From positions 1 to 40,439 of IMG/VR virus record IMGVR_UViG_3300033048_000093: DNA of 40,439 nt; one strand, written 5' to 3'. Positions 1-40,439 of this stretch are shown here, one piece after another (position 1 is the first letter of the stretch; each line of letters starts with the position of its first letter). Under the pieces are notes generated by a model, which worked only from the letters and a program-made list of their open reading frames with translations, was not told the DNA's origin and made no database searches. This DNA is from a virus. The position numbers and the translations under genes were made by a program.

Positions 1-23
1 GTTCCACGGTGCCCCCGTCAGGG

Positions 24-75
24 TTTATATTTCACAGGGTCCCCAGTGGTCAGACCAGTCACTGGTCTGACCAGT
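24..75 (-). promoter_or_regulatory. Paired palindromic operator with leftward -10
   Basis: Two 15-bp sites lie side by side: AGTGGTCAGACCAGT (45-59) and ACTGGTCTGACCAGT (61-75, a perfect palindrome around its central base). Their centres are 16 bp apart. Reading leftward, the proximal site is followed after 15 bp by TATAAA (24-29 on the minus strand), so a promoter may fire off the left edge of the window. The same two-site arrangement and 15-bp spacing recur at 10643-10695. Confidence 0.6.
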
Positions 76-270
76 TGATGTTAGTCATAGTTAAGCTGAG
101 CCTACACATTAGATCAATAATTGTTATAAAGCCCACACAATGCAAGACAGGAGCTTAGGATATTATAAAAGTAGTTAGGGCGTTGTCTTAGGTTGAAGGA
201 AGGCGAACGAATAAAAGATAAGCCTTTAGTTTTATTATAGATCATGCTCAATGAGTGCTATATAAGCAAC

Positions 271-299
271 CCCCGATCATGCTATCGCAATAACAAAGA
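271..299. repeat. 29-bp direct repeat, copy 1
   Basis: This 29-bp segment, beginning CCCCGATCATGCTATCGC, is identical to 433-461. Both copies lie in the non-coding left region. Function unknown; two copies are too few for a CRISPR array. Confidence 0.85.
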
Positions 300-432
300 G
301 AAGTGCATCCGGTTAAGTAATGCAGGGTATTAGGCTTTTAAAAGTGAAATATACTTAAATTTATAATCGATTTTTAATGTGAGTACTGCAGACTCTAACA
401 CCTAAACATGAAGAACAATATACATGGTGATA

Positions 433-461
433 CCCCGATCATGCTATCGCAATAACAAAGA
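433..461. repeat. 29-bp direct repeat, copy 2
   Basis: Perfect copy of 271-299, 162 bp away start to start. The flanks differ immediately outside the repeat, so the duplicated unit is sharply bounded. It could be a protein-binding iteron or a duplicated promoter segment. Confidence 0.85.
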
Positions 462-505
462 TTAGGGCTTCTTGTCAGGTGTTAGGGGGGTTAATATTTG
501 GGCAT

Positions 506-529
506 AAAAAAGCCGTGTTAATTCACGGC
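506..529 (-). terminator. Intrinsic terminator of the leftmost operon
   Basis: On the minus strand GCCGTG, loop AATTAA, CACGGC is followed directly by six T residues. This is a classic rho-independent terminator about 20 bp past the stop of the last leftward gene (551-1045). It closes the leftward unit that starts at the 1795-1833 promoter. Confidence 0.85.
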
Positions 530-550
530 ATAAATAATAAAACCTTAGAC

Positions 551-1045
551 TTATAACGAGCTTATCCACTTACTTAATATAATTTCTAGAAGCTCTCGCC
601 ATATTGAAACTTTAGGCATCCGCCCGCCCTGCATTATATCACTATAAAGCATAGTGCCTAAGTTTGTAGCAATAAATTCATTCTTTGCACTGCTTGAATA
701 TATATTAACCGAAGAGCTTTTATTTAATAGGTAGAGTATACCTTCTATAGCTAAACTATAATCAAAGAGATACATATAAAATTCGTTCTCGTTAATGTTT
801 AGTATATTGTCAATAGATACCTTATTGTCACGTATAGCTATATTAAGACCTAGTGCTAGATAGTGCATGACCGTTGCTGTATCAATGGCTTTGGGTTTTT
901 CTAAAAGCTCGGTAAACTCCCATAAATGCGGGCTAACAAATTGCGATTTTAAATCTTTTAAATTTTCCGCATTTTTTATAATTGGCTCGGCTTTAATTAT
1001 AAAGCCGCTTCTGGAAGAAGTTTGCAAGCATCGAAAAGTTAACAT
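551..1045 (-). CDS. Hypothetical protein, last gene of left operon
   Basis: A 164-residue protein that I do not recognise. It starts at ATG with AAAGGG a few bases upstream, lies 14 bp after the stop of the gene before it, and is followed by a strong terminator. The middle is hydrophobic and helical-looking (about residues 60-110, MHYLALGLNIAIRD and YLFDYSLAIEGILYLL), but no clear membrane segment or catalytic motif is visible. It belongs to a three-gene unit with the two upstream overlapping genes. Its place among small early-type phage genes suggests a host-takeover or counter-defence role, which is inference only. Confidence 0.65.
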   Translation of the reverse strand: MLTFRCLQTSSRSGFIIKAEPIIKNAENLKDLKSQFVSPHLWEFTELLEKPKAIDTATVMHYLALGLNIAIRDNKVSIDNILNINENEFYMYLFDYSLAIEGILYLLNKSSSVNIYSSSAKNEFIATNLGTMLYSDIMQGGRMPKVSIWRELLEIILSKWISSL

Positions 1046-1059
1046 AGTTAATACCCTTT

Positions 1060-1449
1060 TTAATTAAATTTTATGTCAAAAGCAGGATCGAAAAACAAAA
1101 CGTTTTGTTTACACTGGGTTTTAAATTCAACAACTTTTCTTTTGTTATCATTAATAGCCAGCGTTACAGCTTCAGAAAACCGCAAGGCTTGATATTCACC
1201 TAAAAATACAGCGTCATTATTAATGGTTAACCCACAATAACCTTCTACCCACACATTAAAAATTTTAGATCCTAGCGGGGCGCGTTTATTTTGCTCTCGC
1301 TTATTATTCATAAGATCTGCAAAATGCATAAATTTTTTGTCGGCAAAATCAACACGATCCGGTTGATTTGTGTCCAGATATAAATCCCGCATACTATCCG
1401 CGTGATCAAACCATTTATTTGCTAAGTATACAATCATTGACGCTTTCAT
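1060..1449 (-). CDS. Hypothetical protein, 129 aa
   Basis: Unrecognised soluble protein of 129 residues. Its ATG overlaps the stop codon of the upstream gene in an ATGA junction (1446-1449), the usual sign of translational coupling. The N-terminal part is helical with a run of charged residues, and the C-terminal half (WVEGYCGLTINNDAVFLG) looks beta-rich. No catalytic motif was seen. It is probably expressed from the promoter at 1795-1833 together with its neighbours. Confidence 0.65.
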   Translation of the reverse strand: MKASMIVYLANKWFDHADSMRDLYLDTNQPDRVDFADKKFMHFADLMNNKREQNKRAPLGSKIFNVWVEGYCGLTINNDAVFLGEYQALRFSEAVTLAINDNKRKVVEFKTQCKQNVLFFDPAFDIKFN

Positions 1450-1745
1450 ATTTTCGCACCATTAACAGCTTCATAATAGTAAGCCTCACACATTTTTTTT
1501 AAGCTTTTCTTACCCGTATGAATATCTTTTAGCTCGTTTTGCTCTAATAACCAAGTATTAGTATCAATACTAATCCTAAGTTGCCTTTGCAATTCTTGCT
1601 TAAAGCTTTTCATAATTAATTTTTTATTTATGAAAAGGCTTAAATCTTTATTTTTGCGCGTTCCTGCTTGTACATATTCTCTTGCAAAAGCATAAATTGT
1701 GCAAAAGGCATTAATTTTTTTACTACTTGCTGTTTTTTGTTTCAT
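1446..1745 (-). CDS. Hypothetical basic protein, first gene of left operon
   Basis: A 99-residue lysine-rich protein that I do not recognise. It starts at ATG with GGAT five bases upstream. It is the first gene after the promoter carrying a consensus TATAAT and a palindromic site (1795-1833), and it is coupled to the next gene by a 4-bp ATGA overlap. A C-terminal stretch with KKSLKKMCEAYYYEAVNG is helical. It could be a small nucleic-acid-binding protein, but no helix-turn-helix is evident. Confidence 0.6.
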   Translation of the reverse strand: MKQKTASSKKINAFCTIYAFAREYVQAGTRKNKDLSLFINKKLIMKSFKQELQRQLRISIDTNTWLLEQNELKDIHTGKKSLKKMCEAYYYEAVNGAKI

Positions 1746-1794
1746 AATTATCCATATCCATGTACTTTATAAATTCCACAATTTATTTAGACTT

Positions 1795-1833
1795 ATTATA
1801 TCAGTAAGTTAAGGATTTACTGCTCCGACCAGT
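1795..1833 (-). promoter_or_regulatory. Leftward promoter with palindromic box in place of -35
   Basis: On the minus strand the 15-bp box ACTGGTCGGAGCAGT (1819-1833) is followed by exactly 18 bp and then a perfect TATAAT (1795-1800). No independent -35 consensus is present; the right half of the box sits where -35 should be. The same box-to-hexamer distance is seen at 6014-6052 and 6163-6201. It should drive the 1745-551 operon. Confidence 0.7.
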
Positions 1834-1841
1834 TGCATGCG

Positions 1842-2135
1842 CTAATAGTATTCTTTAGCTGTTAAAAAAAGAATAGAAGTGTTAGAAAAACAAAGATTTC
1901 TCGTTCTATCTTTTCTAACCTGTTTTAATATCTCAAAATGTAAACGCTCTTGGTTTCTTAAAGTTAAGAGACTTACATTAAAAAATGCATTTTCTTCATA
2001 TTTTTTTATAATTAATTCTCGTAAATTATCCCAAGTCTTTATTTGAGCACTTAAAGGTATAACAGCATAGCAAACAGGATCTAGCATATCCGTTTGAAAG
2101 CTAGTATTAAGATCTATATCTAATTTTTTAATCAC
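1842..2135 (-). CDS. Hypothetical protein, 97 aa
   Basis: Unrecognised 97-residue protein. The open frame begins with GTG (2133-2135); the upstream bases give only a weak ribosome site. It lies 22 bp downstream of the preceding gene and is the last gene of the operon starting near 5983. It ends just before the palindromic promoter of the next operon. Composition is ordinary, with a charged middle (EILKQVRKDRTRN). No domain, signal or membrane segment was seen. Confidence 0.5.
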   Translation of the reverse strand: MIKKLDIDLNTSFQTDMLDPVCYAVIPLSAQIKTWDNLRELIIKKYEENAFFNVSLLTLRNQERLHFEILKQVRKDRTRNLCFSNTSILFLTAKEYY

Positions 2136-2157
2136 TTACATTTACCAGGTGTTGGGG

Positions 2158-2805
2158 TTAAGATAATTCTAGAATTTTAAAGGATTCAATTACTTTTAAA
2201 ATGTTTTCACCTTTATTTGATAAACCTCTTTCTACAAGATCGGACAAATAACCATTAGAATTATAGTCATCCATAGAATAACTTTCCCAATCATCATTTA
2301 ACTCTGAATTACAAAAGCTACTCATAAGCGCGCCTAGTTGATTGTGATCCCAAGTAGATAGATTGCCCCAGTCTTTAACATTAGATGAATAAGCCGAGAT
2401 AAATCCGTCACGGCTTGTAAATCTAGCGAGTACTAGTGAAAAAAAATCTTTTTCATCGACAAGGGAGCGCAATAATTTGACTTTATCTAGGCCAATTAGA
2501 CAAAATAATCGATCTGATTCAAAGTTATATTCTTTGGGCTGGTCTAAATCGTTAAAGATTAGGCCTAATTTGTTTTCTAGCTCTTTGTTTAATTGTGAAA
2601 CGTATTCTATACAATAAGTGTCTTTAATAGCCTTGGTATAGCTAAACTCGGAGCAATATCTTTGCGAAAGATCAAAATAGGTATCATCATTTATATTTTC
2701 AAGCTCGTCAATTTCTGGAAGATCTTGTTCTAAGCACTTCTGAAAATTGTAATCATGTACACTTTCATAAAAGCCCATAAAAGGTATCTCAATTAATTTT
2801 TTCAC
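2158..2805 (-). CDS. Uncharacterised phage protein (FYESVHDY family)
   Basis: A 215-residue acidic protein. The chosen start is GTG at 2803-2805, because GGAGGG stands seven bases before it and it forms a GTGA overlap with the upstream stop; the longer frame beginning at a TTG (2820) lacks such a site. The N-terminus (IPFMGFYESVHDY) and the internal YCIEYVSQLN, YNFESDRLF and FTSRDGFISAYSS blocks resemble an uncharacterised family I recall from phages of enteric bacteria; no function is known to me. Neighbours are likewise accessory genes next to a methyltransferase. Confidence 0.7.
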   Translation of the reverse strand: MKKLIEIPFMGFYESVHDYNFQKCLEQDLPEIDELENINDDTYFDLSQRYCSEFSYTKAIKDTYCIEYVSQLNKELENKLGLIFNDLDQPKEYNFESDRLFCLIGLDKVKLLRSLVDEKDFFSLVLARFTSRDGFISAYSSNVKDWGNLSTWDHNQLGALMSSFCNSELNDDWESYSMDDYNSNGYLSDLVERGLSNKGENILKVIESFKILELS

Positions 2806-3392
2806 AGTTGTGCCCTCCAAAGTATTTTTTCTACATGATTATTATTATCATCTAATAGTATTAAGTCTTCACCATTCCAAAAAACTTTGGACAGTATGCC
2901 TTCGTATATATCGTCATTTTCACGATCACCCGCTTTAATTTGCGCGATATACTCCGTGCAACAATCATCTATTTCCTTTTGTGCTTCTTCTTTTGTGTCA
3001 TATAGCGCAGGTTTTAAATTCTCTTTGCTATCGCCTTCAATGCCTACCGAATAACCGCCACTTAATAAAGGGATAAGGTCAGTATATTTTATTATGTCTG
3101 TTATGCTATCGGCTTCTATAAATGACATAAAGCGTTTTAATGTTTTTGCGTCTTTTTCGCTAACTTCTTCGCACCCTGTAACCCAATATATCATTTCACC
3201 ATTCATATCTGCTATAGTGGAAAAATCATCACTTAGCCAAGATGCGGTATCATCTTCTAGGGAGCCATGACATTCACTAAGCATAGCCTCTCTAAAAGCG
3301 CTATTTTCACAATCGGCTAGTATCAATACTTTATTAGACTTTTCATATGAGCATATAAGTAAAGTCCTATATATAATAAAATAAGCTTTCAT
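2802..3392 (-). CDS. Hypothetical acidic protein next to methyltransferase
   Basis: A 196-residue acidic protein of unknown function. The ATG at 3390-3392 is chosen because it forms an ATGA overlap with the stop of the methyltransferase gene upstream; an in-frame start five codons earlier is less likely. The protein opens MKAYFIIYRTLLICSYE, has a WVTGCEEVSEKDAKTL segment and a C-terminal helical region (DTKEEAQKEIDDCCTEYIAQIKAG as two parts of one helix). Translational coupling on both sides suggests it is made in step with the methyltransferase. Confidence 0.65.
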   Translation of the reverse strand: MKAYFIIYRTLLICSYEKSNKVLILADCENSAFREAMLSECHGSLEDDTASWLSDDFSTIADMNGEMIYWVTGCEEVSEKDAKTLKRFMSFIEADSITDIIKYTDLIPLLSGGYSVGIEGDSKENLKPALYDTKEEAQKEIDDCCTEYIAQIKAGDRENDDIYEGILSKVFWNGEDLILLDDNNNHVEKILWRAQL

Positions 3393-5362
3393 AATGTAGC
3401 CCCCCAAAAATCCACTTTTAAAATTTGCGTACTAATGCTAGTTCCAACTTTTTTAAAAGAATTTTCCGGCAATTCTATAATCTCAGCTATTCCGCAATCT
3501 AGCCATTTTTTAACCAGATTAGAAAACCTTTTATTTTTTAGACTATGCTTTTTAAGATGTGCGCCCTTTGGCATTATGCAACAAACAAGACCAGTATTAG
3601 GCTTTAGCATTTTGATAGAATGCATTAAATGGTTAATATGCTGATCTTTTTCAAAAGGTGGGTTTAAGGCAATACGATCATAAATAGGCTTTGCTTTCAT
3701 AGCTAAAAAATCGCCTTGATTCGGACTAAACCCGCGTTTTTCTAATATCTCGCAAAGAGAATAATTAATTTCAACGCAATCAATTTTTTTAACTAAAGGC
3801 TTAATTTTATCAACGATAGAACCCGATCCCGCTTCTGGCTCTAATACATAATGATGCGGTTTTAGTTCTAGCGAATCTATTAGTATATCCAGAGCTTTCC
3901 CTTCAGTCGAAAAGTAACCCGCTATTTTATTGAATTTAACAGCACTTAGCAGAATATCAACTTCCCTAGATTTATTGTCAAAAGTGTTTTCAGGTGTTTT
4001 AGCCGATATTAGTAGCATTAAAAATGCACCAATATCGGAGGGGTTTTTTAATTTTCCCGTACTATAATAACATTCATAATACCCTTGATTATCGGACAGG
4101 CTTTCTAACTTTAGAATTTCAAAAAGTTGTTTTTTATTAGTGATTGTTTTTAGCTCATCCGGCATATTTTTATTTTTTATGCCTTCTGCAAGAATAAATA
4201 AAGCTTTTTGTACTAAGATATGCTGCTCAGCATCTAGCAAAGCCGACTTTGCAAATTGCATTTTACGAGGCGTGTTAGATTCTCTTGGTGCTAAAAGTGC
4301 ATCTATTTTTGTTTGCATTCCTTCAGCTAATTTAAAAAATTTAGTGCAAAGGCTAGCTTTTTCTTTTATAGAAAAACTCTCGGCTTTAAGTGTTACGTTT
4401 TCTTTATTGTCACAATAAATTTTTGCAGCTAATAAAGTGAAAAAAGCGAACCCCGCAGGGCTTTTGCCAAATCGCCTAGAATAATAGCCCCCCGCTTTAA
4501 TTGCTCTATGTTTTTCTGTCAAAAATTTAGCTCTTTCTAAACGTGATACGGGCGAGCATATAAACATGTTACACTCTTTTTTTGTGTGATAGATAGAATT
4601 TATAGAGTAGTCAAGGGTTGAAAAGCTAGTCAGCTTTTTAACGTTTTTAATAGTACTAACTGTTTCGTCTTCTGTCTTTAATCTATTACTTGATCCATAT
4701 TTTAGATCTAATTTTTTAACTCCCCAACCTGTCGAATATCTAGAACCCGTTTTTAAGTAAAAACCACCACCCATTGAATATTTTTCTCTATGTTCTGATT
4801 TGTCGTCAGCATCAAAAAGATGCAAGGTATGCTTAAAAGTTGCGGCTGCTTTTCGCATTTCGGGAAATAAATCACGGGTATGTTTAGAGAACCCGATAAT
4901 AACAGATTTTATATTTTTAGCTCCGTAATAGTCCGTTTGAGAATCGCTATCATTTTCGCTATATGTAGCGACTAATAATGATTTAGTCCCCTTTGGCATA
5001 CTATTAAGGCAAAGTAATTGATTTAGACTTTCTTGATCTCTCTGTTTTTTTGCATCTTCCTTATAATTCGCAAGGATTAGATTTTGTTTTAAATTAAATT
5101 TTTTCTCAGTTTCTAACAATTTTAGCTTTTTTTCTTCAGTTAAAGCGGGGTATATAGATTCCGTTTGTGCTTGCCCTAAAGCGGTATGCTCGTCTATAAC
5201 CGTAGAATAGCCATCTACTCTAAGTAAGGTTATATCAAACAAAATAGATACCATACCCGCGCCCGTGATTAAGCTAGTAATAGATTTAGCTTTTTGTATG
5301 TCCATGATGTAAGCCAGACCAGTATTTGTTTGTAAAGCCTGCCCGATTTTAAGATTTAACAT
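3389..5362 (-). CDS. DUF4942-type N6-adenine DNA methyltransferase
   Basis: A 657-residue protein whose C-terminal third is a class I SAM-dependent DNA methyltransferase. The SAM-binding motif is VLEPEAGSGSIVDKI (about residue 500-515), followed by an acidic residue in CVEINYSL, and the catalytic motif IV is NPPF (about 568), typical of adenine-N6 enzymes. The middle carries a GGYYSRRFGKSPAGFAFF segment like DUF4942 proteins of plasmids and phages. The N-terminal 250 residues are not recognised. A good GGGG ribosome site precedes the ATG. Likely role: modifying phage DNA to resist restriction; target sequence unknown. Confidence 0.8.
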   Translation of the reverse strand: MLNLKIGQALQTNTGLAYIMDIQKAKSITSLITGAGMVSILFDITLLRVDGYSTVIDEHTALGQAQTESIYPALTEEKKLKLLETEKKFNLKQNLILANYKEDAKKQRDQESLNQLLCLNSMPKGTKSLLVATYSENDSDSQTDYYGAKNIKSVIIGFSKHTRDLFPEMRKAAATFKHTLHLFDADDKSEHREKYSMGGGFYLKTGSRYSTGWGVKKLDLKYGSSNRLKTEDETVSTIKNVKKLTSFSTLDYSINSIYHTKKECNMFICSPVSRLERAKFLTEKHRAIKAGGYYSRRFGKSPAGFAFFTLLAAKIYCDNKENVTLKAESFSIKEKASLCTKFFKLAEGMQTKIDALLAPRESNTPRKMQFAKSALLDAEQHILVQKALFILAEGIKNKNMPDELKTITNKKQLFEILKLESLSDNQGYYECYYSTGKLKNPSDIGAFLMLLISAKTPENTFDNKSREVDILLSAVKFNKIAGYFSTEGKALDILIDSLELKPHHYVLEPEAGSGSIVDKIKPLVKKIDCVEINYSLCEILEKRGFSPNQGDFLAMKAKPIYDRIALNPPFEKDQHINHLMHSIKMLKPNTGLVCCIMPKGAHLKKHSLKNKRFSNLVKKWLDCGIAEIIELPENSFKKVGTSISTQILKVDFWGATL

Positions 5363-5372
5363 AAGAAACCCC

Positions 5373-5828
5373 TTATAAACTTATTTTTGTTTGTAAATGT
5401 TTGAAAAAATAACGGGATAAAGATCCGTTAGCATGTGCTTGCTGTCTATAATTAGATAGCTTTGCAAAATTATATAAAAGTAATTGCTCCGAAAATCTCA
5501 ATTGAAAAAAATCCTTTTTAAAACGTATTCCCGCAATCATTAACATTTTTTTAGCCTGCTTTCTAGTTGCCTTTTTTAAGCGTGGTCTACCATCATGATC
5601 AAGTAAAAATTGATCAACTTTTAAGCTACATTCTTTTGCTGATCCACATTCCAACATTGACTTACAGATAATTGAGCCGTCAATATCAACTTTGTATAAA
5701 TCAACCGCTTGATAACCATTTCTAGGTTCGAATTTTAAAAAATACGGTATGCATTGCTCAATAATCGCGGAATTAACAAAATTAATTCTTTCTTTTAGAT
5801 TAACTTTAGTATAATTTTTGTTTCCCAT
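5373..5828 (-). CDS. Hypothetical protein, 151 aa
   Basis: Unrecognised 151-residue basic protein. AGAGG stands six bases before its ATG and overlaps the stop of the small gene upstream, indicating an operon. The C-terminal half is rich in Lys and Arg (ATRKQAKKMLMIAGIRFKKD), which could suit nucleic-acid binding, but no known fold is evident. It lies directly upstream of the DUF4942 methyltransferase with a 10-bp gap, so it may be a partner of that enzyme (inference). Confidence 0.65.
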   Translation of the reverse strand: MGNKNYTKVNLKERINFVNSAIIEQCIPYFLKFEPRNGYQAVDLYKVDIDGSIICKSMLECGSAKECSLKVDQFLLDHDGRPRLKKATRKQAKKMLMIAGIRFKKDFFQLRFSEQLLLYNFAKLSNYRQQAHANGSLSRYFFKHLQTKISL

Positions 5829-5836
5829 TTTAACCT

Positions 5837-5983
5837 CTATCTTTCGTAAGTTGGTAAAGCGTTATAGGCTTTAGTTAGTGAAACGATAGCATCATTTTTT
5901 GTAGGTTCTATCATAGATAAGCCATTAAACTCAGCCTTAAACATTCTTAAGCCTTTTGAATATTTGATAGTTAATTTTTTCAT
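5837..5983 (-). CDS. Small hypothetical protein, 48 aa
   Basis: A short frame of 48 codons beginning MKKLTIKYSKGLRMFKAEFN. It has an AGAG ribosome site seven bases before the ATG, lies 31 bp downstream of a -10 hexamer, and its stop overlaps the ribosome site of the next gene. These features make it a credible first gene of the 5983-1842 operon. The pattern (short beta strand, then a helical tail with SLTKAYNALPTYER) loosely recalls small HicB-like or antitoxin-like proteins, but there is no real evidence for that function. Confidence 0.6.
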   Translation of the reverse strand: MKKLTIKYSKGLRMFKAEFNGLSMIEPTKNDAIVSLTKAYNALPTYER

Positions 5984-6013
5984 TTTTTGCGCTCTGTTAT
6001 TTTCGATGTAAGG

Positions 6014-6052
6014 ACTATAGCAAGAAAAACCTTATATACTGCTCTGACCAGT
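6014..6052 (-). promoter_or_regulatory. Leftward promoter with palindromic box in place of -35
   Basis: On the minus strand ACTGGTCAGAGCAGT (6038-6052) is followed by exactly 18 bp and TATAGT (6014-6019). The box, its GAGCAGT right half and the spacing match the promoter at 1795-1833 closely. It should transcribe 5983 to 1842. Confidence 0.7.
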
Positions 6053-6087
6053 TGATGTGAAAAATGTAAAAAGTATTTTTAATATGG

Positions 6088-6201
6088 CTTATAAAGGATA
6101 GGACATTAAAGAAGTGGTCTGACCAGTTTGAAATTTCACTGGTCAGACCTGTGAAAAAATGTACTGGTCGGTCCAGTTTGAATTTTTACTTGGAGTATAG
6201 T
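6088..6201. promoter_or_regulatory. Array of three palindromic sites with rightward promoter
   Basis: Three 15-bp sites lie at 6113-6127 (AGTGGTCTGACCAGT), 6138-6152 (ACTGGTCAGACCTGT) and 6163-6177 (ACTGGTCGGTCCAGT), with centres exactly 25 bp apart. The last is followed rightward by 18 bp and TATAGT (6196-6201), the same geometry as the leftward promoters, so it predicts a plus-strand transcript. Leftward from the first site, TATAAG (6088-6093) follows after 19 bp, so a divergent promoter is possible. No plus-strand gene is evident downstream; the transcript would run antisense to 6285-6539. Confidence 0.6.
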
Positions 6202-6284
6202 AATACTAAAACTCACACCCCGCACAGGTGTAATACCGAGCTAAGCCCGTCCACGAAAATTCTAAATAAATTTGGAATGTATTT

Positions 6285-6539
6285 TCATTTTCTGGAATTT
6301 ACGAACGCTCGCCGGGCGCGGATATATGCTTTCGGATTAAGTGTGCCCTTACCGCCGCAATCAGGGCACAATGGATAAGCCGTGTTATCCATACATAAGC
6401 AATGACATTGATTATCACCAAGCATAGTGCTTATCTTATCATTCCGACGTAAGCCGAATTGACCCGATCTAGTTTTTTCAGTATATAACTTTTCATTTCT
6501 ACCTATCACGATGCGGCGGGTAAATCTTTTACTTAACAT
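6285..6539 (-). CDS. Small zinc-finger-like protein, 84 aa
   Basis: An 84-residue basic protein with a compact cysteine cluster in its C-terminal half: CHCLC followed after about a dozen residues by CPDCGGKGT. The second half resembles one repeat of a DnaJ-type or other zinc ribbon, so metal binding is likely. The N-terminus is Arg/Lys-rich (KRFTRRIVIGRNEK), which would suit nucleic-acid binding. Its ATG lies next to the AT-rich inverted-repeat block, and a plus-strand promoter at 6196-6201 points into it. Function unknown; the frame could in principle be chance, but the Cys pattern argues it is real. Confidence 0.55.
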   Translation of the reverse strand: MLSKRFTRRIVIGRNEKLYTEKTRSGQFGLRRNDKISTMLGDNQCHCLCMDNTAYPLCPDCGGKGTLNPKAYIRARRAFVNSRK

Positions 6540-6570
6540 TTATGTTTACCCTATCTTTGAGGCATAGGCC

Positions 6571-6625
6571 TAACACTAAATATTAGGTAAATACGAGGTT
6601 TTGTATTACCTAATATTTAGTGTTA
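6571..6625. repeat. 20-bp perfect inverted repeat
   Basis: Arms TAACACTAAATATTAGGTAA (6571-6590) and its exact complement (6606-6625), around a 15-base centre whose ends (TAC and GTA) extend the stem by three pairs after a one-base bulge. No U tract follows on either side, so it is a poor intrinsic terminator. Confidence 0.9.
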
Positions 6626-6726
6626 TTATGTTTACTTTTTACTTGGTATAGTCTAAGTAAAAATAGGTGCATCTAAATATAGGCTAAATTTACATTAAAT
6701 GCAAATAAAGATAAAACATTTAAAAG

Positions 6727-6764
6727 TTAATAAAACTATGTTGTTATTAAAATAGTTTTATTAA
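6727..6764. repeat. 13-bp perfect inverted repeat
   Basis: Arms TTAATAAAACTAT (6727-6739) and ATAGTTTTATTAA (6752-6764) with a 12-base centre. It is the second of three inverted repeats in the AT-rich block. Confidence 0.9.
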
Positions 6765-6793
6765 TAATGTTTGGTAGGAGTAAGATATGTTGT

Positions 6794-6832
6794 ATTAATA
6801 TATAAAATATTTTACCTGTTTTATATATTAAT
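6794..6832. repeat. 14-bp perfect inverted repeat
   Basis: Arms ATTAATATATAAAA (6794-6807) and TTTTATATATTAAT (6819-6832) with an 11-base centre. All pairs are A-T, so the hairpin would be weak as a terminator; a protein-binding or unwinding role fits better. Confidence 0.9.
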
Positions 6833-6878
6833 AATTAGTGTTAGCAGAATATTAATTGACTAAAAAGTTTGGCTTACT

Positions 6879-6937
6879 AAATCGAAATCGAAATCGAAAT
6901 CGAAATCGAAATCGAAATCGAAATCGAAATCGAAATC
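6879..6937. repeat. Hexamer tandem repeat (AAATCG), nearly ten copies
   Basis: An uninterrupted array of AAATCG, 59 bp or 9.8 copies, with no mismatch. It ends exactly at the stop codon of the leftward gene 6937-7179, so on that gene's strand CGATTT repeats begin directly after the stop. Copy number in such arrays changes easily by slippage. Confidence 0.95.
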
Positions 6938-7179
6938 TATACTGGTACTACTTCTGTAAAGTCTAGATAAAACACTTGGCCCGGCTTAAACTTGCCAAAT
7001 AAACCCGGGTTAGAAATTACAAGATCCACTTCTCCCCCCGGGGTAAACTTAGCGTATGTGTTATCTTCATCCAAACCCGATTCAGGGTACCCTGATTTTA
7101 TTACTGGACTCATAATCAATTGTTCATGTTTTTCAAAAAGTTTAACAGAAGTTACTTTCATTTTTGCTCGCATTTTCAT
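6937..7179 (-). CDS. Small conserved phage protein, 80 aa
   Basis: An 80-residue protein of the type MKMRAKMKVTSVKL ... NPGLFGKFKPGQVFYLDFTEV. Similar short proteins with a kFxPGxxYYlDFT end occur in many phage genomes without assigned function; I recognise the pattern but not a role. GGA precedes the ATG. It is the last gene of the leftward run from 10585 before the AT-rich block, and the hexamer array begins at its stop. Predicted all-beta, cytoplasmic. Confidence 0.7.
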   Translation of the reverse strand: MKMRAKMKVTSVKLFEKHEQLIMSPVIKSGYPESGLDEDNTYAKFTPGGEVDLVISNPGLFGKFKPGQVFYLDFTEVVPV

Positions 7180-7218
7180 AATATTTTCCGCATCGTCAAA
7201 GGTGATGCAAACCTAAAA

Positions 7219-7395
7219 TTATATTAGTTTTCTGTCCTCAAGCTTTCGTATTACATCAACATCAAAAGACACTACTTCGTTCTCATAGCACCAGGTAATG
7301 TATCTAGGTTGGTCATAAATTAAATCCTCAACCTGCTCGTCTTTATATTTACCAAAAGGCATAAGGCTAGATAATTCCAAGGTTTTTATATACAT
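7219..7395 (-). CDS. DUF3820-like small protein, 58 aa
   Basis: A 58-codon frame between the J-domain gene and the 80-residue gene, starting at ATG 7393-7395, six bases after the stop of the upstream gene. It contains MPFGKYKDEQVEDLIYDQPRY followed by ITWCYEN, the signature of the DUF3820 / exonuclease X C-terminal-like small domain (MPFGKYKG...P.YL.W), found alone in many phages. The role is unknown. The ribosome site is weak, so translation may be coupled to the gene before it, or begin at the internal ATG at codon 12. Confidence 0.7.
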   Translation of the reverse strand: MYIKTLELSSLMPFGKYKDEQVEDLIYDQPRYITWCYENEVVSFDVDVIRKLEDRKLI

Positions 7396-7401
7396 AGCAT
7401 T

Positions 7402-7974
7402 TTAACTTTTAATATTCATGTAGAATTTATATGCATCTTGAACTTCATCATATTTTTCCGCATTTGCAGTAGGCTTATCCGGATGATATTTAGAGCACTG
7501 ATACTTATATGCTATTTTAACTTCATTTAAATTGGCTTCGGGTTTACAAAATAAGGTTATATACCAAGGTGTAACTGGATTATGTTCAATCGCAACAAAA
7601 CCTGTAAAGGCTCTTTCAATCATGTCCGATGCACCCCAACGCTCAATACCTCTCAAGGCAGATATGGTTTTCATTATAGCATGAACATTATCCTCCACTT
7701 TTTGCCAACGATCACAAGCAAAAGTCATGGTACTTCCCTTGTATACGAAATACACAGCAACGCCTTTGTCATTCGGTTGGCATCTTATCGCATACGGTAA
7801 GCCATTTTGCTTTAGTTCTACATTTGTAGAAAGAACAATATTTTTAGCCTCCATCCGCCTTAATTCTAGGAATAAATCATCTATTGCTCTTGCAAAAGCC
7901 TTTTTAAATCGTGAACATTCTGGAGAATATGTTCTTGGCCAACCAATGGGCCAATGTAAGGGATAAGCATTCAT
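7402..7974 (-). CDS. Phage J-domain (DnaJ-like) protein
   Basis: A 190-residue protein with a phage-typical N-terminus (MNAYPLHWPIGWPRTY) and a C-terminal J domain carrying the HPD motif (CSKYHPDKPTANAEKY, about residues 160-175). J domains stimulate the ATPase of Hsp70/DnaK, so it probably recruits host DnaK, for replication or assembly. Proteins of this layout are common in phage accessory operons. The ATG overlaps the upstream stop (ATGA, 7971-7974). The middle region, about residues 20-120, is of unknown fold. Confidence 0.8.
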   Translation of the reverse strand: MNAYPLHWPIGWPRTYSPECSRFKKAFARAIDDLFLELRRMEAKNIVLSTNVELKQNGLPYAIRCQPNDKGVAVYFVYKGSTMTFACDRWQKVEDNVHAIMKTISALRGIERWGASDMIERAFTGFVAIEHNPVTPWYITLFCKPEANLNEVKIAYKYQCSKYHPDKPTANAEKYDEVQDAYKFYMNIKS

Positions 7975-8345
7975 AATTGTATCTCGCCATCACAGATATC
8001 ACTTAAAAAACACAATAAACCTAAATATTCAGGTTCAATATTTAGTGGCTTATGCGCAGCAAAAGACACTAATACCTTGATAGTGTTTCTTATACTAACG
8101 TAACTTTCAGAATTTTTTCTAGCTATTTGGCTAGCTTTTTTGTAGTCATCTGTAAGCTCTTGTTGAATTTTAAGCAAACGCCTATTGACGGTTAGTTGCT
8201 CATAAGCAGCCTCAAGTGCTTTTTGATTATACTTAAACTCAACATTAGCTAGAACTAAATTCTTAACATTTTGTGTCAAAACGCTAATTAAAACTTTTTG
8301 CGAAGTCAAGGTTACTTTTGGCTTCTTTGCTTTTTCCTTTTGCAT
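7971..8345 (-). CDS. Hypothetical helical protein, 124 aa
   Basis: A 124-residue protein, basic at the N-terminus and predicted almost wholly helical, with a coiled-coil-like stretch (about residues 35-85, NQKALEAAYEQLTVNRRLL and onward). AAGG precedes the ATG. It is coupled by an ATGA overlap to the J-domain gene, which suggests a shared job. I do not recognise a family. Confidence 0.65.
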   Translation of the reverse strand: MQKEKAKKPKVTLTSQKVLISVLTQNVKNLVLANVEFKYNQKALEAAYEQLTVNRRLLKIQQELTDDYKKASQIARKNSESYVSIRNTIKVLVSFAAHKPLNIEPEYLGLLCFLSDICDGEIQL

Positions 8346-8381
8346 AATATTTTACCTTTTATGTTTTTAGTTATGAAGACT

Positions 8382-9866
8382 TTAATTAGCTTGAACAAGA
8401 GCCATAGCAACGGGAGGGCATACGGTATTACCACATCTAGCGACTTGTTTAGCTTTTGTTATCTTTTTACCCTGAGTGTCATGACTTATCTTATAATCAC
8501 TTGAAAACCCTTGTGCGGCAAAAAGTTCATGAGGTTCTAGCATTCTCATGCCTATATCAACTATCTGATAATCCTCGCCCATAATTGTGACTAAGCCAAA
8601 TCTATCTTTTGTAGTTATCGTATGCAAGGGCTTATCTATGCTATGAGCTTTACCATTGCCATAATACTCAACTAAAAACGCTCTAACTTCGCCAATGTGA
8701 AAACCACCGGCGGAAATAGTATGCACAGGCTCATTTGTTTTATGCCCAATGTTATCGCCCCTAAATTTAATCATATGACTTGTTACTAAGGCATTGTGAT
8801 CTTTAGCAGTAACAGTATGCAAAGGCTCTTGAATATTAGATCCAATAACGCCGGTGTAATGTTTTGCTATATGAGCAGAGACTAAAGCAAAATGGCCGCC
8901 CTTTACTTTAGCACAAATAGTTCTGAGAGGTTCATTCGCGGAGAAATTCCTTTGAGATGAGGCATTTGCATGTTCTGTTATAAAAGGAGTTGCACATTCA
9001 CCAGGTACCAAAAAAGGATTGCTTGAGTTAAACACGAATTTTTCTAAGCCTTTAGCTATGCGCTTCATTGTGCTTTCTGCAAGGGAACGCTTACGATTAA
9101 ATATAGAGCGAACGGGAAGGTTCCAATCAATGATGTCCGCTGCCGTTCTGTAGGGCAAAAGGTCTTTACCATGTGTTGGTCTTGGCCAACCAATATCTTG
9201 ACCATCATTACGTGCAACTAAAAATAATCGCTTTCTTATAGTTGGTGTACCAAAGTCACAAGCTTTTAAAATTCTCCAATCTATTTTATATCCTAGCCCA
9301 TTTTTTATTTTTTTATAAAGTGAAAGTTTATATTTTAGATCAAAATTGTTTCTAAAAAGAGCTAAATATATATCTTTCCATACGGGACTATCAATAGCTA
9401 AGCCCGTACTTAACGCATCAATAAACCCCTTAAAGGTTTCGCCTTTTCTACTTTTACAGGGTTGCCCATCTACAACGGGACCCCATGTTAAAAACTCTTC
9501 TACATTTTCAAGCATGATTATTCTAACAGGTACTAAAGATGCCCATCTTATAGAAACCCAAGCTAAACCGCGTATGTTATTGTTTATTGGCGTAGCCCCT
9601 TTTGCTCGGGAAAAATGTTTGCAATCTGGGGAGAACCATGCCAAACCCACCGGGCGGTCATTACAAGCTTCTACCGGATCTACATCCCATACGGACTCGC
9701 AGTAATGTCTAGATTCTGGATGGTTCATCCGATGCATATCAATGGCATCTTTATCATGATTAATAGCAATGTCCACATGTCTACCAAGGCCCATTGACAT
9801 ACCCGTACTTGCACCGCCGCCGCCTGCAAAGTTATCTACTACAATTTCTCTTTCCCTAAGAAGCAT
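8382..9866 (-). CDS. DNA cytosine-5 methyltransferase
   Basis: A 494-residue C5 DNA methyltransferase. Motif I is DNFAGGGGASTGM (11-23). The catalytic loop reads SPDCKHFS with Cys82; the usual PCQ is replaced by PDC, a variant I know from other phage enzymes, with the nucleophile kept. Motif VI is ENV (120-122) and motif VIII TIRKRLFLVAR. The second half carries four degenerate repeats of the type EPLHTITxK, typical of multi-repeat phage C5 enzymes and probably part of target recognition. GNTVCPPVA near the end is motif X-like. Likely role: protection of phage DNA from restriction. It overlaps the upstream gene by 11 bp. Confidence 0.92.
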   Translation of the reverse strand: MLLREREIVVDNFAGGGGASTGMSMGLGRHVDIAINHDKDAIDMHRMNHPESRHYCESVWDVDPVEACNDRPVGLAWFSPDCKHFSRAKGATPINNNIRGLAWVSIRWASLVPVRIIMLENVEEFLTWGPVVDGQPCKSRKGETFKGFIDALSTGLAIDSPVWKDIYLALFRNNFDLKYKLSLYKKIKNGLGYKIDWRILKACDFGTPTIRKRLFLVARNDGQDIGWPRPTHGKDLLPYRTAADIIDWNLPVRSIFNRKRSLAESTMKRIAKGLEKFVFNSSNPFLVPGECATPFITEHANASSQRNFSANEPLRTICAKVKGGHFALVSAHIAKHYTGVIGSNIQEPLHTVTAKDHNALVTSHMIKFRGDNIGHKTNEPVHTISAGGFHIGEVRAFLVEYYGNGKAHSIDKPLHTITTKDRFGLVTIMGEDYQIVDIGMRMLEPHELFAAQGFSSDYKISHDTQGKKITKAKQVARCGNTVCPPVAMALVQAN

Positions 9867-10266
9867 TTAAATCTTCTTCTTCTATTAATTTACGTGTTTC
9901 CTCGGTAGCCACAGCACCGGCTAAGAAAGCAGACTCTAATCTGTTTTTAAGATAATCCTCCGTGGTTAAAGTTAAATAATTACTGCAGGTTAGCCCTTCT
10001 TTACTTGCAAACCATGCATCACGTTTTATTGCTAGTGGGCTTTTCTTAGAAATTGTTTTATTGCTTGAATAACCAATGGCATTCTTTTTTGATGAAAGTG
10101 GTACCCTAGTAACCTGCGCGCCTTTCTTTATTGCTATTAATGTAGTATCCCAGTGATAGTCGCATTCAGAGCATCTATAAAACCGTTTTGAATCGGATCT
10201 ATGCATAAGCAGAATAGGCTTATGATTATCCAGTGGGCAAAATAAACCTTTTATATAATTAAACAT
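9856..10266 (-). CDS. Zinc-ribbon-like protein, 136 aa
   Basis: The start is placed at ATG 10264-10266, with GAGG seven to eight bases upstream and an 8-bp overlap with the preceding gene; the longer frame from 10344 lacks this. The N-terminus has LFCPLDNHK and, after about twenty residues, FYRCSECDYHW, which together look like a small zinc ribbon. The C-terminal third is acidic and helical (KNRLESAFLAGAVATEETRK). Function unknown; it directly precedes the C5 methyltransferase and overlaps it. Confidence 0.65.
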   Translation of the reverse strand: MFNYIKGLFCPLDNHKPILLMHRSDSKRFYRCSECDYHWDTTLIAIKKGAQVTRVPLSSKKNAIGYSSNKTISKKSPLAIKRDAWFASKEGLTCSNYLTLTTEDYLKNRLESAFLAGAVATEETRKLIEEEDLNAS

Positions 10267-10585
10267 TATTTTTCCTCGTTGTTTTATTTTTAGTTTCGGG
10301 ATTATCAAATTTAATAGTTGGCATATCTGCATAACCCAATTCAATAGCGAGTAAGGTTACACTAACAATTAGTGATAAAAACAGCATGATAAAAAAGGAC
10401 ATAACGTTACCCTGTATTTTTATTTCTGCATATTTCATCTCGTATAACTCTCCTGTTTTAGTATTACGTCTAGGTAAAATATAATCCTTTTTATAATTGC
10501 AATCTAAGTCATTAATACACACTGAAATTAACCACATGGCATACCATATGAATCCTAATGCACTCATACATAAATTAACATTCAT
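10259..10585 (-). CDS. Two-pass membrane protein, 108 aa
   Basis: A 108-residue protein with two hydrophobic segments, about residues 5-24 and 61-82, separated by a polar loop containing CNYKKDYILPRRNTKTGE. The C-terminal tail is basic. It is the first gene after the paired palindromic promoter at 10643-10695. Small early membrane proteins in phages often serve superinfection exclusion or host interference; nothing in the sequence proves that here, and it is far from the lysis cassette. Confidence 0.65.
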   Translation of the reverse strand: MNVNLCMSALGFIWYAMWLISVCINDLDCNYKKDYILPRRNTKTGELYEMKYAEIKIQGNVMSFFIMLFLSLIVSVTLLAIELGYADMPTIKFDNPETKNKTTRKNNV

Positions 10586-10642
10586 TCAACATTTTCCCCT
10601 GTCTAAACATAATCGCTTTTCTTTTCATTTTAGTGTGATCAT

Positions 10643-10695
10643 ATTATCATAAAAATTTATGTTAGTGGTCTAACCAGTTAACTGGTCATGCCACT
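10643..10695 (-). promoter_or_regulatory. Paired palindromic operator and leftward promoter
   Basis: Two 15-bp sites, AGTGGTCTAACCAGT (10664-10678) and ACTGGTCATGCCACT (10681-10695), have centres 17 bp apart. Reading leftward, exactly 15 bp after the proximal site comes GATAAT (10643-10648), with TAATAT as an overlapping alternative two bases further. The stop codon of the gene 10678-10827 lies inside the operator, so the site marks an operon boundary. It should control 10585 to 6937. Confidence 0.65.
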
Positions 10696-10827
10696 GGATT
10701 CTGTATAACTACCTTTGGGATATAAAACTCGTCTTACAGCAATTACAGATTTTTTAATATGGCAAACTTTTCTTTGCGATCTACCTGCTATAAAACCACC
10801 TTGGCTTTTTGTAATATTATCTTTCAT
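10678..10827 (-). CDS. Small basic protein, 49 aa
   Basis: A 49-codon frame starting at ATG 10825-10827 (MKDNITKSQGGFIAGRSQRK), with AGGTG five bases before it and an 11-bp overlap with the gene upstream. The frame stays open further 5', but that part is only the shadow of the overlapping gene. The protein is strongly basic with two cysteine-free ends and one Cys. No family recognised. It is the last gene of the 13282-10678 operon; its stop falls inside a palindromic operator. Confidence 0.5.
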   Translation of the reverse strand: MKDNITKSQGGFIAGRSQRKVCHIKKSVIAVRRVLYPKGSYTESSGMTS

Positions 10828-11287
10828 TTTGCACCTGTAATATATCAATAAGAACCTTACTGTTTTGTGTTTCGGAATAAAAAGTAGAATTAGCTTTTGC
10901 CGGAACAATGTTTCCTGTCCAAAACCTTTTAAGATGTAATTCCGCGCGTATAACATTTGGTAAATTAACTAAGGAAAAAGTGGTATTTTTATTAATACAA
11001 TCTTGATGCCCCTCTTTCATTCCCTTTGACCAGCCCAAGTCAATGAAAAAGATACTAGTGCTCGCCAGAATACGCCATTCAAAGCCTGCATTTATGCCAA
11101 GCTCTCTTTCATGAGGCTTAGTATCATCAAGAACATATTTCCTTGTATACAAGCCGTGGCTAGCAAAAGGGGCAGAGTTAAAGTTTAATAAGCAGTGCCT
11201 AAGGCATAGACTTAAATACTTCTCATAAAGCTCAGATTGATATTTATTTGTGAAAGCAAAAGGCGATTCTACTATTACTGTTTTCAT
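10817..11287 (-). CDS. DUF7768-like (deoxyribosyltransferase-fold) protein
   Basis: A 156-residue protein with the pattern VIVESPFAF at the N-terminus, then SAPFASHGLYTRKYVLDD, ERELGINAGFEW and FFIDLGWSKGM. This matches the phage family annotated DUF7768, related to the nucleoside 2-deoxyribosyltransferase / DUF4406 fold. Such proteins are thought to act on nucleosides or nucleotides, but the reaction is unproven. The ATG overlaps the upstream stop (ATGA, 11284-11287). Confidence 0.75.
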   Translation of the reverse strand: MKTVIVESPFAFTNKYQSELYEKYLSLCLRHCLLNFNSAPFASHGLYTRKYVLDDTKPHERELGINAGFEWRILASTSIFFIDLGWSKGMKEGHQDCINKNTTFSLVNLPNVIRAELHLKRFWTGNIVPAKANSTFYSETQNSKVLIDILQVQNER

Positions 11288-11544
11288 GATTCTATCCTAT
11301 TAAACTCTTTTCTTGCCTTATCCACTCTTGCTAAAGCAGGTCCTATTTGTTTCTGTACACTAGCAAAAAGCTCGGGTACAGCTTTAGCATGCGGCTCTAG
11401 ATAGTGCCTACCTAGATTTTTATAAAATCCCTTTAAAAAAGCATCTGGGCCATACCCAAAAATAGCCCCTAGTGCTCTCGCTTCCTTTTCGTTAAGTGTA
11501 ATTTGAACAGTTACCGATATCTCGGCTATCACTTTAGAATGCAT
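11284..11544 (-). CDS. Hypothetical protein, 86 aa
   Basis: An 86-residue soluble protein that begins directly after the stop of the membrane protein upstream and ends in an ATGA overlap with the DUF7768-like gene. It reads AEISVTVQITLNEKEARALGAIFGYGP, a strand followed by helices. Short proteins with a TLNEkEArAL element are frequent in phage accessory operons without a known function. No motif for catalysis or DNA binding is visible. Confidence 0.6.
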   Translation of the reverse strand: MHSKVIAEISVTVQITLNEKEARALGAIFGYGPDAFLKGFYKNLGRHYLEPHAKAVPELFASVQKQIGPALARVDKARKEFNRIES

Positions 11545-11883
11545 TTATATATTCTCCTTTTCTTTTTGCAATTTAATCAACGCTGGGATTAAATCTTTTG
11601 GTATTAGTCTTTTGTTTAGCGAAGATTCTGCCATGATGTCTAATATTATATAAATTAGGTTTAGCCTTATATTGTTCCTTTTCATAAAAAGTTTTTTTAA
11701 TTGATAAACATAATTTAATAATAAAAACAAAGCCACAACTGACACTAGCCAATGTAGATTTAGCCAATTACTATCAACGATTCTTAAATACTCTTCTTTA
11801 CCATACCAATCTTGAACGAAAACTGTCACAAGTATATGTGTAATATAACCAAGCAAAAAACCTTTATTAAAATATTTAAGCAT
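11545..11883 (-). CDS. Two-pass membrane protein, 112 aa
   Basis: A 112-residue protein with hydrophobic segments at about residues 7-25 and 43-62, followed by a basic cytoplasmic-looking tail of about 45 residues. AAAGG precedes the ATG. It is tightly packed between the 42-codon frame and the 86-residue gene. Function unknown; a role at the host membrane is likely only because of its topology. Confidence 0.65.
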   Translation of the reverse strand: MLKYFNKGFLLGYITHILVTVFVQDWYGKEEYLRIVDSNWLNLHWLVSVVALFLLLNYVYQLKKLFMKRNNIRLNLIYIILDIMAESSLNKRLIPKDLIPALIKLQKEKENI

Positions 11884-11889
11884 AATGTT

Positions 11890-12018
11890 TTACCTTTTAT
11901 ACGTTCGCGTTAAAGCGACCCACCAAAGAACTAAAGCTAAATAAAAAGACGTTTGTAAATTATCTTTATCAATGGCTTTTGTGATTTCTATTAAGCAATG
12001 TTTTAGTTCGTTTATCAT
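11890..12018 (-). CDS. Possible small membrane protein, 42 aa
   Basis: A 42-codon frame, MINELKHCLIEITKAIDKDN then LQTSFYLALVLWWVALTRTYKR (given in two parts), filling the gap between the MT-A70 gene and the next membrane protein. It would have one C-terminal membrane segment with a positively charged end. The ATG lies five bases after the preceding stop, and no clear ribosome site is seen, so expression would depend on coupling. It may be real or a chance frame. Confidence 0.4.
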   Translation of the reverse strand: MINELKHCLIEITKAIDKDNLQTSFYLALVLWWVALTRTYKR

Positions 12019-12023
12019 AAAAA

Positions 12024-13055
12024 CTAATCTAAGAAACTAAAATCATCTTCTAGTTTATCAGAATTTAATACATGTCCCACTTCATTGCCCCATGCGTCCC
12101 AACCTTTTTTTGCATCCCTTGCAAATAGCTCAATCCGTTTAGTTTCTTCGCCAAAAAGTGTAACTATATTTTCAGCAAAGACATCAGGTTTTTTAGAGTG
12201 CTCCTGAATAGGTATTATTGAACCCTCATCAATTACATGAGCTTGTCTAACAGACCTGCTAAGTCTACTAAGAGGCTTACCTCGCACACCTAGCAAGCAT
12301 AGCTCTGTGTTAGAACGGGTATAATGCCCGCCGCCGATGAATAAATTATGTTTAATTTTGTTGCGCTTAAACCAATTGAAACCACAAGTAGTATATCTAA
12401 ATCCCCAAGCTTTAATAACGTCTAAGCCTTCTTGCAAAAGGGGCATTGTTACCCACATGAAAAGTATGGCATTCTTCTCACATATCTCTGCAACGGGCAT
12501 TTCTTTAATATCATCTAGGGACATTACTTTATAATATTTGGACGCACCGGATCTGTTTTTAGACTGATCCTTATATTTCCAAGCGGGATCCGCGTATATG
12601 ATCTCGTATTTTGAGTCACTGTTTTGACAATCTTCTACTAATTTATTGAAAGAATTAGGATCATTTTTAAAAGCCAAAGCTTCTTGGGTGCTATTAAGCA
12701 CAAGGCAGTGAGAGCAAGTATCTTGATCGCCCTCGTTGCTAAATAAAATGTATTCAAAGGTTTTAAAACATTCGCAGCATATCCGGTCTAAGCTTCTGGC
12801 ATATGCTGCGGTGCTGCTATCTAATTCTTCCTGCATATCTAAGGCTATTTGAAGCTTAGGCATTATATCAAGACCTTTACGTTGCTCTGTCCTTAATTTA
12901 AGGTAATTACCTCTACTTAATTCGACCATGCTATGGCTATCTAGTAAAAGCTTTAATTTAAAATACTGTGGATCTTTTTTACCTGTACATACAAAGGCTT
13001 CTAAAAGGCCACTCTCACAATTGGCCAGATAATAGGTTTTTGTTTCTATATTCAT
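12024..13055 (-). CDS. MT-A70 family adenine methyltransferase with zinc-like N-terminus
   Basis: A 343-residue protein. Residues 150-330 form an MT-A70 methyltransferase: YADPAWKYKDQ holds the catalytic DPPW motif in the form DPAW (156-159), followed by YKVMSLDDIKEMP and WGFRYTTCGFNWFK, and SNTELCLLGVRG. Phage members methylate adenine N6 in DNA. The N-terminal 120 residues are an extra domain with paired cysteines (CCEC at 93-96, CSHC at 114-117) that probably bind zinc. The ATG overlaps the upstream stop (ATGA). Likely role: modifying phage DNA. Confidence 0.88.
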   Translation of the reverse strand: MNIETKTYYLANCESGLLEAFVCTGKKDPQYFKLKLLLDSHSMVELSRGNYLKLRTEQRKGLDIMPKLQIALDMQEELDSSTAAYARSLDRICCECFKTFEYILFSNEGDQDTCSHCLVLNSTQEALAFKNDPNSFNKLVEDCQNSDSKYEIIYADPAWKYKDQSKNRSGASKYYKVMSLDDIKEMPVAEICEKNAILFMWVTMPLLQEGLDVIKAWGFRYTTCGFNWFKRNKIKHNLFIGGGHYTRSNTELCLLGVRGKPLSRLSRSVRQAHVIDEGSIIPIQEHSKKPDVFAENIVTLFGEETKRIELFARDAKKGWDAWGNEVGHVLNSDKLEDDFSFLD

Positions 13056-13282
13056 TTTTTGCCTTCCTCAATATTTTCGAGAACAGAATTAAATTCCTCA
13101 TCCTTCTCAATTTTATACTCATGCTCCAAGTTAGCCACTTTCCAAACTAATGGAACTTTTCGCCAAGCATCATCTTTATCTATTCTAGTGTTAACTATTT
13201 GTCCAAAAGCATGGGCTTCAATAGCTTGCGCTACTTGTACTAATTGTTCCTTAGATAGCTTATCTTTAGTTGAATATGTCAT
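13052..13282 (-). CDS. Hypothetical charged protein, 76 aa
   Basis: A 76-residue charged protein with a good AGGAA ribosome site. It is the first gene of the operon lying downstream of the palindromic site at 13341-13359 and is coupled by ATGA to the MT-A70 gene. The N-terminal part (LSKEQLVQVAQAIEAHAFGQ) and the acidic C-terminus look helical. Unrecognised; it could be an accessory factor for the methyltransferase. Confidence 0.6.
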   Translation of the reverse strand: MTYSTKDKLSKEQLVQVAQAIEAHAFGQIVNTRIDKDDAWRKVPLVWKVANLEHEYKIEKDEEFNSVLENIEEGKK

Positions 13283-13340
13283 AATGTTTCCTAAAATTAA
13301 AAATATATAAACAATACTAGGGTAACAGCATTAAGCAAGA

Positions 13341-13359
13341 TAAGTGGTAAGACCACTTA
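13341..13359. promoter_or_regulatory. Palindromic operator-like site
   Basis: TAAGTGGT-AAG-ACCACTTA has 8-bp perfect arms and shares the TGGT...ACCA core of the other nine sites, with AGTGGTAAGACCACT as its central 15-mer. The stop codon of the primase/helicase gene overlaps its edge. It stands about 60 bp before the leftward gene at 13282. No -10 hexamer is found at the 15- or 18-bp distance seen elsewhere; TTGCTT followed after 16 bp by TATTGT is a weak alternative promoter. Confidence 0.5.
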
Positions 13360-15819
13360 AATATAGCGAAGATAACAACGTTGTCGTCCTAATTCTTTAC
13401 CTACTTGTCTGCGTTTTGGCTCTTTAGTATCCCATTCGGGCAAGTCATAAACGGCTCTTTGTATTTCTTTTCTTTTGCCCGGTGACAATTTAACCGCATC
13501 ATTACCAAAGCACTCTTCCCATATCGACATAATACTAATTCTATTTCTAGTTATTCCCTTTTCGCCATCAGCTAAAACAATTGCTACTCGTGAAGCCCTA
13601 TCTAATTCATAATGGTTTTCTGGAATAGGCTTATCAGCCCAAGCTCTAATCATGCCACCCATTTCATTATCTGGTCGTCTTAGTTGTTGCTCACTTTCTG
13701 CTATGATATTCGCTTCCCCGGATAGCCATAAGGGTTCTCCGGACAAATACATTTGCACAGCTTCCGCCCACATTTGGTCTATATTTTCCTCAAGTTTTTT
13801 AATGGGTATTTCTTTTATTTCACATCTAACCGGCCAGTATCTTCTATTGCCCGTTATGTCTTTTAAGTAACCACTACCATCAGGGTTACATGAGCCTATA
13901 AAAATGCATTGTCTTGGATAATCCTTAGATTTTCTTCCATAAGCTTCTCGCATTCGATCTGTTCTTCTACTAAAAAAGGCTTTCTTATGTTCTTCCTCGG
14001 CTACACTAACCGTTGCTAATTCAGCGGCTTCAATAATCCATTTTCCCCTCATGTTTTCAATTGCATCTTTATTTTTAATATCGCCCATTGAGTCGGTAAA
14101 CCAGCCCTTTGCCAAAACTTCAATAAAAGTGGATTTTCTTTTACCCTGCATACCCTCTAGAATTAGCATGTAATCAAATTTACAACCAGGATCATAAACT
14201 CTAGCTACAGCGGCGGCCATTACCTTTCTAGAAACTGCTCGAGTATATTCATTATCCGCCGTACCTAAATATGTTTTGCACATGCTCTCTACACGTTTAA
14301 CACCATCCCATTCTAGCTCTTGAAGATAGTCTAAAACAGGGTGAAATCCTTGTATGTCCGCAACTAATTTAACTGTATCTTCCACTTGTTTATCGCTTAC
14401 TTGCATCTTGTAATTCGCTTCAAGATAATATCGGATTTTTATTTCTTGAATATCACCCCATAACTTCTCTTGCACTTTAAAGCCGTGTCGATTTAGGGGA
14501 TACTCCGGAAGATTAGCTACCTGTACAACGTCTTGGCTAAAACGATTATATTTCACTGTGCTAACTAATAATGGGTCATTCTCAAAAATAAGGCGAGTGT
14601 TTAGCAAGGAAGCCTCTATTTGATTTCTATTATTTATTTCTAATCGTTTATACCATTTGGTTTTAACTTTAATTAAACCCTTGTTACTTTCTTTTTCATC
14701 ACTTTGATCATCCGTGTTTTCAGCAAATAGATCATTTTCAAGGGTAGCCGCATCAAGGTCTTCAAAGTTAGTTATTTGATCCTCAACTAATAAAACTTTA
14801 ACTGCTTCATCTTCTCTTAGGTCTTCACAAATTGCTTTATAAGATGGTAGCTGAGTGATGGTTAAGTTTTTTGTAACTTTAGCGTCTAGACTTTTATATA
14901 AATGTATTCTAATTAAGTCAAAAGCATTCACAAGCATAGAACAACATGGATCCGTCTCATGATGCGAAAACAAAAATTTATCTTCGTATAAAACTGCGCC
15001 GTTTGCTGTGCTTGAAGCATGATAAGTGTATCTACCATCATCCGCTGGAATATATAAATCTGGTATAAATTTAGCTATGGCTTCGCTTACTGAATAGGCT
15101 CTACAAAAAGCACCTATAATACCTTTTTTAGAAAGAGGATCTTCTGCTTTTTCTAATGATAGTCTTATGTTTTCTTCACTGGAATGCAATGGCCACTCGC
15201 TAATATCTCGCCAATCTTTATACATTCCCAGTATTTTATTTGGATCAACAAAGAGCGCATTGTTTTTATAAAACTCATAGTTACCATCTTTAGGCGTAGA
15301 TGCCCAAAACATCAATTGACTAATTCTATAACAAGTTTTATCTACCCATTCTATGTTTATCAATTCTGCTAATTTACGCGCAATAGGGATATATTTATCT
15401 TTATCTACCTGCTCACGTAAAGGTATTATTAGGCGGTATTTTTTTTGCTTAGCGCTATTTGAATGTGTAGTGTGGTATAAGAACGCAATCTTTTTAAACT
15501 TAGATTTGACACGCGCCTGAAAGGTTTCATCTGAAAAATCAACATCGAGTGTTACACAGCTACGCGAAGAAAGATTAACAGCTTTTCTTTTGCTGTTTTT
15601 AAAATGCCCTGCAACAAAACCTCCAATGTCTTTAACTCTAGCTTTTTCGGGATTACTAAAATTTTGGTATTCACTTTCTGTTTCTTCCGTGTGAACGGTA
15701 GTGCTTAACTTTTCTGCTAACTCACCCCAAGTTAAGTTAATATTTTTTACATCATTTGATCTTGCGCTAGATAGTATTGATATCTTGATCTTATGTCGAT
15801 CTTGTATACTTTCCGTCAT
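13357..15819 (-). CDS. Primase/helicase, VapE (VirE) family
   Basis: An 820-residue replication protein. The N-terminal 220 residues look like a primase-type (AEP/VirE-N) domain with CVTLDVDFSDE, KYRLIIPLRE and a later YRISQLMFWAS. The C-terminal 400 residues match the VapE/virulence-associated E ATPase: Walker A GMQGKRKST, then GDIKNKDAIENMRGKWIIE with the acidic EAAELA block, FIGSCN as a sensor motif and ITGNRRYWPV as an arginine-finger region. Such fusions prime and unwind phage DNA, usually beside a family A polymerase as here. It is preceded by GGG nine bases before the ATG. Confidence 0.88.
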   Translation of the reverse strand: MTESIQDRHKIKISILSSARSNDVKNINLTWGELAEKLSTTVHTEETESEYQNFSNPEKARVKDIGGFVAGHFKNSKRKAVNLSSRSCVTLDVDFSDETFQARVKSKFKKIAFLYHTTHSNSAKQKKYRLIIPLREQVDKDKYIPIARKLAELINIEWVDKTCYRISQLMFWASTPKDGNYEFYKNNALFVDPNKILGMYKDWRDISEWPLHSSEENIRLSLEKAEDPLSKKGIIGAFCRAYSVSEAIAKFIPDLYIPADDGRYTYHASSTANGAVLYEDKFLFSHHETDPCCSMLVNAFDLIRIHLYKSLDAKVTKNLTITQLPSYKAICEDLREDEAVKVLLVEDQITNFEDLDAATLENDLFAENTDDQSDEKESNKGLIKVKTKWYKRLEINNRNQIEASLLNTRLIFENDPLLVSTVKYNRFSQDVVQVANLPEYPLNRHGFKVQEKLWGDIQEIKIRYYLEANYKMQVSDKQVEDTVKLVADIQGFHPVLDYLQELEWDGVKRVESMCKTYLGTADNEYTRAVSRKVMAAAVARVYDPGCKFDYMLILEGMQGKRKSTFIEVLAKGWFTDSMGDIKNKDAIENMRGKWIIEAAELATVSVAEEEHKKAFFSRRTDRMREAYGRKSKDYPRQCIFIGSCNPDGSGYLKDITGNRRYWPVRCEIKEIPIKKLEENIDQMWAEAVQMYLSGEPLWLSGEANIIAESEQQLRRPDNEMGGMIRAWADKPIPENHYELDRASRVAIVLADGEKGITRNRISIMSIWEECFGNDAVKLSPGKRKEIQRAVYDLPEWDTKEPKRRQVGKELGRQRCYLRYI

Positions 15820-15860
15820 TAGTGAGGCCCTTTTATATAGCTTTTATTAAAATGAGCTTA

Positions 15861-16112
15861 CTAAGTATTAATTTTTATTTCGGGAAATTTACCCGGTGCT
15901 AGCTTATGGCATTTGATTTTACCTTGAGTAAAATCACTCAAAGATTTAATATATTTTAATGGGATCCAACCACGCGACCACCATTGACCTACAAGCTGTG
16001 GAGAAACCTTTAACTCTCTAGCTAGAAAGGATTTGTCAACATATGGCATCGCTAATAGCTTTTCCATTTCTTTAGCTATAATCATTAACTCCGCGGTGTT
16101 GTACTCTTTCAT
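15861..16112 (-). CDS. Cro/YdaS-like helix-turn-helix repressor
   Basis: An 83-residue protein whose centre, KSFLARELKVSPQLVGQWW followed by SRGWIPLKYIKSLSDFTQGK, is a Cro/YdaS-type helix-turn-helix: short helix, turn at VSPQ, recognition helix, then the characteristic xGxIPxxYxxxLxxxTxGK tail. It lies at the divergent junction with the rightward replication operon and so probably binds there to control one or both promoters. TAGGAAT precedes the ATG. Its predicted promoter is at 16152-16180. Confidence 0.8.
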   Translation of the reverse strand: MKEYNTAELMIIAKEMEKLLAMPYVDKSFLARELKVSPQLVGQWWSRGWIPLKYIKSLSDFTQGKIKCHKLAPGKFPEIKINT

Positions 16113-16147
16113 ATATTCCTATTAAACCTTTGCTTGTCAAGAAAGAC

Positions 16148-16176
16148 TTGTAATATATACGCAATCTAAGTAATAT
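16148..16176 (+). promoter_or_regulatory. Rightward promoter of the replication operon
   Basis: TTGTAA (16148-16153), 17 bp, TAATAT (16171-16176). A transcript would begin near 16183, about 40 bases before the first rightward ATG at 16224. It overlaps the leftward promoter almost completely. Confidence 0.5.
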
Positions 16177-16180
16177 GCAA
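16152..16180 (-). promoter_or_regulatory. Leftward promoter of the Cro-like gene
   Basis: On the minus strand TTGCAT (16175-16180), 17 bp, TATATT (16152-16157). The start of transcription would lie near 16145, about 33 bases before the ATG of the Cro-like gene. Since the -10 and -35 elements interlock with the rightward promoter, the two cannot be occupied at once. Confidence 0.55.
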
Positions 16181-16223
16181 TTTCTTTTAACAGCTATACA
16201 ACACAAACAAAGGTTAACAAATT

Positions 16224-16730
16224 ATGTCACTTGAAGATAAATTAGATAAACTTTCTTTAACTATTGAAGAAAACACGCTTGCGCAAAAGCAATGCGCTAC
16301 AGCATTTGCAAGACTTGCAAAATTAATAGAGGCTGAAGTAACTATGGCAGAGGAAAAGAAACCTACGGCAGCAGAAAAGAAGAAAGCCAAAGCACTAGCA
16401 AAGAAAGAGGCCGCAGCTAAGGAGAGTGATCTTACTAAAGATAATCCTCTTGGTGAAGATGACGGTCTTGGTGAAGGTGACGGTCTTGGTGAAGGCGAAG
16501 AGGACATTTTTGGCCTAGATGATGATGATGATGATGATGAAAAGGAAGAACCAAAAGAAGTAACAAAAGCAAGTATTGTTGCATCTCTTCAGGCTTTTGC
16601 CAAAGATAAAAAATCAAATCAGATTCAGGCTCAAAAGCTTTTAAAGAAATTTGGCGCAGCTAATATATCACAATTAGATAAAGGCGATTATCCAGCGGTA
16701 GCCGAAGCTCTGGCTAAAGTGGGATTTTAG
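16224..16730 (+). CDS. Acidic low-complexity phage protein
   Basis: A 168-residue protein in three parts. Residues 1-50 are helical; about 50-72 are Lys/Ala-rich; about 75-115 are very acidic, with tandem GLGEDD/GLGEGD/GLGEGE units encoded by an imperfect 18-bp repeat and a run of seven aspartates. The last 55 residues (ASIVASLQAFAKDKKSNQIQ then AQKLLKKFGAANISQLDKGD) form a small helical domain I recall from other phage proteins encoded near SSB and polymerase. AAAGG precedes the ATG. Its acidic linker and position suggest a replication accessory role. Confidence 0.65.
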   Translation: MSLEDKLDKLSLTIEENTLAQKQCATAFARLAKLIEAEVTMAEEKKPTAAEKKKAKALAKKEAAAKESDLTKDNPLGEDDGLGEGDGLGEGEEDIFGLDDDDDDDEKEEPKEVTKASIVASLQAFAKDKKSNQIQAQKLLKKFGAANISQLDKGDYPAVAEALAKVGF

Positions 16731-16811
16731 GAAATAGTACAAGGCTTAAATAGGGATGGCAATAAGGCTCTCTCTGTTTAACATAAATTAAATATAAAAC
16801 TGGGAGCTATT

Positions 16812-17417
16812 ATGGCTGATACAAACAGTAAACCTAAGGCACTAATTATAACGCTGCCAAATGTTAGAATATCATATCCGCATCTTTTTAAAGCCACGGA
16901 TTATCAAAACAACAAAGACTTCAAGTACCAAGCTACCGCAATCTTTGGTCCTGAGCACGAAAAATTAAAAGAAAAGATATTGGTTTACATTAAAAAACTA
17001 ATTAGAAAGGAAAAAGCTAGTAATCCTGATTGGGCAGACGTGGATGAACTAAGTAGCGAATATTTGTTCTTGCGCCAAGGTAATGATGAATCCACGGTAA
17101 GAGAAAGATATAAGGATAAGTGGATTGTTGTTGCGTCTAACAAATATAAGCCTGTAGTTGTTGATCGAAAAAAAAACCACATAAAAGAAAATGAAGGCTG
17201 CCCCATTTCTGGGGATTATGTGAACATGAACATTACATTATGGTTACAGAGTAATGAGCATGGGAAACGAGTAAATGCTAATGTGGTTGGGGTTCAGTTT
17301 GTAAAGTCCGGAGAAAGATTTACCGATGAAGAATTACCCGATGAAAATCAATTTGATATGTTAGATGAAGACGATGATGCTTTTGAAGACGATGATGAAT
17401 TAGACTTTTTAAATTGA
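16812..17417 (+). CDS. Single-stranded DNA-binding protein (DUF2815-like)
   Basis: A 201-residue protein. The core (TLPNVRISYPHLFKATDY, KYQATAIFGPEH, PISGDYVNMNITLW, NANVVGVQFVKSGERF) fits the DUF2815 phage SSB family, an OB-fold related in design to T7 gp2.5. The C-terminus is a long acidic tail (DEDDDAFEDDDELDFLN), the usual contact for partner proteins in SSBs. GGGAG stands six bases before the ATG. It precedes the polymerase gene, with an intrinsic terminator between. Confidence 0.85.
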   Translation: MADTNSKPKALIITLPNVRISYPHLFKATDYQNNKDFKYQATAIFGPEHEKLKEKILVYIKKLIRKEKASNPDWADVDELSSEYLFLRQGNDESTVRERYKDKWIVVASNKYKPVVVDRKKNHIKENEGCPISGDYVNMNITLWLQSNEHGKRVNANVVGVQFVKSGERFTDEELPDENQFDMLDEDDDAFEDDDELDFLN

Positions 17418-17441
17418 TAACTAACCTATGTAGCATAAAAT

Positions 17442-17468
17442 AAAAAGGCACTAAATTTGTGCCTTTTT
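17442..17468 (+). terminator. Intrinsic terminator between SSB and polymerase genes
   Basis: AAAAAGGCAC, loop TAAATTT, GTGCCTTTTT: ten perfect pairs flanked by A and T tracts, so it can act in both directions. It lies 24 bp after the SSB stop and 16 bp before the polymerase ATG, so it should reduce polymerase expression relative to SSB. Confidence 0.8.
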
Positions 17469-17483
17469 ATTTGGAGTTAATAT

Positions 17484-19496
17484 ATGCAAGATTTTGACCG
17501 ACTTCACGTAGATGTTGAAACCTTCAGTAAAGTACATATTAAGGTTGTGGGTGCGGCACGTTACGCGAGAGATCCAAGTACACGCTTATTGGTTATGAAA
17601 TATGCTTTCAATGATGGCCCAATTAAAACATATACACCTCTTTATGCAGACATGAACGATTACAGCGACATGCCCGATGAAATTATGCGGTCTATTACTG
17701 TTAATTTATTTAAGCTTGTTGCTTTCAATTTGTTTTTTGAATGGAATATATTTAAACATGTTTTAGGTATAGAGTTAAATTTTAATCAATGCTATTGCTC
17801 TCAAGCTATGTGCGCAGCTAACGCCTTACCCTTAAGTTTAGATAAAGCCGGTATTGCTTTAGGCTTAAATACAAAAGAGCGTAAAGATAAAGCAGCGGGT
17901 ACCCGATTAATTAATTTGTTATGCATGCCGGATAAGTTAGGCAAAGAGTACTCCAAACCGGATCGCTTACAAAAACTTCTAGAGCTTGATGCTTATTGCG
18001 AGCAAGATGTTGTAACAGAAAGAAACATATTTATTAGAATTAAAAAATTATCTAACAGTGAATATAAGCTTTGGAAAGTTGACCAAAACATGAATGCTAG
18101 AGGGATCAGAATAGACCGAGTAGCCGTAATAGCAAGCATAGTGCTACGTGATAAAATAATGATACTAGAGCATAAGAAATTGGACATACTTACCAATGGC
18201 ATGCTGAAAAAGACCGCGCCTCTTGCAGCAAAAAGATATCTTTTAGAATATGAGGGATACAAGCTTAAATCTTTTGATAAAGCACAATTAAAATTAGTAA
18301 TGAAAGATCCAAATGCTAATGAGAGAGTTAAAAAACTCGTGCAAATTCGACAAAACACGGGAAGAACTTCTCTTGCTAAATATGACAGGCTTCTTGCTTG
18401 CGTTTGTGATGACGATAGAATACGAGGGCTTCTTCAGTATCATGCGGCAGCACCAGGTAGATGGGGTGGGCGCTTATTTCAACCGCAAAACTTACCACGA
18501 CCAACCTTTGATGAAGCCCTGATTTTTGTTGAAAATCTTTTAGCCGGTAACGATGAATTAAATGAAATGCTTTTTGGAAATTTATTTGACGGGCTTCAAA
18601 CTTGTATCAGGTCAATGCTAATACCGTCTAAAAAGAAAATACTCTTCGTATCCGATTATTCAGCTATTGAAGCGCGAGTACTGGCATGGTTAGCTAATGA
18701 AGAAGGCGTTTTAGAAGTGTTTCGTACACACGGTAAAATATATGAGCATACAGCATCACTTATTTATCGAAAGCCTATTGAAGATATTACTTATGATGAA
18801 CGTTTTGTAGGTAAAACCGGTAATCTTTCTCTTGGCTTTCAAGGCGGAGCTAAGGCTTATATAAAAATGTGCGCGCAGTACGGCGTAGAAAATGTAGATT
18901 ATGAATATGCAGAGCAAATAAAAGTAGATTGGCGAAAAGCAAACCCAAATATAGTTAGTTTATGGGCGGAAGCCGATGGCGCGAGCAAAAGCGCAGTAAT
19001 GCGACCAAATAAAATCTATTCAGTTTATGGAGATGGTCATGTGTTTGGCTCGACACCACCAAGAAATGCAAAGCCCAAGTTTGCATATTGTCTGCAAGGA
19101 TCTAATCTTCTTTGCAAACTTCCTAGCGGGAGATGCATAACCTACATTAAAGCCACTATTATCGACGAAATGCTACCGTGGGGTAAGCTAGGTTCAAAGA
19201 TAAAATACTGGGGCTTAGAGAAGCACCAATGGCAACAACAAGATCTTTATGGTGGAAAGGCCGCTCATAATGCAACTCAAGGCACTGCTAGGGACATTAT
19301 GGCTAAAGCTCTTATTACAATAGATAACAGCGCGGAATTCACGCCGCTTCTTACGGTGCATGATGAAGTTATTAGTGAAGGCGATCCGGATATCCCTCTT
19401 GAAGTGTATGATAATATGATGTTAGATATTCCTGCTTGGGCGGATGATTTACCCGTGGCTTGCAAAGGCGAGAAAATTATGAGATATGGTAAATAG
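17484..19496 (+). CDS. DNA polymerase I family (family A)
   Basis: A 670-residue replicative polymerase. The N-terminal 3'-5' exonuclease shows all three motifs: VDVETF with Asp10 and Glu12, FNLFFEWN, and YCEQD. The polymerase domain has motif A SDYSAIEARVLAWL (about 390), motif B KTGNLSLGFQGG and motif C VHDE (His626-Asp627). Compared with E. coli Pol I there is no 5'-nuclease domain, as is usual for phage polymerases. GGAG precedes the ATG. It should work with the VapE-type primase/helicase and the SSB upstream. Confidence 0.95.
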   Translation: MQDFDRLHVDVETFSKVHIKVVGAARYARDPSTRLLVMKYAFNDGPIKTYTPLYADMNDYSDMPDEIMRSITVNLFKLVAFNLFFEWNIFKHVLGIELNFNQCYCSQAMCAANALPLSLDKAGIALGLNTKERKDKAAGTRLINLLCMPDKLGKEYSKPDRLQKLLELDAYCEQDVVTERNIFIRIKKLSNSEYKLWKVDQNMNARGIRIDRVAVIASIVLRDKIMILEHKKLDILTNGMLKKTAPLAAKRYLLEYEGYKLKSFDKAQLKLVMKDPNANERVKKLVQIRQNTGRTSLAKYDRLLACVCDDDRIRGLLQYHAAAPGRWGGRLFQPQNLPRPTFDEALIFVENLLAGNDELNEMLFGNLFDGLQTCIRSMLIPSKKKILFVSDYSAIEARVLAWLANEEGVLEVFRTHGKIYEHTASLIYRKPIEDITYDERFVGKTGNLSLGFQGGAKAYIKMCAQYGVENVDYEYAEQIKVDWRKANPNIVSLWAEADGASKSAVMRPNKIYSVYGDGHVFGSTPPRNAKPKFAYCLQGSNLLCKLPSGRCITYIKATIIDEMLPWGKLGSKIKYWGLEKHQWQQQDLYGGKAAHNATQGTARDIMAKALITIDNSAEFTPLLTVHDEVISEGDPDIPLEVYDNMMLDIPAWADDLPVACKGEKIMRYGK

Positions 19497-19685
19497 ATTA
19501 TTAAAAAAGGCTTTTCCGAATGCTTTAGAGTGCTTGTCCCCGGTGGTACCTTAATTTTTAAATGGAATGAAACACAAATAAAAACAAGTTCAATTCTTTC
19601 CTTAACGGATCAAAAGCCATTGTTTGGACATATCTCAGGTAAACGCGCTAACACGCACTGGATATGTTTCATGAAAGACGAGTAA
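19497..19685 (+). pseudogene. C-terminal remnant of a SAM methyltransferase
   Basis: The frame directly after the polymerase stop, in the same phase, has no start codon until its last four codons, yet encodes a well-conserved sequence: GFSECFRVLVPGGTLIFKWN, then ETQI, ILSLTDQKPLFGHISGKR and NTHWICFMK. This is the C-terminal end of a phage class I methyltransferase family whose members read ECFRVLKPGGTLIFKWNETQ...PLFGH.SGK...THWICF. The SAM-binding and upstream part, more than a hundred residues, is missing, so the gene was truncated by a deletion ending next to the polymerase gene. Whether it is still translated by readthrough of the TAG stop is unknown. Confidence 0.8.
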
Positions 19686-19693
19686 AAATTACT

Positions 19694-19864
19694 ATGAACC
19701 AAATAGAAATAATTAATGAAATAAAAAGCTTATGCATAAGTGCAGAGTATGATAAAGCCATAGAACTTACAAATAAACTTAAAGATAGAAAAATTTCTCT
19801 AACAGCACACTTGCTATGCATTGAGCACGAGCATTCAAAAATAAAGGAAAAGCACCATGATTAA
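19694..19864 (+). CDS. Small hypothetical protein, 56 aa
   Basis: A 56-residue helical protein (MNQIEIINEIKSLCISAEYD), with a tetratricopeptide-like feel (AEYDKAIELTNKLKD) but only one unit. The start at 19694 is preferred because an in-frame ATG at 19664 lies inside the methyltransferase remnant; neither has a strong ribosome site. It overlaps the next gene by 8 bp. Function unknown. Confidence 0.5.
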   Translation: MNQIEIINEIKSLCISAEYDKAIELTNKLKDRKISLTAHLLCIEHEHSKIKEKHHD

Positions 19865-20198
19865 CGAAATACTAAACACACCCCTAAGAATAGGATTCTC
19901 GCACAACAATAAAGTCAATCCACATTATTTAATTGATGATAAAGGGGTAAAGGTTATAGCTGTTGATACCAACGCTATTGAGCGCTTATCTCTTACAAAA
20001 ATAGCCTTAGCTTTAAATATGTTTGACTTAGTTATAAAAGACTTAGAAGATGCTACCTACCTTTTAACTAAAATCTTCACTGAAGATAAAGCAAGTGAAA
20101 TTTTAGATGAAGATGAAAGAAAATCTTATTTAAAAACCGTTAGGCATTTAGCATCTAACAATGAATATTTAAATAGATTACGGGAAGAAGCGAATTAA
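19857..20198 (+). CDS. Hypothetical protein, 113 aa
   Basis: A 113-residue acidic protein, unrecognised. AAGG lies eight bases before the ATG, and the gene overlaps the preceding small one. The N-terminus (RIGFSHNNKVNPHYLIDDKG) looks beta-rich and the rest is helical. It stands between the polymerase block and a methyltransferase-like gene, so it may be a replication or modification accessory. Confidence 0.6.
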   Translation: MINEILNTPLRIGFSHNNKVNPHYLIDDKGVKVIAVDTNAIERLSLTKIALALNMFDLVIKDLEDATYLLTKIFTEDKASEILDEDERKSYLKTVRHLASNNEYLNRLREEAN

Positions 20199-20205
20199 AT
20201 ATCTT

Positions 20206-20841
20206 ATGAAAAAAATTCTACATTTATGCGCAGATACCGGCAGTGATTCATATGTCTTTAGTATGCATGGCTTTGAAGTTATAAAAGTTGGTGTTGATAT
20301 TGGCGTACAAAATTTTAGCTGTAAAGAAGAAATTTATGGCGTATTTGCTAATCCTCCTTGTACTGAGTTCTCAACGGCTAGACCAAGTGGTTTGGCTAGA
20401 GATCCAAACAAGGGGATGTATTTAGTTGATCATTGCTTAAGAATTATAGAAGAGTGTAATCCTTTGTTTTGGGTTCTAGAAAACCCTGCACGGGGAGTAC
20501 TAAGGCATTATCTTGGCACCCCTGATTATAAATATGAGCCTTGGTGGTATGGTAGCCCTTGGACAAAGCAAACTTCTTTATGGGGTAGCTTTTGCATACC
20601 CCCCAGAAAATACTATAATTGGAAAGATGTCACTAAAAACACGGAGCTTTATTTAAGACCAGGTAGACCAAAACCTAGCTTAGCTTTTAATCATAAAAGC
20701 GCGGTACACAAAATTCCTGAATTTGAACCTTTTATAAAAAGTGTTACAAATGATATGAGTTTTAGAAGTTTATGTAGTCAAAAATTCGCTAAAGCTTTTT
20801 TTTTAGAAAACAAGGATTTTAAGGATTTGTGGGAAGATTAA
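20206..20841 (+). CDS. Small C5-methyltransferase-like protein
   Basis: A 211-residue protein with a Rossmann-type start (KKILHLCADTGSDSYVFSMH), then ANPPCTEFSTARPSG, whose PPC fits motif IV of C5 DNA methyltransferases with the nucleophilic cysteine, and VLENPARG, matching motif VI. Motif VIII and a target-recognition domain are not evident, and it is far shorter than a usual C5 enzyme, so the reaction is uncertain; related phage proteins are annotated as DNA cytosine methyltransferases. It ends the rightward operon, facing the lysis genes. Confidence 0.7.
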   Translation: MKKILHLCADTGSDSYVFSMHGFEVIKVGVDIGVQNFSCKEEIYGVFANPPCTEFSTARPSGLARDPNKGMYLVDHCLRIIEECNPLFWVLENPARGVLRHYLGTPDYKYEPWWYGSPWTKQTSLWGSFCIPPRKYYNWKDVTKNTELYLRPGRPKPSLAFNHKSAVHKIPEFEPFIKSVTNDMSFRSLCSQKFAKAFFLENKDFKDLWED

Positions 20842-20867
20842 AGTTTCAAAAATCCCTTTCTGAAACT
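20842..20867. terminator. Weak hairpin between convergent operons
   Basis: AGTTTCA and TGAAACT form a 7-bp stem around a 12-base loop in the 43-bp gap between the convergent methyltransferase-like gene and the spanin gene. No U tract follows on either strand, so it is at best a weak terminator. Confidence 0.3.
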
Positions 20868-20884
20868 ATACCTGCACAACATAT

Positions 20885-21166
20885 CTATTCGGGCGACTTC
20901 ACAAGAGGTCTAATTGCATCCAGTTTATCATTACACCTTGCTACAGCTATGTCGTACTCTTTAAGGTATTCTATTACGTCCGTATTAGTTTTATCTACAA
21001 GGTCTATCTCTGGCTTTTGACAATGCTTTAAATGTTCTTCAGGAACCTCGTGATACTTCAATACTATCTGGGGTCGGTATTCTACTATTGTGCGAGTTTT
21101 CGGTACGCAAGCTGTTATTAATAGCAATAGCAATATCGTAAGGTATTTTTTGTGTAAGCCAATCAT
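20885..21166 (-). CDS. Outer-membrane spanin lipoprotein (Rz1-like)
   Basis: A 93-residue protein with a lipoprotein signal: basic start (HKKY), hydrophobic core and lipobox ITAC with Cys20 as the lipidation site. The mature part is short, with EYRPQIVLKYHEVPEEHL. Its first 43 codons overlap the end of the Rz-like gene in another frame, the classical Rz/Rz1 arrangement. It would sit in the outer membrane and join the inner-membrane spanin to fuse the two membranes in the last step of lysis. Confidence 0.85.
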   Translation of the reverse strand: MIGLHKKYLTILLLLLITACVPKTRTIVEYRPQIVLKYHEVPEEHLKHCQKPEIDLVDKTNTDVIEYLKEYDIAVARCNDKLDAIRPLVKSPE

Positions 21167-21479
21167 GGTTTTCGCCCTCTTGTTCAGCTAGTTCTAGGAG
21201 AGACTTATTTAAAGATTTAACCTCTTTAGCATAAGTCCGGTTTCGTTTTTCTATTTCTGCAAAGCCTTGAACAACTAAAGCATGATTAGCTTTTTGCTTT
21301 GCTAGTAATTCATCCTTAGCATCGGATTCCGTTATTAAAAGTGCCACATTAGCCTTAGCCGTAGTAAGCTCTGCTTTTGTCTCTGCTACTTCGGTTTTTA
21401 AATTACTTGTCTGAATCTCATAGTAGCCAATGGTTATCGATAGTATTAATATCGCGGCTAAAATTATTTTAATATTCAT
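21039..21479 (-). CDS. Inner-membrane spanin (Rz-like)
   Basis: A 146-residue protein with an N-terminal membrane anchor (IILAAILILSITIGYYEI, residues 4-21) and a long coiled coil (about 25-100, rich in Ala, Glu, Lys). This is the design of lambda Rz. The gene overlaps the amidase gene by 11 bp upstream, and the Rz1-like gene begins inside its 3' end. It acts from the inner membrane through the periplasm. Confidence 0.85.
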   Translation of the reverse strand: MNIKIILAAILILSITIGYYEIQTSNLKTEVAETKAELTTAKANVALLITESDAKDELLAKQKANHALVVQGFAEIEKRNRTYAKEVKSLNKSLLELAEQEGENHDWLTQKIPYDIAIAINNSLRTENSHNSRIPTPDSIEVSRGS

Positions 21480-21972
21480 GTTTAGGTACTCCTTCTAATT
21501 CATCGGAAAAACTAGGAATGCCATTTTGGTTTAAGGGAAGATGCGATTTCCATTCTAGCATTTTATCTTTAACTGAAAAACAGGGACAGTCTTTTGTAAC
21601 CTTAGGTAAATCTCTATGGCCTAAAACTTCTATATCCGGATACTGAATTTCCTTATTACCAATGAACTCTCTTAGGGTTTCATACTGCTCCAGCGTGAAA
21701 TTATCTTCAGACTTACCATCATCCGACATACCACCGGCTAAGCAAACCGCTATGGAGATACTATTATATCCCCTTGCATGGCTGCCAATTAAATCCTCGG
21801 CTCTACCAGGTTCTAAAAAACCATTACGACGAATAAACCAATGATAGCCTATATCACTCCATTTATTATCTTCTACATGCCATTTTCTTACAGTGGCCGC
21901 TTTAATATGCATGCTTGACTTTGTATACGCGCAATGTACTACTAATTTAAGTGTTTCTTTTCTTTGCTTCAT
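21469..21972 (-). CDS. Endolysin: N-acetylmuramoyl-L-alanine amidase
   Basis: A 167-residue amidase of the T7 lysozyme type (Amidase_2). Zinc ligands are His13 (VVHC), His119 (GHRD) and Cys129; the catalytic Tyr43 and Lys127 correspond to T7 Tyr46 and Lys128. The ATG at 21970-21972 is chosen for its AGAGG about nine bases upstream; the frame extends to a TTG at 21999, without a site. There is no signal peptide, so release through a holin is expected. About 35 residues follow the domain (to GVPKHEY). Confidence 0.9.
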   Translation of the reverse strand: MKQRKETLKLVVHCAYTKSSMHIKAATVRKWHVEDNKWSDIGYHWFIRRNGFLEPGRAEDLIGSHARGYNSISIAVCLAGGMSDDGKSEDNFTLEQYETLREFIGNKEIQYPDIEVLGHRDLPKVTKDCPCFSVKDKMLEWKSHLPLNQNGIPSFSDELEGVPKHEY

Positions 21973-22438
21973 GATTAACATCCTCTTTTTTAGAGTCAAC
22001 CTTTGTCCACTCTATATAATAGCTTTGCACGACTAAAACAAGTATTGCTATTGTAACGCTCGTTAAAATAGTTTTACCTTTCTTGCTTAAATTTGACCAA
22101 AATTTCCATACTGGGGCACTTTTTAAAAGTATTTTGTCTTGAGTATCTTGTCTTTTAAACAAGTTGTTAAATTTTAACTTGTTATAATCCTTATTTAGCT
22201 TAAATTCTAAAATATGCTGATCTAAAATCTTTCGAGTAAGATTAGTTTCATCTTTAATTAGCGATATAAGCACACCCACATTTTTATTAGTTTCCTCATT
22301 ATTATCCGCTACTCGGCGGATTTCTACTGACAAATTTTTTAGTATCTGATTTTGATAGGTCGCTTGTTGTTCTTGCAATTGCTTGTGCGTATCTACCCAA
22401 ATTTTGAATACATCTTTTTTTACGAACTGCTCGCTCAT
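21947..22438 (-). CDS. Coiled-coil membrane protein, candidate holin or lysis protein
   Basis: A 163-residue protein with a long helical, coiled-coil-like region (about 10-100) and one C-terminal membrane segment (about 122-142, ILTSVTIAILVLVVQSYYI), ending in a basic tail. GGGG precedes the ATG. Its place next to the endolysin and spanins suggests a lysis role, perhaps a pinholin or a holin partner of XhlA type, but it does not have a standard holin layout. A tail-tip accessory protein is the alternative. It overlaps the amidase gene by 26 bp. Confidence 0.6.
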   Translation of the reverse strand: MSEQFVKKDVFKIWVDTHKQLQEQQATYQNQILKNLSVEIRRVADNNEETNKNVGVLISLIKDETNLTRKILDQHILEFKLNKDYNKLKFNNLFKRQDTQDKILLKSAPVWKFWSNLSKKGKTILTSVTIAILVLVVQSYYIEWTKVDSKKEDVNHEAKKRNT

Positions 22439-22554
22439 GTTTACCCCTTAAAAACCAACCTAATACCCTTAATAAAAAGACTGCAAAATATATGACTTTC
22501 CTTATATACCTTCTTAGCTCCTCTTAAAAGTTTAACCAGTATATGAGTTATTGA

Positions 22555-25500
22555 CTATGGTGTATATGAGCCTGTTAAAAAGTATTGGCTATTACGATCT
22601 ATAATATCTCGATGAATAGCATGATCATAGAATACAAATTCATCCATTTGTGCTTGATACACGGCATTTAACAAAGTTATGTCACCATTTACCGCTGCGC
22701 CAAGATCAGTTCCAGCGGGTTTAAATACCGTTAATACTAATTCATTATTAACAAATAACGATATCTCATCATCATTTATTCTAACAGAATACCAACGCTC
22801 TATATTATCTGCATAGCTCTTATATGCAAAAACCGTTTTTTGAAAAGGTATATTTGCATCAAGATAATATATTCTTAAAAATATCCGATCGGTAACTAAA
22901 TATACCGAAACCGTACCTCTTGCTGTCTCATTATTAACCACATATTTTTCTCCAACTTCGCATACATATTGCACCGTACCAGGTTGTATCGTGCTATCGA
23001 TCGACAAGCCAAATTCTACGGAAAAATTAGCTCGAGTATTTACCAAGGTTTGTGCGCTATTTATGGAGGAAGCATTATTAAGTACCGAAGCACTTCTACC
23101 TAGCCCATCAAAACGTAAAGGATCTTTATTAGATGCTGCTACATCCGTTGTGGCCACCAGAAAATTAGTGGCAGGTACATCCGCATATAATGTGCCAGAT
23201 ACTTCATCTAAGGAAAAATGCATTGTAGCGGATGCATCTGCAATAGCCTCATCTAAATCCGTTGTAGCGCCTAGAACTGGTGGTACTATCGCAGCATCAT
23301 GAGTACATGTTAAAACGATATTATCCGCAGTGTAATCTACGCCATTAATATTAACTACAATTTGCACAGTAGCCGTTAGTGTTCCCGCTCCGGACAAGGA
23401 CTCTTTGGCTAAAAAGAATATTGGTGGATCCCCAGCGTTAATATCATGGTCAACATTCAGTTGACTGCCTTGCAACGCATCACCAGATACTTGTATCACT
23501 TTAACAATATTGGCATCTAAATTTGTAATCATTACCTCAGTTTCATCAAGTGGATTGGTATTACCTAAAAGAGCTTTAAAGGCTGCATTATTGCCTGAAA
23601 ACAAACTCGGCTCAATAACAAAGCCCGCATAAGCCCCCTCAGAGTCATCAGCATGACTATCTGTTAATGCTAGATTAGTTAGCATCTTAACATTAGTCGT
23701 TTGCTCACCCTCCAAATTAGCCGTATCAGAATTAAAATCTGACAATACCTCCGCCGCCGTTTTAGCGCCTATTGCTAGCTTAATATTTGCAACATTTACA
23801 CCGAAGCTACTCGAGCTTACTCTTATCTTATATTCATTAACTCCCAATGGGGCCGGAACAATTAAAATATCATTATTACTTTCAATTACACCTACTATGG
23901 CAACGCCATTAAAATAATACGTTAAGCTTGGAACGTTCGCGTCATACACCACGACTAAACTTGATATACTATTAACAATCACATCTCTATAGGATTGCGA
24001 TCCCCCTGTTCCGCCTGCATAAACTCTCAATTGATTACCCAATTGTGAAATACTTAAAGCAAAATCATCACTTGCCATATCTATAATCTCAAAAGAGAAA
24101 GGACTCTTAGATGCCCAGATCTCAAAGGTCCAAGACTGAAGACCATTTGCATTTATTATTTGCTTTATGTCATCATTTGTTGGTATCTGAATAGTTTCGT
24201 AACTATTTCCCCTTTCTAAGTTACTCTCAGAAAACTTGTAAGCATTTAAATCCAATGATCCGGCTTGAATATTATTTATGGCTTCCCCCACACCGATTGA
24301 TCCTGCAATTGCTCCACCCCAACCTGATCCGCCTAAAGTTGGCCTAACTGAAACTCTAGCCGGTACGAAAATTTTAGATGTAATCAAATCAAGTTTATTT
24401 AAGGTTGTATCATTACCTGGTAAATTAAGAACGGGGATCGTACTAACGCCAACGCCAATAGATTTAGTTTTTATTTGGCTTACACCGCCCTCATTATCCG
24501 TTGTTGTTAATGTCACCAAGTAAACAGCATTAGATCCATAATCATATACAGGATTTTGATCAGTACTTGTATTTGAATCGCCAAAATCCCATAACCAAGA
24601 TGCAATTGTGCCATCACTATCCGTTGATAAATCTGAAAAAGTTACTACCGTGCCTAGTATTACAAAACTAAAATCTGATATTGGTAGCTTATTTACATCG
24701 GTAGCTTCCACGGATTTTATTATCTGCCCCGTATCGCTATCATCATCCGTAACTATCAAAGTTACTTCGTATGTGCCATTAACAGCATACGTATGTACGG
24801 GGTTTTGATCGGTACTGGTATTTGAATCACCAAAATCCCATAACCAAGAGTCAACCGTGCCATCGGCATCAATAGATAAATCGGTAAAAGTTATTTCTCT
24901 ATCATTGGCCACAAAACTAAAGCCAGAAGATGGTGGTGTATTGGGTGCCTCTTTATTTATTGTTCTTTCCCACTTAAATAAACTATCCCCTTGTGAGTTT
25001 TTGGTAAAAGCTACGATTTTTATTTGACTCTGATAAAAACCAAAATGAATAAGTTCATCTTCTAAAGTGTAGATAAAAGGCGAGGTCGCAGGATCCTCAG
25101 TATGCATAATTATATCGTTTGCTTGGCGAATTTCTACAACCGTTATATCACCCGATTCTACCGCATTCTCGGCATCTCCCTGTTTAAACAAACCCATGCT
25201 CGTCCTATCTCTGCCCTTCCAAGTTATGGTTGTGTCTCCCGAAAATATAGCCGGTACTGTTTGCGTGGCATTTATCTGAAAATCTGCAGGGGGATATGGA
25301 AGGCTCTCTCTATTTATAATGGTGTAATCTATGCCCGTTGCATCGTCTAAATCTAATTTTCCCGCCCATGAAGATGTCAATAGTTTAAAGTCAACATTTT
25401 GGTCATTTGCAAAAGCCGTATCTAGATATAGCATTTGGTCCAAGGGCACAACAAGATCCCCAATGCTATGCAAAACAGGTAAAGTATCTAAAAGTGCTCG

Positions 25501-27387
25501 ATGCAATTCATTTGTCGTAAATGTCTCATCTAAATTATCAATTAAATAATCATAAACAAAAATCTCGGTGTTAATCATTATGAAATTTTGGAAAGACTCA
25601 TCCGGAACATTAGCATTGTTAGCGTGGGTAAAATTTTCAGATTTGGTGAAAGTCGCGCCATTGGCTAACAGATAATCCGTATCTAAAGGTATATCCGCGG
25701 TTAATTGACCCGCATCTGGAAAAGCTAAGCCAACAAGTAAACTATCATAACTAGTACCATTATCTAAGCTTCTATAAACATCGTATGAATACTCGGACCC
25801 GGTTGGCCTAACAGGCACCATTGCTATCTGATTTGGCTCTGCAGAGTCTAATAATCGCTTAGGTACCTCAAATATTCCTGAGTCCAGTATGGCCGAGGGG
25901 GGTGTATTTGGGTCTACCCAAACCGAGCTCGCCGGGTTTGGGAAAATGTTGTCACCCAAAGAGAATACATCTTCAACAAAAGTCACAACGATATGTCGCT
26001 TTAATAAAGATCCATATTCAATACCCGTTACCCTTGCGGCCAAATTAACAATTTTGTACTCGGCATAATTTAGTTTAATGATCGAACCAACTTTAGTTCC
26101 CCAAGCGGAACGGTCTAAAATAACCTGACCTGACCGAAGGGGATTACTAACTATTTGCAATTCAAGAAAAGCTCGTTTTTGGGCAGTCTCCGGATTTGTA
26201 AACATAGTCAAATCCAAGCTCATAGTGGATATATTTTCTTGTGCGTATAAATTCCCGCTATTTTGTATGGCAATAGGTTGGTTTACATCCTTACTTCCTA
26301 TTTGAGTATAGGTAGCAATTACTTCATTTGTTAAAGTGTCCTCTGCATTGGTAGAGAAATTGTTAAATCCAATGATTGAGGCTTCATCATAAGCGGGTAC
26401 TAAATTAATATCATAATCGTTGCGAAGTAAAACTAACTGAAGTAATCCGGTAATAGGATCTTCTATTAACTTTGATTGAGTGTGTTCTTCAATATCCGAT
26501 ATTATGTCATCTATAATACTGTCTTGTTGCCATTGAAAAGATATTCCCATCCCTTCGGTATGAAATGTTTCAGCCGCAACTAAAAGGTTAGGCAAATCAA
26601 AATCAACATCGATTAAATACGGCGCAGTCGGTACACCAGGTAAATTGATATGCTTGCCTGTTAAAATCTCATATATAACTTCCGCTGGATTTGCCGTACC
26701 GTCAATATCCTCAAAAGCACTACCTAAATAATTAGGCAATCTTGTAACCCTAACTTTAATCGCACTTATATTTTCAGACTCGCCTAACAAACCTGACTTT
26801 CCGGTAAAATTTCCGCTTGGTCCTTTCCAAATTAATTTAGCTAAGCCTTGATGTCGATATCCATCTTGTACATGCGCTGTCATATATTCATCTGCGGGCT
26901 GAGTTTGATGTCCCGGATAAAATATACAAGATGCATAAACACCACCACCGTTTTCTTTACCACCAAAAAGCTCGGGGGAACTAACTAAAAAAGGCGTACC
27001 CGCAGTGCTTGCAAAAACATTACCCGAAAAAGCTAGTTCTTCGCCAAAATAAATCTCGGTTAATTTATCAATGTCACCCCAAGCTAATGAAAGTTCTAAA
27101 CCTAATCTGTATTCAAATCCTACGGGAAGTTGTGAAGAACTAAACAAGCCTGACTTAACTCTTTTAGTTAAAGTAGTCACAACTAGATCGCCATACCATA
27201 TTACATTTGGCGCAGATATTAAAACATTACCACAAACATATGGTATCGCTCTATCGGCGGATACCGTAGGGAAATTAAAAGCATCTAAGCCTTTTGCTTT
27301 TAAATTTGTCTTCGGCTTTTTAGCTGTCAACTCTGCAACAACAATAGCTATTAGTATTTGAATAATTAGTTGTATAACAAAATTCAT
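22555..27387 (-). CDS. Central tail tip / fibre protein with PKD and LamG-like domains
   Basis: A 1610-residue tail-tip protein. Residues 1-500 resemble the hub part of J-type tip proteins (Phage-tail_3-like; a hydrophobic N-terminus, then FPTVSADRAIPYVCGN and a TEIYFGEELAF block). About 500-800 look like FnIII-type connectors. About 817-982 are two PKD domains, each with WLWDFGDSNTSTDQNPV in identical form. The C-terminus has two lectin-like (LamG/concanavalin) regions, about 1080-1210 and 1385-1602. PKD and LamG-like units suggest binding of host surface sugars. It is the last tail gene before lysis. Confidence 0.85.
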   Translation of the reverse strand: MNFVIQLIIQILIAIVVAELTAKKPKTNLKAKGLDAFNFPTVSADRAIPYVCGNVLISAPNVIWYGDLVVTTLTKRVKSGLFSSSQLPVGFEYRLGLELSLAWGDIDKLTEIYFGEELAFSGNVFASTAGTPFLVSSPELFGGKENGGGVYASCIFYPGHQTQPADEYMTAHVQDGYRHQGLAKLIWKGPSGNFTGKSGLLGESENISAIKVRVTRLPNYLGSAFEDIDGTANPAEVIYEILTGKHINLPGVPTAPYLIDVDFDLPNLLVAAETFHTEGMGISFQWQQDSIIDDIISDIEEHTQSKLIEDPITGLLQLVLLRNDYDINLVPAYDEASIIGFNNFSTNAEDTLTNEVIATYTQIGSKDVNQPIAIQNSGNLYAQENISTMSLDLTMFTNPETAQKRAFLELQIVSNPLRSGQVILDRSAWGTKVGSIIKLNYAEYKIVNLAARVTGIEYGSLLKRHIVVTFVEDVFSLGDNIFPNPASSVWVDPNTPPSAILDSGIFEVPKRLLDSAEPNQIAMVPVRPTGSEYSYDVYRSLDNGTSYDSLLVGLAFPDAGQLTADIPLDTDYLLANGATFTKSENFTHANNANVPDESFQNFIMINTEIFVYDYLIDNLDETFTTNELHRALLDTLPVLHSIGDLVVPLDQMLYLDTAFANDQNVDFKLLTSSWAGKLDLDDATGIDYTIINRESLPYPPADFQINATQTVPAIFSGDTTITWKGRDRTSMGLFKQGDAENAVESGDITVVEIRQANDIIMHTEDPATSPFIYTLEDELIHFGFYQSQIKIVAFTKNSQGDSLFKWERTINKEAPNTPPSSGFSFVANDREITFTDLSIDADGTVDSWLWDFGDSNTSTDQNPVHTYAVNGTYEVTLIVTDDDSDTGQIIKSVEATDVNKLPISDFSFVILGTVVTFSDLSTDSDGTIASWLWDFGDSNTSTDQNPVYDYGSNAVYLVTLTTTDNEGGVSQIKTKSIGVGVSTIPVLNLPGNDTTLNKLDLITSKIFVPARVSVRPTLGGSGWGGAIAGSIGVGEAINNIQAGSLDLNAYKFSESNLERGNSYETIQIPTNDDIKQIINANGLQSWTFEIWASKSPFSFEIIDMASDDFALSISQLGNQLRVYAGGTGGSQSYRDVIVNSISSLVVVYDANVPSLTYYFNGVAIVGVIESNNDILIVPAPLGVNEYKIRVSSSSFGVNVANIKLAIGAKTAAEVLSDFNSDTANLEGEQTTNVKMLTNLALTDSHADDSEGAYAGFVIEPSLFSGNNAAFKALLGNTNPLDETEVMITNLDANIVKVIQVSGDALQGSQLNVDHDINAGDPPIFFLAKESLSGAGTLTATVQIVVNINGVDYTADNIVLTCTHDAAIVPPVLGATTDLDEAIADASATMHFSLDEVSGTLYADVPATNFLVATTDVAASNKDPLRFDGLGRSASVLNNASSINSAQTLVNTRANFSVEFGLSIDSTIQPGTVQYVCEVGEKYVVNNETARGTVSVYLVTDRIFLRIYYLDANIPFQKTVFAYKSYADNIERWYSVRINDDEISLFVNNELVLTVFKPAGTDLGAAVNGDITLLNAVYQAQMDEFVFYDHAIHRDIIDRNSQYFLTGSYTP

Positions 27388-27404
27388 GAATAATCCTTTT
27401 GATT

Positions 27405-28274
27405 TTAATCGAACCGGGTGCCGCGCAAGTTAAATGGGCTTTGCTCTCTACTACTACTGCTTGATCCACTCGACCTTGCGGAGAGTCCACTAAAAGGATT
27501 CCGTTTAGGTATTGTCTTAAAACTAAGATGATTATCAAAATTCCCTAGAGCCTTGCAACGTGTTACCGTTTTATCACAACCCGAAGCCACTTTTAGAATA
27601 TCACCAATGCCTAAACCTGGTATTCCTCTATGCAACGTAATAGCATTTGCATCATGTGCTAATATCATTCGATAGTAAGTGTTATTAAAAACTGCCACGC
27701 CGCCAATCAAATCACCTGCGGGTAACAAACCAAATTCTGGAGCAACTATATTTGAACCCGTTACATCTTGTACTACACCATCTACAGAATTAGCATTAAT
27801 ATCTAAATTACATCCACCTCTATAAACGCTGTGATTACAATTTGCGCCATATCGATACGTTAGCCCTCCACGATTTATAATTGATATGTTCTGCTCATGT
27901 GAGATACTTGCTTTATGACCTTCTATTCGATTAACATTTGTGACTTTACCTTTCCAAAGTATTCTATATTCGGGCTCATCTAAATGACCCAAAAATATAG
28001 TTAATCGCATTGATGTATGTGGTGCATCATTTAAAAATATTTTAGCAATTTCAAAATCTACATCCGTTGTTATTGACAAAGGTGATCCACGTTTATCCGC
28101 TGCTGCTTCAATACTACTAGACTCTAAAACTTCATTTGGCGAGTAAACCACGCCATCTTTAACAATTTCACTATCCGCAGTTGTGTACGGGTATTTAACC
28201 ACGCCGACTTCATATAAAAATAGTAATACCGGTATAGCGTCTTCCTCCGATATTTCAATTACATCAATGCTCAT
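27405..28274 (-). CDS. DUF2163-like tail hub protein
   Basis: A 289-residue tail-tip protein of the BR0599/DUF2163 type. The C-terminal half has four cysteines (146, 155, 233, 240) in YRYGANCNHSVYRGGCNLDI and SGCDKTVTRCKALGN, followed by the typical NFDNHLSFKTIPKRNP ending. The pattern recalls lambda gpL, whose C-terminal cysteines bind an iron-sulphur cluster; that is inferred for this protein. It lies directly before the central fibre gene and meets the upstream gene in a TAATG junction. Confidence 0.8.
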   Translation of the reverse strand: MSIDVIEISEEDAIPVLLFLYEVGVVKYPYTTADSEIVKDGVVYSPNEVLESSSIEAAADKRGSPLSITTDVDFEIAKIFLNDAPHTSMRLTIFLGHLDEPEYRILWKGKVTNVNRIEGHKASISHEQNISIINRGGLTYRYGANCNHSVYRGGCNLDINANSVDGVVQDVTGSNIVAPEFGLLPAGDLIGGVAVFNNTYYRMILAHDANAITLHRGIPGLGIGDILKVASGCDKTVTRCKALGNFDNHLSFKTIPKRNPFSGLSARSSGSSSSSREQSPFNLRGTRFD

Positions 28275-29950
28275 TATTCGTGCTCCTTGATCGCAGAAAA
28301 ACTTAAAGTAACCTCTGCTACTCCCGCAGACAAGTATTTAAATTCAACTTTATCCGATACTAATCTTGCATACATTAGTATGCTCATTAGTTTAATATTT
28401 TCTAAAGGTATTTCATTTGCTATCGAAGTAGAAAAAGATAATCTTTGCGTACCATTTCCTAAATTAGTGTTAGCAATTATTTCTAAAGTAAAATATGTGC
28501 CATCATATGTTTCCAAATATAATCGTTTTCTGGCTCCATGCTCATCAACGTAATCTCGATAAAAATTGTCTTTAACATCAATAGTAGACGAGCTTGCTGT
28601 GATCCCAGAAACCGGCTGAAAATCATTATCATAGGTAGGCACGTAGCAAGCTTTTAGTTTTCCTTTTCGGCGTTCTATAAATTCTTTAAATAGCTTAATC
28701 TCTGCTCTATCTTTAAGTAAATACGTATGTGCTTTAGTTTGCGGCGAAAAGCTCATTAGTGGAAAAGTCCTTAGCCCACCCGTTAAGCTATCCACTTTAT
28801 CAACTAACGCCGTGCTTGCATTTTTTCTTGCAGACTTCCAATTTATTTTAGTTATCCATAGCTCTTTTAGATTGTAAATAAGGGGTGCTGCCACGCCTTC
28901 ATAATTTGTTTTAGTCGAAATAGGATCACACTCAAAAAAAGGCGAAACTTGAGATACGCTGTCCGTGTGTTGTGATAATGTTTGATTTAAATTTAACCTT
29001 GCAGTATTCATTGCAACTATTTTTGTACCAACGGGCCAGTTATAAATAGTGCCATTTGTTAGCACAATATCTTTCCCTATTATGGTTAAAATCTCAAGCA
29101 TCTCAAAAACATCTATAGTCTTATAAAAAGCTATCAACATACCCGCATGATATGATAATTCATCACTCTCAATTGTTAAGTTTATTTCACCTATATTCAC
29201 CTCCGTTGTGGTTTCTGTTTGTTCCGACCATAGAGGCACCGCAAATAATCTTGAATGCCAACCATGTAATATGTTATTCAAACCTGCTTGAGAATTATTT
29301 GAAACAATTGAATTAAACTTAATATTTTTTCTGGGCTTAAATCTTAATCTAGCTCTCTGCTCTGTGTCATCTTTTTTTCTTATAACCGAAGTTAAATAAC
29401 TCCATGTTTCAATAAATATATACCGCCAATTATGAGCATAGAAAAAGGCAGATATTCTATTTCCCGTAATTGGCAAAGAAAAAATATCCGTATCTATCGT
29501 CCAATTTAAAGTTGCATTTACCGTTGCTTCACCGCTTGGCTCAATTTTAATAATGTACTCAAGTATTTCTAAAGGCAGAATTGTCGCTACTGGACTCTTA
29601 GGCTCTATGATACTCATGCCATTTGTGTTGTTTGCTGTAAAGGCATTTAAAGTTTTGTTTATCTTATAGGCATTCCAAAGCAATACCGTTCGTGTTTGTG
29701 AAGATGCCACATTTCCTAGTTCTAGCTTTTCCGGAACCAAATGGATCTTATTATAAAACAAATCATAATAACTTTTTGATTCAACTCCCGTTAAATTACT
29801 AACTGCGGAGGCACGAGGCAAACTACTGGCAAACGTTCCCGCTAGCGCATTAGCATATCCGCTTACTTTTCCCGCGTGTAAGGGCGCGATAACCAGTACC
29901 GTTTGGACAGCCGAATTAAAATATCTAAATTCCTCAGAAATTACCGGCAT
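28274..29950 (-). CDS. Distal tail structural protein
   Basis: A 558-residue protein, probably a distal-tail or tip component, because it lies between the tape-measure side genes and the DUF2163 hub, the place of lambda gpM/gpL-type and other Dit-type genes. It is mostly beta-rich. A repeat-like feature is a pair of WSYLTSVIRK / WHSRLFAVPLWSEQTE blocks, and a later LRTFPLMSFSPQTKAHTYLL then YVPTYDNDFQPVSG, which recalls tail proteins of other siphoviruses. No enzyme motif. GGAAAA precedes the ATG. Confidence 0.65.
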   Translation of the reverse strand: MPVISEEFRYFNSAVQTVLVIAPLHAGKVSGYANALAGTFASSLPRASAVSNLTGVESKSYYDLFYNKIHLVPEKLELGNVASSQTRTVLLWNAYKINKTLNAFTANNTNGMSIIEPKSPVATILPLEILEYIIKIEPSGEATVNATLNWTIDTDIFSLPITGNRISAFFYAHNWRYIFIETWSYLTSVIRKKDDTEQRARLRFKPRKNIKFNSIVSNNSQAGLNNILHGWHSRLFAVPLWSEQTETTTEVNIGEINLTIESDELSYHAGMLIAFYKTIDVFEMLEILTIIGKDIVLTNGTIYNWPVGTKIVAMNTARLNLNQTLSQHTDSVSQVSPFFECDPISTKTNYEGVAAPLIYNLKELWITKINWKSARKNASTALVDKVDSLTGGLRTFPLMSFSPQTKAHTYLLKDRAEIKLFKEFIERRKGKLKACYVPTYDNDFQPVSGITASSSTIDVKDNFYRDYVDEHGARKRLYLETYDGTYFTLEIIANTNLGNGTQRLSFSTSIANEIPLENIKLMSILMYARLVSDKVEFKYLSAGVAEVTLSFSAIKEHE

Positions 29951-29962
29951 ATCTAGATTTTC

Positions 29963-30892
29963 CTAAATAACTTTTTTAATAGCATAACCATAATTACCCG
30001 AATTATAAGTGTCATCTCTTAAGCTAGGATCTTTTTTAGCTATTACCGGAAACACAATCCAATCCGTGTCAACCACATCCAAAGGATTTAAAAATTCAAT
30101 GTTTACCGACCTTGTAAAAGGTATATATCCCATGATCTCTTTTAAACCCGCCGTGCCCTTAGAAACATAAAGCTCTAAAGGTGTTGATATAACTTTTAGT
30201 GTTTGAGAAGTAGGCGTAACTTTGTGAAAGACATACATGTTTCCAATGCTTGAACTTGAATCCTCAATGCCACTTCCCGATAAAACCATATCCACCGAAC
30301 TTGAGCTAGACGACTGCGAAACATATGTATTAGTCAAATCTCTATCATAGTTCAAGTGCATACTAGATGGATGGGCTGAATTATAGCCATGTGCTAATTT
30401 TGAGTGGCTTGATATCGAACTTGGAACATCAATCTGTGACGCGACAATACTCCAATAAACCGTGTCTATATATGCCCCGCCCGTCCAAGTACCATATTTA
30501 GCAATCTCCCCAAAACATAGATGCCGGTACACGCCACTTTGATCTTCTATAACTGCATGAACAAAATCTTGATCATAAAAGATATGATAAGAGGGGAAAG
30601 CCCCCGCAGACAAATCTTGTATCTGACAGCGCCCATTAGAACTTATCCCTTCCTCCGTCTCATCCGTTTGAGATCCTTTCGCTACCGCAGAATATGAAGA
30701 AGATAAGGTTAAAAATATAGAGACTGCGCTGGCATAAATATTATAATTAAAGCCATTCTTTTCAAAATTTAAACGCTCATATTCACCATCATTATCTTGT
30801 CTGTTAATCGTATACCCGGCTGTAACTAAAAACGTGGATAATATTTGTAAAAAATTTGACGCACTAGTTGCGGTACCTGTTTGATATGACAT
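29963..30892 (-). CDS. Tail-associated structural protein (paralogue 1)
   Basis: A 309-residue protein beginning MSYQTGTATSASNFLQILST. The N-terminus matches in pattern the next gene upstream (STETGTAADSNALFALFRTF), and both have similar size, so they look like old paralogues. It is Ser- and Gly-rich (SQSSSSSSVDM) and beta-predicted. Location between the tape-measure protein and the tip proteins marks it as a virion component, possibly tip decoration. GGAGT precedes the ATG. Confidence 0.65.
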   Translation of the reverse strand: MSYQTGTATSASNFLQILSTFLVTAGYTINRQDNDGEYERLNFEKNGFNYNIYASAVSIFLTLSSSYSAVAKGSQTDETEEGISSNGRCQIQDLSAGAFPSYHIFYDQDFVHAVIEDQSGVYRHLCFGEIAKYGTWTGGAYIDTVYWSIVASQIDVPSSISSHSKLAHGYNSAHPSSMHLNYDRDLTNTYVSQSSSSSSVDMVLSGSGIEDSSSSIGNMYVFHKVTPTSQTLKVISTPLELYVSKGTAGLKEIMGYIPFTRSVNIEFLNPLDVVDTDWIVFPVIAKKDPSLRDDTYNSGNYGYAIKKVI

Positions 30893-30895
30893 TAT

Positions 30896-31867
30896 TTACT
30901 CCTGTTTTACCGCGAAAAAATCGCCTATGTCTGTGCGAAAAACATTAGAAAAAACAATATATGTTTCGCCATTTATTGTAATTATACTTTCAGCGGAATT
31001 ACCAGATCCAGATACTTGATATACCCCATCATAGGATCCATGTACCACTTTATCGCCATTGCTTGACCTATTACTTAGTACAATAAGCCTTCTTAAAACA
31101 TACTCATTGCCGGGAGCGGGTAAAAAGGTTTCGGGTCCACTCGTTGTTGTTTGCTGCTCTAAAAATGGCCACACCGCTATTTTATTACTCTCGGCTGTAC
31201 TTGTAGCGGACATATAATTATTAACGGCACCCGTGCTTGTATAGCTTCTTATTCGTTCCCATCCACCGGATGATTCGATAATGAAAGCGTTCGCCGTTGC
31301 ATCCGATGTAGCATTTCCTCCTCTGTCCATTGAGCTATGATCATTTGATCCTATCCAAGAAAACCTTTGTGTTCTAGTTGGTGAGGATGCATTTATCATT
31401 AATGGATAGGGGTACTCCGTAGGTAAATCAAAAGCATCAACAAAGCCACAATAGCAACTCTGGTAAATAACACCATTAACTTTAACGACAATCATAAATC
31501 GCCTACCATTAGCAAAAAACCAATAAGATAGCGCGGTGTTATGCAAGTGTATATATACCTTTTCCGGAGTAGCTCCCGGCTGTAAACTCATATCCAAGCC
31601 TTGTACAAATCCCGTTGCTCCGGAGAAACCCCAATTAAAAGAGTCCGCACCTTCAAGAAACTTTTCAAGTGTCACATAAATACTATCGGAATCAGATAAA
31701 CCTTTTCCTCTTAAATATAATTCCGCAGTATCCGAGTCACCTTCTGTATACTCCAACTCTTCCCAATCTTGATTAGCGGCTACTAGATCTAAGTCCGTGG
31801 TTATAAAGGTTCTAAACAATGCAAATAAGGCATTGCTATCCGCCGCTGTTCCTGTTTCAGTCGACAT
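30896..31867 (-). CDS. Tail-associated structural protein (paralogue 2)
   Basis: A 323-residue protein starting MSTETGTAADSNALFALFRT, related in pattern to the following gene. A middle block, LHNTALSYWFFANGRRFMIV then VKVNGVIYQSCYCGFVDAFD, and PTEYPYPLMINASS match a type of virion structural protein I recall from several large siphoviruses and myoviruses, without known function. Three bases separate the two genes. GGAGT precedes the ATG. Confidence 0.65.
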   Translation of the reverse strand: MSTETGTAADSNALFALFRTFITTDLDLVAANQDWEELEYTEGDSDTAELYLRGKGLSDSDSIYVTLEKFLEGADSFNWGFSGATGFVQGLDMSLQPGATPEKVYIHLHNTALSYWFFANGRRFMIVVKVNGVIYQSCYCGFVDAFDLPTEYPYPLMINASSPTRTQRFSWIGSNDHSSMDRGGNATSDATANAFIIESSGGWERIRSYTSTGAVNNYMSATSTAESNKIAVWPFLEQQTTTSGPETFLPAPGNEYVLRRLIVLSNRSSNGDKVVHGSYDGVYQVSGSGNSAESIITINGETYIVFSNVFRTDIGDFFAVKQE

Positions 31868-31872
31868 ACTTA

Positions 31873-32049
31873 TTACTCCAATTTCAAAACTGTTTTAATT
31901 TCTTGCCATATCTTTTGTTCTAACTTAAACAGCATTAGATCCAAAGCCACCGCATCCTTTCTATTGGCTTTTAGCTTAACTCTTTGATCCATAATTGGAT
32001 CAGATATTGCAGAATATAATTTAGTTTTTGTTTTATCACTTAAAATCAT
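31873..32049 (-). CDS. Small hypothetical protein, 58 aa
   Basis: A 58-codon frame that fills the gap after the tape-measure gene. It starts at ATG 32047-32049 with GGGAA four to five bases before, and its stop lies inside the ribosome site of the next gene. The product (MILSDKTKTKLYSAISDPIM then DQRVKLKANRKD and a helical end) is basic and helical. Position suggests a small tail-assembly protein, but I do not recognise it. Confidence 0.65.
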   Translation of the reverse strand: MILSDKTKTKLYSAISDPIMDQRVKLKANRKDAVALDLMLFKLEQKIWQEIKTVLKLE

Positions 32050-32058
32050 AAAATTTCC

Positions 32059-35000
32059 CTACAGTAGTATAGCTTTAAAGGCAGATTTATTTGATGATAT
32101 AACATTTAAAATAGCTCTACTTCCTTGAGAAGTGTTCGCGCCTTCTTCAAAGACAGCACTACTATCAATAGTGTTTATAACGTTTAATTGAAGTCCTTCT
32201 AGACCTTTATTATTATTTCTATGCCTTGGATCACTTGTTGTTAAAACTTCTTCGTCTTCTTCTAAAATGCTAGGGACTTCATTTGGTGCTAATCCCGCAA
32301 TGCCTCCCGTGTGATACCTAGGCGCGGCAAAAAATACCGATGGATCAATCAAACGCCTTGACCCTGTTCCTGCTAGTCCGCCGGAATGATTTGATCCAAC
32401 GGATGATGCAACCACACCGCCTATACCTCCACCCCCGCCTATTGCATTTAGTATAGTTTGCTGCAGTATCATTTGAGCAATTCTAGTAAGAAAATCTGCG
32501 GCGAATTTTTTAAAAGCATCTTTAGCACTCAAAGTACCCCTAACAAATTCCGTAATAGCCGTTGACAATCCACTGGCAAACTGTTCATTAACTTGTACAG
32601 CTAATTGCTGTTCTTTAGTTAAAGCTTTAACACTAATTACAGCTTTATCTAAAAGCTTAGCCGCCTCCGCTGTGCCAACAAAACCCGCTATAGTATTTTG
32701 CGTCTCTTCTTTTAAACGAATCATTTCCTCAGTTGTTTCTTGCGTTTTAATACGAATGTTTTCTTGTGCTTCAATCTGAGTAATTGAGCCAGTGGCCACT
32801 AGTGCTTCTTGTTGTTGAATAAAAGCGTTTTGCTCCGAGGTTAATCTAATCAGTTCTTTTTTTAAATTTTTAACCAACTCTAAAACAATCGCCTGCTCAG
32901 TTAATAATTCAATTTCTTCTTGAGCCGCCTCCGCATTAATCACTCTTTCATTCGCGCTGGTTTTATCTTCATTAGTTAAGGACTCAGAAGCATTAGCGAC
33001 ACTTGCCGTTGCTCTTAGCTGAGAAATTAAGTTAGCCGCTTTATCCGAAAGATTTTTATATTTAGCCGTAACACTTTCTATAACTTCGCTTACCGTTGCC
33101 GCAGACTTAGTAGCTAAATTGGCAAACACATTTTGTATTTGAGCATCTAGTGATCGCAATTTTTCCGCTGAATCCGATAATGCCTTTTGTTCATTTGTAA
33201 TAAAGTCTTGCTTTTCTTTTTCTTGTGTTTGAGAAATAATTACCGATAATCTGCTTTTCTCTATCTGCAATAATATTAAGGCCTTTTTTGCTGATTCTAA
33301 ATCCGCCGCTTTATTTTTCTTGCCCGTTAAATCAATCCTTACAATGTTAGCCTCAAGAGCTTTTGTTTCTTTATCTATTTTATCATTTAACTTTTTAAAT
33401 CTAAGCTCAACCGCTTCCAAAACCTCTTTAACTGAAGTGGCTGTTTTCTTGGCAATACTGGCAGAAAAACCTTTAACCGCATTTTGAATAGATTCAATTT
33501 TAGCTAAAATCTTCTTATCAAAACCCTCGGGTAAAGTAACAATTTTAGTTAAAGTAGATCCAATACCACTAAGCTTTTTATCTTCATCAAAGATTTTGGC
33601 TAAGAGATTAGCTATGTTTTCTAATTCTAGCTCAAGAGATTCATACTCTTTAGTTGCTTCTTGTACTTGCTCTGCTAGTCCTACCGTATTCTGACTTAGA
33701 CCCCCAAATCTATTTGTTCTAGCGCCTAAAACTAAACTTTCTTTTAAAGCTTTATTAAAATCATCCAAAGCTTTCTTTTGCTCGCTATATTTTATAGCTA
33801 AATCCTTTTGTTTAGCACTAAGTACTTCTCGCCTTGTTTGTTTAGCTTGCTCACTACTTAGCTTTTTGTAGGACTCTAATGCCTTGTCAACTTTAATTTT
33901 CGACTTTTCAATTCTTTCCGCTGCCTCGGCTGCATCATTCCCAAAATCTAAAAAAGATACGGCAAGTATGCCTATTGTTATAGCTATTTGCCCAAAAATA
34001 CCAAGCATACCATTGGCTGCAATACCCATAACTCTAAAGGCTGCAGCATTAGCTAAAATAGAAACTCTCATTGCAACTAATCTTGCAATGAAGCCTTTAA
34101 TTAACGACCCTGCAAAAACAGCCGTGACCACTTTTCCCAAAGTTAAAATAGTGCCAATTATTGCGGGCAAATTTTCAGCAATTTCATTAATACCATCGGC
34201 TAAATTTTCTGTAAATTTAGTACGTTTTTCAAAATCTCCCGCAAATTGAGTAAACTCCGTCTTGAGATTACTTAAAGCTTGACCTACCGTTGTTGGTAGC
34301 TGAGCAAACTCTTCATTGATAACATCTCTTTGCGTTAACAGTGCCGCTATGACAACCTCAGACGTTAACTTACCTTGCTTACCTAATTCTTTTAATGCTC
34401 CTAAAGGCTTTCCTAGCCCATCCGCTATAGCTTGTGCAACTCTTGGCGTTTGTTCGGCTATACTTCTTAGCTCATCTCCCGACAATCGTCCCGACGAAAG
34501 GGCTTGTCCAAGTTGAATTACTGCTGCTTCGGCTTCCCTTGAATTAGCTCCGGAAGTAAGAATGGCTTTGTTTACAATGGTTACGGTATCAAACTGTTCT
34601 TGTTGCGTAACATTTAATTTTTTTGTCGCTCTAGCTATCCGTCCAAAAAGTTTAGCCGTATCATTAAGTGGTGTTCTTGTTGCTTTTGCTATCTTAAATA
34701 TTTCTGTTTGAGCTCGATTAAACTCTTCCTCCGAACGAGTAGCAATCTTGACTTGAGCCGTAATAGACTTGTATTCATCTACTAGACCAACGAAGCTTAT
34801 ACCCGCTCTTGCCACCTGTGTTATAGCAAAGAATCCACCTAAGGTAGCAACCAATCCACTAAATACCGATGTTGCCCCCGCCGCTGTTCCTCTTAGTTCT
34901 TTAATTCTTAAATTTGCCGCAGCATAAGCTCGGGATATTTCTCTTGCAGATAGTACTCCGGATTTTTTTAAACGACTAAAGGCGGCTTGTACTCTAACCA

Positions 35001-35775
35001 CTTCTCTTTCTGCATTTCCGGAATCTATGCCAATTATACTTTTAGCCGAAGATATTTTTTGTCTTGATCTAGCTTGATTATTAGCTTTTTCAATGCTGCT
35101 AATTAGGCGCTGTCTTTCAGAAACTAGTTTTTTAGTATCCACACCTTCATCTTTAAGTGCTTTTCTGTTTTCCCTGGATATTGCTAGCCAGCGCTCTCTT
35201 TGTACAATGCCTGATTGAATCTTTTTTATGTTAGCCGAGTGCGCGGTTGTTGCGGATTTTAGCTCATTTTTAGCTAAGCGAAGGGCATCGCTATTTGACC
35301 TAGTTAAGATTTTATTTTGAGCAAGACTATCTTTTTCTTTGTCTCTTTGTGAGACTAGATCTTTGATTTTTTTACGCAAAGCATCAACATCTCCACCTTG
35401 CTTAATATATTCTTTACGACCTGCGGAAGTACTAATTATTTTACGACTATCGCGTATTTCCTTGTTTAGACCTTTAATCTTAAGTTGAAGCTTAGTAGAT
35501 GCTTCTAAAGATCCCTTATATCCCTGCTCCGCTGCTTTGGATGCGGATTTAGACTGAGTTAAGGTTTTATTTAAAGCGAACTGATCCGTTCTTAGATCTT
35601 TAATCTGACGACTAAAGGTAATTATGTTTTTGTTAGCGTTTTTAAAAAGGTCAACTTTGTTAAAAGTTGATTGCATTTGCTTAACAAAGCCACTTATCTC
35701 TTTACCTGCAAGAGCTAATACCTTAGTTAAATCCTCTTTATTACCACCAACACGAATGTCAACATCATTGCCCAT
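32059..35775 (-). CDS. Tape-measure protein
   Basis: A 1238-residue tape-measure protein that sets tail length. Residues about 1-300 are coiled-coil rich. About 330-500 form the tape-measure N-terminal domain, with FNRAQTEIFKIAKATRTPLN then LFGRIARATKKLN, GANSREAEAAVIQLGQALSS and LSGDELRSIAEQTPRVAQAI. Hydrophobic segments follow (about 535-620), then more coiled coil. The C-terminus has an aggregation-prone FKKFAADFLTRIAQMILQQT segment and a Gly-rich end. With about 0.15 nm per residue the tail would be roughly 185 nm long (estimate). It follows the G/GT chaperones, as in lambda-like phages. Confidence 0.93.
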   Translation of the reverse strand: MGNDVDIRVGGNKEDLTKVLALAGKEISGFVKQMQSTFNKVDLFKNANKNIITFSRQIKDLRTDQFALNKTLTQSKSASKAAEQGYKGSLEASTKLQLKIKGLNKEIRDSRKIISTSAGRKEYIKQGGDVDALRKKIKDLVSQRDKEKDSLAQNKILTRSNSDALRLAKNELKSATTAHSANIKKIQSGIVQRERWLAISRENRKALKDEGVDTKKLVSERQRLISSIEKANNQARSRQKISSAKSIIGIDSGNAEREVVRVQAAFSRLKKSGVLSAREISRAYAAANLRIKELRGTAAGATSVFSGLVATLGGFFAITQVARAGISFVGLVDEYKSITAQVKIATRSEEEFNRAQTEIFKIAKATRTPLNDTAKLFGRIARATKKLNVTQQEQFDTVTIVNKAILTSGANSREAEAAVIQLGQALSSGRLSGDELRSIAEQTPRVAQAIADGLGKPLGALKELGKQGKLTSEVVIAALLTQRDVINEEFAQLPTTVGQALSNLKTEFTQFAGDFEKRTKFTENLADGINEIAENLPAIIGTILTLGKVVTAVFAGSLIKGFIARLVAMRVSILANAAAFRVMGIAANGMLGIFGQIAITIGILAVSFLDFGNDAAEAAERIEKSKIKVDKALESYKKLSSEQAKQTRREVLSAKQKDLAIKYSEQKKALDDFNKALKESLVLGARTNRFGGLSQNTVGLAEQVQEATKEYESLELELENIANLLAKIFDEDKKLSGIGSTLTKIVTLPEGFDKKILAKIESIQNAVKGFSASIAKKTATSVKEVLEAVELRFKKLNDKIDKETKALEANIVRIDLTGKKNKAADLESAKKALILLQIEKSRLSVIISQTQEKEKQDFITNEQKALSDSAEKLRSLDAQIQNVFANLATKSAATVSEVIESVTAKYKNLSDKAANLISQLRATASVANASESLTNEDKTSANERVINAEAAQEEIELLTEQAIVLELVKNLKKELIRLTSEQNAFIQQQEALVATGSITQIEAQENIRIKTQETTEEMIRLKEETQNTIAGFVGTAEAAKLLDKAVISVKALTKEQQLAVQVNEQFASGLSTAITEFVRGTLSAKDAFKKFAADFLTRIAQMILQQTILNAIGGGGGIGGVVASSVGSNHSGGLAGTGSRRLIDPSVFFAAPRYHTGGIAGLAPNEVPSILEEDEEVLTTSDPRHRNNNKGLEGLQLNVINTIDSSAVFEEGANTSQGSRAILNVISSNKSAFKAILL

Positions 35776-35784
35776 TATTAGTGC

Positions 35785-36000
35785 CTATAAGTCTTTAATG
35801 AATTTTTGAAAGCCTTTATTAGACATTTGACCAGCATATGCTGCCATTGCCATATCTTTTAATTTAGATGCCCTCTTTTTCGATATCCACTTATTATAGC
35901 CCTTATACTGCGCAAATGTTAGATCGTTAAAACTATCAGAGGTAAAACCGCAAGAAATAAAATTCAGCTTTGTTTCAAACCAGTTCGTCTCTACGTTTTT
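35785..36000 (-). CDS. GT-like tail chaperone extension (by -1 frameshift)
   Basis: A second reading frame continues in the -1 phase from the end of the chaperone gene to a TAG at 35785-35787. It reads NVETNWFETKLNFISCGFTS then NDLTFAQYKGYNKWISKKRA and ends KGFQKFIKDL. It has no ATG, GTG or TTG near its beginning and is closed upstream by a TGA, so it cannot start on its own. The frames meet at CTTAAAAACG with five A in a row (35996-36000), a likely slip site. The fusion would be about 216 residues. This is the conserved G/GT arrangement before the tape-measure gene. Confidence 0.75.
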   Translation of the reverse strand, partial: KNVETNWFETKLNFISCGFTSDSFNDLTFAQYKGYNKWISKKRASKLKDMAMAAYAGQMSNKGFQKFIKDL

Positions 36001-36434
36001 AAGCGTATTGCTGCTATCTTCGGAAGAACTGTTTTTGTAAAAAAATCAATATTAAATTCCACTATTCTAAACACAAGATTAGAGAATTCAGCTAAATCTA
36101 ACTCTTCTATTTGATCTTGCGTTAAATCCGAAAGTAAGGCTATTAAACCTAAAATACCGTCTTGATGATCTTCTATAAGTGTTTGAAATAAATTCATCAT
36201 ATGGCTCTCTTGCGCTTTGTCTCGACTACCAGGTGTCATATTTTTACTTGCGGGATCCTCATCAAAAACTCTAAAGGATTCACTTATTAAGGGGAGTATT
36301 GGTCCTACTAATTTCATAATAGGCTTTAGGTGCTTAATCTTAATCTTAATTAATGCAATCTTATTTGTTGTAAGCTCTACAACTTTATTTTCTTCTGGAC
36401 TAATTGCATCTAGATCTTGTAAATCATTTTCCAT
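35991..36434 (-). CDS. Tail assembly chaperone (lambda G-like)
   Basis: A 147-residue acidic, helical protein. The ATG at 36432-36434 is preferred for its GAGGG eight bases upstream, although the open frame reaches a TTG five codons earlier. Blocks such as KIKHLKPIMKLVGPILPLIS and LTQDQIEELDLAEFSNLVFR fit tail chaperones. The position between tail tube and tape-measure genes, with a -1 frame extension at the 3' end, is the hallmark of the G gene. It keeps the tape-measure protein soluble while the tail tube assembles. Confidence 0.8.
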   Translation of the reverse strand: MENDLQDLDAISPEENKVVELTTNKIALIKIKIKHLKPIMKLVGPILPLISESFRVFDEDPASKNMTPGSRDKAQESHMMNLFQTLIEDHQDGILGLIALLSDLTQDQIEELDLAEFSNLVFRIVEFNIDFFTKTVLPKIAAIRLKT

Positions 36435-36455
36435 CGTTTTCGCCCTCAAATGGAT

Positions 36456-36490
36456 ATAAAAGAGCCACTATTAAATCATTAATAGCGGCT
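36456..36490 (-). terminator. Hairpin after the tail tube gene
   Basis: On the minus strand AGCCGCTATTA, a 6-base loop, and TAATAGTGGCT form 11 pairs (one G-U), followed by CTTTTATA. It lies between the tail tube and chaperone genes, where a partial terminator would lower chaperone output relative to the abundant tube protein. Confidence 0.6.
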
Positions 36491-36516
36491 TGAGTAAATA
36501 TAAAAGTAGGATTAAA

Positions 36517-37287
36517 CTAAGCGACGGCTCTACCATCCAAATATATAACTGCCGTACTTGAATCTCTTTTATTAAAGCCAACATTAAAGCCAATAGTGCC
36601 TATCTCTTCGCCAATAAGAGCTAAGTCCCCCTCAGGTGCTAAGGTAACAGAAGGCCCAAATAGGTCTTTATTAACGCCTTGCGGATTATCCGCGACATAA
36701 TGCAAGGCACCTTTAATCGCTTTAGTAGATGCTGCTATCTGATCACGAGTATTAACTGTTGTACTGTAATCAACTTCAATGTCTTCGGAAGACCCGGAAG
36801 CAATATTCCCGCCTGAAATAATATATATCGTAGCTAGATCCAAGTCTACGGTGTAGTCCGTACCTAATACGTAAGTTGTAGACCCACCCGCATCTGTTAC
36901 TGCCACACCCGTAACCGCTCGGACACCCGTAGGTTTAGCCACAGTTACACCTAGTTGATATGACCTGTCTTGCAGTACGGTAATAGGCTCATCCGTAATA
37001 GTGGCTATGGCTTCTGTTATCTTAACTAATTCACCAACTAAGAAAAGCTCTAAATTAGCCATTTCCATATTGTCGCAAGAAATAGTTGCAGACCGATCAA
37101 CTTGAATCAAGATATCTAAGTCTTTTTCTTTTATTCCACCGGTTGACGAAAAGTGCTCAAGATTTTCGGATGTAACTTGCACAGTAAATCCGGGACAGTT
37201 ACCCAAAAACCGCTTACCTGTTGTATTTCCTTGTGCATCAAATACATCAAAGAATAATTTTCCTTTTCCTAAAACATAATCATTCAT
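36517..37287 (-). CDS. Major tail tube protein
   Basis: A 256-residue protein. The start (MNDYVLGKGKLFFDVFDAQG then GKRFLGNCPGFTVQVTSENL) and the later IEVDYSTTVNTRDQI, LHYVADNPQGVNKDLFGPSV match tail tube proteins of non-lambda siphoviruses. A stretch with VTDAGGSTTYVLGTDYTVDL looks like a small beta domain inserted in the middle that may decorate the tube surface. GGAGC precedes the ATG. It follows the terminator gene and is followed by a hairpin. Confidence 0.85.
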   Translation of the reverse strand: MNDYVLGKGKLFFDVFDAQGNTTGKRFLGNCPGFTVQVTSENLEHFSSTGGIKEKDLDILIQVDRSATISCDNMEMANLELFLVGELVKITEAIATITDEPITVLQDRSYQLGVTVAKPTGVRAVTGVAVTDAGGSTTYVLGTDYTVDLDLATIYIISGGNIASGSSEDIEVDYSTTVNTRDQIAASTKAIKGALHYVADNPQGVNKDLFGPSVTLAPEGDLALIGEEIGTIGFNVGFNKRDSSTAVIYLDGRAVA

Positions 37288-37311
37288 GAATTGCTCCTAA
37301 ATCTAATTAAA

Positions 37312-37764
37312 TTAAGGCTGAAAGTTTTCAACCATTGTTATGTTAAGTCTTACCATGACAAAAAGAAAATTAGAGCCAGTGCCATCTAAGGGCCTAACTA
37401 CCGATCCCGGTGCTATATCAATCTTAATCACGGTTTTATTAAGTCTTCCTTCTTTTTCTATTCTTAATCTTTTTTGTACATCCGCTAAAAGTTGATACGC
37501 TCTTTCAAATCCACCACCCGTTTCTTCTTTTACAAATCCTTGAATTAAAAAAGGAATAACATGATGCTCCATGTCAGGTTTAACCGCGCTTTTTTCTCTA
37601 TTATCTAGCTCTTCCATGATGGATAAAAAATAATCTGTCTCATTCTCGCCAAATTCTGTACGGCCCTTGTAAACCTTTCTTACATTTTCAGCATAGTTAT
37701 TAACCGTTGTTATATCTTTTAGTGCGGCTACCAGAGCAAGCAATATATCATATCTTTTACTCAT
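37312..37764 (-). CDS. Tail terminator (gpU-like)
   Basis: A 150-residue protein between gpZ-like and tail tube genes, the place of lambda gpU. The N-terminus MSKRYDILLALVAALKDITT, the central YFLSIMEELDNREKSAVKPD then HHVIPFLIQGFVKEE, and AYQLLADVQKRLRIEKEG suit the tail terminator or 'tail completion' family that caps the finished tail and joins it to the head. It meets the upstream stop in a TAATG junction. Confidence 0.7.
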   Translation of the reverse strand: MSKRYDILLALVAALKDITTVNNYAENVRKVYKGRTEFGENETDYFLSIMEELDNREKSAVKPDMEHHVIPFLIQGFVKEETGGGFERAYQLLADVQKRLRIEKEGRLNKTVIKIDIAPGSVVRPLDGTGSNFLFVMVRLNITMVENFQP

Positions 37765-38261
37765 TATACTTTCGCCTTGGTCAATCTAATAAATTCTTTT
37801 TTAACGTTGTTTTCAATTTCATCCGCTACTTGAGGAAAATTTCTTCTTATTACTTGCTCTGCACTGGCTGAATATAAAGTTTTTAAACGCCCATTACTTC
37901 GACGCATTACAACTCGTTTATTGCTTCCTGTGCCTCTAATAAAAGCCGCGGGAAGAACTACTCCCGGACTGCCAAGAGCAACTTGAACTTTAACCCCACC
38001 CGGTACCCGCTTAGCACCAAACTTAATTAAACCTTGAGGCTTAAAGTATGTTCGCAGGACTCCCCAAGGATTTGCTCGCGTTGCTTTTTGATTAATATTT
38101 ATTAGATTAGACACATCTCTGTGCTTCATTCGTATCTCAGCTCTAACTAATCTAATAAGTACTGTCTTGCCTTTTTTTAATGCATGGTTAACTGCTCGTA
38201 CTAAATTTATTTCTGCTCTTTTCTCTATATCTTTTAAACGCTTTTCTATCGTATTTGCCAT
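37764..38261 (-). CDS. Minor tail protein Z-like
   Basis: A 165-residue basic protein of the lambda gpZ family: an N-terminal helical region (IEKRLKDIEKRAEINLVRAV), then a block with VLRTYFKPQGLIKFGAKRVP, GGVKVQVALGSPGVVLPAAF and the KTLYSASAEQVIRRNFPQVA end. gpZ is needed for correct head-tail joining in lambda. Start and stop overlap the neighbouring genes by one base (TAATG) on both sides, showing tight coupling. Confidence 0.8.
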   Translation of the reverse strand: MANTIEKRLKDIEKRAEINLVRAVNHALKKGKTVLIRLVRAEIRMKHRDVSNLININQKATRANPWGVLRTYFKPQGLIKFGAKRVPGGVKVQVALGSPGVVLPAAFIRGTGSNKRVVMRRSNGRLKTLYSASAEQVIRRNFPQVADEIENNVKKEFIRLTKAKV

Positions 38262-38572
38262 TATAATTTTGTTACTTGAATCACATAGGTTTTTGAAGTA
38301 GTTGATAGTATAAATTCACAACGATATTCCTGCCCTACTATTTCAATAGTATCCCCATGATTAACTTCATTCACTTGGTACTTATAAACAGTAGCCGTGT
38401 ATTCGGTAAAACGCATTATTCCTTCTTCCTTATCCCCCATTTTTGCAGAAATTTCATTAATTTCTACTGAAATTCCAAAGCCTTGGCTTTCAAAAGGAGT
38501 ATAGACACCTTCAAGTTCAAAGGTGTCCATTACTTTTTCTTCCATGTCTTCTATTTCTTCCGCCCAACTCAT
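38261..38572 (-). CDS. Head-tail joining protein (FII-like)
   Basis: A 103-residue acidic protein with a beta-rich C-terminal half (DTIEIVGQEYRCEFILSTTS). Its place between the major capsid gene and gpZ is that of the lambda head-completion protein FII, which connects portal complex and tail. The VNHGDTIEIVGQEYRCEFI block resembles head-tail attachment proteins. The ATG is three bases after the capsid stop codon. Confidence 0.65.
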   Translation of the reverse strand: MSWAEEIEDMEEKVMDTFELEGVYTPFESQGFGISVEINEISAKMGDKEEGIMRFTEYTATVYKYQVNEVNHGDTIEIVGQEYRCEFILSTTSKTYVIQVTKL

Positions 38573-38575
38573 ATT

Positions 38576-39598
38576 TTATGCGCCGGATTTACCACTAAAA
38601 GCCATCTCAGGGCGCTTATTAAGCATAAGTGGATATGAATACACTTCTAATTCTACCCAAGCGTCACGCTTTATATCTCGGATGATCTTAACTTGCAACG
38701 GTGTGCCCATTTGTCCAACATCATCAAAGCTTTCACCAGGCGACCAAACAGAGCTAAAAGCACCACTAGCACCCGCAGGAATAAATTTAACTTTAGTTGG
38801 TGCGATAGCTATTGTGCTATTGTCATCCGTTCCCACATAATTTATCCAAGTGATGCCAAAGGCTTTAACACTTTGCACGGTGCCCATAATAAGCTTAATA
38901 GCATTTTCAGTATTAAGCTGAGATGCGCGATACTCACCGTTTGCTAACAATTTATCAAAAAAGGTATCACCACACAATCCGATAATGCCTGTATATCTCA
39001 AACCTTTAGCTGCGCGAGCCATCGGTCTAATTACGGAAGCAGTAATTAAGGTTTTAAGTTCACCATTTGCAGTAACATCTAAATCAAATGCAATTTCAGT
39101 AGGTAAAGTAGTACCAAATTCTGAATTAAAATTGTAGATAACTGAAGCATCTGCATCTAAAACGATACTTTGAATTGACCCTAGACGCATATTTTCCCAA
39201 GTTGCCTCAACTTCTGCGACTAAGCCCATTGGTCCATGCAAACGTCTAGATATTTCAGTCTGCAAACTTTTAATTTTTTCTTCTTCACCCAGTTCACGAA
39301 TAAACTGTAACTCAGAAGCGTGAATAGTAACCGACTTAGCTATTCGTGAGGTTCTAAAGTCACGGATAGTACGCTTACTATCGCGTTTATTATCAAGAGG
39401 TTCCCCACGTTGCGAAGTCTGAATAACGCTTAAAACACCTTCACGTTTTTCAACGGCAACAGTTTCGGTTCTCACCGGCTCATCTATAAAAATACCAAGC
39501 CCACCAACTAAGGATGGCTGCGTTTCAACAAGGTCGATGGCATTCGTCATTTCAACGGTTGAGAATGCGTCATCATTAAAAATATCTAGTAAAGACAT
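38576..39598 (-). CDS. Major capsid protein (lambda gpE family)
   Basis: A 340-residue HK97-fold capsid protein of the gpE family (Phage_cap_E). Signs are the start MSLLDIFNDDAFSTVEMTNA, SLVGGLGIFIDEPVRTETVA, IQTSQRGEPLDNKRDSKRTI, the ETEISRRLHG-like LQTEISRRLHGPMGLVAEVE, and KFIPAGASGAFSSVW near the C-terminus. Length equals lambda gpE (341). GGAGC precedes the ATG. It forms the shell, stabilised by the gpD-like protein upstream. Confidence 0.93.
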   Translation of the reverse strand: MSLLDIFNDDAFSTVEMTNAIDLVETQPSLVGGLGIFIDEPVRTETVAVEKREGVLSVIQTSQRGEPLDNKRDSKRTIRDFRTSRIAKSVTIHASELQFIRELGEEEKIKSLQTEISRRLHGPMGLVAEVEATWENMRLGSIQSIVLDADASVIYNFNSEFGTTLPTEIAFDLDVTANGELKTLITASVIRPMARAAKGLRYTGIIGLCGDTFFDKLLANGEYRASQLNTENAIKLIMGTVQSVKAFGITWINYVGTDDNSTIAIAPTKVKFIPAGASGAFSSVWSPGESFDDVGQMGTPLQVKIIRDIKRDAWVELEVYSYPLMLNKRPEMAFSGKSGA

Positions 39599-39640
39599 AG
39601 TTATAGCTCCAATTTAAAATGAATTTAAAATAATTCGCAA

Positions 39641-40003
39641 TTAACCGCGTACAATTACGTGATTGACTAACAAATCTGCGGTACCAGAAGTTTCATCCCC
39701 TGGTACTGCCCATGTAATATCTGCTTTAGCAATTACGCAATCTCTAACGTGTGCTACCGCATCTTGATCCGCCGAAGAAGCATCCACCCCATCGAACAAA
39801 ATTCCCGCTGCTACTTCTGATCCATCACTAGCTGAATCATCGTAAGCAATATACTTACCACTTGCTGTTATTTTACCAAGTGCCGTTCCGGGTAAAAGTA
39901 CGTTTGCACCAGAAGCAATCACAATGCTTTCTCGTGAGATGTTTCCATTACCTTCGCTTAAAAGGTGCTCACCCGCATGGATGGTTTCTGTCTTAATTGT
40001 CAT
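39641..40003 (-). CDS. Head decoration protein (lambda gpD family)
   Basis: A 120-residue protein of the gpD family that binds the expanded capsid as trimers. It reads GEHLLSEGNGNISRESIVIA, LLPGTALGKIT, AAGILFDGVDASSADQDAVA and VRDCVIAKADITW, all typical of the family. It is coupled to the protease/scaffold gene upstream by an ATGA overlap, and the major capsid gene follows 42 bp later. Confidence 0.92.
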   Translation of the reverse strand: MTIKTETIHAGEHLLSEGNGNISRESIVIASGANVLLPGTALGKITASGKYIAYDDSASDGSEVAAGILFDGVDASSADQDAVAHVRDCVIAKADITWAVPGDETSGTADLLVNHVIVRG

Positions 40004-40439
40004 TTTAGTTTAACTCCCGCTTGTGTAAAAGCCGCCGTCCAAGAATTTTGAATTTTATCAGACTTTGACTCGATTTTGGTTTTAGGCAGTGTGCCATGTA
40101 TATCTAAATCTTCACCATCATTTTCAAGTTGCATATCAAGCACAAGCTTTTTAGCCATAGCTATACCCGGTGTTGTCATAATCAGGCTTTTATAAAAATT
40201 TGTTGGCAAATTAGCTGCGGAGCAAATATTTTTATATTGCTCTACATCTTTTAATTGCATCATTCTACGAGATGCCGTTTCCGGATTTGCAACTATCATC
40301 TGTGCTAATTCAGGAAAACCCGCTTCACCACATTTTAGTACTGCCTGCATAACCAGTTTTTCATCCGGATTATCATCGGGATTATCATCGGGATTATCAT
40401 CGGGATTATCATCGGGATTGTCATCGGGATTATCATCGG
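40000..40439 (-). CDS. Capsid protease/scaffold, C-terminal part (cut by window edge)
   Basis: The frame runs off the right edge; 146 codons are inside. The C-terminal domain (VLKCGEAGFPELAQMIVANP, LKDVEQYKNICSAANLPTNF, DKIQNSWTAAFTQAGVKLK) matches the end of ClpP/S49-type phage head proteases that carry a scaffold tail, as in the lambda C/Nu3 gene. Before it is a tandem Asp-Asp-Asn-Pro linker. The catalytic domain lies outside. The position just before gpD and gpE supports the call. An internal ATG at 40348-40350 could give a separate scaffold product, as Nu3 in lambda. Confidence 0.75.
   Translation of the reverse strand, partial: DDNPDDNPDDNPDDNPDDNPDDNPDEKLVMQAVLKCGEAGFPELAQMIVANPETASRRMMQLKDVEQYKNICSAANLPTNFYKSLIMTTPGIAMAKKLVLDMQLENDGEDLDIHGTLPKTKIESKSDKIQNSWTAAFTQAGVKLK
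40369..40439 (-). repeat. 12-bp tandem repeat coding for (DDNP)n
   Basis: ATTATCATCGGG is repeated almost six times up to the window edge with one substitution (ATTGTC). Translated leftward it gives consecutive Asp-Asp-Asn-Pro units in the linker of the protease/scaffold protein. The array may continue beyond the window. Confidence 0.95.

Follow-up and report, generated by a model that had tools for sequence, protein, structure and literature searches.

At promoters of a 40,439-base tailed-phage genome, a palindromic box stands where the -35 element should be and is separated from the -10 hexamer by exactly 18 bp; the same arrangement recurs in other viral contigs, and the box fits the operator of the bacterial regulator FadR letter for letter. 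Judging by operator match and promoter geometry, we consider it somewhat probable that host FadR serves as a class II activator of these phage promoters; binding, activation, a response to acyl-CoA and the presence of FadR in the host of the analysed phage are what we infer under this reading.

The analysed stretch (hereafter the window) is the complete IMG/VR virus record IMGVR_UViG_3300033048_000093. It encodes DNA polymerase A, a VapE-type primase, an Enc34 SSB, an amidase and tail and baseplate genes. A search with its DNA polymerase found no close relatives in IMG/VR, and cultured phages reach only 35% identity. The palindrome ACTGGTCNGACCAGT occurs in the window at seven places with at most one mismatch and in three further degenerate copies; the tenth box, a degenerate one read leftward (13343-13357), was absent from the preliminary description of this DNA. 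A base-shuffled control gave, per window, 0 matches at 0 or 1 mismatch and 0.05 at two mismatches. The boxes and the elements associated with them are as follows.

24-29, minus strand: weak TATAAA, 15 bp from the box at 45-59; a doubtful promoter, which would run off the contig.
45-59: one box of the left-end pair.
61-75: the other box of this pair, the perfect palindrome ACTGGTCTGACCAGT.
1795-1800, minus strand: -10 hexamer TATAAT, TG-extended, 18 bp from the box at 1819-1833; it leads into the small genes 1446-1745, 1060-1449 and 551-1045.
1819-1833, minus strand: box ACTGGTCGGAGCAGT (read leftward), the commonest variant among related phages.
6014-6019, minus strand: -10 hexamer TATAGT, TG-extended, 18 bp from the box at 6038-6052; its targets are a 48-codon ORF (5840-5983) and genes 5373-5828 and 3389-5362.
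6038-6052, minus strand: box ACTGGTCAGAGCAGT (read leftward).
6113-6127: first box of a three-box array with a step of 25 bp, start to start.
6138-6152: second box of the array.
6163-6177, plus strand: third, promoter-proximal box of the array, ACTGGTCGGTCCAGT.
6196-6201, plus strand: -10 hexamer TATAGT, 18 bp from the third array box.
10643-10648, minus strand: GATAAT, 15 bp from the box at 10664, one among several possible -10s; gene 10259-10585 comes next.
10664-10678: box ACTGGTTAGACCACT (read leftward) of the second pair.
10681-10695: its degenerate partner box.
13319-13324, minus strand: TACCCT, exactly 18 bp from the box at 13343-13357.
13343-13357, minus strand: degenerate box AGTGGTCTTACCACT, with 13052-13282 and the MT-A70 methylase gene 12024-13055 as targets.
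15861-16112, minus strand: YdaS/Cro-like HTH protein, the sole regulator detected in the window.

The preliminary description had reported an exact 18-bp distance at three promoters lacking a -35 consensus, and both observations were borne out. The hexamer is TATAAT for the box at 1819-1833 and TATAGT for those at 6038-6052 and 6163-6177, each box being ACTGGTCNGACCAGT or a one-base variant of it; no hexamer 16-19 bp from these -10s matches TTGACA at more than two of six positions. An extended -10 (TGn) is present in two of the three. The box, a palindrome of 15-17 bp, is centred near -38. TANNNT hexamers within one mismatch of TATAAT occupy 0.64% of window positions; we estimate the chance of three -10s at one offset, given some 20 box orientations, at roughly 3e-4, or about 6e-3 when the choice among 20 offsets is allowed for.

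Downstream of the rightward promoter (6163-6201) no convincing coding target was found, and its transcript is possibly non-coding; on the plus strand, the region 6163-6940 runs antisense to 6285-6539 and then through a perfect 20-bp hairpin (6571-6625). Other repeats were seen in the window: near-identical copies of CCCCGATCATGCTATCGCAATAACAAAGA at 271-318 and 433-480, 162 bp apart in a gene-free stretch; an intergenic tandem array of the hexamer AAATCG (6879-6937); a 177-nt internal duplication (24468-24893, 71% identity) in the 1610-codon tail gene, which looks like repeated PKD-type domains; and a 12-bp tandem repeat, TTATCATCGGGA, within the right-end gene (40358-40429).

The spacing observation at single or arrayed boxes is sound and general, and the decisive support for the 18-bp rule comes from its recurrence in phages outside the window. 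An exact-pattern scan of 2.9 million viral contigs (IMG/VR) for ACTGGTCNGASYWGT-N18-TATANT returned 49 stretches, many carrying several boxes. The corresponding controls returned 6 stretches for gaps of 10-17 bp (eight spacings pooled) and 9 for gaps of 19-26 bp pooled, 8 of these at exactly 19. Complete or near-complete records of 20 phages gave 115 box orientations, collected irrespective of any -10; 53 of them have a -10 at 18 bp. That count is not fully independent, the phages having been found through about a third of the 53 sites; the two gap-control scans are independent. The next best offset reaches 6/115, and the reversed box occurs once. In phage P7 (IMGVR 3300019763_000002), eight boxes all point in one direction, and every one is followed at 18 bp by a hexamer resembling a -10, in most cases TATAGT, TATATT, TAGTAT or TATGAT. 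The 52-kb record of phage G006 repeats the variant ACTGGTCTAATCTGT throughout, often with AATNNT replacing TATAAT at 18 bp. Two sets of matches were discarded: the IMG/VR contigs of 53% GC that matched the first pattern (L001-L006, L010, L011, L014 and L015) have one conserved stretch common to all, apparently a chance match, and the single exact box of Bacteriophage Titan-X, located within a coding gene and lacking a promoter, was treated as chance.

Among 84 non-redundant phage promoters, all selected for a -10 at 18 bp, G is found at -14 in 76% and T at -15 in 64%; a common TG extension is expected because the -35 is missing. The distal half of the box, ACTGGTC, is nearly invariant (12.9 bits), and the polymerase-proximal half (8.4 bits) has variants that include GAGTTGT, GATATGT and GATCTGT. 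From the fixed spacing it had been proposed that the bound protein touches RNA polymerase, in the manner of MotA. Fixed spacing, the missing -35 and the frequent TG do argue for such contact, and an activator in contact with polymerase is likely at the box promoters; the likeness to MotA does not extend beyond analogy, and the activator is probably not a phage MotA-type protein.

The paired sites fared differently. Both pairs (45-59/61-75 and 10664-10678/10681-10695) consist of real boxes, but the 15-bp promoters assigned to them rest on weak hexamers. Further -10-like hexamers lie 12, 17, 20 and 31 bp from box 10664, no hexamer satisfying TANNNT was found at any offset from 8 to 31 of box 45-59, and the left-end pair (45-75) faces off the contig. 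In the other phages offset 15 accounts for 1 of the 115 box orientations. The suggestion of two spacing classes, single or arrayed versus paired, with perhaps different responses, was consequently abandoned, since offset 15 is enriched nowhere and the spacings of 10-17 bp, pooled, yielded 6 stretches compared with 49 for 18 bp.

FadR binds an operator published as aaCTGGTCnGACC(T/A)Gtt. When this operator lies in the -35 region, as at fabA, fabB and iclR, FadR is an activator (PMC9329746); at fad genes it represses through sites near or overlapping -10/+1. The phage box AACTGGTCNGACCAGTT fits this operator letter for letter. We read the Escherichia coli fabA promoter as ACTGATCGGACTTGT followed by 19 bp and TATCCT, and that of fabB as GCTGATCGGACTTGT followed by 19 bp and TATTGT; at E. 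coli iclR the FadR site is about 20 bp before the -10. The phage layout is that of fabA/fabB one base shorter, and the phage proximal variants resemble the GACTTGT of fabA/fabB. Two features of FadR class II activation were thus found in the phages, namely the operator consensus and an overlap with the -35 region at a fixed distance (18 bp, in some cases 19, versus 19 bp). The difference of one base nevertheless counts against FadR. So does the finding that among bacterial and archaeal genomes the perfect palindrome followed by 18 bp and TATANT occurs in two Bacillota contigs only, though natural FadR sites are imperfect.

A box overlapping the -35 region would also block polymerase, and the boxes might be operators at which a phage repressor or FadR silences otherwise constitutive extended -10 promoters. 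The three-box array (6113-6177) and the pairs look like phage immunity operators, and FadR itself is a repressor at fad genes. Repression, however, does not require that dozens of unrelated promoters keep one and the same distance, or that the -35 be lost, and FadR sites that repress overlap -10/+1, whereas those that activate sit where the phage boxes do; we regard repression as improbable. Still more remote is activation by another GntR-family host regulator with the same operator. FadR-subfamily members other than FadR bind related GGTCnGACC-like palindromes, yet FadR is the best fit to the flanking C/G pair (ACTGGTC, not ATTGGTC) and to the geometry of fabA/fabB.

A regulator encoded by the phages themselves was sought in several ways. 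PHROGs and Pfam scans of the window proteins detected no transcription activator family and one YdaS/Cro HTH only. Neither the window nor the scanned proteins of BS5 and P7 include a GntR protein, and viral contigs yielded no protein closely related to FadR; a phage-encoded FadR or GntR was rejected on these grounds. An all-against-all comparison of predicted proteins detected no family that all 12 box phages share (small, fast-evolving regulators are harder to detect in this way), and the only families that the window has in common with some of them are the tape measure, the YdaS HTH, primase, SSB and amidase. One constant site and no constant phage regulator are best explained by a host protein.

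The cultured carriers that were found infect Pseudoalteromonas and Enterovibrio only. Through megablast, two isolate records could be connected with Pseudoalteromonas phage BS5 and the related HS2; each of these phages has about seven box promoters. Those of BS5 precede gp02, gp15-13, gp32, gp50 and gp55, that is, small clusters facing against the structural genes as well as replication-side genes. For HS2, 67% of genes are expressed early (PMC7082346), and a FadR is annotated in its host, Pseudoalteromonas sp. 13-15 (PMC11170926). An unrelated podophage, 1.070.O of Enterovibrio norvegicus, carries two boxes upstream of its leftward early operon, the nearer exactly 18 bp from TATATT; this position, where virus protein would not yet have been made, points to a host protein.

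The box is absent from HS1, C7, PHS3, Pq0, XCL1123, H103 and HP1, phages of the same hosts (HP1 shares its host with HS2, and C7 shares P. atlantica with BS5). In HS1, C7, PHS3 and Pq0 many promoters of small genes carry a second palindrome, repeated in these phages, which resembles ATAACTAAACGTTAT (ATAACN5GTTAT) and precedes a TANNNT -10 by 23 bp; no likeness to a regulator site could be confirmed for it. XCL1123 and H103, from the same host genus, have a third repeated element, TTAATYATTGAC, which includes a -35. P7 and XCL1123 have genes in common at 72-92% identity, yet P7 has box promoters where XCL1123 is without them.

Several of these observations count against FadR and in favour of its main rival, a phage-encoded activator functionally like MotA whose gene has diverged beyond recognition or is lineage-specific while the DNA site has stayed constant. 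The box occurs in only some phages of one host; the second palindrome, at another fixed distance, could mean that each lineage has its own regulator; and box variants are uniform within a phage, G006 using mostly ACTGGTCTAATCTGT as if co-adapted to one protein. A candidate for such an activator is the small YdaS/Cro-like HTH protein of the window, with relatives in P7, G015 and G010. It is unlikely to bind the box, as it is absent from BS5 and HS2, and the box-free C7 has it; nor is there a box beside its gene in the window (region 16113-16223). A phage activator is further disfavoured by the lack of a family common to all box phages, by the identity of the site with a known host operator and by the box at the early operon of the Enterovibrio phage, and overall we find it unlikely, if less so than repression.

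Were host FadR the activator, its dimer (GntR family) would occupy about -45 to -31, standing in for the -35 element, and would recruit the host sigma-70 polymerase to the TG-extended -10 located 18 bp past the 15-bp box. The clusters transcribed from the box promoters would then be early or middle ones, among them small cargo genes oriented against the structural genes. Binding of long-chain acyl-CoA takes FadR off DNA, and the phage genes should therefore follow the fatty-acid state of the cell, being active during fatty acid synthesis and declining when exogenous fatty acids flood the cell. A wider proposal, which we think as apt to be wrong as right, is that a large and taxonomically diverse set of marine phages has, in independent events, acquired operators of host FadR in the -35 position of early and cargo-gene promoters, the host's acyl-CoA level gating phage expression, and that further marine phages may exploit another regulator of the host by way of ATAACN5GTTAT at 23 bp. 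That phage promoters can rely on a host regulator is known in principle; the regulator, architecture and breadth proposed here appear to be new, and the literature searches made turned up no account of phage promoters controlled by FadR. If the FadR reading is true, this phage and dozens of other marine phages time their genes by host lipid state, and transcription in phages of common marine copiotrophs (Pseudoalteromonas, Vibrionaceae) is tied directly to host lipid status. Box and spacing would also offer a simple signature by which promoters of uncultured phages can be recognized in sequence. The idea is testable at once in the virocell of HS2 and Pseudoalteromonas 13-15, for which transcriptomes and proteomes are published and a change in fatty acid metabolism has been reported.

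Of known systems, the T4 MotA/AsiA middle promoters are similar in having an activator-binding site instead of a -35, at constant distance from an extended -10 (TGn) such as the phage promoters also have. MotA and AsiA are encoded by the phage, whereas no such activator family was detected among the window proteins; and the MotA box is short, near -30 and closer to the -10, unlike the long palindrome centred near -38 described here. Lambda-type CI/Cro operators share with the boxes 17-bp dyads with a central base and tandem arrays about 25 bp apart. In contrast to these, the boxes occur at scattered sites, keep one distance to their -10s, do not flank the YdaS/Cro gene and are kept without a common repressor, no regulator family being present in all box phages. 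Cyanophage pho control involves a phosphate two-component system and few auxiliary genes, in contrast to the set of FadR-like promoters scattered over the phage genome. The pho boxes are alike in being operators through which a marine phage responds to a nutritional regulator of its host (PMC11170926 mentions that host phoR/phoB control phage genes). Closest are the fabA and fabB promoters of E. coli, which resemble those of the phages in operator sequence, in its place over the -35 region, in a near-identical distance to the -10 and in having no good -35; they differ in serving chromosomal genes of unsaturated fatty acid synthesis, with 19 bp and one promoter per gene, versus 18 bp and six to eleven promoters per phage genome.
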